Assembly: GCF_008014675.1 (NCBI RefSeq)
Contig: NZ_VOXD01000002.1
Location: 1 to 64,000 of the forward strand
DNA length: 64,000 nt
Reading direction: 5' to 3'
From: Neolewinella aurantiaca
GTDB lineage: Bacteria > Bacteroidota > Bacteroidia > Chitinophagales > Saprospiraceae
A program made the translations under genes and the position numbers. This document shows, piece after piece, positions 1 to 64,000 of the stretch (position 1 is its first letter; every line of letters begins with the position of its first letter). Below the pieces are notes generated by a model. The model did no database searches, was not told the origin of the DNA, and saw only the letters and a list, made by a program, of their open reading frames with translations.

Positions 1-176
1 TTTGCAATATTTGGGCAGCGAGAGTTTCGATTTTCGTCGGGTAGGTCATTCTTGGTAGGTGTGAGAATCACCAAGTTAAGGGCCTACCCTTTTTTAGAAG
101 CCTAAAATCGTAGCGGACCATTGTGATACACACGGTGAAATATGTCGGGGGCTACCAGAGTTAATACGACGTACCT

Positions 177-184
177 TAGTTTTG
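177..184 (+). promoter_or_regulatory. -7 promoter box (TAGTTTTG)
   Basis: The octamer fits the Bacteroidota -7 consensus TAnnTTTG and lies 27 bp before the ATG of the small exported protein at 212. No convincing -33 TTG was found at the usual distance, so this is a motif match plus position only. Confidence 0.5.
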
Positions 185-211
185 TAAACCAACCCTTTAA
201 ATTACAGATGT

Positions 212-517
212 ATGCCAAAGCTGATCCGCCTCTTCCTTCTAACCCTTCTTTGCACCTGCGGCCTCGCCTCTCTTGCTGCTCAACAACTGACAGTAAAAGA
301 AAAACCTGAAGCACCGGCAGGGATGGAAAAGCGGGAACTCCCCGCCAAAGAAGGCTTCATCGTTGCCCCGGATGGATGGGCCATCAAGGATGGTAAGTAC
401 ACTTTTTTACCTTCCCGCTACCTCAAGGTACGCCCGGGACAGGAGTACGTGCCCGGTAAATGGAAAAAAGGGAAAGGCGGATGGACTTACCGTATGGAAG
501 CCTGGGAGCGCAAATAA
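212..517 (+). CDS. Small exported protein of unknown function
   Basis: This 101-residue protein begins with a clear Sec signal peptide: a Lys/Arg start, a Leu-rich core, then a small-residue cleavage region ending LAAQQ near residue 24. The mature part is short, basic and rich in Lys, Gly, Trp and Pro, with a repeated GKW/GKGGW pattern at the C-terminus. I recognise no family. A TAGTTTTG box precedes it and it stands alone. The signal-peptide codons contain a copy of the dispersed TTTGCACCTGCG element at 249-268. It is probably a real secreted or periplasmic protein, but its function cannot be read from sequence. Confidence 0.7.
   Translation: MPKLIRLFLLTLLCTCGLASLAAQQLTVKEKPEAPAGMEKRELPAKEGFIVAPDGWAIKDGKYTFLPSRYLKVRPGQEYVPGKWKKGKGGWTYRMEAWERK
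249..268 (+). repeat. Dispersed 20-bp element, copy 1 (in signal peptide codons)
   Basis: TTTGCACCTGCG followed by GCC and TCGCC. It is read as LCTCGLA in the signal peptide of the gene at 212, in the same orientation as that gene. Confidence 0.7.
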
Positions 518-842
518 CGGGTGATCGGCGGAGTTAAGGGGTGCCTGAGGTTTTGCTCCCTGCTTCCCATTGCTTTACGAGTCTGACGTTCTGAAAAAGT
601 ACTCACGTAGATCGCTATGCAGGAACTTTTCTATTTAACCAGCACCGTAAATCGCTGAATATAAGTTCTCGAAATTTTCAGATACGCTCTAAGAGGCTTT
701 ACGTCTGCAGGCTCGTCCCCCTTTACAGCCCGGATGCCCGAAGTTCAACCGCGGGGGCGGAGCACCCCGGTGGTCGGGCTGGTGAAAATGCGCCCGTGCT
801 CGCTGCAACAAACTACCCACAATAAACTATCTTGCGTGCCGT
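518..842. other. Intergenic gap without a recognisable gene
   Basis: This 325-bp gap has no convincing open frame or tRNA. Its 3' part is GC-rich. A TATCTTG sequence at about 828-834, nine bases before the next ATG, resembles a -7 box and would imply a very short leader. Confidence 0.4.
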
Positions 843-1841
843 ATGAAAGCAATTATTCCAGTAGCCGGTACCGGTATGCGGTTGCGTCCGCTCACTTACA
901 CTCAGCCTAAGCCGCTGATTCCGGTAGCGGGTAAGCCCATCATAAGCTTTATCGTAGATCAACTCATCGAGCTGGGAGTAAGGGATTTTGTGTTCATTAT
1001 CGGTTATCTCGGCGATAAGATCCGGGAGTATATCGAAAGAACTTATCCCGAACTGGATACTGTCTTCGTGAACCAGGATGAGCGCATCGGGTCCGCCCAC
1101 GCGATCTGGCTGGCCCGCGAGCACTACAAAGATGCGGATGAGATCATCATTTTTTTCGGCGATGCGATCATCGACGCTGACCTCGAAGAATTCAAAAACA
1201 GCCCTACCTCCTGTCTTGGTGTCAGAACGGTGGATGATCCCCGTAAATTCGGGGTCGTAGAACATGACATCGACGGGAATATCCGTGAACTGGTGGAAAA
1301 ACCCCGGATTCCGAAGTCCAACATGGCAATGGTTGGTTGCTACAAGGTGCGTGAAGTGGAGCAGTTCATCAAAGCCTGCGCCTACAACATCGAGAACGAA
1401 CTTAAAAGCCTGGATGAATACCACCTCACCGACGCCCTGAACCGGATGCTGGAGTGGGGAACCGAATTCTCCACCATAACGGTCGACAACTGGTTCGACT
1501 GCGGCCGCCGTGAGATACTTCTGGAGACCAACGCCATCTTCCTCGACCGGGATGGCTTCGCGACCGAAGACCCGCCACCCTACGACAACTCGATCATCAT
1601 CCATCCGGTACACATCGGGCCGAACTGCGATATAATGAACTCCATTGTTGGGCCGTACGTAACCCTCGGCGCTAATACCCGCCTGGAACACGCAATTGTA
1701 GCTGATTCGATAATCGGCGAGTTCGCATCGATCCACGACATCGTGCTGCGAAACTCCGTAGTCGGTAACGACGCCTCCATTGGTGGGCTGCGCCAAAGCC
1801 TGAACATCGGAGACAACACCGAGATCGACTTCGGGGGGTAA
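843..1841 (+). CDS. Sugar-1-phosphate nucleotidyltransferase
   Basis: The 332-residue protein starts with the nucleotidyltransferase signature: a GTGMRLRPLT loop at residues 9-18 and the downstream PKPLIPVAGKP motif. FFGDAIID near residue 100 supplies the metal-binding Asp, and EKP near residue 152 matches the sugar-binding segment. After residue 250 the sequence turns into hexapeptide-like repeats (HIGPNCDIMNSIVGPYVTLG) typical of a left-handed beta-helix, as in long RmlA/GlmU-like enzymes. It should make an NDP-sugar from NTP and a sugar-1-phosphate for envelope glycans. The substrate cannot be told from sequence. It is followed by rpsO, which has its own promoter. Confidence 0.85.
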   Translation: MKAIIPVAGTGMRLRPLTYTQPKPLIPVAGKPIISFIVDQLIELGVRDFVFIIGYLGDKIREYIERTYPELDTVFVNQDERIGSAHAIWLAREHYKDADEIIIFFGDAIIDADLEEFKNSPTSCLGVRTVDDPRKFGVVEHDIDGNIRELVEKPRIPKSNMAMVGCYKVREVEQFIKACAYNIENELKSLDEYHLTDALNRMLEWGTEFSTITVDNWFDCGRREILLETNAIFLDRDGFATEDPPPYDNSIIIHPVHIGPNCDIMNSIVGPYVTLGANTRLEHAIVADSIIGEFASIHDIVLRNSVVGNDASIGGLRQSLNIGDNTEIDFGG

Positions 1842-1909
1842 GCGTCCGAATAAAAAAACAGCGTTAGTACGATGATTTGTCTATGTAACAGAACATTCGT
1901 ACCTTTGCA

Positions 1910-1917
1910 GCCGCAAA
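1910..1917 (+). promoter_or_regulatory. -7 promoter box (TACCTTTG) of rpsO
   Basis: An exact TAnnTTTG match lies 44 bp upstream of the rpsO ATG, in the gap after the nucleotidyltransferase gene. It suggests that rpsO is transcribed separately with a leader of roughly 35-40 nt, long enough for S15 autoregulation to act on. Confidence 0.6.
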
Positions 1918-1961
1918 TTTTGCTTTACCTGATCCAAGAGATCTTTAAAGGCTTTTTTATT

Positions 1962-2237
1962 ATGCCAGTATATATGCCAAAGGAGAAGATTGAAGAAATC
2001 TTCACTGAATACGGTGGCTCTGCCACCAACACCGGTTCCACAGAGGGCCAGATTGCTCTTTTCACGTTCCGTATTAAGGAACTGAGCGACCACCTTCAGC
2101 GTCACCGCAAAGACCACAGCAGCCGTAAAGCGCTGCTCAGCCTCGTAGGTCAGCGCCGTCGTCACCTGGCCTACCTTCAGAAGAAAGACCTGAACGGTTA
2201 CCGTGCACTGATCGCGAAACTTGGTATCCGTAAGTAA
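1962..2237 (+). CDS. rpsO: 30S ribosomal protein S15
   Basis: This 91-residue protein has the S15 signatures: [13 protein letters not shown] at the N-terminus, [19 protein letters not shown] in the middle, and [13 protein letters not shown] followed by [12 protein letters not shown] at the C-terminus. S15 binds the 16S rRNA central domain early in small-subunit assembly. Family length is about 89 residues, so the start is at 1962 or at the in-frame ATG at 1974. The longer open frame back to 1872 runs through the promoter box and is rejected. A strong hairpin terminator follows. Confidence 0.96.
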
Positions 2238-2263
2238 TTACGGCTTTTACAAGTCCAAAAGAG

Positions 2264-2304
2264 AGAACCCCTTCGTACACCGTGTACGAAGGGGTTCTTT
2301 TCTT
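2264..2304 (+). terminator. Rho-independent terminator of rpsO
   Basis: Perfect 17-bp arms (AGAACCCCTTCGTACAC and its complement) almost abut and are followed by TTTTCTTTT. A second hairpin (CTCTTTTGC-GAA-GCAAAAAGAG, 2331-2352) lies closer to the end of the convergent GH15 gene and may serve that strand. Confidence 0.85.
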
Positions 2305-2360
2305 TTGGGCTGTTTCCTGAGGGGCGGCTCCTCTTTTGCGAAGCAAAAAGAGAGAAACCG

Positions 2361-4136
2361 TTAGCGATTCTCTTTTTTATCAATCTGGAAAGCTGCTGAA
2401 ATGAGGCTCAGGTGAGAAAATGCCTGAGGGAAGTTTCCGAGCTGCTCACCGTGGATGCCAATTTCTTCGCTGAAAAGGCCGAGGTGGTTGCCGTAGCCGA
2501 GTAGCTTCTGCATTACCAGAGTAGCTTCGTCTACCCGCCCGATGCGGGCAAGGCACTCTGCGTACCAGAAAGAACAAATGGTGAAAGAGGCCTCTTCCCC
2601 TTCGAGGCCATCAGCTGATCCGCCTTCGTTTTTATACCGGAATACGAGTACGTCGGCCAGCAGCTGATTCTCTATCGCTTCCAGGGTTTTCAACCAACGT
2701 GGCTCTTTGCTGGACACAAAGCGGAGCAGCGGCATAAGCAGAGCACTTGCATCGACGGTGTCGCTGCCTTCGAATTGTGCGTAAGACTGAAGGTCTTCGT
2801 TCCAGAAGTTCTCGAATATGTCGGCATGTATCTCATCACGCACCTTACGCCACTCTGATCGGGGGTGGGGCAACGACCGCGCTTCGGCAATCTTCATGGC
2901 CCGATCAATGGCGACCCAACAGCAAACAGCTGAGTGCAGGAAACGCTGCTTGCCACTGCGGACTTCCCAAATTCCGTGGTCTTTGTCTTTCCAGTGCTCA
3001 ATGACGTATTCGACGAGCCCGCTGATGCCGACCCAAAACTGATTAGTGATGCTGCCACCAGCCTGATCGTAGAGGTAAATGGTATCGATCAGTTCGCCGT
3101 AGATGTCCATCTGCTTCTGATCGAAAGCTCCGTTTCCGATGCGTACGGGCTGGCTCTTCTTGTATCCTTCAAGGTGGTCGAGGCTGATTTCTGTCAATTC
3201 AGTCGCACCATCGATGCCGTACATGAGTTGGAGCTCCTCCATGCACTGTTTCTGAATCCACTCAATGAAGCCTTCGGCTTCTTCTCGGTAGCCTAGTCTC
3301 AGGAAAGCGTACATCGTAAAGGCGGAATCCCTGATCCAGGTAAAGCGATAGTCCCAGTTGCGCTCTCCGCCAACAACTTCCGGTAACCCGAAGGTTGCGG
3401 CAGCTACCGTGCTGCCAAACTCGGCCGAGGTGAGCAACTTAAGGGCCAGCGCGCTGCGGTGGACAGACTCTTTCCAACGGCCGTTGTAGGTACATCTCGA
3501 GGACCACTTCATCCAGTACTCCCGGGTTTTATTGAAATAGTGGAAGAAGTTGTTTTTGTATTGTTTGCCGCTTTCGAGGGTGAGGATGAAGTCCACGTCC
3601 TGTTCTGCAAACAGTTTTATTTCTCCGGCGAGGCCGGTATCAGTGATTTCGAGCTCCGCATCGGTCAGTACCACGATACTTGGTTGCTGTCCGGAAGGAT
3701 CGTGAAGGGTGTAGCCAGTGCCATCCTCCCGTTTTTCCGCCTTGCAGCCTGAGCGTGCGTAGTCGAAGGCTGGGTTGATCTCAACGTTGAAGGTATGGCT
3801 CCCGTGTACACCTTTCAGCCGCCGGAATATGGCAAAGTCTTCTTTGTTTTCCGCAATTGGCATGAAATCGGTGACCTCCGCAATACCGTCTTTACTCAGA
3901 AAACGGGTGAGCAGGATATTGGTGCCCGGTAAGTAGAGTTGCTTGTAATTGGTGTCCTTGTCCAGACCGGTAAAGGTGAAGCTTCCTCCCTTCTGGTCGT
4001 CAAGGATAGAGGCAAATACTGTCGGCGAGTCGAAGCGGGGCAGGCAAAGAAAGTCTATGCTTCCCCGAAGGCTGACCAATGCGGTGGTGTGGAGATTTCC
4101 GATTATGCCGTAATCGGCTATTGGGTGGTACGGCAT
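2361..4136 (-). CDS. Glycoside hydrolase family 15 protein (glucoamylase/trehalase-like)
   Basis: At 591 residues this matches bacterial GH15 enzymes. It opens with the family's MPYHPIADYGIIGNLHTTAL segment and GSIDFLCLPRFDSPTVFA. The N-terminal third is a beta-sandwich. The catalytic (alpha/alpha)6 part has RNWDYRFTWIRDSAFTMYAF and the conserved LDHLEGYKKSQPVRIGNGA, then QMDIYGE. It has no signal peptide, so it is probably cytoplasmic and acts on maltodextrins or trehalose. A copy of the dispersed element followed by a TACTTG box lies about 50-90 bp upstream in the right orientation. Family is certain; substrate is not. Confidence 0.88.
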   Translation of the reverse strand: MPYHPIADYGIIGNLHTTALVSLRGSIDFLCLPRFDSPTVFASILDDQKGGSFTFTGLDKDTNYKQLYLPGTNILLTRFLSKDGIAEVTDFMPIAENKEDFAIFRRLKGVHGSHTFNVEINPAFDYARSGCKAEKREDGTGYTLHDPSGQQPSIVVLTDAELEITDTGLAGEIKLFAEQDVDFILTLESGKQYKNNFFHYFNKTREYWMKWSSRCTYNGRWKESVHRSALALKLLTSAEFGSTVAAATFGLPEVVGGERNWDYRFTWIRDSAFTMYAFLRLGYREEAEGFIEWIQKQCMEELQLMYGIDGATELTEISLDHLEGYKKSQPVRIGNGAFDQKQMDIYGELIDTIYLYDQAGGSITNQFWVGISGLVEYVIEHWKDKDHGIWEVRSGKQRFLHSAVCCWVAIDRAMKIAEARSLPHPRSEWRKVRDEIHADIFENFWNEDLQSYAQFEGSDTVDASALLMPLLRFVSSKEPRWLKTLEAIENQLLADVLVFRYKNEGGSADGLEGEEASFTICSFWYAECLARIGRVDEATLVMQKLLGYGNHLGLFSEEIGIHGEQLGNFPQAFSHLSLISAAFQIDKKENR

Positions 4137-4188
4137 AGTAGAGTAGGTTGGTCTTTTGTCTTTGAATCCTACCTATAAGGAAATCTTA

Positions 4189-4195
4189 GCAAGTA
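4189..4195 (-). promoter_or_regulatory. -7-like box (TACTTGC) downstream of a dispersed element
   Basis: On the minus strand, 25 bp after the CCGG that replaces TTTG in repeat copy 2, lies TACTTGC, 53 bp before the GH15 ATG. It is a partial match to the -7 consensus, listed because the same spacing recurs at other copies. Confidence 0.35.
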
Positions 4196-4204
4196 TGTTC
4201 AAGG

Positions 4205-4224
4205 GGCGCGATCGCAGGTGCCGG
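4205..4224 (-). repeat. Dispersed 20-bp element, copy 2
   Basis: On the minus strand this reads CCGGCACCTGCGATCGCGCC. It is intergenic and oriented into the GH15 gene, with its 3' edge about 70 bp from that gene's start. Confidence 0.75.
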
Positions 4225-4580
4225 GAAGGTTGGATGCGAAGAGCTGATAAAGTGGTTTAAATGGCGTATTAATCTGTGTTGATTGGGGTTAAAATCGTGT
4301 AATGGGGGTTCGTAGGCCGGATTTTAAAGTTTGTCGATTGCGTACGCTCGAAAGCCTGAGTGATGAGGTCCGGTAAGTAGCAGGGTAGGAGGACTCGGGC
4401 TTATTCCCTTAAGAAATCGGCATCCTGACCATAACTTTTTCTTAATAGTTGGAAGTTGGGGGGAAGAGGCAAGTATCTGTGTTAAGTAAGTGAAGGCCCT
4501 TATATTCTGTCAGTACTACCATATTCAGATTTGACAGACGACTATAGGCCGGACTTAATTTTAGAGTGCAAATAAACCAA

Positions 4581-7500
4581 ATGAAAAAGAACTATCACCT
4601 CTGGACAGTGCTCGCAGCACTGCTCCTGCCCGCCTTTGTGGCGGCCCAGACCGGCGGCTTTGGCCGCAACAAGCCGCACTACGAAAATTTTGACTTCAAA
4701 GTGCACGAAAGCCCCCATTTCGAGCTCTACAGCTACATCGACAATGCGGAGTGGCTACAGGATTTTCTTAATGATTCTGAAGAATGGTACCGGGTACACC
4801 AGCGGGTCTTGAAGGATACGATTGACTTCAGGAACCCGATGATTATCTACGCCAACCATCCGGACTTTCAGCAAACGAACGCCATCAACGGTGCCATCGG
4901 CACCGGTACAGGGGGTGTTACCGAAGCCTTCAAGAACCGGGTTATTCTGCCCGTTGCGCATACCAACCAACAAACCCATCACGTACTGGGTCACGAACTG
5001 GTGCACGCTTTTCAGTACGATATGATCATCAGGGGCGACGGGACCAAACTCAACGACCTCAGTAACCTCCCTTTGTGGATGGTGGAAGGCCTCGCCGAAT
5101 ACCTCAGTATCGGAGCAGTAGACCCGTTCACGGCTATGTGGATGAGGGATGCTGTTTTGAACGATGACATCCCGACGCTCAAACAACTCGACTCCGGAAA
5201 GTATTTTCCCTACCGCTACGGTCAGGCTTTCTGGGCGTTCGTGACGGGGCTGAAGGGCGACGAAATCATTGCGCCTTACTTTCGGGCTACGGCTAAACAC
5301 GGTATCGAGAAAAGTACCAAACTAATACTCGGTTACGATTTTGAGGCTTTCAGCCAGCTCTGGCAGGATGCGCTCCGTAAAACGTACGAAGACAACATCG
5401 GTGGTGCTACGGAAGACCGCAACGTTGGCCGGGAGCTGATCTCTGCTGCCGAGAAGAATGGTGGCAGGATCAACATCGCTCCCGAGATCAGCCCTAACGG
5501 AAAATACCTCATCTTTTTATCGGAACGAGACTTGTTCAATATCGACTTGTTCCTGGCCGATGCGAGGAGTGGTAAGATTATCCGCAAAATCCGCTCCAAT
5601 AAAGTTAGCAGCCATATCGATGAGTTAAGCTACATCGAGAACAGTGGAACCTGGTCTCCGGACAGCCGGCAGTTCGCCTATACTTTTGTCGGTAAGGGTA
5701 AAACCGGCCTCGCAATTGCCGATGTACGGAAAGGTCAGGCAACCCGGACAATTTTCCCCGAAGGCGTTCCTGCCTTTACCGACCCTGCCTGGAGCCCGGA
5801 CGGGAAATCTATCGTTGTTTCCGGTTTGGTAGATGGCTATTCGGACTTGTTTAGTATTGACCTGCGGAGCGAGCGGGTTACCCGCCTGACCAACGATCGG
5901 TTCAGCGAAAGCCATCCTCATTGGGGCACGGACGGAGAAACTATTTTCTACAGCACCGACCGCGTAGGGATGAAAACGAAGAACCGTCCCCACGGCGCCC
6001 TTCGGTTCAACCTTGCAAGCCTGAACGTCAATACGGGAGCCTCAACCGATCTTGACCTCTTTCCCGGTGCCGATAATCTTAACCCGGTACAGGCCCGGGA
6101 TGGCAGACTCTACTTCCTCAGTAACCGGGATGGTTTCCGGAATATTTACCGCTACGACCTGGCCTCCGATTCCCTGGAACAGGTAACCGACCTGATCACT
6201 GGTGTTTCCGGAATTACGCACTATGCTCCTGCGATGAGCATCGATCGCGCCAACAATCGTCTGGTCTATACCTATTTCAACCAGAAAGGGTACCGTATAT
6301 ACGGAGCTCTGGCCGACAGGCTGGACGCAAAACCGGTTGATAAAAATGCGGTAGACCTCACCCCGGCCACGCTGCCGCGGCTCAACAAGCGGGCTACCGT
6401 GGTCGTCGATGAACTGCTGGCAAATATGGACAAAGACGAAGTTTTAAGCGCCGACTCAATTATCGAAAAACCATATGAGTCCAACTTCAAGCTGGACTAC
6501 ATTACTGGTTCCTCCGGAGTAGGAGTGGGCTCTAACCCGGTCTTCGGGACCAACGCCGGCCTTGCCGGCGGAGTACAGGCAATCTTTAGTGATGTACTGG
6601 GTAATAACCAACTCTTCGGAAGTCTTGCCGCTAACGGAGAAATCAGTGATTTCGGCGGTAGTGTCGGGTGGCTTAACCGGAAACACCGGATCAATTACGG
6701 CGCGTCCCTTGGCCGCACGCCTTACCGCAGTTTTGGCTTGCTGACACCACGATTGGATTCTTTGCAGTACGGCGACGATGCTTTCGTAGAGGTAGGCAAT
6801 TCGCCCTACCTGATCCGTCGGCTTTACCAGGATCAGGCTAGTGTTTTTGGTCAGTATGCCTTTAGCACCAAGCTTCGGCTGGAAGCCTCGGCCAGTATGA
6901 GCCTGTTCTCCGATCGGGTAGATCAGTACAATCGGTATTTCGACCCAGTCACCGGCCTGCAGGTAACCGTAACCGGTAACCGCCCGGAACGGCGTGAAGA
7001 CCTTGAGGGAGAGTCTTTCTTTCTGGGGACTGCAGGCCTGGCCTTGGTAGGTGATGATTCGCGCTTCGGCCTGACGGCTCCGATCAGTGGCTACCGCTAC
7101 CGCCTGGGCGTGGACCAGTACATGGGAGAATTTGACTTTACGAGTGTTACTGCAGACTACCGCCACTACCTCTGGTTCGGTAAGGGAGCGCTGGCTTTGC
7201 GGGTAATGCATCAGGGACGTTACGGTGGCAACGGGAACGATCTTTTTCCCCTCTATCTTGGCAGCCCCTGGTACATCCGTGGTCTTTCGGGCAACGATGT
7301 GTTGCCAGCCCTGCAGGCTGGCGGCCGCGACATCAACGAACTGCTGGGCAGCAAATTGCTCGTAGCCAACGCCGAAATCCGTATCCCCTTTACCGGTCCG
7401 AAGCAGCTGGCACTGATCAAGAGTAAACTGCTGCTGACCGATCTGAACTTTTTCGTCGACGGTGGAGCCGCGTTCACTACTTTCGATCAGTTCGGGGGCG

Positions 7501-7715
7501 CAGAATTTACAACGGATCAGAACGGAGAGCCGCTGATAAACCCTGTGACCGGGCAACCGTACGTTGCCCGCTTTGGGGTGAAGCCCATCTTCACGGCGGG
7601 TGTTTCGGCCCGGGTCAATGTCTTCGGACAGTTGGTCGTAGAGCCTTATTTGGCACGGCCAATGGTGAAGGGCGGAGCATGGAGCTTCGGCCTGAACCTG
7701 CTGCCAGGCTGGTAA
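4581..7715 (+). CDS. Exported metalloprotease-like / TolB propeller / Omp85-like barrel protein
   Basis: The ATG at 4581 is chosen because it opens a clean signal peptide cut near AAQ at residues 21-23; an upstream GTG adds five residues without benefit. Residues 30-290 look like a gluzincin domain, with HELVH at 138-142 and a downstream EGLAE at 169-173 that could give the third zinc ligand. Residues about 300-560 contain PD40/TolB repeats (ISPNGKYLIFLSE, WSPDSRQFAYTF, WSPDGKSIVVSG). From about 650 to the end, alternating beta-strands and a final aromatic (LLPGW) suggest a BamA/surface-antigen-like outer-membrane barrel. No function beyond surface-associated proteolysis or assembly can be inferred. 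A strong terminator follows. Confidence 0.8.
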   Translation: MKKNYHLWTVLAALLLPAFVAAQTGGFGRNKPHYENFDFKVHESPHFELYSYIDNAEWLQDFLNDSEEWYRVHQRVLKDTIDFRNPMIIYANHPDFQQTNAINGAIGTGTGGVTEAFKNRVILPVAHTNQQTHHVLGHELVHAFQYDMIIRGDGTKLNDLSNLPLWMVEGLAEYLSIGAVDPFTAMWMRDAVLNDDIPTLKQLDSGKYFPYRYGQAFWAFVTGLKGDEIIAPYFRATAKHGIEKSTKLILGYDFEAFSQLWQDALRKTYEDNIGGATEDRNVGRELISAAEKNGGRINIAPEISPNGKYLIFLSERDLFNIDLFLADARSGKIIRKIRSNKVSSHIDELSYIENSGTWSPDSRQFAYTFVGKGKTGLAIADVRKGQATRTIFPEGVPAFTDPAWSPDGKSIVVSGLVDGYSDLFSIDLRSERVTRLTNDRFSESHPHWGTDGETIFYSTDRVGMKTKNRPHGALRFNLASLNVNTGASTDLDLFPGADNLNPVQARDGRLYFLSNRDGFRNIYRYDLASDSLEQVTDLITGVSGITHYAPAMSIDRANNRLVYTYFNQKGYRIYGALADRLDAKPVDKNAVDLTPATLPRLNKRATVVVDELLANMDKDEVLSADSIIEKPYESNFKLDYITGSSGVGVGSNPVFGTNAGLAGGVQAIFSDVLGNNQLFGSLAANGEISDFGGSVGWLNRKHRINYGASLGRTPYRSFGLLTPRLDSLQYGDDAFVEVGNSPYLIRRLYQDQASVFGQYAFSTKLRLEASASMSLFSDRVDQYNRYFDPVTGLQVTVTGNRPERREDLEGESFFLGTAGLALVGDDSRFGLTAPISGYRYRLGVDQYMGEFDFTSVTADYRHYLWFGKGALALRVMHQGRYGGNGNDLFPLYLGSPWYIRGLSGNDVLPALQAGGRDINELLGSKLLVANAEIRIPFTGPKQLALIKSKLLLTDLNFFVDGGAAFTTFDQFGGAEFTTDQNGEPLINPVTGQPYVARFGVKPIFTAGVSARVNVFGQLVVEPYLARPMVKGGAWSFGLNLLPGW

Positions 7716-7747
7716 GAACTACTTAGGTTTTTAGTGTGTATTAGTGC

Positions 7748-7788
7748 GCGCGGGGTGGAGGCTATTGCCTCTGTCCCGCGCTTTTTTT
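7748..7788 (+). terminator. Rho-independent terminator
   Basis: GCGCGGG pairs with CCCGCGC, an inner AGGC/GCCT pairing closes the loop, and seven T follow. It lies 33 bp after the stop of the large barrel protein gene. Confidence 0.85.
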
Positions 7789-7819
7789 GGGGCTTATCCG
7801 GATCGGCAAGGGCAGGCTC

Positions 7820-9151
7820 CTAAGAACTCCGCCCTGCATCCTGCGTCTGCGCCTTCTGGTCTTTGGAGGAAGGAACATCGAAATAATATGCTACTAACCC
7901 GGCTACTACATTCAGGAGACCAAGCAGACTTTCCAGTGGCTGATGCTTGAGCAGATAAAGTAATGACCATGCACTGAAAGCGAGGAAAATGAGCTGCGGT
8001 AAAGGATAGAGAGGCGAAGAATAGCCCGCTTCTTTGGGAGAACGGAGCCGAAGCAACAGTAAGCCGGCAACAGCAAGGAAAGTGAAAAGTTGGAGGACAA
8101 AGCCGCTGTACATCAATACACGTTCAAAGCTTGAAGTGAAGACCAGAAAAAGGCTGATGCCACCCTGCAGCCAGGTTGCCCGCAGGGGCAACCCGTTGCG
8201 GCTGAGCTCTCCGAAAGTACGCCAAAGCTGATGGCTGTTGCCCATCGCGCGCACCACTCTGGGGCCAACCCATATCATCGCTGAAATTCCGGTGAGCAGA
8301 AGAACTCCAATCAGAACGCTGACCATCTGCCCGGCCCGCTCGCCAAACATCGCTCCTGCGGCAATCTGAGCTACGTCTATCTGTCCCGTAAGCGCTTCAC
8401 TGCCCGCCTGCCGCAAAAAACCGTACTGTAGTAAGAGGAAAAGGCCGCTGACCAGCAGGGTGCCGACCACCAGTGCTTTGGGCAGGTTTTTTCGGGGTTC
8501 CCTGATTTCTTCCACAATGTAAGCGGCGGCGTTCCAGCCGGAAAAGGCGTAGAAGACACTGATCATAGCAATGGCCGCTCCGGGAGACCAGATCGCGTCG
8601 GCTCCGCTCCACGACCAATTCACCTGGGTACCCGGAGGGACGGGTAACAAAGCTCCGGCAATGCCCAGCGCGAAAACCACCAGGAGTTTCACGGCAGTCA
8701 GCCCGTTTTGTAATCTGCTGGATTGCCTCGTGCCAAAACTGTGAGCAAGACTCAGCAGAATGATGCTGCCCGCTGCAATGAAAACGGGAGGCCAGCCGGT
8801 CCACGCGGCCAGGTAATGCCCCACCGCCATGGCAGAAAGTGCGACCGCTGCGGCAAAGCCAACCGTTAGGCTGACCCAGCCACTGAGAAAGCCTAGAAGT
8901 GGATGGAAAATCTCAGAAAGGAAGTGAGCTTCTCCGCCGGAACGCGGCAGGCGGGTGCCCAATTCGGCATAGCTGACCGCGCCGCACCAGGCCACGAGGC
9001 CTCCGATGGCCCAAAGCATCAGGAGGACAGGACCGCTTGATATCCATTCAAGCTGGAGACCGAGGGTTGTGAAAGCACCGGTACCGATCATATTGGCCAG
9101 CACCAAAGCTGCGGCGCTACGCCAGCCTATTTTAGTGGGGGCTGTTGACAT
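7820..9151 (-). CDS. APC-superfamily amino acid permease
   Basis: The 443-residue protein has about twelve hydrophobic segments and begins with the APC helix-1 motif (VLANMIGTGAFTTLG) used for substrate binding. ELGTRLPRSGGEAHFLSE in helix 2-3 and FYAFSGWNAAAYIVEEIREPRKNLP in the middle are family landmarks. It should import or exchange an amino acid or related solute across the inner membrane; the substrate is unknown. The hydrophilic C-terminal tail (KDQKAQTQDAGRSS) is encoded by a copy of the dispersed element lying antisense to the gene at 7833-7853. The gene stands alone, convergent with the preceding one. Confidence 0.88.
   Translation of the reverse strand: MSTAPTKIGWRSAAALVLANMIGTGAFTTLGLQLEWISSGPVLLMLWAIGGLVAWCGAVSYAELGTRLPRSGGEAHFLSEIFHPLLGFLSGWVSLTVGFAAAVALSAMAVGHYLAAWTGWPPVFIAAGSIILLSLAHSFGTRQSSRLQNGLTAVKLLVVFALGIAGALLPVPPGTQVNWSWSGADAIWSPGAAIAMISVFYAFSGWNAAAYIVEEIREPRKNLPKALVVGTLLVSGLFLLLQYGFLRQAGSEALTGQIDVAQIAAGAMFGERAGQMVSVLIGVLLLTGISAMIWVGPRVVRAMGNSHQLWRTFGELSRNGLPLRATWLQGGISLFLVFTSSFERVLMYSGFVLQLFTFLAVAGLLLLRLRSPKEAGYSSPLYPLPQLIFLAFSAWSLLYLLKHQPLESLLGLLNVVAGLVAYYFDVPSSKDQKAQTQDAGRSS
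7833..7853 (+). repeat. Dispersed element, copy 3 (variant, antisense in permease tail)
   Basis: CCTGCATCCTGCG followed by TCTGCGCC carries one extra base (CATCCTGCG instead of CACCTGCG). It lies inside the last codons of the permease gene, in the opposite orientation to that gene. Confidence 0.65.
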
Positions 9152-9265
9152 ATCACAGCAAGAAACAGAATTGAAGGATGAATCCTGTTAAGAACAGATA
9201 ATGGTAACTAAGTTTTAACGATTCAGGCTTTGCGGAAAAGACAACTGTTGAGTGTGCTATAGATG

Positions 9266-10015
9266 TTACTCTCCTCCTGCACGGTGAAGAGCAGGCACCG
9301 TAAGTGCAATGGCCGTACCGGCTGCAAAACCGATAAGTACATCGGTGAAAAAGTGCTTGCCTGCCCGCATTCGCCCGTAGGCTACTGCAGCCGGGATCAT
9401 ACCCGCTGCAGCCCAGATGTAGGGGCGGGCTTTGCCGTTGGGGTGAAGATCGGAGTACAACTGTGCGGTAGTGAAACTGAAGTAAGCTGCGGTGGCAACG
9501 TGGCCGCTGTAGAAGGAGTAGCGGCTGGATTTACGCAGCTTCAGATCCAGCGGAGCATCAGGATTGTAATTGTAAGGTCGTGCGCGCTTGACCGTGGATT
9601 TGGTGAGGTTGATGAGCGCGGAGTTGAGCAGGGCTCCCTGAAAGACAATCATCGCCATCTCGTCGAAGTTGTCGCGTCCCGTTTTGTCCAGCATCAGAAA
9701 GAAGGGACCGGCGAAGCCGGTCAGGAGCAATTTGTCGGTAAACTCATCTGCCTCGAAGGAGAGGTGGCGCAGGGAGAAACGATCGACGGGCCAGATATTG
9801 GCGGCGTCGAGTCCTTTTACCTCCAACTCGGACATGGGTACGACTTTTCTGTCGATCAGCATCGATCCTACCGTAATACTACCACCTAACCCCAGTAATA
9901 TTCCGTTTGTAGCATTGCTTGGGTTGTAGGGCCTCAATCCCTGTGCGGGAAGGCAACAGGAAATGAATAGAAGGATTAAAAGGAGCAGTGAAGGAAAAGT
10001 ATAGCGTGTGGTCAT
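9266..10015 (-). CDS. Exported PAP2-family phosphatase
   Basis: The start at 10015 gives a 249-residue protein with a signal peptide ending CLPAQG; the longer frame adds 44 non-family residues. The three PAP2 motifs are visible: KRARPYN, YSGHVATAA in place of PSGH, and GRMRAGKHFFTDVLIG with the catalytic His and Asp. PAP2 enzymes dephosphorylate lipid phosphates such as phosphatidic acid or undecaprenyl pyrophosphate at the membrane. The His and Arg residues needed for catalysis appear intact. It sits alone between the permease and a lipoprotein, all on the minus strand. Confidence 0.88.
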   Translation of the reverse strand: MTTRYTFPSLLLLILLFISCCLPAQGLRPYNPSNATNGILLGLGGSITVGSMLIDRKVVPMSELEVKGLDAANIWPVDRFSLRHLSFEADEFTDKLLLTGFAGPFFLMLDKTGRDNFDEMAMIVFQGALLNSALINLTKSTVKRARPYNYNPDAPLDLKLRKSSRYSFYSGHVATAAYFSFTTAQLYSDLHPNGKARPYIWAAAGMIPAAVAYGRMRAGKHFFTDVLIGFAAGTAIALTVPALHRAGGE

Positions 10016-10194
10016 ACAGCTGGAAGGATTTGAGGATGTAACGGATAGGCTGTTTCGTGGTTCGGTGTTTTCCAGGTGAGCGATCGTAAAGCGGAGCAAA
10101 ACTCCGTATTGCTCGTCATCTGATGGCGATATCGCTATTGGTTTCACATCCTCAAATGTAGCACAACGCTGACATCATTTGGTGGCCGGCAGGG

Positions 10195-11127
10195 TTATTT
10201 CAATCCGATCTCTGCGCGTAACTCTTCGTCCGCTACTGAGTTTTGCTTCCAATAAGGCGCTCTTTTCTGATGCGTCAGGCGGGCTTTGGTGACCAGCGCA
10301 TTGTCTCTGCCGGGGTAAGTCTCTTCCCAGCCGCTGATGACATATGGCGGAGCAGGATCAAAGAAAATCTCGAGTCTCCTCCCACTATCCCCGTAATTGA
10401 TCTCATAACCCATTATGGTTTCTGTTTCCTCATTGCCGGGGTAATCATTGAGTCTGGCTGTAGCCTTCTGACTTCGGTAGGGCTGGTGGCTCATCAGGAG
10501 GTAACCCGTATTGGGGATGATGTTGAATTCTCCAACCGGGAGTTTTTCCCATCCGAAACGGATACGGTTGAAGAGCTCGTCTTCCAGAAAGTCCGCTTTA
10601 ATTTCTTCATTGACGTCGCCCTCCCGCTCGAAGTAGGAGCGAAGTTGTTTGGCCCACTTGCCGCCGCCAGTGTAGTTGAGCTGAGTGAAGGTCTGGCCGC
10701 ACCAGTCCTGACTCGATGTGGTCACTTTCAGGGTGTGAGGCGCTTCGGTGGTTTTCGTGGGCGTGAACACCGAACTCATGATCGAATAATCATAGACGCC
10801 GGTTACGAAACGACGGATGATGTTGGTTTTAAGGACGGGGGTGGAATTTTGGTTGGTGTACTCGTCATTTTTCACCTGTTTATCGGTTAGGAAATCTTCG
10901 GAAACGAAGATGGCGGTGACCTGGCCTGGGCGGATTTCTCCGTAGCGGGCCTGCTCGAGGGTGTACGTATTTATTTCGGCTTTGCCCTCGTACCAGTAGT
11001 CTTCGAGGCTGCCTGAAAAGTAGCCTGGAGCTGGTTTTTCGGGGGGGGCGGGCCTTTTAACCCGGTCCTGGGAGGTGTTACAGGCAAAAAGCACTGTAAA
11101 GGTCATCAGTAAAAAGAACTTGTTCAT
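10195..11127 (-). CDS. Conserved Bacteroidota lipoprotein of unknown function
   Basis: The ATG at 11127 gives a 310-residue protein with a lipobox Cys at residue 16 (TVLFAC). The core contains DYWYEGKAEINTYTLEQARYG, LKTNIIRRFVTGVYDYSIMSSVF and SSQDWCGQTFTQLNY, a pattern I associate with a widespread Bacteroidota lipoprotein sometimes labelled, probably wrongly, as a Maf septum protein. It is probably anchored in the outer membrane facing the periplasm. Upstream lies an inverted pair of dispersed elements (11192-11253). Function unknown. Confidence 0.75.
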   Translation of the reverse strand: MNKFFLLMTFTVLFACNTSQDRVKRPAPPEKPAPGYFSGSLEDYWYEGKAEINTYTLEQARYGEIRPGQVTAIFVSEDFLTDKQVKNDEYTNQNSTPVLKTNIIRRFVTGVYDYSIMSSVFTPTKTTEAPHTLKVTTSSQDWCGQTFTQLNYTGGGKWAKQLRSYFEREGDVNEEIKADFLEDELFNRIRFGWEKLPVGEFNIIPNTGYLLMSHQPYRSQKATARLNDYPGNEETETIMGYEINYGDSGRRLEIFFDPAPPYVISGWEETYPGRDNALVTKARLTHQKRAPYWKQNSVADEELRAEIGLK

Positions 11128-11191
11128 AAATGTCTTAACGCGGGCATGAGAGGAGGGTTCAGCGCTGGTTACGCTTTGCAATTCAACCAAT

Positions 11192-11211
11192 TGTGCACCT
11201 GCGATTGCGCC
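11192..11211 (+). repeat. Dispersed 20-bp element, copy 4 (left half of an inverted pair)
   Basis: TGTGCACCTGCGATTGCGCC, plus orientation. With copy 5 it makes an inverted pair separated by 22 bp. Confidence 0.75.
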
Positions 11212-11233
11212 CTGAAACTTCCGGGAAAGGGCT

Positions 11234-11253
11234 GGCGCGGGCGCAGGTGCAAA
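11234..11253 (-). repeat. Dispersed 20-bp element, copy 5 (right half of an inverted pair)
   Basis: On the minus strand this is TTTGCACCTGCGCCCGCGCC, a full consensus match. It points toward the lipoprotein gene at 11127, but no TAnnTTTG-like box follows at the usual 23-26 bp. Confidence 0.85.
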
Positions 11254-11649
11254 AAAAGGATAGGGTAGGTGCTCCCCGGCACAACCGTAAGGTATATACG
11301 CTGAAGTGGATGGTTTGGGCCGGGGTACGGGATGATAATTTAAGCGAATCAGGAGCGGTTCGATCCCGCTTAGCGGCTAAAGCCCAACGGCAAACGAAGC
11401 AGGTACCATACCCGAAGGAACGGACTGAATGATTCTAGAGCTCAACCAATTATAAAAACTTACTACCTTAGCGGCGATAGTTTACTAATGCACTCATTTT
11501 ATCTTGCGGCTCCGCCTTTGGCGGGGCCCAAGCTTTTTTTAGTCATTTCAGATAACATGATGGAGGGTATTGGTGTTGCACCGCTGATCCTACAACCGAA
11601 TTTCGTTTGGGTTTTACCCGTCTTGTTTCTACTCTATCTACCGATCATC

Positions 11650-13689
11650 ATGTTTAGAACCGCTTTATCCATCATCTTACTCTGTGGCCTGGCAGTGGTT
11701 TTGCCCGCCCGTGCTCAGAAAGGCAGCAACTTTGCGGCGGCCAACGTCGCGTTTGACGAAGGAGTGCAGCTACTGCTGGCCGGTAAACCAAAGCGGGCCA
11801 TTAAACCGTTCAACGAAGCAATAAAACAGGACACCGGTTACATCGCTGCCTACCGCTTTCTGGGATTGTCATATGATCTGCTCGGCAACTATTCAGCGGC
11901 CGCCGATGCTTATCTGCACGTTGTCAACCGCGATTCCACTTTTTCCCGGCTGCTCTATTATCAGCTTGGCAGAGTGTACTATAAGATGTCCCGGCCAGAA
12001 TTGGCGCTGCATTATCTCGAGCAATTTCAGGAACTGCAAAAGCGTGATATCGGCGACTTCGGCCGCAACGGTGAGGAAGAAGCAGCGGAAGAACGCAAGG
12101 TGTTGAGCCGCCTGGACGGCGAAATAAAGGCTGCCAGAATAACCCAGGACAGTTCGCAATTTATTAATGTCACAAAACTGTTCAACCTGGGCTTCCCGGT
12201 GAACACCCAGCAAAACGATTATTTCCCCTTCTTCGCCAACGACCCCAACCGGTTCCTTTTCACCCGCCAGGGACAAGGGCAGGACGAAGACCTGCTGATT
12301 GGCCGGAGGAAAGACGCCGAGTCGGAGTGGTTTACTTCACGTTTCGGTAGTTTCAATACCCTGCGGCCCGAGGGGATGTGCTCGATTGTGCGCGACGGAC
12401 AACGGATATACTTCACGAGCTGTAAGGGCGATGAAGTAGTAGTGGCAAAAGGATTCAGGCGAACAGGGAACTGTGACCTTTACGCCGGGTGGCTGGTAGA
12501 CGGAAAGATTCAGGATATCATCCCTCTTCCTGATTACATCAATTCCCCGGAAAGTTGGGAAACCCAGGCGGCCATTAGTTGCGATGAGCAGCAACTTTTC
12601 TTCGTTTCCGAACGGGAGCCGAGTTTTGGGATGACCGATATTTTTGTCTGCGACCGCCTCCCCGACGGGTCGTGGAGCGAACCCCGTAACCTGGGGGATG
12701 GCGTCAATACGCCGGAAGCAGAAGAGGCCCCCTTTCTGAGCGATGACGGGCAGACACTGTACTTCAGCAGTACGGGACATTACAGCCTGGGCGACGAAGA
12801 CATCTTCGCCAGCTGGTGGGACAACAGCCAGGGGCGCTTCACCCGCGCCCTCAATCTGGGCCCACCCGTTAACGGACCTCACCGCGAGCTTGGCTTCCAC
12901 CTGAGTGCGGACGGGAAAACAGGCTACGTCGCCAGCGACCGACCCGGAGGGTTAGGCAAGCTCGATATCTATGGCTTCAAACTGTCTGAGCGCCTGAGCT
13001 CCCGGCCGATCACTTACGTCTCCGGGTTTGTGACCGATAGCCTGACGGGCGAGCCGATCGTTGATCAGGTCGTTAAAGTTGGCAACGGGAAAGTATATCG
13101 TACCAATTACGAGGGAAGGTTCTTCGTTTGTGCACCATCAGGCGAACCGCTTCCGGTAGGAGTGGAGCACCCGGATTACTTACCTTACGCACGGACCTTC
13201 GCCGTGCCGCGTTGGGACAATGTAGCTCCTTACCGGATCGATCTTTTCCTGAGTAAAGACAAAGTAGTGGCACCACCGCCACCCCCGCCGCCACCACCAC
13301 CGGCAATGGAAGAGGCAGATATTGACACCATCCAACGGAGGACCCGCATCAAGAAGAGAAATTATACGGTGCTCTTCAACTTTGAGGACGCCAGCCTGAC
13401 CCCACGGGCGATTGAGGGACTCCAGATATTTGTTAATGAAGTGAAGGGACGTAACATCGTTAACATCAGTGTGACGGGATTCACGGACAGTACCGGAGAT
13501 GCGGAGTTCAACCTCAGGCTTAGCCAGGAACGGGCAAAAGCAGTAGGTATTCATTTACAAACAGCAGGAGTGAAGGCTAACGGATTCAATATTGTGGGGG
13601 CAGGAGAATTGCCGGGAGCATCGCAGAGGGCGCTGAACAGAAAGGTAGAGATTACCGTGACTTATCGTGAAATTGTTAAAATAAACTGA
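11650..13689 (+). CDS. PorE-like TPR / propeller / CRD / OmpA protein
   Basis: The start at 11650 gives 679 residues with a signal peptide ending PARAQ. The domain order is: TPR-like helices (about 30-150), PD40 propeller repeats (about 180-440, e.g. DDGQTLYFSSTG, SADGKTGYVASDRPGG), a carboxypeptidase-regulatory fold (about 455-540), a run of eleven prolines (541-551), then an OmpA peptidoglycan-binding domain (about 570-679, TGFTDSTGDAEFN, LSQERAKAV). This is the order of PorE of the type IX secretion system, which links the outer-membrane PorKN ring to peptidoglycan. Unlike PorE described as a lipoprotein, no lipobox is seen, so a paralogue is possible. Identity as the T9SS subunit is inference. 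Confidence 0.75.
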   Translation: MFRTALSIILLCGLAVVLPARAQKGSNFAAANVAFDEGVQLLLAGKPKRAIKPFNEAIKQDTGYIAAYRFLGLSYDLLGNYSAAADAYLHVVNRDSTFSRLLYYQLGRVYYKMSRPELALHYLEQFQELQKRDIGDFGRNGEEEAAEERKVLSRLDGEIKAARITQDSSQFINVTKLFNLGFPVNTQQNDYFPFFANDPNRFLFTRQGQGQDEDLLIGRRKDAESEWFTSRFGSFNTLRPEGMCSIVRDGQRIYFTSCKGDEVVVAKGFRRTGNCDLYAGWLVDGKIQDIIPLPDYINSPESWETQAAISCDEQQLFFVSEREPSFGMTDIFVCDRLPDGSWSEPRNLGDGVNTPEAEEAPFLSDDGQTLYFSSTGHYSLGDEDIFASWWDNSQGRFTRALNLGPPVNGPHRELGFHLSADGKTGYVASDRPGGLGKLDIYGFKLSERLSSRPITYVSGFVTDSLTGEPIVDQVVKVGNGKVYRTNYEGRFFVCAPSGEPLPVGVEHPDYLPYARTFAVPRWDNVAPYRIDLFLSKDKVVAPPPPPPPPPPAMEEADIDTIQRRTRIKKRNYTVLFNFEDASLTPRAIEGLQIFVNEVKGRNIVNISVTGFTDSTGDAEFNLRLSQERAKAVGIHLQTAGVKANGFNIVGAGELPGASQRALNRKVEITVTYREIVKIN

Positions 13690-13990
13690 GCGCTTTACGT
13701 CCCTATCTGATGTCAAGTTGTAATTGCCGCTTCTAATGCAATAGAAGTTCCGGTTGGAAATATTTAGGGGGCAGGCTGCCGTAGCTGGTCGATTAAATTT
13801 TGAAGCCCGGTTTTTCAGCGCTCTCCCGGGTTTAATTTTGCAGGGAATTAACGTTAGTAATAACTCAATATAAACCTGCAACGTCGCAAAACCCTTATAT
13901 TTGTACAATTGTAAGCACGATTTGCGAACACCCCTCGAGGGGCGCTGCGTTGTGCTAAATGTATATATTAACCAACTGATATCCAGGTTT
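13690..13990. other. Intergenic region without a gene
   Basis: This 301-bp gap holds an exact -7 box at 13896-13903. Nothing else is recognised. Confidence 0.4.
13896..13903 (+). promoter_or_regulatory. -7 promoter box (TATATTTG)
   Basis: An exact TAnnTTTG match lies 87 bp before the ATG of the SPOR-like exported protein, implying a leader of about 80 nt. Confidence 0.5.
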
Positions 13991-14380
13991 ATGAAAACTA
14001 TGTTCACACTACTTTTTATCTCCGTAACTCTGGCTCTTGGGGCGCAGGACGTTAAGCCGCCGTATTGCGAAGAAGGCCCGGCAACCTACGGAAGTGTTGC
14101 CGCCATCCCCGGGGCTACAACCGCTCCACCGCTGCCGCGCTTCACCACCACTCCGACCAAAGAATACAAGGTGCAGGTAGCGATTCTTCGGTACACCGAT
14201 CCCGCTGACTACCCTTTCCACCCCGACCTGGTAGCGCGTTACCGCCCCTGTGAACAAATCTGGGTGGTTGAAAGCCGTGAGAGTTACCCCAACCGTACCG
14301 ATGCAGTAGCACTTCAGGAAAAACTCAAAGGCTTGGGTTACAGCGGTTCTTACATCACCGAATTGCTCGGCTACCAATAA
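13991..14380 (+). CDS. Exported protein with a SPOR-like C-terminal region
   Basis: The 129-residue protein has a signal peptide cut after LGAQ (residue 19). A Pro/Thr-rich linker is followed by EYKVQVAILRY, then QIWVVESRESYPNRTDAVALQEKLKGLGYSG. This resembles the beta-alpha-beta pattern of SPOR domains, which bind denuded peptidoglycan glycans at division sites. Similarity is by eye and the domain is short. The longer frame back to 13901 overlaps the promoter box and is rejected. It is followed 42 bp later by a lipoprotein gene with its own -7 box. Confidence 0.6.
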   Translation: MKTMFTLLFISVTLALGAQDVKPPYCEEGPATYGSVAAIPGATTAPPLPRFTTTPTKEYKVQVAILRYTDPADYPFHPDLVARYRPCEQIWVVESRESYPNRTDAVALQEKLKGLGYSGSYITELLGYQ

Positions 14381-14393
14381 TTTTCAGTAGTCG

Positions 14394-14401
14394 TATCTTT
14401 G
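14394..14401 (+). promoter_or_regulatory. -7 promoter box (TATCTTTG)
   Basis: An exact TAnnTTTG match lies 21 bp before the ATG of the DUF4920 lipoprotein, implying a leader of roughly 15 nt. Confidence 0.6.
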
Positions 14402-14422
14402 GCGTTCTAAAAACAGTTCATA

Positions 14423-14953
14423 ATGAAAAACGTATTCTCCCTCCTTTTCGTGGCTGCCTTTTTGGTGGTACTCAGCGCGTGTAGCGGTACCCAACAGGCT
14501 GCCGCAGACACTGCAGACACCGCCGTCAGCGAAGAATCCGCAGTTGCCGGCACCTTTGGTGCCGATTTCACTCCCGAAGAAGTAGTTCCCGCTAATACGC
14601 TGCTCACTTCTTACAGTGAAACAAAACTGGTGGATACCGTACAGATCACTCTCCAGGGAGAAGTCAACGAGGTTTGCCAGGCGAAAGGCTGCTGGATGAC
14701 CATCGCCGCAGGCAACGGAGAAGAAATGATGGTGAAGTTCAAAGATTACGGCTTCTTCATGCCTAAAGACATTAGCGGCCGTGAGGTTGTTATGCACGGT
14801 ATGGCGTACTACCAGATCACCCCGGTCGATGAACTGCGCCACTACGCCGAAGACGCCGGGAAATCCGAGGAAGAAATCGCAGAAATTACCGAGCCGAAAC
14901 AGGAACTCCGGTTCCTGGCCGACGGGGTAAAGCTCCTCCCCGGTAAAATGTAA
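14423..14953 (+). CDS. DUF4920 lipoprotein
   Basis: The 176-residue lipoprotein has its lipobox Cys at residue 20 (VLSAC). A low-complexity Ala/Thr/Asp linker precedes a DUF4920-type domain containing LQGEVNEVCQAKGCWMTI, with two conserved Cys, then MMVKFKDYGFFMPKDISG and VVMHGMAYY. The family is found in Bacteroidota and some Proteobacteria and has an OB-fold-like pattern. The two Cys plus several Met and His suggest metal or redox chemistry, but this is inference. A rho-independent terminator follows. Confidence 0.85.
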   Translation: MKNVFSLLFVAAFLVVLSACSGTQQAAADTADTAVSEESAVAGTFGADFTPEEVVPANTLLTSYSETKLVDTVQITLQGEVNEVCQAKGCWMTIAAGNGEEMMVKFKDYGFFMPKDISGREVVMHGMAYYQITPVDELRHYAEDAGKSEEEIAEITEPKQELRFLADGVKLLPGKM

Positions 14954-14972
14954 ACGATACCTAAGTGGTGAA

Positions 14973-15017
14973 AGCGCCGGTCAGATGCTAAGCAATCTGA
15001 TCGGCGCTTTTGTTTTT
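14973..15017 (+). terminator. Rho-independent terminator
   Basis: AGCGCCG(G)TCAGAT pairs with ATCTGA(T)CGGCGCT around a short loop and is followed by TTTTGTTTTT, 20 bp after the DUF4920 gene. Confidence 0.85.
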
Positions 15018-15039
15018 ATTAAATCATTTGATTTAATAA
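15016..15039. repeat. Perfect AT-rich palindrome upstream of a sigma factor
   Basis: Arms of 11 bp, TTATTAAATCA and TGATTTAATAA, are separated by TT. It lies about 60 bp upstream of the sigma-54-like -24 element of the next gene. It could be an operator or enhancer-binding site, or chance in AT-rich DNA. Confidence 0.55.
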
Positions 15040-15097
15040 AGGTAATTTTTCAAAGCTTTGTATTTGTATATGGCTGCAATTCAGCAGGTTAGCCTTT

Positions 15098-15113
15098 TGG
15101 CACGGTGTTTGAG
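15098..15113 (+). promoter_or_regulatory. Sigma-54-like promoter (imperfect -12)
   Basis: TGGCACGGTGTTTGAG has a perfect -24 element (TGGCACG) with the canonical spacing, but GA instead of GC at -12. It lies 58 bp before the ATG of the ECF sigma gene. Confidence 0.45.
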
Positions 15114-15171
15114 GTTTTGAGGGTGCGTAATAGTTCAGAATTCTACCTTTCACTACACATTAACCACTAAG

Positions 15172-15681
15172 ATGACTAATAAAGAGTTTACTCAGCAAAT
15201 TGATCAATTAGAGAACCTTCTTTTCTCATTTGCTCTGAGGCTGACCCGAAATCGTCAGGATGCTCAGGACCTTATGCAGGAAACCAGCCTGCGGGCGTTC
15301 CGCCACCGCGAAAAATTCACGATGGGGACTAATTTCAAGAGTTGGGTGTCTACCATCATGCGGAATACATACATCAATCGTTACCGGAAAATGAAAAGCC
15401 GGAAACACGTAAACCAGCCGATCGAGGATTTTTCCTTTGCGCTCGAAAGCAGAAACGCTATCCCCAATAAAGGGGAGCACGATATGCGGATGAATGAACT
15501 GAAGCTGATGCTCAACGAAATCGGAGAGTTGTACAGCGTGCCCTTTCTGATGTTCTACCGTGGTTACGAATACAAAGAAATTGCCAATCACCTGGACATT
15601 CCGATCGGTACGGTGAAGAGCCGGATCTTCCTTGCCCGCCAACGGATGAAAATCGCTATCGGCGACCGCTACCAAAACTAA
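15172..15681 (+). CDS. ECF-type RNA polymerase sigma factor
   Basis: The 169-residue protein has sigma region 2 at about residues 10-75 (RNRQDAQDLMQETSLRAFRH, NFKSWVSTIMRNTYINRYRK) and region 4 at about 110-160 (FYRGYEYKEIANHLDIPIGTVKSRIFLARQRMK). It should direct RNA polymerase to an alternative regulon. No anti-sigma gene is adjacent. Its region 4 closely resembles that of the region-4-only protein at 40628 (ELYSVPF versus ALYSVPY, then EIAN and GTVKSRIF), and both have sigma-54-like upstream sequences. A terminator follows. Confidence 0.92.
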   Translation: MTNKEFTQQIDQLENLLFSFALRLTRNRQDAQDLMQETSLRAFRHREKFTMGTNFKSWVSTIMRNTYINRYRKMKSRKHVNQPIEDFSFALESRNAIPNKGEHDMRMNELKLMLNEIGELYSVPFLMFYRGYEYKEIANHLDIPIGTVKSRIFLARQRMKIAIGDRYQN

Positions 15682-15732
15682 GACCAACAAATAACTGAGA
15701 GAGTTAACATTACCAAATTGACCCGGTTTTCA

Positions 15733-15766
15733 GGACCAGCCTTCCCGGCTGGTCCTTTCCTTTTTT
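15733..15766 (+). terminator. Rho-independent terminator of the sigma gene
   Basis: GGACCAGCC pairs with GGCTGGTCC around a five-base loop, followed by TTTCCTTTTTT. Confidence 0.85.
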
Positions 15767-15831
15767 GGTAAGGGTTCAACCTTCGTGGTGACTTAGGTTT
15801 TTACGTGAAGTATATAACTCAAGTCAGAACC

Positions 15832-16629
15832 ATGGACGAAGACTTTCTGCTGAACCGTTTTAACGATCACCAGCGTGCGGGCTGCCTCCCGTCTCCTAAA
15901 TTGACCAAAGAATGGCTTGAAGGGCTTCTCCAGTTCCTGTTTCCGGAGCACTGCCCTGTCCGTTTTGCGAGCCACCGGGCATTTAAGTTGCAGTACCAGA
16001 CCAATGACCTTAAACTGTTCAACCTGCTGGAGTCGTTGGAGGACAGGTTGAAAACCACCCCCGCTGATATCCGGGATGCCTTCGAAGCGGGGCTGCCGTC
16101 TGTTTTCGCTGCGCTTTCCGAAGATGCAGATGCAATTCTGGCCGGAGACCCTGCAGCACCTGACCGGACTGAGGTAATCAGTACTTACCCCGGCTTTTAT
16201 GCGCTGGCTGTGCACCGCATCGCACACCGGCTGTGTGGTTTGGGGGTTCCGCTCGTCCCCCGCATGCTCAGTGAGATTGCTCACCGCGAAACGGGCATAG
16301 AAATTCATCCCGGTGCACGTATTGGGCGGCGTTTCTGCATCGATCACGGCACGGGTGTCGTTATTGGTGAAACAGTCGAAATCGGTGATGACGTCAAAAT
16401 GTACCAGGGCGTAACGCTGGGCGCACTGAGTGTTGCCAAAGATATGGCGCGGACCAAGCGCCACCCGACCATCCGTGACCGCGTAGTTATTTATGCCGGC
16501 GCAACGATCCTCGGCGGAGATACGGTCATCGGCGAAGATTCCATCATCGGCGGTAATACCTGGATCGTGAAGAGCCTCCCTGCTGGTAGCCGGGAATATT
16601 ACCGCGTACCGGCTCCGGTCAAACGTTAA
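15832..16629 (+). CDS. cysE: Serine O-acetyltransferase
   Basis: The ATG at 15832 gives 265 residues; an upstream GTG would add nine. The N-terminal helical half is followed by hexapeptide repeats forming a left-handed beta-helix: GIEIHPGARIGRRFCIDHGTG, VVIGETVEIGDDVKMYQGVTLG and GATILGGDTVIGE. The IDHGTG/VIGET and YQGVTLGA motifs are typical of CysE/EpsC. It transfers acetyl from acetyl-CoA to L-serine, the first step to cysteine. The long N-terminus is closer to the EpsC-type than to E. coli CysE. No cysK lies next to it. Confidence 0.9.
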   Translation: MDEDFLLNRFNDHQRAGCLPSPKLTKEWLEGLLQFLFPEHCPVRFASHRAFKLQYQTNDLKLFNLLESLEDRLKTTPADIRDAFEAGLPSVFAALSEDADAILAGDPAAPDRTEVISTYPGFYALAVHRIAHRLCGLGVPLVPRMLSEIAHRETGIEIHPGARIGRRFCIDHGTGVVIGETVEIGDDVKMYQGVTLGALSVAKDMARTKRHPTIRDRVVIYAGATILGGDTVIGEDSIIGGNTWIVKSLPAGSREYYRVPAPVKR

Positions 16630-16643
16630 CGGTCTTTTTCCCG

Positions 16644-16663
16644 GGCGGGCACGCGGGTGCAAC
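16644..16663 (-). repeat. Dispersed element, copy 6 (degenerate)
   Basis: On the minus strand this reads GTTGCACCCGCGTGCCCGCC, several mismatches from consensus. It is intergenic, just after cysE. Confidence 0.4.
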
Positions 16664-16725
16664 ACAAGGTTGTCCGGCGAAGCCGCGTTCCGGGCATCCC
16701 GGGGTCAACCCGGATGAGACCTAAG

Positions 16726-16745
16726 CCTGTACCTGCGTCTGCGCA
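16726..16745 (+). repeat. Dispersed 20-bp element, copy 7
   Basis: CCTGTACCTGCGTCTGCGCA points into rfaD. Exactly 24 bp after its CCTG comes TATCCTGC, a -7-like sequence about 60 bp before the rfaD ATG. Confidence 0.6.
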
Positions 16746-16818
16746 CCGAACAATATCCTGCCGATCAACACCTGCATCGGCTCAAAAACAATAGCTTCAA
16801 TTACCTATTCCGAAATAT

Positions 16819-17790
16819 ATGTACCTAATAACCGGAGCCGCAGGCTTCATTGCAAGCGCGCTCGTATCTCACCTCAACGCAGCGGGCGTCGAAGACCTGA
16901 TTTTAGTTGACGATTTCCAGCAGTACCCGGCTAAAAAACCTAACCTGGCCGGCAAAAAGTTTCACTCGAAAGTGGAGCGTGACGAGCTGTTTGCCCGTTG
17001 GGATGCCGAACAATGGCCACTGGAAGGTGTGTACCACCTCGGTGCCCGCACCGATACGACTGAGCCGGACAGAGCCATCTTCGACCGCCTGAACCTCAAC
17101 TACTCCAAAGAGATATGGAACCGCTGTACCACCCACGAGATTCCGCTGATCTACGCCAGCAGCGGTGCTACCTACGGCCTCGGGGAACACGGCTATAAGG
17201 ATGAAGACGAGTTGGCCGAGATCCTGGTGCCCCTGAATGAGTACGGACGTAGCAAAAACGAATTCGACCGTTGGGTACTGGGGCGCCTCGAAACTCCTCC
17301 CCACTATTACGGATTGAAGTTCTTTAACGTCTACGGCCCCAACGAAAACCACAAAGGCCGCATGGCGAGTGTAATCTGGCATACCTTTAATCAGGTGCAG
17401 AAAACCGGCGCCATGAAGTTGTTCCGCAGCCACAACCCGGACTACGCCAACGGCCACCAACGGCGGGATTTTATCTACGTCAAAGACCTGGTGGCGGTCA
17501 ACTACTGGCTAATGGAAAACCTGCCCGAACCGAGCGGTCTTTACAACCTGGGGACGGGAGAAAGCCGCACTTTCCTCGACCTGGCGAAGGCTACCTTTGC
17601 GGCGATGGACGTCGAGCCCGACATCTCCTTTATTGATACTCCTGAGGATATTCGGGATAAATATCAGTACTTTACCGAAGCAGAAATGGGCAAACTGCGT
17701 GCGGCCGGATACGACCGGCCTTTCTTCAGCCTTGAAGAAGGAGTGGAAGACTACGTGAAATCATACCTCATTCCTGGCCTTCGGTGGTAA
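16819..17790 (+). CDS. rfaD: ADP-L-glycero-D-manno-heptose-6-epimerase
   Basis: The 323-residue short-chain dehydrogenase starts with the Rossmann motif TGAAGFIASAL. It has the YGRSK catalytic Tyr/Lys pair near residue 142, an SSGATYG segment, and FFNVYGPNENHKGRMASV, characteristic of HldD/RfaD. It converts ADP-D-glycero- to ADP-L-glycero-manno-heptose for the lipopolysaccharide inner core. Length fits the family. No other heptose genes are adjacent. A dispersed element with a TATCCTGC box lies upstream. Confidence 0.9.
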   Translation: MYLITGAAGFIASALVSHLNAAGVEDLILVDDFQQYPAKKPNLAGKKFHSKVERDELFARWDAEQWPLEGVYHLGARTDTTEPDRAIFDRLNLNYSKEIWNRCTTHEIPLIYASSGATYGLGEHGYKDEDELAEILVPLNEYGRSKNEFDRWVLGRLETPPHYYGLKFFNVYGPNENHKGRMASVIWHTFNQVQKTGAMKLFRSHNPDYANGHQRRDFIYVKDLVAVNYWLMENLPEPSGLYNLGTGESRTFLDLAKATFAAMDVEPDISFIDTPEDIRDKYQYFTEAEMGKLRAAGYDRPFFSLEEGVEDYVKSYLIPGLRW

Positions 17791-17851
17791 AAGGATTACA
17801 CAACACTCACTCACATTAATCAACAGATAAAAGAATTAAAAACCAACAACG

Positions 17852-18850
17852 ATGCCCAACAGAACACTCACTCTGGGAGAATTTTTGATCGACCGGCCCG
17901 AAGAATTCGAATACGACAATGCAGAACTGGGGCAGTTGCTCAATGCCATCCGCCTGGCGGGTAAGGTGGTGAGTCACGAAATCAGGAAAGCAGGACTGGT
18001 AGATATAACCGGTACGATCGGCAGTACTAATGTTCAGGGAGAAGAACAGAAGAAGCTCGATGTTTTTGCGAACGAAGCATTCATCAATACCCTCACCAAC
18101 CGGGACATCGTGTGTGGTATCGTTTCTGAAGAAAACGATGAGATGATTTCTATCTCCGGCAGCGATAACCGCAACCGCAACAAATATGTGGTGGTGATGG
18201 ACCCGCTCGACGGCAGCTCGAACATCGACGTAAACATTACGGTAGGAACGATCTTCGGGATCTACCGCCGGGTTTCCCCGGTTGGAACTCCGGTAACCGA
18301 AGAGGATTTTCTGCAGCCGGGTAATCTGCAGGTGGCTGCCGGCTTCATCGCTTACGGTACCTCCACAATGATGGTGTACACTACCGGAAACGGGGTGAAC
18401 GGCTTTACGCTCAACCCGGCAATTGGTACTTACTACCTGTCTCACCCCAACATTCAGGTTCCTACGAAAGGAAACATTTACAGCGTCAACGAAGGTGGTT
18501 ACGTTCACTTCCCTCAGGGAGTCAAGAATTACATCAAGTACGTTCAGCAGGAGGAAGAAGACCGGCCCTATACCAGCCGCTACGTAGGCAGTATGGTCGC
18601 TGATGTTTGGCGAACGATCCTTCTGGGAGGAATCTACTTTTACCCTCCGAGCACGGGCAAACCCGACGGGAAGTTACGCCTGCTTTACGAGTGTAACCCT
18701 TTTGCCTTCCTGCTCGAACAGGCTGGTGGTGTGGCCACTGACGGAACCCAGCGGATACTGGACATTAAGCCCACCGACATTCACCAGCGCATGCCGTTCT
18801 TTGGCGGCAGTAAAGAAATGGTGGAGAAGGCCATGACTTTTATGAAGTAA
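17852..18850 (+). CDS. fbp: Fructose-1,6-bisphosphatase class I
   Basis: The 332-residue protein has the class I metal site [10 protein letters not shown], an upstream [12 protein letters not shown] and SEEND, and the substrate-binding [23 protein letters not shown]. It hydrolyses fructose-1,6-bisphosphate to fructose-6-phosphate in gluconeogenesis. It lies 61 bp after rfaD on the same strand, so co-transcription is possible. Downstream, an imperfect 12-bp stem at 18868-18911 could end the transcript. Confidence 0.95.
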
Positions 18851-18867
18851 TAACCCACTTCCCCCGA

Positions 18868-18911
18868 GCGGGCATCCGGAAACCAAACAAGGTGATCATC
18901 CGGGTGCCCGC
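18868..18911 (+). terminator. Possible terminator hairpin after fbp
   Basis: GCGGGCATCCGG pairs with CCGGGTGCCCGC (one G-U) around a 20-base loop. No T run follows, so the termination role is uncertain. Confidence 0.4.
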
Positions 18912-19013
18912 CTGGAAGTTGTAGCGCAATCTGCGAAATCCATTGACCTCTGAGCGGGTGGCTGGCGGGCGCAATGCCTACCTTAGCCCGCCTCGTCAAA
19001 CCCCACTCCCTTA

Positions 19014-20213
19014 GTGTCAAATAACGATCTCCAGGCCCGGATTACTGAAGCGGCAAAAGCTGCTTCTGGCCGTGCTTCCGTTCACCGCCGTCACCTTCAT
19101 GCAAATCCGGAACTCAGTTTCGAAGAACATGCCACCCAGCGTTACATCGCCGGGCAGTTAGATGAAATGGGTATCCCGTACAAGGAGATTGCAGGTACCG
19201 GCTTACTGGCCGAAATAAAGGGAGAGCAAGGCGCTGGCCCCGTAGTGGCACTGCGGGCCGATATCGATGCTTTGCCCATCACAGAAGCCAACGATGTACC
19301 ATATCGTTCGACGAACGAAGGCGTGATGCACGCCTGCGGGCACGATGTCCACACCAGCAGCCTTCTGGCCACCGCTGAGATCCTCAATAAGGTGCGCTCG
19401 TTTACGCCAGGAACGACCCGCTTGTTGTTTCAGCCCGGAGAGGAAAAGCTCCCCGGCGGTGCAACCCTGATGATTCGTGACGGAGCGCTCAAAGACCCGG
19501 TGCCGGCGGCCATCTTCGGTCAGCATGTACACCCCCCGCTGGAAGCGGGGAAGGTCGGTTTCAGACCCGGGATTTACATGGCCAGTACGGACGAACTGTT
19601 CCTGACAGTCCGGGGTAGGGGAGGGCACGGAGCAATGCCCCATAACGCGGTAGACCCCGTTGTGATTACGTCCTACATTATTACGGCAATTCAGCAACTC
19701 ATTAGTCGGAACACAGACCCGACGCTGCCAGCCGTGATCACCTTCGGTCGCATCGCCTCCGATGGGGGAGCCACCAATGTAATCCCCAACTCGGTATCAC
19801 TGGAGGGAACTTTACGGACGCTGGACGAAGCCTGGCGCAAAGAACTTCACGTAAGGCTCAATAAACTCGTGACCGAAATGGCGGCTTCCATGGGGGCTAC
19901 CGCTGAGCTCACCATCGCGCATGGCTATCCTTTCCTGAAAAACGACGAAGCCCTTACGCGTAAGGCTTTCGATGACGCGCGCCGGTTCCTCGGCGAAGAC
20001 CGTGTGGTCGAACTTCCTATCCGGATGACGGGCGAAGACTTTGCGTTTTACACCCACCACGTGCCGGCCTGCTTCTACCGGTTGGGGGTCGGTAGCCCGG
20101 CCCTGGGCGGCGAGCGACCAGTACACACCGACACCTTTGATGTCGACGAAGCCTGCCTAGAAACAGGTAGCGGCCTGATGGCGTGGCTGGCGGTGAAGGC
20201 GCTTGGCGCATAG
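19014..20213 (+). CDS. M20-family amidohydrolase (HipO/AbgB-like)
   Basis: The 399-residue protein begins at GTG. It has RRHLHANPELSFEE, ALRADIDALPITE, MHACGHDVHTSSLLA with the metal-binding Cys/His/Asp, QPGEEKLPGGA and a C-terminal GEDFAFYTHHVPACFYRLG. These mark an M20D metal-dependent amidohydrolase that releases an acyl group from an N-acyl amino acid or similar amide. It has no signal peptide, so it is cytoplasmic. The exact substrate is not predictable. It ends about 100 bp before rsmA. Confidence 0.9.
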   Translation: MSNNDLQARITEAAKAASGRASVHRRHLHANPELSFEEHATQRYIAGQLDEMGIPYKEIAGTGLLAEIKGEQGAGPVVALRADIDALPITEANDVPYRSTNEGVMHACGHDVHTSSLLATAEILNKVRSFTPGTTRLLFQPGEEKLPGGATLMIRDGALKDPVPAAIFGQHVHPPLEAGKVGFRPGIYMASTDELFLTVRGRGGHGAMPHNAVDPVVITSYIITAIQQLISRNTDPTLPAVITFGRIASDGGATNVIPNSVSLEGTLRTLDEAWRKELHVRLNKLVTEMAASMGATAELTIAHGYPFLKNDEALTRKAFDDARRFLGEDRVVELPIRMTGEDFAFYTHHVPACFYRLGVGSPALGGERPVHTDTFDVDEACLETGSGLMAWLAVKALGA

Positions 20214-20258
20214 TCGTGAGCCCCGCATCCGTAATCTAAACCGTACCCTGAACCGTAC

Positions 20259-20278
20259 TTTGCACCTGCGTCAGCGCC
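20259..20278 (+). repeat. Dispersed 20-bp element, copy 8
   Basis: TTTGCACCTGCGTCAGCGCC is a full consensus match. It lies 24 bp upstream of the exact -7 box TATCTTTG of rsmA. Confidence 0.9.
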
Positions 20279-20286
20279 CCCCTGCG

Positions 20287-20294
20287 TATCTTTG
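20287..20294 (+). promoter_or_regulatory. -7 promoter box (TATCTTTG) of rsmA
   Basis: An exact TAnnTTTG match, 16 bp before the rsmA ATG and 24 bp after the TTTG of the dispersed element. It fixes the start at 20311 rather than the longer frame at 20203. Confidence 0.65.
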
Positions 20295-20310
20295 CCCCAA
20301 CTACGATACC

Positions 20311-21114
20311 ATGAGTGAAAGAAAAACCCGCGCTAAAAAATCCTACGGTCAGCACTTCCTGACCAACGAACACTACGCGCACCAGATCGCTTTTGCGCTG
20401 GAACTGACCGACCAGTACGACCACGTACTCGAGGTCGGGCCCGGGCAGGGAATGCTGACCAAGCACCTCCTGGAACGGTCGGACGACTTCGAGCTAACCG
20501 TCAGTGAAGCAGATAAGGATATGATCGAGCACCTGGAAAATCATTTCCCGGAACTTACCGACCGCATTGTGCCGGGAGATTTCCTCAAGGCAAAACTCGA
20601 TCGCATTTTCGACAACAAACCCTTCGGGTTAATCGGAAACTACCCCTACAATATCAGTAGTCAGATTATGATTAAGATGCTGGACAATTACCAGCAAATC
20701 CCCGAAATGGTGGGGATGTTCCAAAAGGAGGTTGCCGATCGTGTGATTGCGGGGAACGGATCGAAAACCTACGGCGTCATCGGTGTTCTGGTGCAGTGTC
20801 GCTACATCCCTTCTCTGGTGCTCAACGTAAGCCCGGGCAACTTTAACCCGCCGCCGAGGGTGGATAGCGCGGTTATCAGGCTTGTTCGCCGCCCTGAACC
20901 TCTGGTTCCCGATGAACTGTGGGGACGTTTCAAACACATCGTTAAGTCAGCCTTCGGGATGCGCCGCAAAATGCTGCGCAACAGCCTGAAATCGGCTTTT
21001 AACGACGATCAGCTTAAGGATGAGTTCTTTCAGCGCCGGCCCGAGCAGGTTTCGCTCGAAGATTTCGTAGCACTCACCTTAAAGCCGCAGAATGAAAAAA
21101 ATACAGATTCGTGA
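20311..21114 (+). CDS. rsmA: 16S rRNA dimethyladenosine transferase
   Basis: The 267-residue protein has the KsgA landmarks: SYGQHFLTN, the SAM-binding VLEVGPGQGMLT, NYPYNISSQI as the catalytic N-x-P-Y motif, and PPPRVDSAVIRL. It dimethylates two adjacent adenines in helix 45 of 16S rRNA during late small-subunit maturation. The start at 20311 follows a -7 box; upstream in-frame residues translate the promoter and repeat. Its 3' end overlaps the GNAT gene by 23 bp, indicating translational coupling. Confidence 0.95.
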   Translation: MSERKTRAKKSYGQHFLTNEHYAHQIAFALELTDQYDHVLEVGPGQGMLTKHLLERSDDFELTVSEADKDMIEHLENHFPELTDRIVPGDFLKAKLDRIFDNKPFGLIGNYPYNISSQIMIKMLDNYQQIPEMVGMFQKEVADRVIAGNGSKTYGVIGVLVQCRYIPSLVLNVSPGNFNPPPRVDSAVIRLVRRPEPLVPDELWGRFKHIVKSAFGMRRKMLRNSLKSAFNDDQLKDEFFQRRPEQVSLEDFVALTLKPQNEKNTDS

Positions 21115-21535
21115 AGCATCGGTTCAGGAAGTGATATCAGTCGCTGATATGATCCCTGAGCTGGGCGCAACGCCCAGAGAAGAAGTGTATCATGAAAAAA
21201 TGGGAGACAGCCCACGTTTGCTGCTGGTTGCAGAGGTGGATGGAATCCCCGCTGGCTTCAAGGTCGGATACGAACGCGATGGATACTGGTACAGCTGGCT
21301 TGGCGGTGTCCTCCCCGATCACAGACGATCGGGAATTGCCAGGCGGTTAGCTGACCGCCAGGACGAATGGGCTCGCAACCGGGGGTACACGCACGTCACC
21401 TTCAAGACGATAAATCGCCTGCGGGGCATGCTGAAATTTGGGATCGACCGTGGCTTCAATATTATCAAAGTCGAGCAGGAACAAAGTGAGCCTGGGGAAA
21501 TCAACTACCGGATTTGGTTGCGGAGGAAGTTGTAA
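21092..21535 (+). CDS. GNAT-family N-acetyltransferase
   Basis: The 147-residue protein has the GNAT fold pattern: VAEVDGIPAGFKVGY, then LGGVLPDHRRSGIARRLADRQDEWAR with the acetyl-CoA P-loop (Arg/Gln-x-x-Gly-x-Gly/Ala as RRSGIA), and FKTINRLRGMLKFGIDRGF. It acetylates an unknown amine. It begins inside rsmA and is certainly co-transcribed with it, which may hint at a ribosome-related target, though that is speculation. Confidence 0.82.
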   Translation: MKKIQIREASVQEVISVADMIPELGATPREEVYHEKMGDSPRLLLVAEVDGIPAGFKVGYERDGYWYSWLGGVLPDHRRSGIARRLADRQDEWARNRGYTHVTFKTINRLRGMLKFGIDRGFNIIKVEQEQSEPGEINYRIWLRRKL

Positions 21536-21593
21536 GGATTAGCGAATTGGTACTGATGGCTCATCGCTACTTCGCTCACGCGGTTTGAGGTAG

Positions 21594-22154
21594 CTATTCT
21601 TCATGGATTTCGATGTCCTCGATCACGAACTCAAGAACGGTGTGCGCGGGCACGAGCGTATCTCCGCGGGGGCTCACGAGCCCGTCGCCCCCATAAGCCA
21701 ATGCGCTGGGACTGAGAATCCTGATGCGGCCTCCCGGCTTCACTTTGGTCAGTGCAAGGTTCCAGGCAGGGATGAGACCGCCGACGAAAAACCGCAGCGG
21801 TTTACCTCTTTTGTGGCTATTGTCGAATTCTGTACCGTCAAGGAAATTACCGATGTAATGGGCCGAAACAATATCGCCCTCCACCAGATTATCGTATTCG
21901 CCAGGGGCCAGGATTTCGTAGAAATAGCCTTCAGGCGCAGCCACAACATCGTAATTCTGGTCGATTGCACGGTTGATGATGGCGTTTCGTTCACGTCCGG
22001 CCCGGTCTTCGGTAGGTGCAAGCTCAAGAATCAACCGCTCTTCAATGGCAGATTTTGTGGCAGCGTCTTTTTCGGGCGCGGCCGCAGGTGCAGAGGAAGA
22101 GTTACAGGAAAAGATAGTTAGGAGGAAAAGTGCTGTAATAAAGTACCTGGTCAT
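21594..22154 (-). CDS. FKBP-type peptidyl-prolyl isomerase lipoprotein
   Basis: The 186-residue lipoprotein has its lipobox Cys at residue 17 (LLTIFSC). A Ser/Ala/Pro linker right after it is encoded by dispersed-element copy 9. The FKBP domain occupies the C-terminal half: VEGDIVSAHYIGNFLDGTEFDNS, GLIPAWNLALTKVKPGG, RILSPSALAYGG and VPAHTVLEFVIEDIEI. It should assist folding of envelope proteins. Two GC-rich hairpins lie between it and the upstream gene. Confidence 0.9.
   Translation of the reverse strand: MTRYFITALFLLTIFSCNSSSAPAAAPEKDAATKSAIEERLILELAPTEDRAGRERNAIINRAIDQNYDVVAAPEGYFYEILAPGEYDNLVEGDIVSAHYIGNFLDGTEFDNSHKRGKPLRFFVGGLIPAWNLALTKVKPGGRIRILSPSALAYGGDGLVSPRGDTLVPAHTVLEFVIEDIEIHEE
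22075..22094 (-). repeat. Dispersed 20-bp element, copy 9 (in lipoprotein linker)
   Basis: On the minus strand this reads TCTGCACCTGCGGCCGCGCC, in the sense orientation, and encodes APAAAP just after the lipidated Cys of the FKBP protein. Confidence 0.8.
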
Positions 22155-22188
22155 GGATGGGCTTGTTTTGTGGGGCGATAGAGTTTGA

Positions 22189-22246
22189 GCAGGCCTTCGG
22201 CCTGCCGCTGTAGAGCGCCGTTCGCTTAGGCCGGCGAAAGCCGGCC
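22189..22246 (-). terminator. Two GC-rich hairpins
   Basis: GCAGGCC-TTC-GGCCTGC (22189-22205) and GGCCGGC-GAAA-GCCGGCC (22229-22246) lie between two minus-strand genes, after the stop of the upstream one. They lack a T run, so they may act as terminators or mRNA-stabilising structures. Confidence 0.45.
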
Positions 22247-22264
22247 CTGTTTTACGGGGACGGG

Positions 22265-22978
22265 CTAAAACAGCTCGTCGGCCTTTTCGAAGATCTTGAT
22301 TAGGTCTTCATCCCGCCCGGGCTTTAGCTTTTGCGCCTTTATGAATTTTCTGAGTTCAGCGGGGTGGCCGAGGCTTTCTGCCAGGGCTTTGGCGCTGAGC
22401 TTAAGCGTGACAAACTCTCCGTCTACCATTGCGTAATACAGCGACTTCGCGCTGAAGCGGCGAAGCTTCAGGGTTTGCCCGGGGTTTTCGACTACCTTTT
22501 CGTCATTGATTACATTGTAAATCAACGTAGCGACAATATTGTCGCCCTGGAAGATGACCCGGGCGTAGCTCGACGGAAACTTTCGGTTGAGGCCACGAAC
22601 ATAAATATGATCAGGGCCTTCCGCCTGAAGGACTTCGACCCTCATGAAGTTATTTCCGTTAATTTCCCGGAGCTTACCATTGTGGTAAAACTCAAACTGG
22701 TTAGAGAAGCCGTTGTAATTTGCTTTGTCGACGGGGTAGGGATTCATTGCCGTATCGAAGAGCAACAACGCTCCGAATTGTTCGTAACGGTAAGGAGTAC
22801 CCCGGATGCCCTCGTAGCGGGCGGTGTCTGCCAGGCGGCTGGCTTCGAGAAGGTATTGCAGATCGCCGGCAATTTCCTGAGCTGTCCGTTGATCGCCCAT
22901 TTCCTGGTCGGTATTCTGAGCGATTAAGAAGAGCCCGGAGCATAACATGAGCAGGAGTAGAAACGTTCTTGGAAGCAT
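22265..22978 (-). CDS. Exported protein of unknown function
   Basis: The 237-residue protein has a signal peptide ending FLIAQN. A helical segment (QEIAGDLQYLLEASRLADTARYEG) is followed by a beta-rich region (EFYHNGKLREINGNNFMRVEVLQ) and a Lys-rich C-terminus ending DLIKIFEKADELF. I do not recognise a family. It diverges from the MORN-repeat lipoprotein gene with only 31 bp between starts, so the two share a promoter region. Confidence 0.7.
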   Translation of the reverse strand: MLPRTFLLLLMLCSGLFLIAQNTDQEMGDQRTAQEIAGDLQYLLEASRLADTARYEGIRGTPYRYEQFGALLLFDTAMNPYPVDKANYNGFSNQFEFYHNGKLREINGNNFMRVEVLQAEGPDHIYVRGLNRKFPSSYARVIFQGDNIVATLIYNVINDEKVVENPGQTLKLRRFSAKSLYYAMVDGEFVTLKLSAKALAESLGHPAELRKFIKAQKLKPGRDEDLIKIFEKADELF

Positions 22979-23009
22979 AGTTCACTTATTTTACCCGTAA
23001 ATTTACGTT

Positions 23010-23660
23010 ATGAAACGCTTGGTTCCCATTTTCGCTTTGCTCGCTTTATTCTTCTACGCCTGCGGTGATGGATTGGAACAAAAAGAAGAAACGGATGCGC
23101 TGGGGTTTCGGGTGGAATACAAAGTTGATCCTGAAACAGGGTTGAAGGAGGGCGCGTTGCGGCGCTATGATCCGCAGGGTAACCTGGCTATAGAAGAGAA
23201 CTACCTCGAGGGAAAACTGGAAGGGAAACGGAAAGTCTTCACGCCCGAAGGAAAGGTAATCGTAGAGGAAAACTACAAGGCAGATGAATTTGACGGGGAT
23301 TACATCACCTATGATTCTACCGGTGTTATTTCCGGTAAGGGGCAATACATCGATGGTGCCATGAACCGTGCGTGGTACCGCTTCTACCCGAACGGAAAGG
23401 TGCAGGAGGTCGTTACGTTTGTCGACAATGCCGAAAACGGACCATTTCGGGAATGGTACCAAAACGGTCAGCCTAAAGCGAGTGGAGCCTACCTCAACGG
23501 AGACAAAGAACACGGTAAATTACACCTCTATACAGAGGCCGGCCAGCTCGAGCGGGTAATGAACTGCGAGGTAGGTGTATGCAATACGATTTGGTCCCCG
23601 GATTCCACCTTCGTTGCTCCAGAAGGAGTAGATATGACTATGCCGGAGGTGTTGAAGTAA
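23010..23660 (+). CDS. MORN/YwqK-repeat lipoprotein
   Basis: The 216-residue lipoprotein has its lipobox Cys at residue 18 (FFYAC). The body is a series of MORN-variant repeats built on Y/W-x-x-G-K/Q-x-x-x-E/G: RRYDPQGNLAIEENY, KVFTPEGKVIVEENY, RFYPNGKVQEVVTF, REWYQNGQPKASGAY and HLYTEAGQLERVM. Such repeats are common in Bacteroidota exported proteins and are sometimes labelled YwqK antitoxin, a misleading name here since no toxin is adjacent. Role unknown, probably protein binding at the outer membrane. Confidence 0.8.
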   Translation: MKRLVPIFALLALFFYACGDGLEQKEETDALGFRVEYKVDPETGLKEGALRRYDPQGNLAIEENYLEGKLEGKRKVFTPEGKVIVEENYKADEFDGDYITYDSTGVISGKGQYIDGAMNRAWYRFYPNGKVQEVVTFVDNAENGPFREWYQNGQPKASGAYLNGDKEHGKLHLYTEAGQLERVMNCEVGVCNTIWSPDSTFVAPEGVDMTMPEVLK

Positions 23661-23827
23661 TTCGCTTAACTCCCCCCTCTCAGAGAGAAGGCCCCTGACA
23701 CTTGCTGCTAATGGCCGGTTTCTTTTTTCTTTAAATCATAATGACGGGATTGTAAGTTTCCCGACAAGGAGGTAAGGCAACGTTTGTCCGTCAAGTACCA
23801 TCTTACCGTCGTACCTTGCCACTAACG

Positions 23828-24880
23828 ATGAGAAACTACATTTCTTTACTGCTTTTAGTCTGCTCCTGCGCCCTGAATGGGCAGGTTGGAGGCATCTCTG
23901 CTTACGAGTTTTTGAACCTGCCTAACTCCGCAACTGTCGCAGGAATGGGAGGTCACCACATTGCTTTGATGGACGATGACCTGAGCCTGGCTACCAGAAA
24001 TCCGAGTCTGTTGAACCCAATGATGCACCAGCGGGCCGCCCTCAGTCATGCTTTTCATCCCGCAGGGATTAGTAACAGTTCGCTGGCATATGGTCACCAC
24101 AGCAATAAGTTGGACCTTACTTTTCAGGGAGGACTTCAGTACGCTTCTTACGGAGGAGATTTGGTCCGCCGAGATAATACGGGACAGAGTACCGGAACCT
24201 TCTCTGCTTCAGATTTCGCTCTGCATGCGGGTGTCGCACGATCCTTCGAGAACCGACTCAGCGTAGGGGCCAACCTCAAGCTCATTTCCTCGCAGTTGGC
24301 AGGCTACAACAGCATTGGCCTGGGCATGGATCTGGCTGTGCATTACAAAGACACCTCCGGTCTGTTTGGTATTACGCTTCTTGCCCGCAATGCCGGGCGT
24401 CAGATAAGCACGTACGACGAATTGAGTGGTAACGAACCACTTCCGTTCGAACTCCAGATCGGGATAAATAAACAACTGCGCCACTTACCTTTTCGCTTCA
24501 GTATCATCTACCGGTACCTGGACCGCTGGAATGTTCTCTACGACGATCCCGACGCCGAAAACGAATCGATCTTCCTTGCTTTCGGTGAAGAAGAAACCCA
24601 GCGGGGGGCCGGCGCAGTCTTCCTCGATAACCTCGCCCGTCACTTTGTCTTCAACGGTGAACTCATGATCGGCAAACAGCGCAACCTGCGCCTCCGTGCG
24701 GGCTATAACCACGGCCTTCGTCGGGAACTGAGCCTAAGTGACTTTCGGAGCGGCGCCGGCTATTCTTTCGGCTTCGCTTTCCGGACCAGGCGTTTTTCGG
24801 TTGCTTACGGCCGAACGACTTATCATCTCGGCGGCGGAGTCAATCAGTTGGGTCTTGACTTCGGTTTGGGCAAAAGGTAA
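23828..24880 (+). CDS. porQ: Type IX secretion system protein PorQ
   Basis: The ATG at 23828 gives 350 residues with a signal peptide ending LNGQ; a TACCTTG -7-like sequence sits just before it. The N-terminus has the PorQ signature YEFLNLPNSATVAGMGGHHIAL, followed by a FadL/PorV-like beta-barrel ending in LDFGLGKR. PorQ is an outer-membrane T9SS protein that works with PorU/Z and PorV in attaching secreted cargo to the surface. No other T9SS gene is adjacent; PorD and a PorE-like protein are elsewhere in the window. Confidence 0.85.
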   Translation: MRNYISLLLLVCSCALNGQVGGISAYEFLNLPNSATVAGMGGHHIALMDDDLSLATRNPSLLNPMMHQRAALSHAFHPAGISNSSLAYGHHSNKLDLTFQGGLQYASYGGDLVRRDNTGQSTGTFSASDFALHAGVARSFENRLSVGANLKLISSQLAGYNSIGLGMDLAVHYKDTSGLFGITLLARNAGRQISTYDELSGNEPLPFELQIGINKQLRHLPFRFSIIYRYLDRWNVLYDDPDAENESIFLAFGEEETQRGAGAVFLDNLARHFVFNGELMIGKQRNLRLRAGYNHGLRRELSLSDFRSGAGYSFGFAFRTRRFSVAYGRTTYHLGGGVNQLGLDFGLGKR

Positions 24881-24982
24881 TCCTTTTGCCTCGTCAGGTA
24901 CGTTGTTTTCCGGAGGGAACAAATGATCCTGAACAGCTTCCGGCTCGTCTAACCTTTCTTCTTTGTAGCCAGAGCTGATGGC

Positions 24983-25450
24983 TTATTGTTTCGCCTGGAA
25001 GTCAGTAAGCATTCCGCGGGTGGTTTCCTGCATCCGGGCTTTGAAGAATGCCGACCATCCGAGCAGCATACCGTTCAGGCCGAGGGCCTGTCTGGCCCAG
25101 CGCCAAAGATTGAAGGAGTCGGTGTGCTTAACGATCTTTCCGTCTTCAATGATAAATTCAGCGTGAATCTCATTGATTACCGCCCGACCTTTCGGGCCGT
25201 AGTTGTAGCGTGCCCACCAGTCTGCCGAAGCTTGCTGGCCTTTGCTCTGTACATTTCCGTAGGAGACTTCGGTAGCAGCTCCGCCCCGGCTCATCAGCAT
25301 TCGCCACATGTCGTGGGCATCCTTTCCTTCCAACCGTCCGAAGGCGGGGTCTTCAAAAACAACGTCGGGAGAATAGCAGGCCACCATCGCTTCGGCATCC
25401 TGATTGCTAAATGCCTCGTAGAAGGTGCTGATGAGTTCGGAGTTTGTCAT
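24983..25450 (-). CDS. SnoaL/NTF2-like protein
   Basis: The 155-residue protein begins with the SnoaL pattern: LISTFYEAFSNQDAEAMVACYSPDVVFEDPAFGRLEGKDAHDMWRML, split by a His/Asp-bearing pocket. Next come WWARYNYGPKGRAVINEIHAEFIIEDGKIVKHTDSFNLWRW. The NTF2-like cone fold covers isomerases, cyclases and binding proteins, so function is open. It has no signal peptide. Convergent with porQ. Confidence 0.82.
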   Translation of the reverse strand: MTNSELISTFYEAFSNQDAEAMVACYSPDVVFEDPAFGRLEGKDAHDMWRMLMSRGGAATEVSYGNVQSKGQQASADWWARYNYGPKGRAVINEIHAEFIIEDGKIVKHTDSFNLWRWARQALGLNGMLLGWSAFFKARMQETTRGMLTDFQAKQ

Positions 25451-25752
25451 GGCTCAATTTTGGGAAAGGTAGGTAAAATTAAAACTACCGGTTTGTCGGG
25501 CAGATCCTGAAGTGGGTGTCGAATTGCAGGTCTGAGTACTTTTCCCCTTCCGGGCCGTCTCCCTTTTCCGAGGAGAGGGAGACGAATCCATTACCTGTAA
25601 CCTTTTATTTATACGTAAATCCGGTGCTGACTACCAGGGTCTTGAAGCGTCCTGACGTAGTCGGGTCTTCAAGTGGCCGGTCACCTTTTGCAGAGCAAAA
25701 GTACCCGTAAAGTGATTCGCAGTGGGGGGGGAGACAACCGGCCTTTGACCGC
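25451..25752. other. Intergenic region with two hairpins
   Basis: This 302-bp gap has no gene. CGTCTCCCT pairs with AGGGAGACG (25556-25584), and CTTTTGC-AGA-GCAAAAG (25685-25701) lies near the end of the minus-strand HD-PycTM gene. The latter resembles the TTTTGC-GAA-GCAAAA hairpin at 2331-2352. Confidence 0.45.
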
Positions 25753-27030
25753 TTACTTGATGGGGTGGTTGATGTTGTAAATCACCGCCGCGGCTACAAA
25801 AGCGATCACTGCGGCAATCAGGCCGAATAGAAAGACATTGTAGCAAATTCTCAAGAACTCATATTTTTTGGCAAGAACAACACCCAGGTAGTAGAGGTCT
25901 CTTGTCATGGACGAATAGAGGAAGTCCTCGTCTCTGATCATCTCCATCATGCCATAATGGAAATCATCGATCGGCATATTGTAAAAATTGCCAAAGAAGA
26001 GCAGGTTACTGCGGCGGGCTTTAATATCCTCCATGCTGCTTTTCCCTTCCGTTACTTTGGGGCGTGTAGCCTGAATAGCATAAAACAGAGAAGCAAGGCA
26101 TACCCCTACTAAAATGACGGACGGGACGACGAGGTGTGGGTTTTTATCGAGACTGGGAAACAGGTTTGCCGCACAAATACTGAGGATAATAGCATTGACC
26201 GACAACATGATGTTGGCCTTATTATCGGCAATACTACTCAGGTTAACGTGGGTGCGGTAAGTCGCCCGGTACATGGTTTCTACCCCCCGCCCCGGTTTGA
26301 ATTCAGGGTCCCTTCTCTGTTCGGCTTTCGCGACTGCTTTTTTTAGCTTTTTCAGCTCTTTTTTGCGCCGCTTGGCATCCTCAAGTTCTTCCAGGTTGGA
26401 AGGCGTTTGGTCGGGAAACAACGCTTTTTTTCTTTTATAGAGCTGTTTGACGTGCTTGCTTTTGCGTTCGCCGAACATCTCCCGCGCAGCCTCGGTGTGG
26501 AACTCATGGTTGAGCATGAAGCCGAGTTCAAAATCGATCCATTCCTGGTCCGACATAATCATGTTCCGGGTAATGGCAAATTCCTGACGAACGCGACCGC
26601 AACGGTCCCAATAACTGAGGTCTCCCAAGTGGCTGAGGTCGGCGTCGCCGACGATCTCTTCGAGGAAATTCTGCGGCTGTTGGGGCATCTTGGTGGCGCG
26701 GATACATCCTGCGATGTTATCGATCAGTTGCTGATCGGTAACTCCTTTAGACGCCAACCAGTTGGTGGCATTCCGAACACCGCGCTCTTCGTGGTCCTCC
26801 CAGCCTTCCGCGTAGCCGGTGTCATGAAACCAGGCCGCCAGAATAATGGCCAGGCGATCATTTTTACTCACCTCATAGTGCTCCGCTAACTCGGTCGCGG
26901 CTTCTACGACGGCATAAGTATGCTGGAAGTTGTGGTAGACGAAATCTGAATTGATTTCCTCCTGAATGTATTTCTCTATATGTGCCTCCACATCCTGTAG
27001 CAGGACGTCGGTATCTTCGACTATGCTCAT
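25753..27030 (-). CDS. HD-domain phosphohydrolase fused to a PycTM (Pycsar effector-type) membrane domain
   Basis: The ATG at 27030 gives 425 residues; the longer frame starts at TTG four codons earlier. Residues 28-180 form an HD domain (YHNFQHTYAVVEAA, WFHDTGY with His69-Asp70, GDADLSHLG). A Lys/Glu coiled coil spans about 215-240. Residues 255-425 match the PycTM/DUF5706 domain (RTHVNLSSIADNKANIMLS, then three transmembrane helices near 274-291, 302-319 and 396-418). In Pycsar defence, PycTM proteins disrupt the membrane when they sense cCMP or cUMP made by a PycC cyclase. No cyclase is adjacent. The HD part might hydrolyse nucleotides. Defence is inference. Confidence 0.85.
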   Translation of the reverse strand: MSIVEDTDVLLQDVEAHIEKYIQEEINSDFVYHNFQHTYAVVEAATELAEHYEVSKNDRLAIILAAWFHDTGYAEGWEDHEERGVRNATNWLASKGVTDQQLIDNIAGCIRATKMPQQPQNFLEEIVGDADLSHLGDLSYWDRCGRVRQEFAITRNMIMSDQEWIDFELGFMLNHEFHTEAAREMFGERKSKHVKQLYKRKKALFPDQTPSNLEELEDAKRRKKELKKLKKAVAKAEQRRDPEFKPGRGVETMYRATYRTHVNLSSIADNKANIMLSVNAIILSICAANLFPSLDKNPHLVVPSVILVGVCLASLFYAIQATRPKVTEGKSSMEDIKARRSNLLFFGNFYNMPIDDFHYGMMEMIRDEDFLYSSMTRDLYYLGVVLAKKYEFLRICYNVFLFGLIAAVIAFVAAAVIYNINHPIK

Positions 27031-27073
27031 GTTGAAGCGCAAGTTAAGTAATTATAATAGTAGTGGGTAGAAT

Positions 27074-27158
27074 GAACAGCGGAGTTGTCGGGAATAGCCG
27101 TCCAACCGCCAATGCTTAAATTATTCTGGATGGAAACCGGCTATGAATAGCGCTGTTC
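27074..27158. repeat. Imperfect long inverted repeat
   Basis: Outer arms GAACAGCG (27074-27081) and CGCTGTTC (about 27151-27158) enclose ATAGCCG/CGGCTAT and TCCA/TGGA. The structure fills most of the gap between DUF1232 and the HD-PycTM gene, upstream of the latter's start. Confidence 0.5.
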
Positions 27159-27171
27159 CCGAACCTGAAAA

Positions 27172-27555
27172 CTAAAGCTTTTCCTCAACCTCGATCAAAT
27201 CAGATTCCTGAACAGATGGGAACCACCTGGCCAGGTGTTCCCGGGCCTGCATGCGGACATCATCGTTAATGTAGGCCGCAACCATTACCAGACACATCCC
27301 CAGAACGCCGATATCATCGGTGTATCCAACGAGAGGTGTGAGGTCAGGTAAAACATCAAGCGGGGTGATGAGATAGCCCAATACACCAACAATGGAACGC
27401 TTGGCCCAGGCTGGAGTCTCGTCACGCTTGAAGGCGTAATACAGCAACAGCGCGGAGTAAACGGTCTTCACTCCTGCCGCAGAGGCAAAGCGACGTAGCT
27501 TTCCCCAAAAGGCTGATTCGCTGAAAAAGCGACGGTAATTACTTAGTTTTTTCAT
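27172..27555 (-). CDS. DUF1232 (YkvA-like) membrane protein
   Basis: The 127-residue protein has the DUF1232 core: VYSALLLYYAFKRDETPAWAKRSIVGVLGYLITPLDVLPDLTPLVGYTDDIGVLG, read in two hydrophobic stretches around the conserved PLDVLPD and DD. Proteins of this family are small inner-membrane proteins of unknown function. It precedes the HD-PycTM gene on the same strand, with a 141-bp gap containing an inverted repeat, so operon membership is uncertain. Confidence 0.85.
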   Translation of the reverse strand: MKKLSNYRRFFSESAFWGKLRRFASAAGVKTVYSALLLYYAFKRDETPAWAKRSIVGVLGYLITPLDVLPDLTPLVGYTDDIGVLGMCLVMVAAYINDDVRMQAREHLARWFPSVQESDLIEVEEKL

Positions 27556-27781
27556 CCTGGCCGTAAGTTGGTTGCAACTTAATAACGTTTGAAAGTGGCT
27601 TTAGGCTTTATGGTCGCATCTGAATCGTGATTGCTGTGATACAGTTGTCAGGACGACAAAATGCAAAGTGCCTGGCCTTTTGAAGCTTCTCAGGAAGATT
27701 TCGGCTGTTTAAAGCAAAGGGGGTAGAGCATTGGTGGCTGATGGACTAACTTAGCCCTGGATTTTAAATCAAACCCGACTT

Positions 27782-29803
27782 ATGCGTCCTGAATTTATGG
27801 TGCAAATTTTCCGCTTCCTTACCTGCCTGCTTCTTTCAGGCGTTGCGCTGTCCTGTGTCCCTCCTTCCGATGAAGAGGTCGTGGAAGGTGTTGTCATAGA
27901 CCTTAACGATGCGGTAAGCCAACGGATTTATGAGCATCAGAATACACGAAATACCGATAGCTTGCTGACTTATCTGGCCCACGAAGACCCCAGTTATCGT
28001 TACCTGTCTACCCGGGCGTTCGGTAGTTTCCCGACGTTGAACGACGAAGTGATCAAAGAACTGTCCGGCTTACTTCAGAGCAGAAGCGAGCTGATCCGCG
28101 AGGCTGCTGCTTATGCTCTGGGGCAATCCGGCACCGAAAGAGTTGCCGATACGCTGACAGCAGCTTTTGACGCGGATGGCGTTTACCGTGATTATAATGC
28201 AACCCTGCTGGCTGCCGTAGGAAAAACGGGGGACGCCGGGCTCCAGAAAAGTATCAGTAGTATCTCTACCTATACCAATCAGGATACGGCCCTTATTGCA
28301 GGGCAGGCATGGAGCCTCTTCTATTTTGCGCGCAGGAGCCTGCAGTCGCCCGAGGGGGATAAACGAATTCTGGAGTTGGTGCTCGACCGGTCTGCGCCGA
28401 TGGAGGCACGGCACCCTGCAGCCTTTTACCTGCACCGTTTTAAAGTCGCCGTAGATTCCGCATCAGACAGGTCTTTGCGTGAATTGTTACGCATCGAAAC
28501 TGACCCGGAAATCCTGATGGGGGTGGCCCGTACAATTGGCCGCCAGAAGGAGCCCGCCGGCAGGGTAGCATTGCTGCGGGCGCTGAGAAGCCAAAAGGAC
28601 TGGCGGGTGCGTACCGAAATTATCCGATCACTGGCTGATTTCGACTACGCAAGTATCAGAGAGCCCGTCGTTGAAAAACTCAAGGACAGCCATCCGTTGG
28701 TGCGGCGTACCGCCGCAGAATTTCTGCGCGATAACGGCCTGGATACCGACGCTACATTCTACCGCAAACTGTCGCGTGACTCTTTCGAGAACAACGTCCG
28801 GTACGTTTTGTACGCTGCCGCGCAGCGGCACCTGCCGGTTTACTTTGCTGATCACCGTGGTTTTCTGAACTATGACCTCCAGCAAGCTTACAGCAAAACA
28901 ACCAATGCGTACGAGCGGACCGATATTCTGGCAGCTTTGTCCGAGTATCCGTGGAATTACCGCAATATCTATGAACTCTACAAAAAGACCGATCAGCCGG
29001 CAGTGAGGAGTGCGGCCGCTGAAGCACTCCAGAAAATAAGTAACCGCGAGGACTTCAATGCTTTTTTCAAGAAAAGCAGCCGGAGAGTGCGCTATGATCT
29101 ATCCCTTTACTTCAGGGAGATGATTTACAGTAAGGAAGTAGGGCCGGCATACGCTGCGGCAGGAGCCCTGACGGACAACCCTGAACTGTATCAGCCTTTT
29201 TATACTGAACTGGACTGGATGAATACCGCACTGCTGGGGTTTCAGTTGCCCCGTGACATTGAGGCATACCGGGCGGTCGACGCCGCCCGCGCTGCTTTGG
29301 CGGGCGAGCCCGTTCCGGAGCCGTACTCCGTTGATGCTGACGCAAAACCTATAGATTGGAACATCATCGGTGAAGGAGCAGGCAAGGAGGTCGTTATCCG
29401 GCTACCCGCGGGAAGGGTAGTGCTGAAACTGTGGCCAGACATGGCTCCGGCTACTGTTTCCAGCTTTCTGGAGCTCGTAGGGGCAGGGTATTACAACGGG
29501 AAAGTTTTCCACCGCGTAGTACCCAATTTTGTCGCCCAGGGCGGCGGACCACTAGGGGATGGCTTTGGGAGCGAAGAATTCAACCTCAGGACAGAAACAC
29601 CCGGTGTCCGTTGGGACCGGCCGGGATTGATTGGCATGGCCAGCGCAGGAAAGGATACCGAAGGTGTGCAGTTTTTCATTACGCACCGGGCCACGCCGCA
29701 CCTGGATGGGAATTACACCATCTTTGGAGAGGTAACGGAAGGACAAAACATACTGGATGGGGTTACCGTAGGGACGGTCATTGAAAGAATAGAACTCAGG
29801 TAA
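27782..29803 (+). CDS. HEAT-repeat / cyclophilin PPIase fusion lipoprotein
   Basis: The 673-residue protein has a lipobox Cys at residue 25 (GVALSC); an alternative ATG at 27797 would give Cys20. Residues about 40-470 are HEAT-like helical repeats (SRSELIREAAAYALGQSG, KDWRVRTEIIRSLADF, DSHPLVRRTAAEFLRDNG). Residues about 520-673 form a cyclophilin domain (VVLKLWPDMAPATVSSFLEL, GKVFHRVVPNFVAQGGGPLG, GLIGMASAG, GVQFFITHRATPHLDGNYTIFGEV), with the catalytic Arg in FHRV. It is probably an outer-membrane-anchored isomerase whose HEAT arm holds clients. A perfect GC-rich hairpin follows. Confidence 0.88.
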   Translation: MRPEFMVQIFRFLTCLLLSGVALSCVPPSDEEVVEGVVIDLNDAVSQRIYEHQNTRNTDSLLTYLAHEDPSYRYLSTRAFGSFPTLNDEVIKELSGLLQSRSELIREAAAYALGQSGTERVADTLTAAFDADGVYRDYNATLLAAVGKTGDAGLQKSISSISTYTNQDTALIAGQAWSLFYFARRSLQSPEGDKRILELVLDRSAPMEARHPAAFYLHRFKVAVDSASDRSLRELLRIETDPEILMGVARTIGRQKEPAGRVALLRALRSQKDWRVRTEIIRSLADFDYASIREPVVEKLKDSHPLVRRTAAEFLRDNGLDTDATFYRKLSRDSFENNVRYVLYAAAQRHLPVYFADHRGFLNYDLQQAYSKTTNAYERTDILAALSEYPWNYRNIYELYKKTDQPAVRSAAAEALQKISNREDFNAFFKKSSRRVRYDLSLYFREMIYSKEVGPAYAAAGALTDNPELYQPFYTELDWMNTALLGFQLPRDIEAYRAVDAARAALAGEPVPEPYSVDADAKPIDWNIIGEGAGKEVVIRLPAGRVVLKLWPDMAPATVSSFLELVGAGYYNGKVFHRVVPNFVAQGGGPLGDGFGSEEFNLRTETPGVRWDRPGLIGMASAGKDTEGVQFFITHRATPHLDGNYTIFGEVTEGQNILDGVTVGTVIERIELR

Positions 29804-29858
29804 CCTTAAGGCGGATAGTGACGCCTTGTAGCAGATTCAGTACAGGTAGAACAATTAA

Positions 29859-29885
29859 GGCCGCTTCACCAGTGGTGAAGCGGCC
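29859..29885. terminator. Perfect hairpin between convergent genes
   Basis: GGCCGCTTCACC-AGT-GGTGAAGCGGCC has 12-bp perfect arms. The plus side lacks a T run (AAAAAA follows). It lies between the cyclophilin gene and the convergent glucosaminidase gene and may act in both directions. Confidence 0.5.
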
Positions 29886-30080
29886 CGGGAAAAAACCACT
29901 TAGAGAAAATTCTTGAAAAGAGCTCGTTCCGGACCCCCTGAAAAGTACCCTGCAAACCAGTTTTCAGAAACGCGTCTGAGGTTGGAAGAAGATGAATGCC
30001 CTTTTTGTTCATCAGCCTGTTCGTTGACCGGGAGAGTGCTGCAGGGGGAGAGGCCCTTTGGAAGCGATACTGCGATTGCT

Positions 30081-30875
30081 CTACAGCCGGTCCAGGTTAA
30101 ACCGCTCAACAATGTCCATCAGCTTAGAGGACAGTTGACGGTCGGAGCTGTAGTTGGTTTTGGCCAGCGCGGCCACCCATTGTTGGTAGTTGACGGAGTT
30201 GTCGGCGAGTTCAGGGAAGCGCTTGTCGACGATTTCGGAATGCGCGCGCCAGTTCATCCAGGCGTTCTCGTAGTACCGGTCTGAAGTGATGGTGCCGAAG
30301 TGATTGTTATCACGTTTGGCGGCAGTCGACTGGCCAGCCTTACTGTTAAGGATTGCCAGAGCCATTGCAGCTGGGGCCGGAATGCTGAATTTTTGCTCTT
30401 CGCCCTGAGCTACTTTTTCGAAACGATTAACGTATGCGCGGACTTGAGCAGCGTCGAGGTCGTTTACGTTCCAGGCGCTGGTGGCAGGCCCGGTGGCCGC
30501 TGACGGATGATTGCTGACGGGCAAAATACCCATTGTAGCGGTCGCAGCACTTTTATCTCCGGTATTAAGAGCGGAGTGGCGACCCTCACTCGCACCAATC
30601 GCCAGGCCCTCCTTACCCACACTGAGGGTGAAGTCTACCTGCTTTTGGGTGAAGATGAAGGCGGCAAGGCCCATAAGGCCAAGGCGGAACCAACTGATGC
30701 GGAAGCGTTGCATCCAGGCGGGAGGGATGTATTCTGTACGCCCCGCCTTATGTCGTAGAGAAGTGAACAACTGACCGGTACGGGCCAGCAGGCGGTGCCA
30801 CAGAAGGCGCCAGTCAATAGTAATAGCATTTTTGTTCCCACGACGCGGAGCCGGGGCAGAAGATGGAGAAGACAT
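30081..30875 (-). CDS. Glucosaminidase-fold membrane protein, catalytic Glu apparently replaced
   Basis: The 264-residue protein has a cytoplasmic Pro/Arg-rich N-terminus, one transmembrane helix near 60-76, a low-complexity periplasmic linker, and a C-terminal FlgJ/LytG-like glucosaminidase fold (about 150-264). The core reads PAPAAMALAILNSKAGQS, then RDNNHFGTI, AWMNWRAHSEIVDKRFPEL, YQQWVAALAKTNYSSD and SSKLMDIVERFNLDRL. In active members the first motif is ALESGWG or similar; here Asn177 (AAC at 30345-30347) stands where the catalytic Glu is expected. It may bind rather than cleave peptidoglycan. Alignment was done by eye. Confidence 0.75.
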   Translation of the reverse strand: MSSPSSAPAPRRGNKNAITIDWRLLWHRLLARTGQLFTSLRHKAGRTEYIPPAWMQRFRISWFRLGLMGLAAFIFTQKQVDFTLSVGKEGLAIGASEGRHSALNTGDKSAATATMGILPVSNHPSAATGPATSAWNVNDLDAAQVRAYVNRFEKVAQGEEQKFSIPAPAAMALAILNSKAGQSTAAKRDNNHFGTITSDRYYENAWMNWRAHSEIVDKRFPELADNSVNYQQWVAALAKTNYSSDRQLSSKLMDIVERFNLDRL

Positions 30876-31006
30876 AACACTGTAACTTTTTGCAACCTGC
30901 CACTAATGCCAGTGACGATTACAAAAGTAAATCAATTTGTTTGTTATTGCAAATTGTTTTCAATTTTTTGTTTCAATTTGTTTGAAAATCAAAACAGCGT
31001 CTTCTT

Positions 31007-31043
31007 AAAAAAAGCAACGCCGCTTCCCAGGGGGGAGACGGCG
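31007..31043 (-). terminator. Rho-independent terminator of the DUF805 gene
   Basis: On the minus strand CGCCG(T)CTCCC pairs with GGGAAGCGGCG and TTGCTTTTTTT follows, about 75 bp after the DUF805 stop. Confidence 0.75.
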
Positions 31044-31117
31044 CAGAGAAAACAGATAAGGATGACTAGTAATATAAATGGGTGTAGGTGAGTTTCAGGG
31101 GTTACAGGGTGTCAGTG

Positions 31118-31522
31118 TTATACTATCTGATCGTCGGAATAGGTGTCCGAAACCATGTCGTCGAGGGTGTTATGGCCATATTTGGGGCCTACACCATAAT
31201 CGTTACTGTGGATATCGCTGTCCTTGGCGTACCAGTACAGGAGTACGAACAGGCCGATACCGGTAAAGGCGATGAGCTGCCACCAGCCGCTGCGGTTCAC
31301 GTCGTGGAGGCGGCGGGTTGATACGGCAATCGATGGAATGAAGAATGCAATTTCCAACATATTCTCCAGTACTTCGGCCTCGAAGAAAACCCCGTCCCAA
31401 AACGAAGCAACCATCCCGAAAAGACCTGATACAAGTGCAAAGGACCAAAACTCTGCGCGGCGGCTACGGCCGTTGAGTTTGAAGGCATTGTTTAGTGCGA
31501 GGATGAAGTTATTCCAGATCAT
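31118..31522 (-). CDS. DUF805 membrane protein
   Basis: The 134-residue protein has the DUF805 pattern: KLNGRSRRAEFWSFALV at the N-terminus, hydrophobic segments, the conserved RRLHDVNRSGWWQL before the last helix, and a short acidic tail. DUF805 proteins are small inner-membrane proteins of unknown function, similar to YhaH. A dispersed element (31564-31583) lies about 40 bp upstream in the same orientation, and a terminator follows. Confidence 0.88.
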   Translation of the reverse strand: MIWNNFILALNNAFKLNGRSRRAEFWSFALVSGLFGMVASFWDGVFFEAEVLENMLEIAFFIPSIAVSTRRLHDVNRSGWWQLIAFTGIGLFVLLYWYAKDSDIHSNDYGVGPKYGHNTLDDMVSDTYSDDQIV

Positions 31523-31563
31523 TTGGTGGGTTATTATTTGTTGTTGATGCTACAAATATGCGG

Positions 31564-31583
31564 GGCGGGGCCGCAGGTGCAAA
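31564..31583 (-). repeat. Dispersed 20-bp element, copy 10
   Basis: On the minus strand this reads TTTGCACCTGCGGCCCCGCC. It points into the DUF805 gene, and about 20 bp after its TTTG comes CATATTTG, one base from TAnnTTTG. Confidence 0.8.
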
Positions 31584-31699
31584 GTTTGATCGACGAAGGC
31601 AAGGCGCGGGCCGACAAACCGGTATCCGGTTGGGGCAACAGCGCTTCCTGTACCGGAGGAGCGTATATGATAAGAAGGGTAGGGGAGCCATCAACCTTC

Positions 31700-31719
31700 T
31701 TTGCACCCGCGTCCCCGCC
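31700..31719 (+). repeat. Dispersed 20-bp element, copy 11
   Basis: TTTGCACCCGCGTCCCCGCC points into engB. It is back to back with copy 10, so each divergent gene has its own copy. TATCGCTTTG follows 26 bp after its TTTG. Confidence 0.7.
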
Positions 31720-31794
31720 AATATATCCGTATCGCTTTGTGAACAGATTATACCGGAAAATCGGTTTGTTTGATTAAACAGACTCCTTAAACCT

Positions 31795-31802
31795 TAGCTT
31801 TG
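31795..31802 (+). promoter_or_regulatory. -7 promoter box (TAGCTTTG) of engB
   Basis: An exact TAnnTTTG match 18 bp before the ATG at 31821. It overlaps the TTG that would extend the open frame, which supports the ATG start. Confidence 0.6.
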
Positions 31803-31820
31803 CCCCCTCAAATCCTGATC

Positions 31821-32435
31821 ATGTCAGACATCGTTACTTCAAAATTTTCAAGCTCGCACGCCCAGATCAAGCAGGCACCCAAGAGCGATCGCCCCGAGTT
31901 CGCCTTCATCGGCCGCTCTAACGTGGGCAAAAGCAGCCTGATCAATATGCTGTGCCGACGCAAAGAGATGGCCCGGACTTCCGGCACGCCTGGCAAAACG
32001 CAGTTGATCAACCTCTTTATGATCAACGATAGCTGGTACCTGACTGACCTGCCCGGCTACGGCTACGCTAAGCGTAGCAAATCCACCCGCGCAAAGTGGG
32101 AGCGCCGAACCGAAGACTATTTTCGTAACCGCCACCAGATGCTGTGCGCCATGGTGCTCGTTGACGCCAATGTACCTCCTCAGAAGATCGACCTGGACTT
32201 CATCAACTGGCTTGGAGAGCACGGAGTCCCCTTCGTGATCGTATTCACCAAAACCGACCGGAAGAAATCCCGGGACGGAGGCTCAGTGGAAGATTTCAAG
32301 GCTAAACTCCTCGAAACATGGGCCGAACTACCCCGGATATTCATCACCAGCGCTGTCAACGAGACCGGCCGCCAGGAATTGATCGACTTTATGGAGGAGG
32401 CCCTCGAAGACGTTCCCTGGCCTTTTTCTAAGTAG
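31821..32435 (+). CDS. engB: Ribosome biogenesis GTPase YsxC/EngB
   Basis: The 204-residue TRAFAC GTPase has the G1 loop FIGRSNVGKSSLIN, the switch segment RTSGTPGKTQLIN, G3 DLPGYGYAKRS, G4 TKTD and G5 TSAV. These are specific to EngB, which helps assemble the 50S subunit. The start at 31821 (MSDIVTSKF) follows a -7 box; the longer TTG frame is rejected. It stands alone between divergent DUF805 and the ABC transporter genes. Confidence 0.95.
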   Translation: MSDIVTSKFSSSHAQIKQAPKSDRPEFAFIGRSNVGKSSLINMLCRRKEMARTSGTPGKTQLINLFMINDSWYLTDLPGYGYAKRSKSTRAKWERRTEDYFRNRHQMLCAMVLVDANVPPQKIDLDFINWLGEHGVPFVIVFTKTDRKKSRDGGSVEDFKAKLLETWAELPRIFITSAVNETGRQELIDFMEEALEDVPWPFSK

Positions 32436-32669
32436 TAAGAAGAGCAAACAGGCAGTGCTGCCGCAGTTATCGTGCATCAGGGCACGGTGTTACGCTTGGT
32501 TTACCCATGATGAGCAAGCGTAGCTCGCGGCGTTTACTCGTCGAAGGCGAATGAGCGGAGCGAAATGAGTGGCATCAGCGGCAGTAATACCTACTACCCA
32601 CTAATTACTACTTACAAACCCCGAATTCTACTATCTTACGCCCCCGATCACCAAGACCATCAACCGCCC

Positions 32670-33812
32670 ATGTCCTTACTGGATGCCCCATATCGTTTCA
32701 CGAGTTTACAAAAGAGCCTGTTTGCCGTCGCTGGCCTGGTTCTGTTTCTGGCTGTCTGGTGGTTACTGGCCGAGCAACTATCGGTGCAGTCGCCCGTCGG
32801 GTTCCAGAATTCACGAATGCCATCCAGTCTGAGTACCGACCCGGACTCAATCGCTTTGCGGAAAGAGCTCCTGCTTAAAGATTCCATCGCCTACGCGGAT
32901 GCCCGTGAGTTCAAAAAGGTCTATCCCCTGTTGGCGCCACCACTCAAGGTCTTTGGTGCTTTCCCCGAACTGATAAACCCCGCGGATGGCTCCATCAATA
33001 AAAGCCTGCTCACTCACGCGCGGGTTTCGGTGTGGCGCAACCTGCAGGGCTATTTCTGGGCGGTTTTCTTTGCTTTATTGATCGGTATACCAATTGCCAT
33101 CAGCCCGGTAGCAAAGGCGATGTTCAGCCGCCAGATCGATACTTTGCGGTACGTTCCGCTTACGGCGCTGACTCCGCTTTTCCTTATTCTCTTCCGCCCG
33201 GAATCATCGGAAGCGATGAAGGTGAGCTTCCTTGCCTTCGGTATTTTGGTGTACCTGCTTCCGGTGGTCATGCAACGACTCTGGGAAACCGAGGACGTTT
33301 ACCTGAAAACAGCCTATACCCTCGGGGCTTCAGACTGGCAACTCGTAAAGTCTGTTTACGTACCCGCCGTACTGAGCAAACTCATCGACGATATCCGGGT
33401 GCTTACGGCGATCAGCTGGACGTACATCATCATCGCCGAGGTTTATTACCGCGATGATGGGCTGGGATCACTGAGTTACATCCTTGGCCGGCAGGGCAAC
33501 GTAGCGGGAGTGTTCGCTGTACTCATCACCATCGTTATCATCGGCTACTGCCAGGACCAACTCTTCGCTTACATGAACCGCCGCCTCTTCCCGTACCGCG
33601 ACGTAAAGGCCGTAAGCCCGGGTTTGAAGGAAACCCGTACCGGTTTCCTCATCATCCTCGGTGTTGTGATGGGCTACTTGCTGCTTACGGCCTTGACCGG
33701 CAGCATCCCTATCCTCGGCCTCATCGTCGCTGTCATTGTTGCAGCAGCGGTGCTGATGATTATTTACGGAGAAGTCCGCCTGCGCACCGCAAAACCCGAA
33801 ACTGCCAACTGA
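32670..33812 (+). CDS. ABC transporter permease of the nitrate/sulfonate/taurine type
   Basis: The start at 32670 gives 380 residues. After one N-terminal helix there is a roughly 90-residue hydrophilic segment with no counterpart in ordinary SsuC/TauC permeases. It is followed by the permease core with the EAA loop (TAYTLGASDWQLVKSVYVPAVLSKLIDDIRV, read in two parts around GAS) and GLGSLSYILGRQG. Two further C-terminal hydrophobic segments follow. With the ATPase 69 bp downstream it should form an importer. No substrate-binding protein is nearby, so the substrate is unknown. Confidence 0.87.
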   Translation: MSLLDAPYRFTSLQKSLFAVAGLVLFLAVWWLLAEQLSVQSPVGFQNSRMPSSLSTDPDSIALRKELLLKDSIAYADAREFKKVYPLLAPPLKVFGAFPELINPADGSINKSLLTHARVSVWRNLQGYFWAVFFALLIGIPIAISPVAKAMFSRQIDTLRYVPLTALTPLFLILFRPESSEAMKVSFLAFGILVYLLPVVMQRLWETEDVYLKTAYTLGASDWQLVKSVYVPAVLSKLIDDIRVLTAISWTYIIIAEVYYRDDGLGSLSYILGRQGNVAGVFAVLITIVIIGYCQDQLFAYMNRRLFPYRDVKAVSPGLKETRTGFLIILGVVMGYLLLTALTGSIPILGLIVAVIVAAAVLMIIYGEVRLRTAKPETAN

Positions 33813-33881
33813 TCCAACTGAGATACTCGTTTTCACCCCTCGCTGTACGCATCGCAAAAAGCCTGGGGAAAACCCATAACC

Positions 33882-34682
<801 letters not shown>

Positions 34683-34765
34683 GGCTACGACGACCTTAAA
34701 AAGAAAGTTTACCGAGAAACTGGCTTCCGTCCGGTATGGTAACGAGTATATGGTAGTAGCCCTCA

Positions 34766-34793
34766 GGCCGAGCGATTGCTTTATCGCTCGGCC
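34766..34793 (+). terminator. Perfect hairpin after the ABC ATPase gene
   Basis: GGCCGAGCGAT-TGCTTT-ATCGCTCGGCC has 11-bp perfect arms. No long T run follows, so it is a probable but not certain terminator. Confidence 0.55.
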
Positions 34794-35080
34794 CATTTGT
34801 GCCGATTACGTTGCGGGGGGGACCGTTTTTCGGATGTCGTCGTTCACGCCGTACGTACGGATAAAAGGTAAGGGCCCGATGTCGGAAAAGTCGATGAAGA
34901 TTGGACGCTGGTTATTAGAGTAATGTTGGCGAATACATAATCGTGGCGGCCAAATTGATAAACGGTCCGTGGATGAAAATCGTAGCGGTCCAACCACCTG
35001 ACTTCGTTATCGAAATTCCGATGCTCATTTATTTTACTGACGAAAACGGAAGGTTGACTTACGGCGTGACCGATATCAGG

Positions 35081-35100
35081 GGCGCGACCGCAGGTGCAGG
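35081..35100 (-). repeat. Dispersed 20-bp element, copy 12
   Basis: On the minus strand this reads CCTGCACCTGCGGTCGCGCC. It is intergenic. TATCGGTC follows 21 bp after the CCTG, but no intact gene lies in that direction. Confidence 0.75.
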
Positions 35101-35214
35101 GAAAGGTTTAAAATGCAGGTTTGTATCCCATTGATGTCAGACCTCCGACCAACTTCGGGCGGTTAGAAGGGCCTTGGGGTGGCAAGTTTGGGCTGCAATT
35201 GTCGTTCGGCAAAT

Positions 35215-35222
35215 TACCTTTG
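35215..35222 (+). promoter_or_regulatory. -7 promoter box (TACCTTTG)
   Basis: An exact TAnnTTTG match 139 bp upstream of the TonB receptor ATG. If used, the leader is long, about 130 nt. Confidence 0.5.
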
Positions 35223-35361
35223 CGCAGAATCCGGTAAATAACCGAAGCCTTGAATTTTGATCATGATTCTCATCGGTCGCAACCACCACGAGGCGTTGCC
35301 GACAAGTTCAGAAGTCGTGAGTCGAACCTCAGGGATTTTAACCTTCCAACGCCCCAGCCAC

Positions 35362-37692
35362 ATGAGGAACCTCTTCCTTTTTTCCCTGCTTGTTCTTTCT
35401 ACTGTTCTTACCGCGCAGTCTGCAATAATCCGCGGCAACGTTTTTGACGGAGAGAGTGGCGAGCCCATCTCGTTCGGTACCGTGCAGTTGCTTGGCCCCG
35501 ATGGACTAAACCGGGGCGCGAACACAGACATCGATGGGTTCTACACCTTCGGTAATTTGCCAACCGGCGACTTCAAACTGATTGCAACCTACATCGGTTA
35601 CGACAGCGTTGCGGTGAACGTCAACATTGCCGTTGAAAATGAAATTGAATACAAGCGCATTAACATGCAGGCCGGAGGTGTAAAGTTGGAAACCGTAAGT
35701 GTGAGCGCACGGCGCGAGCAGGCCAGGTCAGACGTGGCTGTTTCCAAAGTTACCTTCAGCAGCGAGCAGATCATGTCGCTTCCGGCTACGGGTGGTGAAC
35801 CCGATATTGCTCAGTACCTGACCGTACTTCCCGGAGTGGTGAGTACCGGAGACCAGGGCGGCCAACTCTACATCCGTGGTGGTAGCCCGGTACAGAACAA
35901 ACTGCTGCTGGACGGAATGACGATCTATAATCCTTTTCACTCTATCGGCCTGTTCTCTGTCTTCGAAACAGAAGCGATTCGTTCGGCAGACGTTTACACC
36001 GGTGGCTTCAATGCAGAATACGGCGGACGTATCTCGGCCATCGTAGACATCAAGACCCGCGAAGGCAACAAAACTGATTTCGGAGGCCTGGTTTCCGCCA
36101 GCCCGTTTCAGGCTAAAGTTCTGCTGGAAGGACCAATCAAGAAGCTCGACCCGAACACTGGTGGCAGCATCAGCTATCTGCTGACTGGTAAGCGGAGCCT
36201 CCTGGCGGAAACAAGCAAAACGCTTTATGGCTATGCTGTTCAGGATAACTTCTTCAACCAGGACGACTCGTCTGAGTTGGCCGGAGAAGACATTGGCCTG
36301 CCGTACAACTACCAGGATCTCTATGGTAAGATCAGCATGGTAGGTGGTAACGGCTCCAAGTTGAACCTCTTCGGATTCAACTTCAGCGATGACTTCGAAG
36401 TACCGAACCTCGCGAAACTGGAATGGACCAACAACGGCGGTGGTGCGAGTTTCAACATCGTACCGCCCAGCAGCAACGTAGTGATCGATGGTGTTGTAAG
36501 TGCCTCGGTTTATGATGTAGCATTGCAGGAGCAATCCGGAGCACCACGGAGCAGTGAAATCTCCAACTATACTGCACAACTAACTTTCACCTACTTTGGC
36601 GGAGATACGGAACTGTCTTATGGTTTCGATTTCAATGGCCTGAACACAAAGTTCACCTTCGTCAATCCGCTTAACGTAACCTTCAATCAGGAAGACTTTA
36701 CTTCGGAGCTGAATGGATTTGCCAAATACAAAAGAACGATCGGCAAACTGATCCTGGAGCCCGGATTCCGGGTGCAGTACTATGCTTCTCAGAACACCAT
36801 CTCACCGGAACCGCGGCTTGGCCTGAAATTCAATGCTACAGACAAATTACGTCTGAAAGCAGCGGGTGGCTTGTACAGCCAGAACCTGATTTCTACGCAG
36901 AACGACCTTGATATTGTTAACTTCTTCAACGGTTACCTCGTTGGTCCTGAGCGTCAGTTGTTCGAATCAGATGGCGTCACCCCCGCGAGCGACAACCTGC
37001 AGAAAGCCATCCACGGTATTGCCGGTTTCGAGTACGACATCAATGAGAAGCTGACCATCAATGTAGAAGGTTACTATAAGGGCTTCACCCGTTTGATCGA
37101 GCTGAACCGCAACAAACTCAGCGCAAGCGATCCTGACTTTGTTGGTACCGAGGGTCTTGCCTACGGTGGAGACATCTCTGCAGAATACCGCTACGGTCGT
37201 GTCCTTCTGGCCGGCAACTACAGCCTTGGGTACGTTACCCGCACCGATGATATTTCTGAGTACCCAACGAGTTTTGACCGTCGTCACAACATCAATGCTT
37301 ACGGTACCTACGTTTTTGGCGGAAACAACGCCTGGGAGTTTGGCTTTCGTTACAACTTCGGTTCCGCCTTCCCCTTCACCCAGACCCAGGGCTTCATCGA
37401 AGAGCCTGACCTGAGTACCCGTCCGGTACTGCCTGAGATCTTTACTGGTAACGGTAACCTGGGCGTACTGCTGAGTTCCGACCGCAACGGCGGCCGCCTG
37501 AGTGATTTCCACCGCCTCGACCTAAGCCTGAAGCGGAAGTTCGAATTCGGCGGAAGTGCACGCATGGAAGTAACGGCCAGTGTAACTAACAGCTACAATC
37601 GTGAAAATATCTTTTACGTAGACCGGGTGAGCAACGAAAGGGTCAATCAGTTGCCTGTTCTTCCTTCGCTGGGTGCCTCTTTTTACTGGTAG
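35362..37692 (+). CDS. TonB-dependent receptor with CarboxypepD_reg N-terminal domain
   Basis: The ATG at 35362 gives 776 residues and a signal peptide ending LTAQS; the longer frame adds 35 unrelated residues. The order is a carboxypeptidase-regulatory-like domain (IIRGNVFDGESGEPISFGTV, GANTDIDGFYTFGNLPTGDF), a plug domain (LPATGGEPDIAQYLTVLPGV, GGQLYIRGGSPVQNKLLLDGM, GGFNAEYGGRISAIVDIKTR) and a beta-barrel ending GASFYW. Such receptors import ligands across the outer membrane using TonB energy. No SusD partner or PUL gene is adjacent, so a glycan or metal ligand cannot be assigned. Confidence 0.92.
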   Translation: MRNLFLFSLLVLSTVLTAQSAIIRGNVFDGESGEPISFGTVQLLGPDGLNRGANTDIDGFYTFGNLPTGDFKLIATYIGYDSVAVNVNIAVENEIEYKRINMQAGGVKLETVSVSARREQARSDVAVSKVTFSSEQIMSLPATGGEPDIAQYLTVLPGVVSTGDQGGQLYIRGGSPVQNKLLLDGMTIYNPFHSIGLFSVFETEAIRSADVYTGGFNAEYGGRISAIVDIKTREGNKTDFGGLVSASPFQAKVLLEGPIKKLDPNTGGSISYLLTGKRSLLAETSKTLYGYAVQDNFFNQDDSSELAGEDIGLPYNYQDLYGKISMVGGNGSKLNLFGFNFSDDFEVPNLAKLEWTNNGGGASFNIVPPSSNVVIDGVVSASVYDVALQEQSGAPRSSEISNYTAQLTFTYFGGDTELSYGFDFNGLNTKFTFVNPLNVTFNQEDFTSELNGFAKYKRTIGKLILEPGFRVQYYASQNTISPEPRLGLKFNATDKLRLKAAGGLYSQNLISTQNDLDIVNFFNGYLVGPERQLFESDGVTPASDNLQKAIHGIAGFEYDINEKLTINVEGYYKGFTRLIELNRNKLSASDPDFVGTEGLAYGGDISAEYRYGRVLLAGNYSLGYVTRTDDISEYPTSFDRRHNINAYGTYVFGGNNAWEFGFRYNFGSAFPFTQTQGFIEEPDLSTRPVLPEIFTGNGNLGVLLSSDRNGGRLSDFHRLDLSLKRKFEFGGSARMEVTASVTNSYNRENIFYVDRVSNERVNQLPVLPSLGASFYW

Positions 37693-37937
37693 TAGCAAGC
37701 CTGCTATACATTTTTAGTTCCTGAGCTTGAGCGCTTTTCGTTTTACGTAGCAGAGAGTGACTGGAAACGGACCTGGTGAAATTGCGGGGACAGCTTGTAC
37801 ATTACGTACGGCAAAAGGCGTAAGATAAGCTGGTTTGGCAGATGCTTATCCGGCTGGCCTATTCACATCTAATTGAATTCCCTCAGTAATTTTCCGTACT
37901 TTCGCACCAAGCGAATTACCGATTCCCGACTTACTGT

Positions 37938-40433
37938 ATGGCAAAAAGAAAAGCGAAAAACCCGAATCAGCTCGGTCTCAAAATGGGGCTGAACGACGAG
38001 CGCATCCCGAAACTATTCGGTTTGCTCCTGCTTTTTATTGCTGTGTACCTCTTTGTAGCGTTCACTTCCTATCTGTTTACCTGGAAGGTAGATCAGGACC
38101 GCGTGCTGAGGTTTAGTTGGAAACTGCTGCTGAACGACGGCCCCACGGTCGATAACTGGTTGGGGCGGTTAGGTGCCTTCCTTTCCAATTTCTACATGTA
38201 TTTTCTGTTCGGGCTTCCGAGTTTTGGGATCGTCTACCTGGTCTGGCAGTTAGGCCTTAACCGTTTGCGGAGACAGAGCATCAAGCCGATGGGAGCCTTG
38301 TTCGTAAAGGTTATGCTGGCGGTGATCGGGTTTGCGGTCTTGCTTGAGTTCACGATAGGTAAAGTCTGGCAGTTTCCGGTTGGTGGAGCGGTCGGGCAGT
38401 ATCTGGTCAGCCATCTTACGGGTGTGTTGGGGAGCTTTGGTGTAATTCTGCTGTTACTCGCTTTGTTTGGTTTGTACCTGGTCTTTGAGGCAAGGATCGA
38501 CTTCAACGGTTCGCCCCGCCAAATCGGTAACGACATCAGAGATCATTTTTCCGAAAGAATACGCTTCCGGGGGAAGAAGAGGCCGGAACGCTTCGAGCCC
38601 AAAAAGAAAGCAGCACCAGAGCCTGTCAAAGAACCGGTTCTTGCACCTGCGTCAGCGCCCGCTAAAAAGTCTAGCCTCTCGTTGAGCCCGGGAGATGGTT
38701 CCGATTTTGAGATCGACGGGCCTCCGACGCTTTCGGACAAGGGCATTGAGCAAGTGCCCGGCGAACAGACCGAACTGCCCCTGGAATCAGTTGGGGACCT
38801 CACGCTGGTGAGCCACGATCCCCTCGCGGTTGGCGACGCCAACCTTACCATCGCGGACGGGGACGAGGGAATTGATACCAGCCTCGCCGTAACGGCGGAA
38901 AACAAAGACCACACCGAGCCGTACGACCCGACCCTGGATTTGCCGAATTATGCTCCTCCGCATATCGAGCTTCTGCTGGACCGGGAGCCCGGAAAAACAG
39001 AAGTGGACCGGTCTGAACTGGAAGCCAATAAGGACCAGATCATCGAAACCCTGCTGAATTACAAAATCGAGATCACGAAAATCCGTGCCACCATCGGGCC
39101 AACGGTGACGCTGTATGAAATCGTTCCTGCTCCCGGTGTCAGAATCTCCAAGATCAAAAACCTGGAGGACGACATCGCTCTGAGCCTCGCAGCTCTTGGT
39201 ATTCGTATCATCGCTCCAATTCCCGGGCGTGGCACCATCGGTATTGAAGTGCCGAATAAGAACCCGCAGATGGTTTCCATGCGGGAAGTGATTGAGAGCG
39301 ACAAGTTCAATAACGCTAAGATGGACCTGCCGCTCGCCCTGGGTAAAACCATCAAAAACGAAGTGTTGGTGGCCGATCTGGCCAAAATGCCCCACTTGCT
39401 CGTAGCGGGTGCGACCGGTCAGGGTAAATCGGTCGGTATCAACTCGATCATCATGTCGTTGCTTTACAAGAAGCACCCCAGTCAGGTGAAACTGGTAATG
39501 ATTGACCCGAAGAAGGTTGAACTCTTCCCTTACGCTAAGCTGGAGAGTCACTTCCTTGCGTTTTTGCCCGGCCAGACCGAACCGATCACCACCGAGACAA
39601 CCAAGGTTATTCATATCCTGAATAGCCTTTGTATAGAGATGGACCAGCGGTACGACCTGCTCAAAAAAGCATCCGCACGTAACATTAAGGAGTACAACGA
39701 GAAGTTTGTCGCCCGCCGCCTTAACCCGGAGAAAGGACACAAATTCCTGCCGTTTATAGTACTGATCATCGACGAATTTGCCGACCTGATCATGACGGCC
39801 GGTAAAGAAGTGGAAATGCCGATTGCGCGATTGGCCCAGCTTTCCCGTGCGGTAGGTATTCACCTGGTCATCGCTACGCAGCGGCCCTCGGTCAACATCA
39901 TTACCGGTGTGATCAAGGCCAACTTCCCGGCGCGTATCGCATATAAGGTTACCGCCAAGGTAGATTCAAGAACCATCCTCGATGCTGGCGGAGCAGACCA
40001 GCTGATCGGAAGGGGAGATATGCTGTTGAGCAACGGAGGAGATGTTGTGCGGCTTCAGGGCGCCTTTGTCGATACGCCCGAAGTAGAGGAAGTGATCGAC
40101 TTCATCGGTAACCAGCGTGGCTACGTGGAACCCTACCTGCTGCCTGAATACAACACCGACGAAGAGTTGGCGGGCTCCGGAGCCCTCTCCTATGCTGACC
40201 TTGATGATATGTTTGAGGATGCCGCCCGACTGATCATTCAGCAACAACACGGCTCTACATCGATGATCCAACGGCGCCTCAAGCTTGGTTACAACCGGGC
40301 GGGCAGAATTGTGGATCAGATGGAGCAACTGGGCATCGTAGGTCCGTCGCAAGGATCCAAACCCCGGGAGGTACTGGTGTACGATGAGCAGGAACTTACC
40401 CGCTTCATCGATGATCTCCGTAACCGCGGGTAG
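37938..40433 (+). CDS. ftsK: DNA translocase FtsK/SpoIIIE
   Basis: The 831-residue protein has an N-terminal membrane domain with four hydrophobic segments (residues about 25-185) and a variable linker (about 200-330). The motor has Walker A GATGQGKSVGIN, Walker B LIIDEFADLIM and the RLAQLSRAVGIHLVIATQRP segment. A C-terminal gamma winged-helix domain (GSTSMIQRRLKLGYNRAGRIVDQME) reads chromosome polarity sequences. It pumps chromosome dimers at the septum and helps division. The linker contains a copy of the dispersed element (38640-38659) encoding LAPASAP. The stop codon lies in the loop of a terminator hairpin. Confidence 0.95.
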   Translation: MAKRKAKNPNQLGLKMGLNDERIPKLFGLLLLFIAVYLFVAFTSYLFTWKVDQDRVLRFSWKLLLNDGPTVDNWLGRLGAFLSNFYMYFLFGLPSFGIVYLVWQLGLNRLRRQSIKPMGALFVKVMLAVIGFAVLLEFTIGKVWQFPVGGAVGQYLVSHLTGVLGSFGVILLLLALFGLYLVFEARIDFNGSPRQIGNDIRDHFSERIRFRGKKRPERFEPKKKAAPEPVKEPVLAPASAPAKKSSLSLSPGDGSDFEIDGPPTLSDKGIEQVPGEQTELPLESVGDLTLVSHDPLAVGDANLTIADGDEGIDTSLAVTAENKDHTEPYDPTLDLPNYAPPHIELLLDREPGKTEVDRSELEANKDQIIETLLNYKIEITKIRATIGPTVTLYEIVPAPGVRISKIKNLEDDIALSLAALGIRIIAPIPGRGTIGIEVPNKNPQMVSMREVIESDKFNNAKMDLPLALGKTIKNEVLVADLAKMPHLLVAGATGQGKSVGINSIIMSLLYKKHPSQVKLVMIDPKKVELFPYAKLESHFLAFLPGQTEPITTETTKVIHILNSLCIEMDQRYDLLKKASARNIKEYNEKFVARRLNPEKGHKFLPFIVLIIDEFADLIMTAGKEVEMPIARLAQLSRAVGIHLVIATQRPSVNIITGVIKANFPARIAYKVTAKVDSRTILDAGGADQLIGRGDMLLSNGGDVVRLQGAFVDTPEVEEVIDFIGNQRGYVEPYLLPEYNTDEELAGSGALSYADLDDMFEDAARLIIQQQHGSTSMIQRRLKLGYNRAGRIVDQMEQLGIVGPSQGSKPREVLVYDEQELTRFIDDLRNRG
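38640..38659 (+). repeat. Dispersed 20-bp element, copy 13 (in FtsK linker)
   Basis: CTTGCACCTGCGTCAGCGCC is one base from consensus, in the sense orientation, and encodes LAPASAP between the membrane and motor domains. Confidence 0.85.
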
Positions 40434-40444
40434 ACCCGCTTTTT
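40426..40444 (+). terminator. Terminator overlapping the ftsK stop codon
   Basis: GCGGG-TAGA-CCCGC is followed by TTTTT. The TAG stop of ftsK lies inside the four-base loop. Confidence 0.65.
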
Positions 40445-40579
40445 GTTCCGTAAACTTTGCTGATTCCCTTTACTCTTTGAACAGGATTTTTCCTGAAAAG
40501 AGAAGGTTTGTTTAAATATAAACAGTTTCGTTGGGTAAGAATGTTATTTAAACTGCTGAAAATGAGGTATTTGTGTTTG

Positions 40580-40595
40580 TGGCACGGACCTTGCT
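40580..40595 (+). promoter_or_regulatory. Sigma-54 (RpoN) promoter
   Basis: TGGCACGGACCTTGCT matches the sigma-54 consensus TGGCACG-N4-TTGCW at every defined position, with GG and GC separated by ten bases. The expected start, about 12 bp downstream, falls in the short leader before the ATG at 40628. AT-rich symmetric sequence (GTTTAAATATAAAC) lies about 70 bp upstream and could bind an activator. Confidence 0.75.
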
Positions 40596-40627
40596 AAGAG
40601 AAGGGTAACAACAAAAACAACTTACCT

Positions 40628-40951
40628 ATGTCTATCGCTTCATTCTTCCTTAGTTCTACCGCCAGTTTACCTACGAAAGCCAATTTAATTTTTGGAAAAG
40701 CGAACAGTGCGCAGGTTGAATCTGCTTTAAGAGCAACACCTGTTAATAAAGAAGGACGGACAGGAGACATGGTTTCTATCCTGAACTCTATAGGTGCTTT
40801 GTACAGCGTTCCCTACGTACTTTATCAGAAGGGACTCAGTTGTGCCGAGATAGCCAATCAGCTTAATTTGCCTGAGGGCACAGTCAAGAGCCGCATTTTT
40901 ACCGGCCGGGTAAAGATCAAGCAAATGCTCTGCGAGCGCAAAAAACGCTAA
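40628..40951 (+). CDS. Sigma-factor region-4-only protein
   Basis: The 107-residue protein has an N-terminal half without recognisable sigma region 2, then a good sigma region 4: LYSVPYVLYQKGLSCAEIAN followed by QLNLPEGTVKSRIFTGRVKIKQML. The second half is close to the region 4 of the ECF factor at 15172, so it probably arose from such a gene by loss of region 2. Without region 2 it cannot recognise a -10 element and may act as a regulator or competitor of sigma factors. A consensus sigma-54 promoter precedes it and the ytjA gene follows 84 bp later. Confidence 0.8.
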   Translation: MSIASFFLSSTASLPTKANLIFGKANSAQVESALRATPVNKEGRTGDMVSILNSIGALYSVPYVLYQKGLSCAEIANQLNLPEGTVKSRIFTGRVKIKQMLCERKKR

Positions 40952-41035
40952 GGCCATCCAATAAACAAGAATTAACCGGGCAGTGGATCTTCAGATTTGC
41001 TACCTCTCATTTATACACAGTAAAACTATCACATC

Positions 41036-41200
41036 ATGTTACGCTACGCACTTATCTTTTTCGTTATTGCCATTATCGCCGCTGTCCTTGGATTCGGTGG
41101 AGTCGCTGGCTCTATGGCCGGAATTGCCCAAATCCTTTTTTACATCTTCATTGTACTGCTCGTAGTTAGCGTACTGATGAACCTGCTAAAGAAAGCATAA
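41036..41200 (+). CDS. Small membrane protein YtjA (UPF0391/DUF1328)
   Basis: The 54-residue protein reads [20 protein letters not shown], then [20 protein letters not shown], then [14 protein letters not shown]. This is the DUF1328/UPF0391 family: two short hydrophobic helices around a Gly-rich turn. Members are inner-membrane proteins, often stress-induced in enterobacteria. It may be co-transcribed with the region-4-only gene from the sigma-54 promoter, 84 bp upstream. A terminator follows. Confidence 0.85.
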
Positions 41201-41246
41201 CCCACAGAAAACGATCTCGGGCGTTGCCTGAAGATTCTACCATACA

Positions 41247-41305
41247 AAGCCTTTCGGTGCCTTCCGCTCAATACAAACAGCGATGGTTGCCGGAAGGCTT
41301 TTTTT
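41247..41305 (+). terminator. Terminator with two competing left arms
   Basis: The right arm CCGGAAGGCTT (followed by TTTTT) can pair with either AAGCCTTTCGG at 41247-41257 or with GCCTTCCG at 41259-41266. Only one pairing can form at a time. It lies 47 bp after ytjA. Confidence 0.6.
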
Positions 41306-41375
41306 ATTGGTAGGCGGGCTTTACCGCGCGGCAAACGGACAATACCGATTCAACATCGTAAGTTTACACTTCAGT

Positions 41376-42698
41376 ATGAACTTACCCCTATTTCTTGCCC
41401 GTAACGTCGCTAAAGGCGGCACTAAGTCGATCTCCCGAACCATCATTGGCATCGCGGTAGCAGCCGTTGCTATTTCAATGGCGACGATGGTGCTGGCCAG
41501 CGCACTCATTTTCGGTTTCAAGTCAGAGATTTCTGACAAAATATTTGGCTTTTGGGGGCATATCCATATCACCGCTGATGCTGCCAGCTACCGGATACTG
41601 GACAGTTACAACTATCCGATTTCCAATAAGCAGGATTTCTATCCCAGCCTGGATACTACCGGCCAGATTACCCTTGAGGCTTACAGCGGCGGCCTTGGCG
41701 AAAAGGGTGGAGAAGCAACCACAACTAAAGGTGGAATCGATCATATTCAGCAGTTCATCGTATTGCCGGGCGTTGCTTCGGTATACAAAGAAGGGGAACG
41801 GCTGCCGGTGCAGGAAGCACTGATCCTGAAAGGAATCGCAGAAGACTACGATTGGGAAAACTTCGGGCGCTACCTGATTGAAGGTGAACGTTTAGAGGTT
41901 ACTCCCGACAGCACGAGCCGAGGAATCATCATCAGCAGCATCACCGCTAACCGCATGCAGGTCGGCCTGGGAGATCGGGTCGATTTCACGTTCATCGACC
42001 GGTCGCTGAAAGAACGGCCCCGCAAATTCACGGTTACGGGAATTTACAAAACGGGCCTCGAGGAATACGACCGGCAGTTTGCGCTGGTAGACATCAAACA
42101 ACCGCGTGCGTTGCTTGGCTGGGAAGAAGATCAGGTCGGCGGTTTTGAGGTTACGATCGATAATCTCGATGACCTTGAAGCGATAAGCGGTTATATCCAC
42201 TACCAGGTCCTGCCACAGGACCTGTACGGTGAAAGCATCAGAAAGAAAATCCATACGCTCTTCAGCTGGTTGGACATTCAGGACTATAACTGGGCGTTGA
42301 TTCTTACCCTGATGGTCATCGTAGCCATTATCAATATGATGACCGCTCTGCTGATCCTCATTCTGGAGCGGACAAACATGATCGGAACCCTAAAAGCACT
42401 GGGGCAGAACAACTGGAGCATCCGGCAGATTTTCCTCTACTACGCCGCTTTTATTATCATCGTTGGGCTACTACTGGGTAATGCTATCGGCCTTGCGCTC
42501 TGCTGGGTGCAAAAAACGTTCGAACTCGTAAAGCTCGACGAAGAGTCTTACTACCTTTCCGTGGCACCGATAGATGTAGACTGGATGACCGTGATCGGGC
42601 TCAATTTGGGGACCTTCCTGATTACGCTCGTCTTTTTGGTCGTTCCGTCTTACCTGGTAACACGAATTGATCCGGTGAAAGCAATCCGGTTCAAGTAA
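41376..42698 (+). CDS. FtsX/LolE-type ABC permease
   Basis: The start at 41376 gives 440 residues. It has an N-terminal helix (ISRTIIGIAVAAVAISMATMVLASALIFGF), a large periplasmic domain (residues about 55-300), and three C-terminal helices with the conserved ILERTNMIGTLKALGQNNWSIRQIFLYY and ending SYLVTRIDPVKAIRFK. These are marks of the LolC/LolE/MacB class, which move lipoproteins or other substrates out of the inner membrane by mechanotransmission. No ATPase gene is adjacent, so the partner is encoded elsewhere. Confidence 0.88.
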   Translation: MNLPLFLARNVAKGGTKSISRTIIGIAVAAVAISMATMVLASALIFGFKSEISDKIFGFWGHIHITADAASYRILDSYNYPISNKQDFYPSLDTTGQITLEAYSGGLGEKGGEATTTKGGIDHIQQFIVLPGVASVYKEGERLPVQEALILKGIAEDYDWENFGRYLIEGERLEVTPDSTSRGIIISSITANRMQVGLGDRVDFTFIDRSLKERPRKFTVTGIYKTGLEEYDRQFALVDIKQPRALLGWEEDQVGGFEVTIDNLDDLEAISGYIHYQVLPQDLYGESIRKKIHTLFSWLDIQDYNWALILTLMVIVAIINMMTALLILILERTNMIGTLKALGQNNWSIRQIFLYYAAFIIIVGLLLGNAIGLALCWVQKTFELVKLDEESYYLSVAPIDVDWMTVIGLNLGTFLITLVFLVVPSYLVTRIDPVKAIRFK

Positions 42699-42721
42699 AT
42701 CAAACTGCAGGTACACTACCG

Positions 42722-43291
42722 CTAGAAGCGGTAACCGATGCGCCAGTTGATGCTGGGCCGGCTCGTGCCTAAGATAGACCGTCGCCCAACGAGCCGACTT
42801 CCCGGACGGAGATTTACTCCTGCGGTCAATTCAAAGTCGAAGCGCCGCCCGAGTTGGCGGCGAAGACCCCAGTGCGCGTTGGCGCTAAAGTGATCGTTGG
42901 TCGTGATGCTGGAATTGGTGTTGTAAAGGAAGAAGTCGGGACGGTACTGAGCGGTCAGACCTACAAAATTTCCGCTGTTGTTTGCCGTGTTTTGGCCACG
43001 CTCTGCCCGTTTGGCCAGGTTGTAGTAATGGCGCCCGCTCAGGCCAAATACCGGCTGCAGGCCGTAGTAATTCGGAGATACCTCCGGAGAGGAGTAACGG
43101 AACCTTTGTCGGGCACCGATTTCGAGCCGGACCGTCGATTTTGAAGATATCTTTCTTTCGTGGACCAGATGAATGGTACCAAGGTTGGCTTGCAGGCTGG
43201 TGATCGATGCTTCTGGTGTGGGAGCGATTTCTTCCTGCGCGAACAGGCAGAGTGTAAATAAAAGGGAGAGGGTGGTGAACAGGGTCTTCAT
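42722..43291 (-). CDS. Exported beta-barrel-like protein of unknown function
   Basis: The 189-residue protein has a signal peptide ending CLFAQ. The mature part is a run of amphipathic beta-strands (STVRLEIGARQRFRY, NFVGLTAQYRPDFFLYN, NDHFSANAHWGLRRQL) ending in IGYRF, a C-terminal Phe typical of outer-membrane barrels. It probably inserts in the outer membrane; ligand unknown. A dispersed element lies about 150 bp upstream in the same orientation. Confidence 0.7.
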   Translation of the reverse strand: MKTLFTTLSLLFTLCLFAQEEIAPTPEASITSLQANLGTIHLVHERKISSKSTVRLEIGARQRFRYSSPEVSPNYYGLQPVFGLSGRHYYNLAKRAERGQNTANNSGNFVGLTAQYRPDFFLYNTNSSITTNDHFSANAHWGLRRQLGRRFDFELTAGVNLRPGSRLVGRRSILGTSRPSINWRIGYRF

Positions 43292-43437
43292 GCGGGTTTC
43301 TTTTTGGATGAGGTGTATTAATGTGTCACTAAAGTAGACGTCGTTCCGTTGGCTTCCTAGCAGGAAGGTCCTCCGGAGCCAAGCTTAACGCCGGTTTAAC
43401 GGAGCATTGGCCTTATCGTGAAAATATTTAAGAAACG

Positions 43438-43457
43438 GGCGCGGCCGCAGGTGCGGA
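43438..43457 (-). repeat. Dispersed 20-bp element, copy 14
   Basis: On the minus strand this reads TCCGCACCTGCGGCCGCGCC. It is intergenic, oriented toward the barrel-protein gene, with an AT-rich TTAAATATTTTC stretch starting about 22 bp after the TCCG. Confidence 0.75.
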
Positions 43458-43521
43458 GTGAGGCTATACGGCCAGGCTCCACAATGAAGTTTGGTAGACG
43501 CTGAAGAGCGAAGTAGCCCCC

Positions 43522-44775
43522 CTATGGGTAAAGGGTGTACCGACTGCGCAGCAGTCGGTAATCGGCCAGTTCTGCGGCCCATCCGGCCCGGATGGCTTCG
43601 GCGGAATCTCCGGCGATGATGCGCTGGCGGAGCTCATCGGTTCCGGCCAGGAGGTCGAAAAAATCGGGGCGGGTGAAAAACTCCACACCCTGATTGTCGA
43701 GGTCGCGGTAGGCATCGACCAGGTAATCCAACTGAAGGGCCGGACGACGGACGAGGTGAGGAGAGAGCAGAGTAAGATCGAAACCACGACAAAGCTTTCC
43801 TTCAAGTTTAGGGCTGGCACTGCCCGGGCCGGGGGTAGGGGTGAAGCGTATGTCTCCGGCGGTAAACGAAGGGTGGCCGTACAACTGAAACTGCTTATAG
43901 GTGCCACGGCCAACGGAGACGGCAGTTCCTTCGAAGAAGCACAGGCTGGGGTAGAGGTAAATGCTACGGGCGTTGGGCAGGTTGGGGGACGGCGCAACGG
44001 GGAGTTCGTAAGCGAGCTCGTGGCTGTAGTTTTGCATCGGGATTACGGTCAGCCTGGCTTGTTTCCCTTCCGGAAGCCAGCCTTCACCGTTCACCATTCT
44101 GGCGAATTCACCTACCGTAAGGCCGTGAGCAACGGGAATGGGAGCAATGCCCACAAAACTGCTGAACTCCGGTTTCAGGACAGGCCCGTCGATCAGGTGG
44201 CCGTTCGGGTTAGGGCGGTCCAGCACCATCACCTCTTTATTGTGGGTAGCGGCGGCTTCCATTACGTAGAAAAGAGTGGAAATGTAGGTGTAGAAGCGCG
44301 CACCTACGTCCTGAATGTCGAAGACGATTACGTCGATGTTGGCCAGGTCCTGAGCGGAGGGTTTTTTGTTCTTGCCGTAGAGCGACTTAATGGGCAGGCC
44401 GGATTGTTGGTCGATGCCGTCTTTTATGGTGGCTCCGGCGTCGGCTGCGCCCCGGAAACCGTGCTCAGGAGCAAATATCTTCTTCAGGTCCAGGCCGAGG
44501 CGCTGGAGACTGTCGACAAGGTGAACGTCTCCGATGGTCGAGGTTTGGTTGACTACCAGAGCGACACGTTTCCTGTTAAGTCGGGGGACGTAAGACTTTG
44601 TGTGGAAGGCAGCGGGACGAGCCTCGCGGAACTCGGAAGGAGCAGTATTCAAATCGCTTTGCTCTTCGATACGTTCGCTTTGCACCTGCGTTCTCGCCGT
44701 ATCCGAAACGGTGTTGTTGCTACAATTTGAGGTAAATAAAATTAGAAAAACAGAAATTATTAGTACCTTGGCCAT
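43522..44775 (-). CDS. DUF1343 lipoprotein (NamZ-like exo-beta-N-acetylmuramidase)
   Basis: The 417-residue lipoprotein has its Cys at residue 18 (LFTSNC). The body carries the DUF1343 signatures: RVALVVNQTSTIG, LKKIFAPEHGFRG, DVIVFDIQDVGARFYTYISTLFYVMEAA, VMVLDRPNPNG and GLTVGEFARMVNGEGW. This family includes NamZ, which cleaves terminal MurNAc from peptidoglycan fragments for recycling. Here it would act in the periplasm from a membrane anchor. The short linker after the lipidated Cys is encoded by dispersed-element copy 15, antisense to the gene. Confidence 0.88.
   Translation of the reverse strand: MAKVLIISVFLILFTSNCSNNTVSDTARTQVQSERIEEQSDLNTAPSEFREARPAAFHTKSYVPRLNRKRVALVVNQTSTIGDVHLVDSLQRLGLDLKKIFAPEHGFRGAADAGATIKDGIDQQSGLPIKSLYGKNKKPSAQDLANIDVIVFDIQDVGARFYTYISTLFYVMEAAATHNKEVMVLDRPNPNGHLIDGPVLKPEFSSFVGIAPIPVAHGLTVGEFARMVNGEGWLPEGKQARLTVIPMQNYSHELAYELPVAPSPNLPNARSIYLYPSLCFFEGTAVSVGRGTYKQFQLYGHPSFTAGDIRFTPTPGPGSASPKLEGKLCRGFDLTLLSPHLVRRPALQLDYLVDAYRDLDNQGVEFFTRPDFFDLLAGTDELRQRIIAGDSAEAIRAGWAAELADYRLLRSRYTLYP
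44679..44698 (+). repeat. Dispersed 20-bp element, copy 15 (antisense in lipoprotein linker)
   Basis: TTTGCACCTGCGTTCTCGCC, read on the minus strand as ARTQVQS of the NamZ-like protein. It points outward, toward the exonuclease gene at 44887, and TATCCGAA follows 17 bp after TTTG. Confidence 0.8.
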
Positions 44776-44886
44776 TGCATTAGTAATTTAGTGGGGGATT
44801 TGTCGATTGAAACGGGATTCAGCCCCGGCTCACTCGCCTGGTTATACCTTCTCTTCCTGCGGGGAGCACAGATTTTCACTCAAGAC

Positions 44887-46299
44887 ATGAAGCAGAAAGA
44901 ATACGCGATTATAGACGTAGAAACAACGGGAGGCAAAGCCAGCCGTTGTCGTATAACCGAAATCGGTATTGTGATCTTCGACGGCGAAAAGGTAATCGAA
45001 ACTTACGAAACCCTGATCAACCCCGAAACCTGGATTCCTGCCGGAATCGTGGAACTAACGGGAATCACTCAGGAAATGGTGAAGAGCGCTCCTAAGTTCG
45101 AAGAAGTAGCCAAACGGATCATCGAATTAACCGAAGACCGGATTTTTGTTGCCCACAACAGCCGTTTCGACTACGATTTCGTGAAGGAGGAGTTCCGGCG
45201 TTTGGGGTACACTTTTACCCGCAAACAACTCTGTACCGTACGGCTGACCCGTAAGACCTATCCTGGTCTTAAGTCCTACAGTCTTGGTAATCTGGTGAAG
45301 CATTTCGGTATCCGGCTGGATAACCATCACCGTGCGCTTGCGGACGCAACGGCCACTACGGAACTGTTGAAATTCTGCCTTGCTGGCCCGGAATCCGACA
45401 CAGACGTTCAGACGCTGGTAAACCGTGGCATCTCGGCAACGAGGCTTCCTCAGAACATGAAACTGGACCAGATCATGGGCCTGCCCGAGGAGTGTGGCGT
45501 TTATTACTTCCACGATAAGGACGGGAAAGTGATCTACGTCGGCAAGAGTGTAAACATCCGCAGCCGGGTCTCTCAGCACTTCAACGACCGGACGAGCAAA
45601 GGAGCTCTGATCGCCCGTACGGTTGCGGATATCACGTATGAACTCACCGGCTCAGAGCTGGTGGCGCTTTTGCACGAGAGCGAGGAGATAAAGCGTTTGC
45701 AGCCAAGCATCAACCGGGCGCAACGACGGAATAAGTTTGCTTACGTCATTATCTCGAAGCTGAACGAAAAGGGCTACCGGTGTTTCGACATCGTGAAAAA
45801 CACCGCTCAGGTGAGAAAGGAGGAGGATGTGATAAGTGAGTTTCCCACGCTAACGCGCGCTAAGGGGCGACTCAACTTTGTCCGGAAACACCTCGATCTT
45901 TGCGGCATCTTCACCAAGCAAAACTCAGGGAAGATTTGCTTTTACTATCACTTGAAACAGTGCCGGGGTGCCTGTTGTAACGAAGAGTCTCCCGAAGACT
46001 ACAATATGCGGGCGGAGGAAGCCCGGCTGCACCTTCGTAATGTATTCGATTACGATTTTCTGCTCTTTGATCGTGGGCGAACCCACGATGAAGAAGCCGT
46101 GATCTTAGTTCAGGAAGGAAAGTACAGAGGCTATGGCTACGTTTCCAAAACTGAATCGCTGGGAGTTGAAGAAATTGTAGACCGGGTAAAATGGCTGGAA
46201 TCTCATCCGGATACTGCCCGGATTATTCAACGCTATGTGTCCGATAAAGGAGGGCGGATGGTTGATCTTGCAACCGGCAAGCGTAAAAGTCTGGTGTAG
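44887..46299 (+). CDS. DnaQ-like exonuclease fused to a GIY-YIG (UvrC/Cho-like) nuclease domain
   Basis: The ATG at 44887 gives 470 residues. Residues 1-170 are a DEDDh exonuclease: IIDVETTGG with Asp10 and Glu12, AHNSRFDYDF, and HHRALADATATTEL. Residues about 195-290 are a GIY-YIG nuclease (ECGVYYFHDKDGKVIYVGKS, RVSQHF). The C-terminal part resembles the Cho/UvrC N-terminal region, with Cys-rich segments (LDLCGIF, KQCRGACCNEES). Such fusions are thought to act in DNA repair or proofreading, cutting and trimming at damaged sites. It is divergent from the NamZ-like gene. Confidence 0.9.
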   Translation: MKQKEYAIIDVETTGGKASRCRITEIGIVIFDGEKVIETYETLINPETWIPAGIVELTGITQEMVKSAPKFEEVAKRIIELTEDRIFVAHNSRFDYDFVKEEFRRLGYTFTRKQLCTVRLTRKTYPGLKSYSLGNLVKHFGIRLDNHHRALADATATTELLKFCLAGPESDTDVQTLVNRGISATRLPQNMKLDQIMGLPEECGVYYFHDKDGKVIYVGKSVNIRSRVSQHFNDRTSKGALIARTVADITYELTGSELVALLHESEEIKRLQPSINRAQRRNKFAYVIISKLNEKGYRCFDIVKNTAQVRKEEDVISEFPTLTRAKGRLNFVRKHLDLCGIFTKQNSGKICFYYHLKQCRGACCNEESPEDYNMRAEEARLHLRNVFDYDFLLFDRGRTHDEEAVILVQEGKYRGYGYVSKTESLGVEEIVDRVKWLESHPDTARIIQRYVSDKGGRMVDLATGKRKSLV

Positions 46300-46316
46300 C
46301 TCCGGCGGGAGCTTGT

Positions 46317-47543
46317 TTACCGGCGAATGGCTTCTACCGGGTCGAGGCCGGCTGCTTTTTTGGCGGGGTAGGTCCCAAAAACTACGCCAATCAGTAAGGC
46401 TACCACAGAGACCACAAGGATGGTGTTGAAGGAAAAGACTACCCGGAACTCCAGCTCGTCTACGATCATATTAAGGATGGGGGCTGCAATGAAGGCTACG
46501 GCCATCCCGAGCAAAACGCCGAAAAAACTGCCGATGGCCGAAATCGCGATCGACTCGGACAGGAACTGACCGATTATGTCACGGCGGTTCGCTCCAACGG
46601 CCTTCCGAACGCCGATTTCAGGAGTGCGTTCTGCAATCGACATCAGGAGAACATTCATAACCCCAACGCCTCCTACCACTACGGCGATACCAATGATGAA
46701 GCCCATCACCCAGCGGAATACAGAGATTCCCTGAGCAAGCTGTTCGAGATAGCCCGTGTAGGTCGAGGTCTCTACCGGTTTGTCGATGGCCGGATAGCGA
46801 TTCCGGAACCATGCATTGGTGAATTCTTCGGCGTCGAGTACATCGTTGACGTCGGCGAGGGCGATGTTCAGAACAGGATCAGGTGTTGGAGCTTTCGTCA
46901 TGCCGGCCATTGCGGCCAGGGGGAATGCAATGCTGAAATTCTCTTCATCGTCGGATTTGATAATTCCTGCGATTTCCAGCGAATCGCCAAAAAAGTGGAG
47001 GTGTTGACCGATGGCGTCGGCCGTTGTGCCGTCTTTTCCCACCACGCGACGGGCTACGTTCTCGGAAGCTAGCAGAAGGCGCGCGCCACTGGTTACCTCA
47101 TTGTCGGAAATCAAGCGCCCGTGTAAGAGCGCACTGTCCGGTAGCGGATTGAGGACGGGGAGGCTAAACGCCTGGATGCGTAAACCGATTTTAGTGCTGT
47201 CTGGTGTATAACCGACGGAAGAAGTATTGAAGGTGAGCTGGCCTTCAGCCTTATAGGGAAGACTGTCGAGAAGTTGGTCGACGATAGCAGCATCGAGCCG
47301 AACTGCGGTGTCTCTTTCGGTATAAATCCCATCGATTCTGGTACCGGTGTTTGCTTTTACGACCAGGTTTTCCAGCGAACTCTTTTCGGCGATCATTTCC
47401 TTCGCGTAGAGTTCCAAACCATCAATCATTGACAGCATTGCGACAAGAGCGCCTACCCCGATGATGATGCCGAGTACAGAGAGGAAGGTCTGGAAAAAGT
47501 TAGTACGTAGATTGCTGAAGACGTCGGAGAAGGCGGAGAACAT
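46317..47543 (-). CDS. MacB-type ABC permease
   Basis: The 408-residue protein begins with the MacB helix 1 region (NLRTNFFQTFLSVLGIIIGVGALVAMLSM). It has a periplasmic domain at about 45-260 and a C-terminal three-helix part with GVGVMNVLLMSIAERTPEIGVRKAVGA, ending GTYPAKKAAGLDPVEAIRR. These are the classical FtsX/MacB landmarks. It should be the membrane subunit of a tripartite or mechanotransmission exporter. No ATPase or adaptor gene is adjacent. Convergent with the exonuclease gene. Confidence 0.9.
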   Translation of the reverse strand: MFSAFSDVFSNLRTNFFQTFLSVLGIIIGVGALVAMLSMIDGLELYAKEMIAEKSSLENLVVKANTGTRIDGIYTERDTAVRLDAAIVDQLLDSLPYKAEGQLTFNTSSVGYTPDSTKIGLRIQAFSLPVLNPLPDSALLHGRLISDNEVTSGARLLLASENVARRVVGKDGTTADAIGQHLHFFGDSLEIAGIIKSDDEENFSIAFPLAAMAGMTKAPTPDPVLNIALADVNDVLDAEEFTNAWFRNRYPAIDKPVETSTYTGYLEQLAQGISVFRWVMGFIIGIAVVVGGVGVMNVLLMSIAERTPEIGVRKAVGANRRDIIGQFLSESIAISAIGSFFGVLLGMAVAFIAAPILNMIVDELEFRVVFSFNTILVVSVVALLIGVVFGTYPAKKAAGLDPVEAIRR

Positions 47544-47757
47544 GGCGCGGTTTTACGGGGCCGGGAAGCCCGTGATGGAATCAACAGGCACAAACTGACG
47601 TACAGGGCGCTTTAAAACTACTTTTTTCGATGGACGGCATATGTTCTCCGACTTAAACCTTTCCGGTTCGCTCAGCAGAAACGGTCATGGTGGCAGCGGA
47701 TACTATTCAACAGGTATCGAATGCGAGACGTTCCGTCGGGACTGCTTGCCGGGGCGC

Positions 47758-47765
47758 TACATTTG
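47758..47765 (+). promoter_or_regulatory. -7 promoter box (TACATTTG)
   Basis: An exact TAnnTTTG match 17 bp before the ATG at 47783. It supports that start against the longer frame at 47687. Confidence 0.6.
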
Positions 47766-47782
47766 TACGAAACAAGGAACTC

Positions 47783-48517
47783 ATGCGCTCAGTAATCTTA
47801 TTTTCGTGCTTTATTCTTTTTGCTTTTTCTGCCACCGGACAAACGGAATTACGATACGTCTGGGCAAAATCAGGGCTGACCTTACGGGCAGAGGGGAGGG
47901 CCGGGGCAGAAAAAACAGGGGTTATCCCTTACGGAGCTGCCGTTCGGTTGACGGGAGAGGAAGGCGAGCATGCAGAGGTTGAGGTATTGCGTGCCTTGTC
48001 GATCGGCCCTGAAGTGCAATCTAAACCGTGGTCAATGTCGGCCAACTACCTGGAAGTGGAATGGAATGGAGAAAAGGGCTGGATGTACGGAGGGTACCTT
48101 GTCCGTTTCCTGGTGCCTCAGCGAAAGAGCCCGTCTGTCGAGGAATGGCTCGAAGATATCGGTGGCACTCCGGATACGTTGTTGAACGATGTCCGGTTAC
48201 CTGATTTTGGCGGTTACCAGAGTCTCTATCGTTACCGCAACGGCATCAGCAGGACGGAAGAAAGAGGAGAAGGATGGGGTGCAACGACTATCGTTATTCC
48301 ACTGACCAGCTTGAGCCATGGTTACCTGATTGCTGATGAGTTCTATCAGCTGTCCGGAGCCATGGAGGAGTATAGGAATGAGGAGAACATCGGGATAGAT
48401 CCGGCGGTGTTGAGCAGTAAAGGCGATGACCACCTCTTGTTTGAAGACGAGTTAGGACGTATTGAGATTCGCCGGATAGGAGCTGTTCTGGTGATCACTT
48501 CGGAGGGTGGGTGTTGA
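47783..48517 (+). CDS. Exported SH3-like domain protein
   Basis: The ATG at 47783 gives 244 residues with a signal peptide ending SATGQ. Residues about 22-100 look like a bacterial SH3 domain (LRYVWAKSGLTLRAEGRAGAEKTGVIPYGAAVRLTG, then VEWNGEKGWMYGGYLVRFL), which often binds peptidoglycan or metal. The rest (EEWLEDIGGTPDT, SLSHGYLIADEFYQLSGAMEEY) is not recognised. It is preceded by a -7 box and convergent with elaA. Confidence 0.72.
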   Translation: MRSVILFSCFILFAFSATGQTELRYVWAKSGLTLRAEGRAGAEKTGVIPYGAAVRLTGEEGEHAEVEVLRALSIGPEVQSKPWSMSANYLEVEWNGEKGWMYGGYLVRFLVPQRKSPSVEEWLEDIGGTPDTLLNDVRLPDFGGYQSLYRYRNGISRTEERGEGWGATTIVIPLTSLSHGYLIADEFYQLSGAMEEYRNEENIGIDPAVLSSKGDDHLLFEDELGRIEIRRIGAVLVITSEGGC

Positions 48518-48531
48518 CGAGTCCCCGCTTT

Positions 48532-49014
48532 TTAACCAGCACTTTTACCGGAGTCGGGAAGAGGAGTATAGAGCATTGCCCGGTGCGGAATGCCGTCCTC
48601 GTCGTAAACGTCGCCGATTCCTTTAAAACCGATACTACCGTAATATTTATCCAGGTGAGCCTGGGCACTTATTTTAACGGTTTGTGCTCCGTAGTAACGA
48701 AACAAAACCCGCAATGACTCCTGCATTAATGGTCGGCCCAAACCGGTACCACGGGCAAAAGGGGCCGTAATTACCCTGCCGATGCTGGCGTAGTCATCGT
48801 AAGAGATACCTTTTTCCAGAATCCGCGTGTAGGCGGCCAGGCGGCCGTCTTCCGTGAGGCCAAGAAGGTGAATGGCTTGTTGGTCTTTATCGTCGAGGTC
48901 CTGATAGACGCAGTTCTGCTCAACTACAAATACCTCGGCGCGGAGGCGAAGGAGTTGGTAGAGTTGACTGGTGGTCAGGTTTTGGAAATGGACCGGTAGG
49001 TAGGTTAACTGCAT
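48532..49014 (-). CDS. elaA: ElaA-like GNAT acetyltransferase
   Basis: The start at 49014 gives 160 residues. The protein has the ElaA pattern: LYQLLRLRAEVFVVEQNCVYQDLDDKDQQAIHLLG, then GRLAAYTRILEKG, IGRVITAPFARGTGLGRPLMQESL (the acetyl-CoA loop), and AQAHLDKYYGSIGFKGIGDVYDEDGIPHRAM. The acceptor is unknown. The longer frame upstream translates dispersed-element copy 16 (FAPASAPP) and is rejected. Confidence 0.9.
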   Translation of the reverse strand: MQLTYLPVHFQNLTTSQLYQLLRLRAEVFVVEQNCVYQDLDDKDQQAIHLLGLTEDGRLAAYTRILEKGISYDDYASIGRVITAPFARGTGLGRPLMQESLRVLFRYYGAQTVKISAQAHLDKYYGSIGFKGIGDVYDEDGIPHRAMLYTPLPDSGKSAG

Positions 49015-49030
49015 GGGGAATTGTTTGGGC

Positions 49031-49050
49031 GGCGCGGACGCAGGTGCAAA
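49031..49050 (-). repeat. Dispersed 20-bp element, copy 16
   Basis: On the minus strand this is TTTGCACCTGCGTCCGCGCC, a full consensus match, 16 bp before the elaA ATG. Here the repeat's own TTTG (TTACTTTG) could be the -7 box, since none follows at 23-26 bp. Confidence 0.9.
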
Positions 49051-49170
49051 GTAAGGTTGAAGAAGCATTGTCGCTGAAATAGGGGAGGGAATCGTTGTAA
49101 TATTTTTTAATTTAAAACTTTATGTTTATAATTGTGATGGATTTAAACAGCAGGATTAAAACAACAACAA

Positions 49171-49527
49171 ATGGCCCGTTCTAAAGCCTATTTATTTGAA
49201 GACGATGAGCAGTTAGGAAGTCAGCTTAGTATGGCACTTGCGCATCCGGCACGCTTCCGGATGATGCAAAGATTAATCCGTGGTGGCTCAATGTGTTACC
49301 TTGATCTGATCGCCGACATTCCCCTGGCGGAGTCTTCGGTAAATTGCCACCTCAAAATCATCAAACGATTGGATTTCGTGCGTCCGGCAAGCTTGCCGGA
49401 CGGGACGACAGGGTATCGACTGAACACTGAACTGTACAATGATTGTATTTTGGCGACCCGCAGATTATTGCGCAAAGACAGCCGGGTCGTTCGTATGGTG
49501 CCGGAAGAGGATGCTTCTATTGTTTAA
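49171..49527 (+). CDS. ArsR-family HTH transcriptional regulator
   Basis: The 118-residue protein has a winged helix-turn-helix of the ArsR type: MALAHPARFRMMQRLIRGGSM, YLDLIADIPLAESSVNCHLKIIKRLDFVRPA (recognition helix), and a C-terminal GYRLNTELYND wing. No Cys-based metal site of the SmtB/ArsR kind is seen, so the signal is unknown. It lies 63 bp upstream of radA, with tandem repeats in between that might be its operator. Confidence 0.85.
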   Translation: MARSKAYLFEDDEQLGSQLSMALAHPARFRMMQRLIRGGSMCYLDLIADIPLAESSVNCHLKIIKRLDFVRPASLPDGTTGYRLNTELYNDCILATRRLLRKDSRVVRMVPEEDASIV

Positions 49528-49541
49528 TCTCAACTCGGATA

Positions 49542-49585
49542 TATCGACATGTCGACTTATCGACATGTCAACAAGTCGACAAATC
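49542..49585. repeat. Tandem 16-bp direct repeat with internal palindromes
   Basis: Two units starting TATCGACATGTC occupy 49542-49557 and 49558-49573, and a partial third (AGTCGACAAATC) follows. Each unit contains near-palindromes CGACATGTCG/GTCGAC. It lies between the ArsR-like gene and radA. Confidence 0.7.
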
Positions 49586-49590
49586 AAAAA

Positions 49591-51006
49591 ATGGCCAAAA
49601 CAAAAACAACCTTCTTCTGCCGCTCCTGCGGAGCGGAATCCCCCAAATGGATGGGCCAGTGCCAGTCCTGTAAGGAATGGAATACTCTCGTCGAAGAAAA
49701 AATAGTCAAGACTAAAAACGAGCGCCTCGATTCCAAAACCGATTGGCGCTCGGTAAACGCATCACCACCCGGCGGCGCTACGCTCGCCGCTATGGTGGGC
49801 AAAGGCCCCCGGCCAATCCAACTGGAAAATGTAGTGGCCGGAGATGTGAAACGTCTCGAATCGCCTGATCGGGAGCTCAACCGCGTACTTGGCGGTGGCA
49901 TCGTCCCCGGCAGTATCGTTCTTTTTGGCGGACAACCCGGAATCGGTAAATCCACCCTGCTTCTGCAACTGGCCCTCAAACTCGGCCGTAAGGTTCTCTA
50001 CGTCTCCGGCGAGGAATCCGAACAACAGATCAAAATGCGGGCCGATCGCCTCGGCGGAGACAAACGCCAGTGTTACCTCCTCACCGAAACCAACACGAGC
50101 AAACTACTCCAACACGCCGCCGACATAAAGCCGGAACTTCTCATCATCGACTCGATTCAAACCCTCGCCAGCCCCCACGTAGACAGTATGGCTGGTACGG
50201 TTAGCCAGGTGAGAGAATGCGCCTCGGAGCTTCAGCGCTTTGCCAAGGAGTCGGGGATCCCTACTTTCCTGATCGGGCACATTACCAAAGAAGGCTCCAT
50301 CGCCGGTCCAAAACTTCTGGAACACATCGTCGATGCCGTCCTTCAGTTCGAAGGCGACCGCAACTACACCTACCGAATCCTCCGTACCTTAAAGAACCGT
50401 TTCGGCTCTACCGACGAACTGGGCATCTATCAAATGGAAACTACCGGCCTCCGCGAAGTATCTAATCCCAGCGAGTTGCTTCTCTCCGAACGGGATGAAG
50501 ACCTGTCCGGATCTGCCGTTTGCGCCACCGTGGAGGGGATGCGGCCAATGCTGGTCGAGGTACAAGGCCTCGTCAGCGCAGCTGTCTACGGAAACCCCCA
50601 ACGAACGTCTACGGGCTACGATGCCAAACGACTGAACATGCTGCTGGCCGTGCTCGAGAAAAGAGCCGGGTTGCCACTGGGTAATCAGGACGTTTTCCTC
50701 AACATCGCTGGTGGCCTCAAGGTCGACGACCCGGCCATCGATCTGTCCATCATTTCAGCTTTACTCTCTAGTGCAATGGATGTCACGGTGCCGCCCGATG
50801 TCTGCTTCGCCGGTGAAGTTGGTCTCAGCGGAGAAATTCGCGCCGTAACCCGCATCGAACAACGGATTCAGGAGTCCGACCGGCTCGGCTTCAAACGTAT
50901 TTATGTCTCGAAGTACAACACCAAAGGCCTTGACCCTGATCGGTACGGCATCCGGATCATTACCCTCGCTACGGTACGGGAGCTGTACGAAGCCCTCTTC
51001 GCCTGA
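49591..51006 (+). CDS. radA: DNA repair protein RadA
   Basis: The ATG at 49591 gives 471 residues; the longer frame translates the tandem repeat. It has the four-Cys zinc finger (C10, C13, C24, C27, FFCRSCG and MGQCQSC), Walker A FGGQPGIGKST, Walker B LLIIDSIQ, the RadA KNRFG motif (LKNRFGSTDELGIY) and a Lon-protease-like C-terminus (VFLNIAGGLKVDDPAID, GEVGLSGEIRAV). RadA drives branch migration in recombination repair. Family identification is secure. Confidence 0.96.
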   Translation: MAKTKTTFFCRSCGAESPKWMGQCQSCKEWNTLVEEKIVKTKNERLDSKTDWRSVNASPPGGATLAAMVGKGPRPIQLENVVAGDVKRLESPDRELNRVLGGGIVPGSIVLFGGQPGIGKSTLLLQLALKLGRKVLYVSGEESEQQIKMRADRLGGDKRQCYLLTETNTSKLLQHAADIKPELLIIDSIQTLASPHVDSMAGTVSQVRECASELQRFAKESGIPTFLIGHITKEGSIAGPKLLEHIVDAVLQFEGDRNYTYRILRTLKNRFGSTDELGIYQMETTGLREVSNPSELLLSERDEDLSGSAVCATVEGMRPMLVEVQGLVSAAVYGNPQRTSTGYDAKRLNMLLAVLEKRAGLPLGNQDVFLNIAGGLKVDDPAIDLSIISALLSSAMDVTVPPDVCFAGEVGLSGEIRAVTRIEQRIQESDRLGFKRIYVSKYNTKGLDPDRYGIRIITLATVRELYEALFA

Positions 51007-51024
51007 TGCATGGATAATGGGGCT

Positions 51025-52242
51025 CTACTCGAAATTCCCTGCGTCCACAACTTCCATTACGTAAACTTCCCAACCCCTGCCTTCCGGTTTCAGGGCGCGG
51101 AACTGGGTGCTCGAAGAGGTAGTGAAGTAAATGAATTGTTCTACCTGCCGTCCGGTTCCACTCATAAAACGGACGCCGTTCTGCCCATCTCGGGGGTAGT
51201 AGCGATCACGGCCGTTTTCAAATCGAAGCGGGTGCTTTTCGGCAACGAAGCCAAGTATCTCAACCTCTTCGTCGTCCAGGCGTCGCTCTTCGAAGTAGCT
51301 CCAACGGTTGCGCTCGATCTGGGCGTAGAAATGAAGCGGTTCTCCTCCGCTGACCGGAACAATTTCCATTTGGCGGGCTTGAGAGATGTGCTCGTCGTCC
51401 CAGTCGATCTGGGCCGAACGCCCCATTCGGTAAGGCTTACCTGAATACTTCACTGGTTCGCCTTGCTGCAGGCGATAGAACGGAAATACAAAGTCGTGCT
51501 CTGACCCTTGTAGTGGCCGGGCGATACGGCTGCCGGGAGTCAGCGTTACGTCCCAGTCTTCTTCACGGGGGAGCTGCGGTGAGCCAGACTCATTACGGCG
51601 CTCTTCTGCTTCAAGCCGTGCCGCAGCTTCCTCCATCTTATTGGTAATACTTTTAGGTAGCCACTTTTTTATGGGCTCCAGCTTATTCATTTGCTCTCTT
51701 AATTCATTGAGGTCGAGGCCTTCAAAATTACCGTGGCCCTTGAGGTCTAAACTGGTGTCGTTCGTGATGTCCAGGTAAGCCTCAATAGTCCGTTCCAGGT
51801 CAAGAAGGAGCGCTTTGTCGGGCTCAGCATCGATCAGCTTCACTTCAGTACCTGTATCTAGCCTGGCCATCAACTTGTAGGTTGACTGCTTGTTTTGCGA
51901 CACATTGCTTTTAGCAACGAATAACTGCACCAGCGCCCGCGCCGGAACGTTCTTGTCTTTCGCAAACGGCCAGGGGACCGGACCATTCTTTATCAGTAAC
52001 TTCTGCCGGTCAACGGTGATTATGGTCTTGTTGATAAACCGGGTAAGCGTCCACCAGGTAATGAATAAACCTGCAATAACGTGGAATACAACAAAAAATC
52101 CCGCTCCGGCAAAGAGAGTGAATAAACAGATTCCGTTCCAAATGATGCAGAAAAAAAGGAGAAACCACATCACCGGAGTACGCCATGAATAGGATATGAG
52201 TAACTCTCCGGAGCCGCGTTCAATATTGAGTTTGGAGGACAT
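51025..52242 (-). CDS. Two-helix membrane protein of unknown function
   Basis: The 405-residue protein has two hydrophobic helices at about 24-65 (VMWFLLFFCIIWNGICLFTL, VVFHVIAGLFITWWTL). A beta-rich cytoplasmic part follows with a Glu/Arg-rich coiled segment near 205-225. The C-terminal part (KYSGKPYRMGRSAQIDW, FYAQIERNRWSYFEERRLDDEEVE) resembles small beta-barrel domains of the DUF4178 kind, but I am not sure. No function is inferred. It is convergent with radA. Confidence 0.6.
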   Translation of the reverse strand: MSSKLNIERGSGELLISYSWRTPVMWFLLFFCIIWNGICLFTLFAGAGFFVVFHVIAGLFITWWTLTRFINKTIITVDRQKLLIKNGPVPWPFAKDKNVPARALVQLFVAKSNVSQNKQSTYKLMARLDTGTEVKLIDAEPDKALLLDLERTIEAYLDITNDTSLDLKGHGNFEGLDLNELREQMNKLEPIKKWLPKSITNKMEEAAARLEAEERRNESGSPQLPREEDWDVTLTPGSRIARPLQGSEHDFVFPFYRLQQGEPVKYSGKPYRMGRSAQIDWDDEHISQARQMEIVPVSGGEPLHFYAQIERNRWSYFEERRLDDEEVEILGFVAEKHPLRFENGRDRYYPRDGQNGVRFMSGTGRQVEQFIYFTTSSSTQFRALKPEGRGWEVYVMEVVDAGNFE

Positions 52243-52408
52243 GGGTTTAAGTTAAATGTCCGGCTAAATTAAACTCTTTCTTCCAATGTATTGACGTTCT
52301 CCGGAAAATTGAATCCATTGCGGTTAATCCTCGAAAACCGGTGACGAGGCACAAGGTAGCGGCCGTCAGGTATCACATTTCTTGTAATTTTCCAGTCTGG
52401 CCTATGCC

Positions 52409-53452
52409 CTATACACTCGGGTTAGGCCACTGTTTCTGTACTTCTTCCAAATCGTTTAGCACCTCGTCGGTCAGCATAAGGTCGACACTGTCGATATTAG
52501 TTTTAAGCTGATCCAGACTGGTGGCACCGAAGATGTTACTGTGATTGAAATCCTGATCGTTAACAAAGGCCAACGACATTTGAGTCATGTTCAGGCCGTG
52601 CTTTTTAGCGACGGCCGCGTAGGCCTCCGTAGCCGCTAGCGCATTGTCGTTGCCGTAGCGGGTGTATTGCGGGAAGATGTTCAGCCGCGCACCTGGGCGC
52701 GCCGTTCCGTCCAGGTATTTGCCCGTCAGGCGGCCCATGCCGAGGGGGCTGTAAGGAAAACCCGCGATGTTCTCCCGGAGACAAACTTCCGCCAGGCCGA
52801 CTTCGAAGCCACGGGACAGTAAACTGTAAGGGTTTTGAATGCTTACGGGGCGGGGGAGGCCGTTTGCGTCGGCAAGCTGGAGAATACGCATCAGGCCCCA
52901 GGGCGTTTCGTTGCTCACGCCCCAATGTTTGATGGTGCCGGCTTTGATCAGGCTGTCCATTTTCGTGAGAATATCAAGGAAGTTGTCCTCCCACTGATCG
53001 TTTTTGATGGACTGCACTCCGCGTTTGCCGAAGAAATTTACTTTTCGCTCCGGCCAGTGTAGCTGGTAGAGGTCCAGATAGTCTGTTTGCAGACGGTCCA
53101 GGCTCTGGCCCAATGCCTCGTCTATTTGAGACGGGCTGAAACCAAGATTACCGTTACGGATATGTTTTGCAAATTCTGCCGGCCCCGCAACCTTGCTGGC
53201 CAGAAAAATATCCTTCCTTTTTCCTGTAGCTCTAAACCAGGTGCCAATGATGCTTTCCGTCTTACCCCAGGTTTCGGGCTTACTCGGGATGGCGTAAAGT
53301 TCGGCGGTATCGAAAGCATTTATGCCCCGCTCTACCGCATAATCCATTTGGGCGTGGCCCTCGGCTTCGGTGTTTTGCTTTCCCCAGGTCATGGTGCCCA
53401 GGGTTACTTTAGAAATGTCGAAGTTGGTGGTTCCGAATTTATTGTACCGCAT
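52409..53452 (-). CDS. Aldo/keto reductase
   Basis: The start at 53452 gives 347 residues. The N-terminus MRYNKFGTTNFDISKVTLGTMTWG and the catalytic residues (FDTAELYAIPSK with Asp/Tyr, LYQLHWPER with His) mark an AKR of the Tas/YghZ type. IKHWGVSNETPWGLMRIL and PVSIQNPYSLLSRGFE are conserved. It reduces aldehydes or ketones with NADPH; the natural substrate is unknown. A dispersed element with a TATGTGTG box lies about 95-130 bp upstream in the same orientation. Confidence 0.92.
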   Translation of the reverse strand: MRYNKFGTTNFDISKVTLGTMTWGKQNTEAEGHAQMDYAVERGINAFDTAELYAIPSKPETWGKTESIIGTWFRATGKRKDIFLASKVAGPAEFAKHIRNGNLGFSPSQIDEALGQSLDRLQTDYLDLYQLHWPERKVNFFGKRGVQSIKNDQWEDNFLDILTKMDSLIKAGTIKHWGVSNETPWGLMRILQLADANGLPRPVSIQNPYSLLSRGFEVGLAEVCLRENIAGFPYSPLGMGRLTGKYLDGTARPGARLNIFPQYTRYGNDNALAATEAYAAVAKKHGLNMTQMSLAFVNDQDFNHSNIFGATSLDQLKTNIDSVDLMLTDEVLNDLEEVQKQWPNPSV

Positions 53453-53561
53453 CAGGTTTTGCTCGTTTGTGGTTGACAATGCTGTCGTTGGAGGGTACCC
53501 GTGGACGGGAACAATGTTCAATCCTCCCGACTTTTTTTCCGCTTCTCACACATATGGAGGC

Positions 53562-53581
53562 GGCGCAGACGCAGGTGCAAA
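53562..53581 (-). repeat. Dispersed 20-bp element, copy 17
   Basis: On the minus strand this reads TTTGCACCTGCGTCTGCGCC, a full consensus match. TATGTGTG follows 23 bp after TTTG, pointing toward the aldo/keto reductase. Confidence 0.9.
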
Positions 53582-53634
53582 CAACGTTTTACAAACCAAC
53601 GCTGCTAAAGCTACCTGTGCTTTTTAACCTTCCC

Positions 53635-53654
53635 CCGGCACCTGCGTTCCCGCC
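53635..53654 (+). repeat. Dispersed 20-bp element, copy 18
   Basis: CCGGCACCTGCGTTCCCGCC points toward the ECF sigma gene. A TAGTCTGTG sequence follows at 28 bp and an exact TATATTTG box at 39 bp. Confidence 0.75.
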
Positions 53655-53677
53655 CCTGAAAGCCCTTAGTCTGTGGC

Positions 53678-53685
53678 TATATTTG
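53678..53685 (+). promoter_or_regulatory. -7 promoter box (TATATTTG)
   Basis: An exact TAnnTTTG match in the gap upstream of the ECF sigma gene, 228 bp before its ATG. The long leader makes its use for that gene uncertain. Confidence 0.4.
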
Positions 53686-53913
53686 TTAGGGTAGGATGCG
53701 GATTTATTTCCAGCAATTGACCTTCAGAGAAAAAAAGTTTTCTTTTTTTCTCTGAACTGCAACTTTCGTCCGGAGCTATGGCATTTACCCCATGAAACAA
53801 CATCAACCGTAAACCATGCCCTCACTCAGTTCGCCTGAGAAAAGGGCATAGCCGGGAGGCGGATATCCGTGAAACTCCGTCAAGCCGGCACAAACCCCCG
53901 AAAGGGGCAATCT

Positions 53914-54495
53914 ATGGCACTCGATAACCGCGAGCGTATCTTCAAACTGGAAATGCAGGAGCACTACCAGATCGTTTACAACTTCCTCTACCGAATGTGT
54001 GGTAATGGTGCCGACGCGGCTGACCTTACCCAGGAAACATTCGTGCGGGCTTATGTGAAAATCGATCAGTACGAATCCGGAACCAACGCCCGGGCATGGC
54101 TATTTCGCCTCGCCAAAAACCTGTTCATTAACGACTACCGTAAAAAGTCACGTCGTGGTGAAAGGGAACTTGATGAGCGCGTAGCTTACAACCAGCGCGA
54201 TGAAACGCACTCAATGGCCGGATTTACCGACCTCCGCATCGCCGGTGCCATGGAATCGGACTTCTCCGACGAGATCGTCAAAGCAATGGCCTTGCTCAAA
54301 GACAACAACCGGGCCATTATCATCATGGCGGATCTCTACGACTTCAGCGAAAAAGAAATCGCCAAGGCGATGGACCTCAAACTGAATACTGTAAAGTCCA
54401 CCATCCGTCGTGCCCGCCTGGCACTCATCAAATGCCTGTCCGCTTACGCTGAAGACACCTACGGGATTGTCAACACGCGAAACCTGGGGGCATAA
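53914..54495 (+). CDS. ECF-type RNA polymerase sigma factor
   Basis: The start at 53914 gives 193 residues; an upstream GTG would add 15. Region 2 is at about 15-85 (YNFLYRMCGNGADAADLTQETFVRAYVKI, ARAWLFRLAKNLFINDYRK) and region 4 at about 130-180 (ADLYDFSEKEIAKAMDLKLNTVKSTIRRARLALIK). It should direct a stress or envelope regulon. A terminator and then an 83-residue protein gene follow, which may be its partner. Confidence 0.92.
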   Translation: MALDNRERIFKLEMQEHYQIVYNFLYRMCGNGADAADLTQETFVRAYVKIDQYESGTNARAWLFRLAKNLFINDYRKKSRRGERELDERVAYNQRDETHSMAGFTDLRIAGAMESDFSDEIVKAMALLKDNNRAIIIMADLYDFSEKEIAKAMDLKLNTVKSTIRRARLALIKCLSAYAEDTYGIVNTRNLGA

Positions 54496-54510
54496 TTACG
54501 CAACCACCCA

Positions 54511-54549
54511 ATGCCACCCCGCGAACCAGCTTCACGGGGTGGCATTTTT
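54511..54549 (+). terminator. Rho-independent terminator of the sigma gene
   Basis: ATGCCACCCCG pairs with CGGGGTGGCAT around a 13-base loop, followed by TTTTT. Confidence 0.85.
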
Positions 54550-54590
54550 AACTTTATAACTTCTAATTTCTTCATTCAAGTCATCAAAAA

Positions 54591-54842
54591 ATGTCATTTT
54601 CAAACAGTCGTAAGTCAAACCAGAATCGGAACCACCAACTCCCAGAGGTCGCCGACAGACAACCCGCAGGGCCGACAGGAGAATGTCTTGACCTATCCAT
54701 AGACCCGAATACCGAAGAAATTAAAAACCTCGACGCTTATCAGGTTTTCCTGAAGCGTAACCTCAAACCTCTCGCTGCCCCCGTTGACTTATTGGCCAAC
54801 ATTCAGGCGAGGTTAGCAGAAATCGACGCGCAAAAAGCGTAA
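54591..54842 (+). CDS. Small protein of unknown function downstream of a sigma factor
   Basis: The 83-residue protein has a polar, low-complexity N-terminal half (SNSRKSNQNRNHQLPEVADRQ) and a likely helical C-terminus (DAYQVFLKRNLKPLAAPVDLLANIQARLAEID). No zinc-binding anti-sigma motif (HxxxCxxC) and no transmembrane helix is seen. A terminator separates it from the sigma gene, but readthrough or a separate promoter is possible. It could be a real small gene or a chance frame; the amphipathic end favours a real one. Confidence 0.5.
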   Translation: MSFSNSRKSNQNRNHQLPEVADRQPAGPTGECLDLSIDPNTEEIKNLDAYQVFLKRNLKPLAAPVDLLANIQARLAEIDAQKA

Positions 54843-54878
54843 CGCACGCAGCCTGAAATCCAGGCGCCACCCTACTGA

Positions 54879-54917
54879 GGGTCGGAAAAAAGATGCGAAA
54901 TCCGACAACCTTTTTTT
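54879..54917 (+). terminator. Rho-independent terminator
   Basis: GTCGGA pairs with TCCGAC around an A-rich loop, and AACCTTTTTTT follows. It lies 36 bp after the 83-residue protein gene. Confidence 0.6.
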
Positions 54918-54950
54918 GCTGGTTTTTATTAGGATAAAAACTGTCCTGAT

Positions 54951-55997
54951 ATGGATGCCCTACGCCAATCCACGTTCAATAATGTGCCTAATTTGGTTTA
55001 CGTGTCCGACGATAAGCCCGGTTGGACACGAAGACGTTGCGGGCGCGGATTCAGCTACTTCCGGGAAGACGGATCACGGATCAGAGACAAACTCATCCGC
55101 GACCGCCTCAAGGCACTCGCTATCCCTCCCGCATGGAGGGAAGTGTGGATTTGCCCCCTCGAAAACGGACACCTGCTCAGTACCGGCAGGGACGATGCAG
55201 ATCGTAAACAGTACCGTTACCATCCCGACTGGATGGCCTACCAGCAATTGAATAAATTCAGCCAACTGGTCGGGTTTGCGGAGTTGCTTCCTGCCGCCCG
55301 GCAGGGAATCCGGACCATCATCACCGACCGGAGCCAGCAATGGAGCCACCGCCGGGTCTCGGCTATCGCCGTAGCCCTCCTGGACGAAACCGGGATGCGC
55401 GTTGGCAACGCCTCCTATCAACGAAAGAACGGAACCACCGGCCTGACCACCCTGCGCCGCAAACACGTCGAAACCGATGAGGATGGTCTCCACTTCGATT
55501 ATACCGGAAAGAGTAACATCGAACGCTCGGTCGATCTCGCTGATAAAACCCTGGTACGGCTGGTGCACAATATGAGTGAACTACCGGGCTATAAAATTTT
55601 CCGCTACCGGGATGCAGATGGCAAGATGAAAGACCTCGACAGCCGGGATGTGAACGAAATGATCAAAGAGCTGGTCGGACCAGATTTTAGCAGTAAGTTC
55701 TTTCGTACCTGGGCAGCAACTTCTTCTGCAGTACGGGAATACTGGGAGCTCCGGGAAGAAAACGGCGGTAAAGTACCTGAAAGGCCGGACCTTAGGGTAA
55801 CTGAACGGGTAGCCGAATTTCTGGGGAATACGGTCTCTGTTTGCCGCAAATACTACATCCATCCGGCGGTGATGGCGGCCATCATCGATGGCAACGTTCC
55901 TGGTCCGGAATCGGTCAGTTCAAAAGACGAAGAGCGTTTCTCAGGGGAGTTTGACCTGGAAGAAATTATTGCCTTCTCCCTGTGCTCCGCGAAGTAG
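54951..55997 (+). CDS. Poxvirus-type DNA topoisomerase IB
   Basis: The 348-residue protein has the bacterial TopIB layout: an N-terminal domain (GWTRRRCGRGFSYF, IPPAWREVWICP) and a catalytic domain with LDETGMRVGNASY, GLTTLRRKHV, FRTWAATSSAVREYW and VCRKYYIHPAVM. Tyr302 in YYIHP is the likely nucleophile. It relaxes supercoils by a 3'-phosphotyrosyl intermediate without ATP. Its last 32 bp overlap the end of the convergent porD gene. Confidence 0.93.
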   Translation: MDALRQSTFNNVPNLVYVSDDKPGWTRRRCGRGFSYFREDGSRIRDKLIRDRLKALAIPPAWREVWICPLENGHLLSTGRDDADRKQYRYHPDWMAYQQLNKFSQLVGFAELLPAARQGIRTIITDRSQQWSHRRVSAIAVALLDETGMRVGNASYQRKNGTTGLTTLRRKHVETDEDGLHFDYTGKSNIERSVDLADKTLVRLVHNMSELPGYKIFRYRDADGKMKDLDSRDVNEMIKELVGPDFSSKFFRTWAATSSAVREYWELREENGGKVPERPDLRVTERVAEFLGNTVSVCRKYYIHPAVMAAIIDGNVPGPESVSSKDEERFSGEFDLEEIIAFSLCSAK

Positions 55998-56964
55998 CGC
56001 GGCCGGGCACAGCCCGGCTTCTGATGCTACGGTATGCACTTGACTTGGATGGGTCCAGACGCGACATCGACTGGATCACAGCGTTCTGCTCTACCGCGGT
56101 AGCTCCCTTGTAAATCTCAATTATTTCGTCACGCTTTGCATCGACAAAAGCCTGAGCGTAGACTGTTTGCGGGTAGGCCTGATTGGCCTTCTGGGCGTCT
56201 TCGATGGCAAGGGTCACGTTATTGCGCCCGGCAACCAGGTCCTGGCTCATCAGGTCAAGTCCCGTCCGGTGATAAGCGTAATAAGCCCGGCGCAGCGGCA
56301 GCATTCGGGGGCTGGTGATGTTCTCCAGCAGGAAGTAACGGTTGCGCTGCTTACCGTTCGCACTCCAGCCGTTGTTGGTGTCGTTGGTGATATTGGTGGG
56401 CAGGCGGTTGTAAAGCTCCTGGGCTTTTTGGAAAAAAGCGTCTCCGCCCAGCGGGCTGAAGCTATCGTAGTCGAGGCCCAGAATGATGTAGCTGTAAAAA
56501 GCGAAAACAGACCCGAGGTCACTCAGGTAGTTCTGGTCGGAGTACTGTATTCCTTCGCCCTGACTGTAGCTGAACTCCACAAATTTATCGAGAGTGTTCA
56601 GGATCGGAGTCTTTTCACCGGTGTTGTAAACCGGGCGCAGGCTCTGGATGGCAACCGTCGCTTTGTAGGCGTCGGGGATAGCCACCTGGGCGCCGTCTCC
56701 TTTGGCGGATTTTTCGGTCTGCTCGCTGATCGTGAAGAATAAAGTAGCTTCGATGCGCTCCTCGGGCTCAAACCGGTCTTCGGTCCATACCTGGTTGTTG
56801 AGGAAGGTGATCAGGTCTTTTTCTAGTGCGTTGAAAACCCGCTTGTCGGTTTGTAAAATCTGATCGGTGTTCATATTGATCGTCCATAGAATTTCACTCT
56901 GGGCGCTGACGCAGGTGCAAAGGAAGAGGACGAAGGAGCAAAGTAGGGAGAAATGTTTATTCAT
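55966..56964 (-). CDS. porD: DUF4835 protein, PorD-like T9SS component
   Basis: The ATG at 56964 gives 332 residues with a signal peptide ending VSAQS. The DUF4835 signatures are visible: FNALEKDLITFLNNQVWTEDRFEPEERIEATLFFTI, QSLRPVYNTGEKTPILNTLDKFVEFSY, LGSVFAFYSYIILGLDYDSFS and GGDAFFQKAQELYNRL. PorD is associated with type IX secretion. Its place after bamD, rpoZ and coaBC matches the conserved Bacteroidota cluster. The signal-peptide codons (LCTCVSAQ) contain dispersed-element copy 19. Confidence 0.88.
   Translation of the reverse strand: MNKHFSLLCSFVLFLCTCVSAQSEILWTINMNTDQILQTDKRVFNALEKDLITFLNNQVWTEDRFEPEERIEATLFFTISEQTEKSAKGDGAQVAIPDAYKATVAIQSLRPVYNTGEKTPILNTLDKFVEFSYSQGEGIQYSDQNYLSDLGSVFAFYSYIILGLDYDSFSPLGGDAFFQKAQELYNRLPTNITNDTNNGWSANGKQRNRYFLLENITSPRMLPLRRAYYAYHRTGLDLMSQDLVAGRNNVTLAIEDAQKANQAYPQTVYAQAFVDAKRDEIIEIYKGATAVEQNAVIQSMSRLDPSKSSAYRSIRSRAVPGRATSRSTGRRQ
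56902..56921 (-). repeat. Dispersed 20-bp element, copy 19 (in signal peptide codons)
   Basis: On the minus strand this is TTTGCACCTGCGTCAGCGCC, a full consensus match, in sense orientation. It encodes LCTCVSA of the PorD signal peptide. Confidence 0.9.
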
Positions 56965-57040
56965 GTCGGTTGTCAATTATCGGTTGCGAGCAGCGGGTTG
57001 TGAAGTCTTTTGTCAATTACAGACCAGGCCAACCGGTTAC

Positions 57041-58315
57041 TCATAACTCTTGCACCAGCGCATCTAAAATGTCGTGCGCTACGGCGGCCTTAGTTTTTAA
57101 CTCAAAGTCGGTCACCTTATTGTTTGTTACCAACTGAATCTTGTTGGTTGTGTGGCCAAAGGCTGCCCCTTTATCGTTGGGGGAGTTCAGCACGATAAAG
57201 TCGAAATTTTTCCTTTTCAACTTGCCTCTGGCGTTTTCAAGGCCGTTTTCGGTCTCGAGCGCAAAGCCGACGAGTCTCTGGTGTGGTTTTTTCTCCTGCC
57301 CGAGCTCAGCAGCGATGTCTGGGTTGCGGACGAGTTTTACCGTCAGCGGACCATCCTTTTTCTTGATCTTGCCCGCTTCGGTCCGTGAGGGGCGGTAGTC
57401 TGCTACCGCAGCCGCGAGGATCGCGGCATCAGCCTGCCGCCATTTCAGGACCGATACGGCGTGCATCTCGCGGGCAGACCGGACGTTATGGATGGTTATG
57501 CCATTTTGGTCCGTAGTCAGCTTGGTAGGGCCCAATACGAGGTCGACTCTGGCACCGCGTGCTGCTGCGGCTTCGGCCAACGCGATGCCCATCCGGCCCG
57601 TACTGCGGTTGCCGAGGTAGCGCACCGGGTCGAGGTCTTCGTAGGTGGGGCCGGCTGTTATGAGAATTGCTTTGCCGGCAAGGTCTTGCACCGCAATGGT
57701 GGCCGGAGGTGTCCCGCCCTGCTCACCGTTAACATTCTTTGCATCCTGCGGTCGCGCCTCTCCTGAATTTGGTTGCCCGGCCAGAAAATCACTCAGGGTT
57801 TTGATGATCTCGTCGGGCTCGGCCAGGCGGCCGGCTCCGGAAAGACCGGAGGCCAACTCTCCCGTACCTACATCGATCAGGTGGTTGCCGTAGCTGGTGA
57901 GGAGCTGCACGTTGCGTTGGGTGGCGGGGTGGGCCCACATGTCGAGGTCCATTGCCGGAGCAAAAAAGACCGGGCACCGGGCCGAGAGGTAGACGGCTAC
58001 AATTGCGCTGTCACAAATGCCGTTGGCCATCTTCCCCAGTGTCGTCGCTGTAGCCGGGGCTACCAGCATTGCATCCGCCCATAAACCGAGTTCAACATGG
58101 TTGTTCCAGCTGCTGCCATCGTGCACGGAAGAGGTGACTTCGTGCTTTGAGAGGGTAGCCATAGTCAGGGGCGAAATGAAGTCTGTCGCCGCCCTGGTCA
58201 TCAATACCCGTACTTCGGCGCCCTGTTTCACCAGCCCGCGAACGATGAGGGCTGCCTTGTAGGCAGCGATTGAACCTGATACGCCAAGGATGATTTTTTT
58301 TCCTTCTAAAGACAT
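57041..58315 (-). CDS. coaBC: Bifunctional phosphopantothenoylcysteine decarboxylase/synthetase
   Basis: The 424-residue protein has an N-terminal flavin-dependent CoaC domain (ILGVSGSIAAYKAALIVRGL, NNHVELGLWADAMLVAPATATTLGKMANG with the active His, FFAPAMDLDMW) and a C-terminal CoaB domain (ILITAGPTYEDLDPVRYLGNRSTGRMGIALAEAA, IKKKDG, ALETENG). It makes 4'-phosphopantetheine from phosphopantothenate, Cys and CTP for coenzyme A. The interdomain linker (about 183-215) is unusually long and is partly encoded by dispersed-element copy 20. Confidence 0.95.
   Translation of the reverse strand: MSLEGKKIILGVSGSIAAYKAALIVRGLVKQGAEVRVLMTRAATDFISPLTMATLSKHEVTSSVHDGSSWNNHVELGLWADAMLVAPATATTLGKMANGICDSAIVAVYLSARCPVFFAPAMDLDMWAHPATQRNVQLLTSYGNHLIDVGTGELASGLSGAGRLAEPDEIIKTLSDFLAGQPNSGEARPQDAKNVNGEQGGTPPATIAVQDLAGKAILITAGPTYEDLDPVRYLGNRSTGRMGIALAEAAAARGARVDLVLGPTKLTTDQNGITIHNVRSAREMHAVSVLKWRQADAAILAAAVADYRPSRTEAGKIKKKDGPLTVKLVRNPDIAAELGQEKKPHQRLVGFALETENGLENARGKLKRKNFDFIVLNSPNDKGAAFGHTTNKIQLVTNNKVTDFELKTKAAVAHDILDALVQEL
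57738..57758 (+). repeat. Dispersed element, copy 20 (variant, antisense in CoaBC linker)
   Basis: TTTGCATCCTGCG followed by GTCGCGCC has the one-base insertion of the variant subfamily. On the gene strand it is read as ARPQDAK in the CoaBC linker. Confidence 0.8.
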
Positions 58316-58441
58316 AGGGGACGGTTGACGGGCGTGGTGCCGGAGCGTAAAGCAAAAGGCAATGGTAGTGCCCTTAAAAACGAGAAACCAGGAGCCGGTT
58401 ACACCTGCTCCCAGTTTCTGACTTCTGGTTTTTTGTTCGGT

Positions 58442-58786
58442 TTATACCTCCTCTTCTTCGCGGGCAGCGTTGTAGCGGTGGTACAGCTCGTCGTCAAGGT
58501 ATTCGCGCATAGCGATCAGTACCGGATTGGGGAGCTTTTCGTAAAACTTGGAGATTTCGATCTGCTCCTTGTTCTCAACTACTTCCTCGATGGTGTCGGT
58601 CACTTCAGCAAACTCTTCGAGTTTCTGGTCGAGCTCGTGTTTGAGGTCGACAGCGAGCTGACGGGCGCGGCGGCTGACAATGGCGAGGGTTTCGTAGATG
58701 TTACCCGTGTCTTTCACTACATTCTGGATGTCGCGGGCACTAACGTCGGGACTAAGGCCTTGAGCCCGTGCTTTGATATCTGACAT
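58442..58786 (-). CDS. rpoZ: RNA polymerase omega subunit
   Basis: The 114-residue protein has the Bacteroidota omega pattern: TGNIYETLAIVSRRARQLAVDLKHEL and a Glu/Asp-rich middle, followed by FYEKLPNPVLIAMREYLDDELYHRYN. Omega helps assemble RNA polymerase and in some bacteria binds ppGpp. Its start overlaps the end of bamD by 35 bp, which ties the two genes translationally. It is 127 bp upstream of coaBC. Confidence 0.92.
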   Translation of the reverse strand: MSDIKARAQGLSPDVSARDIQNVVKDTGNIYETLAIVSRRARQLAVDLKHELDQKLEEFAEVTDTIEEVVENKEQIEISKFYEKLPNPVLIAMREYLDDELYHRYNAAREEEEV

Positions 58787-59585
58787 TTTCGAGTTCTTTT
58801 AGTTTGGCTTGAGATTTTGTGAGGATGTCCTGAAGCTCGTCACGGTATTCGCTCGTGTCGTAGCGTTCCAGGAAGGAGTTGGTGAGATCGACCGCTTTTT
58901 CGAAACGCTCCTGTTGGCGGGTTACGTAGCTTTGGCGGGCGTACTCGTATTGGCTTTTGGCCATGAGGAAACGAATCTCCTCGGCACGGGCGGTTTCGGG
59001 ATAGTCTTTCAGGACATTCTCGAAACTTCGCTGTGCAGATTCAAAACGCGAAAGGTCTACGTAGAGTTTCGCGGATTCGAAATCCTTCTTTTCCATTTTG
59101 GCCCGCATTTCGTCGATGAGCAGGTTTGCTTCCGATACGCGCTCACTATTGGGGTAGCGGTTGGCGAATTCTTCGAAGCCCTCGATGGCTTTAACGCTGT
59201 AGCTTTGATCGAGGCGGTAAACGGGGCTGAGCTCGTAGTTGGAGTAGGCAGCCATGAAGTCGGCCTCTTCCTTCAGCGGGGAGCCACCGTATGTGGTGGC
59301 AAAATTTTTGAAGTAGTAGCTGGCCAGTACGTACTGCCTGGTGTAGTAGTAGGTGTAGGCGTAGCGGTAGGCAATTTCTTCAGCTTCAGCCTTGCCACGG
59401 TAAGGGCCAATGGTAAGCTCGTAGAGCGTCTGTGCCCGCTGGTATTCACCCTGTTCGTAGTAGTCGCCGGCTTTAGCTAACCACAGCGCAGGGTCTCCGC
59501 TGGTACGGACAGACTCAAATTCCGACTTACAGCCAAAGGCGATAAGGGCAACAAAGAGGAGGGATAGAAAGTGGCTGAATTTCAT
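58752..59585 (-). CDS. bamD: Outer membrane assembly lipoprotein BamD
   Basis: The 277-residue lipoprotein has its Cys at residue 19 (LIAFGC). It is made of TPR-like helices: YYEQGEYQRAQTLYELTIGPY, EEIAYRYAYTYYYTRQYVLASYYFKNFATTYGGS, AIEGFEEFANRYPNSERVSEAN and AQRSFENVLKDYPETARAEEIRFLMAKSQYEYA. BamD works with BamA to insert barrel proteins in the outer membrane. It heads the conserved bamD-rpoZ-coaBC-porD cluster. Confidence 0.93.
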   Translation of the reverse strand: MKFSHFLSLLFVALIAFGCKSEFESVRTSGDPALWLAKAGDYYEQGEYQRAQTLYELTIGPYRGKAEAEEIAYRYAYTYYYTRQYVLASYYFKNFATTYGGSPLKEEADFMAAYSNYELSPVYRLDQSYSVKAIEGFEEFANRYPNSERVSEANLLIDEMRAKMEKKDFESAKLYVDLSRFESAQRSFENVLKDYPETARAEEIRFLMAKSQYEYARQSYVTRQQERFEKAVDLTNSFLERYDTSEYRDELQDILTKSQAKLKELENVRYQSTGSRP

Positions 59586-59930
59586 ATAGCACGCAAAGGT
59601 AAGGAAAATTAGTAAGTTGGTTCTTTTGTTTGTCGTTCGTGTGGGCGGGGGAGAAGGGATAAAAACTGTTTCAGCTCACAGGAGAGCCAACTTGCAGTAT
59701 TTTGGCATGTGATGTCCCGCCGGGGGCGGAGAGTGAAAGGGCTTTTCCGCTGGCGTTTCAGGCAGGAGCCCCAACCCGTGTTCTGAGGATTTCAGGGTAT
59801 GATAATGGGGTAGCACCGTAAAGAGGAGTAAAAGCACGGAAAGGTTGTAGAAGTAAACCATTACCTTGCACCCTGCGAACTAAAGTATCTGGCACCAATT
59901 CCATCTCCACCGCGCATCGATGAACTTCGG
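59586..59930. other. Divergent intergenic region
   Basis: This 345-bp gap between bamD and the DUF3137 gene holds a partial dispersed element at 59875-59887. A 61-residue minus-strand frame (59676-59861) is not convincing. Confidence 0.4.
59875..59887 (+). repeat. Dispersed element, copy 21 (partial)
   Basis: CTTGCACCCTGCG matches the first 13 bases of the variant form and then departs. TATCTGGC follows, about 43 bp before the DUF3137 start. Confidence 0.45.
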
Positions 59931-60833
59931 ATGTTTTACAACACCACCATCCGCCCCGAGCTGTACCGGCTCGAACGGATGCGCCTGCGCCTGGTCCGCG
60001 GAATATTTGCGTCCGTTTTGGCGGTAGTGCTTTTGCTCATCAGTTTTGTCGTTTTCGACCTGGGCTTCCTGATTTTCCTGCTGGCGATGCCGATCGTTTT
60101 TTACATGGGGGCATTGTACTACCGTATTGAAAAATTTCGCCAGGCCTTCAAACCGGCGATCATGACGCTGCTGATGGAGTTCCTCAATGATGCGCCTAAT
60201 TACCGGTCACTGACCTATGACCCGAAACACCCGATCGGCCGTGACCGGTTTGAACGCAGTGGCCTGTTTCGTCCCTCGCCGGATGCTTACCACGCCGAGG
60301 ACTACATAAAAGGCCTTGTGGGCGAAATGGCCTTCGAGATGGGCGAGGCCTATGTCCGGGAAATCAGCGCGGCAAGCAACCGGCTGGAGGTGGTGTTCAG
60401 CGGCCTGTTCGTCCATGCTATTTTCAACGAGCCGACCACAGGGCAGATCGCCGTTTGGCCCCGCAGGAACATTCGTCGCCTCAAGCGGGCGGTAGATGCT
60501 TATGTATCGGACAGCGGCATCAACGCCGATATTGAGGTGATGAACCCGGGCTTCCGCGAGGAATTTACCGTTTACGCAAAGCCGGGAACCCACGTGGCGG
60601 GCATCCTGACTCCGCCAATGCAGGATGCTCTGCTGGAGTTTGCCCGCGACCAGGACCAGGATCTTTTCTTTGCTGTCCACAACCAAGACCTGTTTATCGG
60701 GGTGGCGCACGATTATGATATGCTGGAACCGAGGTTCTTTAAGTCTAACCTCAGTTTTGCCCTTATCCGTAAATTTTACGCCGATATCACGCTCATGCTC
60801 GGCGTGATTTCCGATTTTGACCAGACGCACTAA
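59931..60833 (+). CDS. DUF3137 membrane protein
   Basis: The 300-residue protein has two transmembrane helices near 26-65 and then a soluble part with the DUF3137 pattern: FERSGLFRPSPDAYHAEDYIKGLVGEMAFEMGEAY, LEVVFSGLFVHAIFN, GFREEFTVYAKPG, NQDLFIGVAHDYDMLEP. The soluble domain likely faces the cytoplasm. Function unknown; homologues in Bacteroidota are often next to other small membrane proteins. It is followed 30 bp later by an RDD gene, so an operon is likely. Confidence 0.85.
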   Translation: MFYNTTIRPELYRLERMRLRLVRGIFASVLAVVLLLISFVVFDLGFLIFLLAMPIVFYMGALYYRIEKFRQAFKPAIMTLLMEFLNDAPNYRSLTYDPKHPIGRDRFERSGLFRPSPDAYHAEDYIKGLVGEMAFEMGEAYVREISAASNRLEVVFSGLFVHAIFNEPTTGQIAVWPRRNIRRLKRAVDAYVSDSGINADIEVMNPGFREEFTVYAKPGTHVAGILTPPMQDALLEFARDQDQDLFFAVHNQDLFIGVAHDYDMLEPRFFKSNLSFALIRKFYADITLMLGVISDFDQTH

Positions 60834-60863
60834 GTTTTGTATTTTCTGTAGGAAACTTCTTCA

Positions 60864-61400
60864 ATGTCTTCAGACATTAAACGAAAAAAACAACCTAAAA
60901 CCCTTACAGCTATGGAATTTGATGACCTTCTTGACGACAACCTCTCCACCGAAAGCCGCTACGCTGCGCTGGCGGACGCAAGCAAGGGTAAGCGATTCTG
61001 GAACTACCTCATTGACCAGACATGCATGATGGTAATCGGTTTTTTGGCGGGGATAGCAATTGCGCTGGCAGATCCATACGGAAATGAAACCTGGCTGCTG
61101 AACAGCGGAGCCATCGGCAACTACCTGTTTGGTGCCTTCATTGCGCTTGTGTACTACCCGCTTACGGAGGGCTTGTTGGGCGGTAAGTCCATCGGGAAAC
61201 TTTTGACCGGTACCCGTGCTGTCCGTCAGGATGGAACAAAGGTGGATATGCAGGACGTATTTCTGCGTACTCTAAGCCGGGTGGTCCCCTTTGAGGCATG
61301 GAGCTTTCTTGGGAGCAAGGATCGTGGCTGGCACGACGAGTGGACAAAGACAAAAGTAGTAGACGAAAAACACCGCCACCAGAGTAAGGGCGTTTATTAG
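60864..61400 (+). CDS. RDD-family membrane protein
   Basis: The 178-residue protein has the RDD domain: FWNYLIDQTCMMVIGFLAGIAIAL, two further hydrophobic segments (GNYLFGAFIALVYYPLTEGLL), then GGKSIGKLLTGTRAVRQDGTKVDMQDVFLRTLSRVVPFEAWSFLG and DRGWHDEWTKTKVV. The first Arg of the R-D-D motif is replaced here by an Asn-Tyr-Leu-Ile-Asp context. An alternative ATG at residue 17 is possible. RDD proteins are small transport-related or regulatory membrane proteins of unknown role. Confidence 0.87.
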   Translation: MSSDIKRKKQPKTLTAMEFDDLLDDNLSTESRYAALADASKGKRFWNYLIDQTCMMVIGFLAGIAIALADPYGNETWLLNSGAIGNYLFGAFIALVYYPLTEGLLGGKSIGKLLTGTRAVRQDGTKVDMQDVFLRTLSRVVPFEAWSFLGSKDRGWHDEWTKTKVVDEKHRHQSKGVY

Positions 61401-61420
61401 GCGAGGACGCAGGATGCAAG
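61400..61420 (-). repeat. Dispersed element, copy 22 (variant)
   Basis: On the minus strand this reads CTTGCATCCTGCG followed by TCCTCGCC. It abuts the stop codon of the RDD gene and has no gene downstream on its strand. Confidence 0.65.
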
Positions 61421-61686
61421 GGTAGGTTGAGAGAGCTACCCGGCGGAGGCGTTTCACGCTGGGTGAGTTTACGTCGCAACCCATCTTACCTTGCTTGTTG
61501 GCCCATTAGTGAAGTTCTGCCCCGGACAAATCTCAACACATCATTTACGTGATCAGAAGTTGATCTTCCCGGCTGTTCACCGGCGGTGAAGGCCGCCGGG
61601 GCGGTAAAACTTTGTAGGCCTTAGCGCGAAGCCCCGGCATCATTACCGGCACCGCTGTTTGGTCCGTTATTCACATAAAAGCAGCT

Positions 61687-61706
61687 TTTGCACCTGCGAC
61701 CGCGCA
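61687..61706 (+). repeat. Dispersed 20-bp element, copy 23
   Basis: TTTGCACCTGCGACCGCGCA is one base from consensus. It lies 25 bp upstream of the exact -7 box TAGCTTTG, pointing into the thiolase-like gene. Confidence 0.85.
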
Positions 61707-61715
61707 TAAAAATGC

Positions 61716-61723
61716 TAGCTTTG
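61716..61723 (+). promoter_or_regulatory. -7 promoter box (TAGCTTTG)
   Basis: An exact TAnnTTTG match 25 bp after the TTTG of dispersed-element copy 23 and 93 bp before the ATG at 61817. Confidence 0.6.
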
Positions 61724-61816
61724 CGAATACCGTTATGCCAGGAATAAGTCACGCGTGCGTCTGCTTGCTGTGGCAACTGCCTGGTATATATTGACTACGT
61801 GATTACCAGACTGAAT

Positions 61817-63031
61817 ATGCCGACCAAAGCCTACATCTACGACGCCCTGCGCAGCCCCCGTGGCCGGGCCGATGGCAGTAACGCCGATCTTTACGAAGTT
61901 AAGCCTATCGATTTGCTGAGCCAGTGCCTTCGTGCGTTTCAGCGAAGGTCCGGGCGCGAAGAATTACCGGCTAGCATCGACGACCTGATCATCGGGTGCA
62001 ATACTCCGGTTGGAGACCAGGGGTACAACATCGCCCGTGCTGCATTACTCAACGCAGGGTGGGGGAGTGCCCGGGGAGGTTTACAGATCAACCGCTTCAA
62101 CACCTCCGGCCTGGAAGCCGTCAACCTTGCTGCGGCCCGCATCACGGCCGAGTATGGCGAAGTCATCATCGCCGGCGGCATCGAATGCATGAGTCGCGTA
62201 CCTACTTACCTCAATGGCGGCCCGATGCTCAACGATCCCTCTACGGTCATCAATAGTCACTACATCCCTCAGGGAGTGGCGGCCGATCTTGTGGCGGGCT
62301 CCAACGATATTTCACGTGAAGAACTCGATGCGTACGCCTTGAAGTCTCACGCCAAAGCGGTGGCGGCTCAGAAGGCCGGGCGCTACAGCAAGAGCCTCGA
62401 GCAAATAGCGGACGCCAATGGCCTCGTTATTCTCGCCGAAGACACCATCTGTAGCCCAGGGCTGAATACCGATGACCTCGCAGAACTGCCGCCCCGGTTT
62501 ACAGAAATGGGGCTGGCGGGGTTCGACGAAATGGCCCTGCACCGGTTTCCGCTGGTCGACCATGTTGAGCACAGCCATACAATCGGAAACACCTCCAAGG
62601 CGGCCGATGGCTGCGCCCTCGTCTTGCTGGGCAGCGAGAAAGCCGGAAAAGAACTCAGCCTCATCCCCCGGGCCCGGATCAGGGCCGTTGCAATGAGCGC
62701 CGTGGATGCGACTTTGTTGACGGGCGGTCGCAATGCTGCCGAGTTGGCCCTGGCCAAAGCAGGGCTTGAGGTGAAAGATATAGACCTTTGGGAATTCAAC
62801 GAGTCTTATGCTGCCCCGACAATCCGGTTTCAGCGGCACTTTGAAATCGAAGACGATTGCTTCAATGCCCTCGGCGGAGCTATTGCGCTGGGCGAGCCTC
62901 TCGGGGCGGTTGGCGGAATGATGCTTTGCCAGTTGCTCGATGAAATGGAGCGCCGTGATCTTACCCTTGGCAGCCTCACTATCGATGCCGGTGCCGGCCT
63001 GGCCGTCTCAACTATTATTGAAAGAGTATAG
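61817..63031 (+). CDS. Thiolase-fold protein lacking the catalytic Cys, His and second Cys
   Basis: The ATG at 61817 gives 404 residues; a GTG at 61799 would add six. The protein has the FadA-like degradative thiolase framework: ALRSPRGRADGSNADLYEVKPIDLL, GDQGYNIARAALLNAGW, IIAGGIECMSRVPTY, TIGNTSKAADGCALVLL, WEFNESYAAP and GGAIALGEPLGAVGG. Three catalytic positions are changed: NRFNTSG has Asn95 for the nucleophilic Cys, GEPLG has Glu360 for the His of GHPLG, and TIDAGAG has Asp390 for the second Cys. Asn328 of the NEAFA-like motif is kept. It cannot work as an ordinary thiolase. It precedes a fatty-acid-oxidation gene, so it may be a pseudoenzyme partner or a new catalyst. Confidence 0.85.
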   Translation: MPTKAYIYDALRSPRGRADGSNADLYEVKPIDLLSQCLRAFQRRSGREELPASIDDLIIGCNTPVGDQGYNIARAALLNAGWGSARGGLQINRFNTSGLEAVNLAAARITAEYGEVIIAGGIECMSRVPTYLNGGPMLNDPSTVINSHYIPQGVAADLVAGSNDISREELDAYALKSHAKAVAAQKAGRYSKSLEQIADANGLVILAEDTICSPGLNTDDLAELPPRFTEMGLAGFDEMALHRFPLVDHVEHSHTIGNTSKAADGCALVLLGSEKAGKELSLIPRARIRAVAMSAVDATLLTGGRNAAELALAKAGLEVKDIDLWEFNESYAAPTIRFQRHFEIEDDCFNALGGAIALGEPLGAVGGMMLCQLLDEMERRDLTLGSLTIDAGAGLAVSTIIERV

Positions 63032-63099
63032 CAATCTGAAGCTGGGTGCCAGCGATCTGGTAACCGGCTTCTGATTGCTTAGTTTCTAGCTTCCTGACT

Positions 63100-64000
63100 A
63101 TGATTCACTACCGCAAAGACACTGACAATATTGTTACCCTGATCCTCGACATGGAGGGTAGGAGCAGCAACCTGTTGAACCACGAGCTGGTTGCTGCCTT
63201 CCAGCCGGTAATAAAACATTTACAAAGCGAGAAGGCCGCCGGCCGGGTAAGTGGTATTATCATTACCTCCGCAAAGAAGGACTTCCTGCAGGGGGGAGAC
63301 CTTTCCTATCTCCGGGAACTCAAAGATCCTGAAGAGGCCTTCAACGCAGCCCAAAAGTTGAAAACGTTTCTACGTGACATCGAGCGGCCGGGAGTACCCG
63401 TAGTCGCGGCAATAAACGGTGACGCCATCGGTACCGGTTTTGAGCTGGCCCTGGCCTGTCATCACCGGATAGCGCTGGCCAATCCTAAAACCAGGCTTGG
63501 TCACCCTGAAGTGAAGATCGGGCTCATCCCCAGTGGTGGTGCGGTAATCCGGCTCATGTGGCTCCTTGGTATCGAACGGGCCTATCCGCTCTTGCTGGAG
63601 GGCAGGCGCTACAGCCCGCAGGAAGCACTCAAAGTGGGGATCATCGATGATCTGGCGGATGACCAGACGGGGCTGATGCGAAAAGCCAAAGCGTGGCTGC
63701 TGTCTGACCCGCCCACCCAGCGCCCCTGGGATGAGGAAGACGGCGAAATCCCCGGAGGGACAGCCGCTGAACCAAACCTGGGGCACCGCATCAGGTTGCT
63801 GACCGCACGACTCTCCGCAACTTACAATGATCTGTACCCTGCAGAGCGGGCTATCCTGGATTTGCTGGCCGAAGGCTCTAAGCTCGACTTCGAAACCGCA
63901 TGTCGGCTCGATAGCAGGTACTACGCCCGGGTAGCCACCGGTCAGGTGAGCAATAATATGATTTCAACTTTCTGGTTCGACAAGCAAGCCATCCGGACCA
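63100..64000 (+). CDS. FadB/FadJ-like multifunctional enzyme, N-terminal enoyl-CoA hydratase part (cut by window end)
   Basis: The frame starts at 63100, 68 bp after the thiolase-like gene, and runs off the window after 300 codons with no stop. It has a crotonase domain: IIITSAKKDFLQGGDLSYL (first oxyanion-hole strand), VVAAINGDAIGTGFELALAC with a Glu where the first catalytic Glu is expected, and RLGHPEVKIGLIPSGGAVIRL with the second Glu. The usual GGG before FELAL is GTG here. The 3-hydroxyacyl-CoA dehydrogenase half would lie beyond the window. Together with the thiolase-like gene it forms a fadBA-like pair for beta-oxidation. Confidence 0.85.
   Translation, partial: MIHYRKDTDNIVTLILDMEGRSSNLLNHELVAAFQPVIKHLQSEKAAGRVSGIIITSAKKDFLQGGDLSYLRELKDPEEAFNAAQKLKTFLRDIERPGVPVVAAINGDAIGTGFELALACHHRIALANPKTRLGHPEVKIGLIPSGGAVIRLMWLLGIERAYPLLLEGRRYSPQEALKVGIIDDLADDQTGLMRKAKAWLLSDPPTQRPWDEEDGEIPGGTAAEPNLGHRIRLLTARLSATYNDLYPAERAILDLLAEGSKLDFETACRLDSRYYARVATGQVSNNMISTFWFDKQAIRT

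Follow-up and report, generated by a model that had tools for sequence, protein, structure and literature searches.

A rebuilt thiolase site without the Cys/His/Cys set in the beta chain of a Neolewinella trifunctional beta-oxidation enzyme

The product of a fadA-like gene in Neolewinella aurantiaca is not a thiolase if judged by its residues, although descent, sequence and the pairing of genes make it the beta chain of a trifunctional beta-oxidation enzyme (TFE). The gene occupies positions 61817–63031 (+) of the window, by which we mean the whole 64,000-nucleotide stretch that was analyzed (contig NZ_VOXD01000002.1, positions 1 to 64,000), and encodes 404 amino acids without the Cys/His/Cys set. 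The three positions hold Asn, Glu and Asp instead (N/E/D; other triads are given below in the same order). The last step of the complex is probably gone, or another activity has taken its place. Our best reading, held with moderate confidence, is a beta chain without Cys-based thiolysis that holds the complex together and still uses its pocket.

Results

The open reading frame at 61817–63031 is uninterrupted, and its product is a type I thiolase homologue matching the Pfam domains Thiolase_N (2.4e-33) and Thiolase_C (3.5e-25). Its nearest solved relatives are PDB 3svk (2e-103) and the chains of Mycobacterium tuberculosis FadA (about 8e-103 over residues 2–404). In the alignment with 3svk, residues 95, 360 and 390 sit in the CxS, GHP and CxG fingerprints, and a MAFFT alignment with relatives gives the same placement. 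The CxS loop reads NRFNTSG in the window versus NRFCASG in 3svk, the GHP loop GGAIALGEP versus GGAIAMGHP, and the CxG loop LTIDAGAG versus LITLCIGGG. By the alignments and by codon reading, Asn95 (AAC, 62099–62101) stands at the nucleophilic Cys, Glu360 (GAG, 62894–62896) at the GHP His, and Asp390 (GAT, 62984–62986) at the acid/base Cys, all on the + strand. This bears out the initial annotation, made from the sequence without database searches, that all three catalytic residues are replaced.

The same annotation had described the remaining fold motifs, the NEAFA-type Asn included, as intact. Asn328 is indeed kept, together with Glu329, but the replacement of the following Ala by Ser330 had gone unnoticed; the loop at 62798–62806 (+) reads NES, within NESYA in the window and NESFA in most relatives. 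Human T2 thiolase relies on four catalytic residues, namely the two Cys, the GHP His and the NEAF Asn; this Asn holds the oxyanion hole 1 water in place (PMC6790690). Across the N/E/D clade, the CxS Cys, the GHP His and the CxG Cys are absent, and only the NEAF Asn is present.

A catalytic Cys/His/Cys set elsewhere in the chain was considered and rejected, as both alignments put the fingerprints at 95, 360 and 390; Cys266 and Cys371 are the caveat. Cys371 is found in all 21 N/E/D sequences and Cys266 in 20 of them, and none of 41 Cys/His/Cys rows has a Cys at either position. Being new and fixed, these two residues could in principle join in the chemistry. Cys37 also occurs in 21 of 21 N/E/D sequences, but it is present in three other rows too.

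Among family models, NF006090, an NCBIfam equivalog, scores best for this protein yet falls under its cut-off (446.2 vs 514 bits), and TIGR01930, a subfamily model for acetyl-CoA C-acyltransferase, exceeds its own (282.6 vs 240.55 bits). That TIGR01930 accepts a protein without thiolase residues is a warning about automatically assigned names.

The fadA stop is separated by 68 bases from the start of a fadB-like gene on the same strand, encoding an alpha chain (enoyl-CoA hydratase/3-hydroxyacyl-CoA dehydrogenase; 63100–64000, +). This gene continues past the window to a total of 701 aa (L039:5100–7205), and its best match is the M. tuberculosis TFE alpha chain (E 8e-167). Both catalytic Glu residues of the hydratase and the His and Glu of the dehydrogenase are retained in 41 of 41 aligned alpha rows, which include 23 N/E/D rows from 20 genomes. 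Both genes are present in all 28 of the other loci that were compared (two repeat a genome, leaving 26 distinct ones), and they adjoin on one strand in every locus examined that has either the N/E/D site or the Q-type site described below. A short overlap of a few bases between fadA and fadB occurs in 9 of the 20 distinct N/E/D loci and in each of the four loci of the sister genus, g62. The thiolase fold, the full-length similarity to TFE beta chains and the pairing with an alpha gene identify the N/E/D protein as a beta chain of this enzyme.

In the dehydrogenase part of M. tuberculosis FadB, Ser441 and Ser512 point into the catalytic site (PMC11301753). The alignment with the M. tuberculosis chain places Ile and Ala at these positions in the alpha chain of the window. 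Because the alpha rows of Saprospiraceae with a Cys/His/Cys beta chain are alike here (Ile or Val, and Ala or Gly), we take the substitutions as a family trait unlinked to the changed thiolase site. His135 of the alpha chain had looked like a parallel change coupled to the rebuilt beta chain; the Cys/His/Cys loci L218, L222 and L225 also have His135, and the idea was abandoned.

In the locus comparison, no other gene accompanies the fadA–fadB pair throughout, so the operon context was dropped as a clue to the substrate. A 101-aa open reading frame lying upstream in a locus of the sister genus is seen again in 16 other loci (nine N/E/D and one sister-genus among the ten listed) and is missing at the window's own locus. 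Elsewhere in the window, a 348-aa open reading frame (54951–55997, +) resembles, by eye, a type IB DNA topoisomerase.

The N/E/D site occurs in 21 of 21 sequences, one per genome, from 21 Neolewinella genomes; the gene was found in all 20 same-genus genomes searched, and the nearest relatives in the search were mostly Neolewinella/Lewinella. Identity to the window protein is 75–91%, with one sequence at 64%. N. persica (L076) also reads N/E/D. Of 395 genomes from the phylum, two matched a DNA pattern written for the GEP motif, namely the window's own and one congener. In the family it matched 24 of 398 genomes: the 21 Neolewinella, two of genus g63, and G597. These counts are lower bounds, since five of the seven Q-type sequences read GEA or GDA and are missed by the pattern. 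The match in G597 and a second match in G018 were rejected, as neither is a thiolase. In genus g63 the protein search gave matches in seven of nine genomes, and all seven have the Q-type site, with Gln at the first position, Glu (5) or Asp (2) at the second, Ala (2) or Ser (5) at the third, and NESF. In six of these seven genomes there is, in addition, a Cys/His/Cys FadA that belongs to a different branch.

The presence of N/E/D in 21 of 21 genomes rules out a lone decayed copy or a sequencing error. In these 21 sequences the codons vary only synonymously at position 95 (AAC 16, AAT 5), at 360 (GAG 9, GAA 12) and at 390 (GAT 4, GAC 17), and Asn328 is AAC in 19 and AAT in 2. In six close N/E/D pairs, dN/dS is 0.023–0.073. 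The mean entropy of the active-site loops relative to the rest of the chain, with loop limits set by us, is 0.29 in N/E/D (21 rows), 0.31 in Cys/His/Cys (28 rows) and 0.64 in Q (7 rows); this set omits L001, L002, L084, L085, L086 and nine distant Cys/His/Cys rows. The initial annotation had argued against simple decay, and we come to the same conclusion because the site is fixed, its codons change synonymously, dN/dS is 0.02–0.07 and the loops are conserved as in Cys/His/Cys relatives. By these sequence measures, the rebuilt site is under selection.

The alpha chain provides a reference for the rate of the beta chain. Within groups, the beta/alpha distance ratio is 0.98 for N/E/D (188 pairs), 0.88 for Cys/His/Cys (35 pairs) and 1.74 for Q (10 pairs). 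Measured against Cys/His/Cys rows, it is 1.21 for N/E/D and 1.41 for Q. The N/E/D beta chain now evolves nearly like a working subunit, and the Q clade less so.

The genome of N. aurantiaca holds two more thiolases with Cys/His/Cys, on contigs C23 and C37, which settles the earlier suggestion to look for a normal thiolase; the C23 gene adjoins one for a 799-aa dehydrogenase/hydratase protein. At E ≤ 1e-15, 20 of the 21 genomes of the genus have three Thiolase_C genes and one has four. Among the loci returned (G018 gave none in this reading), a Cys/His/Cys thiolase with intact motifs of the C23 type is present in 19 of 21 genomes and one of the C37 type in one more.

In a beta tree built without columns 95, 330, 360 and 390, from 11 of the 21 N/E/D sequences and with 14 named ids omitted, N/E/D forms one clade (100/100), a grouping that the first reading had proposed to check. 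Genus g62, which has Cys/His/Cys, is its sister group (99/94), and the Q clade is placed elsewhere. The alpha tree also groups N/E/D with g62 (100/99). The beta stem of N/E/D is 0.80 versus 0.24 for g62, and the alpha stems are 0.34 and 0.34. The history of N/E/D is that of a burst of change in the beta chain only, followed by constraint. The N/E/D gene is probably an ordinary TFE gene that was converted at its original locus.

The beta data do not reject N/E/D plus Q as one clade (p-AU 0.396). The alpha tree, in which the outgroup branch is very long, rejects their single origin (p-AU 0.00088). Because of this rejection, and because the 101-aa open reading frame is common to g62 and several N/E/D loci, two origins are likelier; the state of amide, carboxylate and NESF probably arose separately in Neolewinella and in g63.

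N/E/D and Q have several beta changes in common relative to the residues that prevail in Cys/His/Cys rows, namely G304 (mostly P in those rows), S330 (A), Glu360 (H; two Q rows have Asp), I389 (L) and S398 (A). We compared the sharing with 300 LG+G4 simulations on the tree, run without site preferences. Four shared changes were observed at columns conserved to at least 85% in Cys/His/Cys (simulated mean 0.60, maximum 3), and seven columns invariant in Cys/His/Cys are altered in both clades (mean 0.51, maximum 5); the observed 4 and 7 include the finding's own columns 95, 360 and 390. In a second run without these columns, the three shared changes observed were reached by 10 of 300 simulations and the four invariant-column changes by none of 300. 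The chance level is too low in both runs, since the simulations have about 60 invariant columns versus 93 real ones. Without its own three columns, the sharing exceeds the neutral simulation weakly.

These parallels bear on an alternative that we consider unlikely, in which the N/E/D site cleaves a CoA thioester by a new chemistry without an acyl-Cys. Glu360, Asp390 and Ser330 might then serve in acid–base steps and Asn95 and Asn328 as amides of an oxyanion hole, possibly in retro-aldol cleavage of a 3-hydroxyacyl-CoA or in hydrolysis of the 3-ketoacyl-CoA made by the alpha chain. In its favor, two separately placed lineages reach an amide (Asn/Gln), a carboxylate (Glu/Asp) and NESF. In SCP2-thiolases HDCF replaces NEAF, and its Cys may be a catalytic Cys (PMC7682436). 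Ser330 is the third letter of the same motif, and by analogy it may play a part like that Cys. Furthermore, Sal and Ltp2 cleave C–C bonds, and Sal has Gly at the position of the nucleophilic Cys (PMC12329534). However, no third gene accompanies the pair throughout, the beta tree alone is compatible with one origin, and the shared changes outside the three columns are matched by some of the simulations. The Q lineage also argues against it, with Ala or Ser at the third position, an altered GNxS segment and a fast beta chain. It is improbable that the N/E/D beta chain has become a lyase or hydrolase whose amide, carboxylate and serine groups act on the hydroxyacyl- or ketoacyl-CoA of the alpha chain, with g63 having come to a similar site independently.

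The thiolase site has also been lost irregularly elsewhere in the family. All 79 matches of the homologue search were read for the triad. The last 32 comprise 26 with Cys/His/Cys, the others being D/H/G, R/F/D, E/A/P, C/Y/S, C/H/S and one match that ends early. In 38 loci read later, eight repeat known genes and 24 are Cys/His/Cys, and the new kinds are C/H/P and -/D/S; in a further search, the locus was obtained for 30 of the 64 matches listed. The NEAF Asn is lost as well in D/H/G, R/F/D, E/A/P, -/D/S and the alpha-linked C/Y/S.

The alpha chain is intact beside the D/H/G, R/F/D, E/A/P and C/Y/S betas and was read in part beside C/H/P; for the S/H/C beta (L116), an intact alpha begins about 1.3 kb on. 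No alpha chain was found in the DNA stretch examined around the -/D/S gene, and L078 leaves no room for one. Wherever an irregular beta has an alpha in reach, the alpha catalytic residues read are kept, except in L246. In L246 (G041, FadA C/Q/C) and in L226 (G591, FadA C/H/C), the catalytic His of the alpha HAD part aligns to Lys.

Two further kinds of altered FadA relative were observed. One, C/Y/S with VELF for NEAF, occurs in four genomes of genus g57 (G076, G677, G720 and G615; L242 and L237–L239), and in G076 no alpha chain lies within 11 kb around it. The other, C/H/S (L085, L130–L133 and L208), has AEAF or NEGF for NEAF and GHA for GHP, and is found in Saprospiraceae and a SAR92 bacterium; there is no alpha beside L085 or within 11 kb around the L208 gene.

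The genes with E/A/P, R/F/D, D/H/G and -/D/S (L244 in G064, L243 in G042, L241 in G021 and L236 in G557, respectively) are apparently decaying subunits, and they indicate that thiolysis can be lost in this family. Such losses beside intact alphas fit a second alternative, which we find less probable than the preferred reading while taking it seriously: a dead beta chain kept solely as the assembly core of alpha, its new residues being neutral or packing replacements. Each beta-oxidation TFE tetramer is built on a beta2 dimer core (PMC11301753), other lineages lost the site with unrelated residues, several of them beside an intact alpha, and Cys/His/Cys thiolases elsewhere in the genome can finish the reaction. 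On the other hand, the NEAF Asn is gone from D/H/G, R/F/D and E/A/P, whose beta/alpha ratios against Cys/His/Cys rows are 1.41, 1.99 and 2.13, whereas N/E/D keeps the Asn at 1.21 (0.98 within the clade), with active-site loops constrained as in Cys/His/Cys clades. The split between Asn and rate is not clean, as C/Y/S without the Asn stands at 1.08 and Q with it at 1.41. S/H/C is also at 1.08, and together with C/Y/S it indicates that an altered triad need not go with speed.

Discussion

We propose that the N/E/D protein is the beta chain of an alpha2beta2 TFE of the mycobacterial type, a complex suggested by gene pairing and homology. In Neolewinella its thiolase site has been rebuilt, with the nucleophilic Cys changed to Asn, the GHP His to Glu, the CxG Cys to Asp, and NEAF to NESF. 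As read from these residues, no acyl-Cys intermediate could form at the usual place, so the protein would be no thiolase by the known mechanism. The alpha chain, with its catalytic residues intact, would still hydrate 2-enoyl-CoA and oxidize the product to 3-ketoacyl-CoA, and the beta dimer would remain the core on which alpha assembles. Conservation and rates suggest that the beta pocket still takes acyl-CoA in a non-thiolytic role under selection. Cleavage of the 3-ketoacyl-CoA would presumably fall to another thiolase of the genome, one with Cys/His/Cys. Against use of the pocket, the beta chain is slightly faster within N/E/D than within the Cys/His/Cys clades (0.98 vs 0.88), and packing alone could account for the conservation of its loops.

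The initial annotation had inferred either a pseudoenzyme scaffold or new C–C chemistry, and of these two the scaffold is the likelier. It had missed that the protein is a TFE beta chain beside an intact alpha, that NEAF has become NESF, and that other lineages of the family have lost the thiolase site.

TFEs carry the thiolase site in their core beta dimer. Neolewinella has retained both genes, with a site that has been rebuilt, is under selection and is devoid of the thiolase residues. The family also offers stages, with a Cys/His/Cys sister, rebuilt sites and decayed ones. The retained gene pair and these stages make roles of the beta chain besides thiolysis, such as assembly, channelling, ligand binding or other chemistry, directly testable. 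Among the titles listed in searches of open-licence literature, none was recognizable as an account of a TFE whose thiolase chain is catalytically dead.

Chain-length factors and KSQ domains of polyketide synthases also have the thiolase fold with an amide residue in place of the catalytic Cys, and are kept in a larger complex. Unlike the N/E/D FadA, they belong to the ketosynthase family and act with acyl-carrier-protein substrates. We know of no change of a GHP-type His to Glu in either.

The closest known system is the FadA–FadB complex of M. tuberculosis (PDB 4b3h, 7o1g and others), which is the top match for the alpha chain and among the top three for the beta chain, both over their full length. 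Its beta chain has Cys/His/Cys and NEAF, whereas the N/E/D clade has Asn/Glu/Asp and NESF; in the HAD part, its Ser441 and Ser512 (PMC11301753) contrast with Ile and Ala in the window. Sal and Ltp2 share with the N/E/D protein a thiolase fold with altered catalytic residues, and they form complexes with hydratases, Sal being without the nucleophilic Cys (PMC12329534). They differ in belonging to an SCP2-thiolase-like branch and in having a DUF35 Zn-finger partner (PMC12329534), and also in a YDC/YDH motif with a catalytic Tyr. The N/E/D clade lacks the YDHF/YDC motif and its Tyr, the corresponding loop being NESY or NESF. The comparison with Ltp2 made in the first reading is apt in that thiolase-fold aldolases with altered residues exist, but it does not extend to the thiolase branch or to the partner, which here would be FadB. 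The window protein is a TFE-type FadA with a FadB partner, and Ltp2 is its parallel in principle only.
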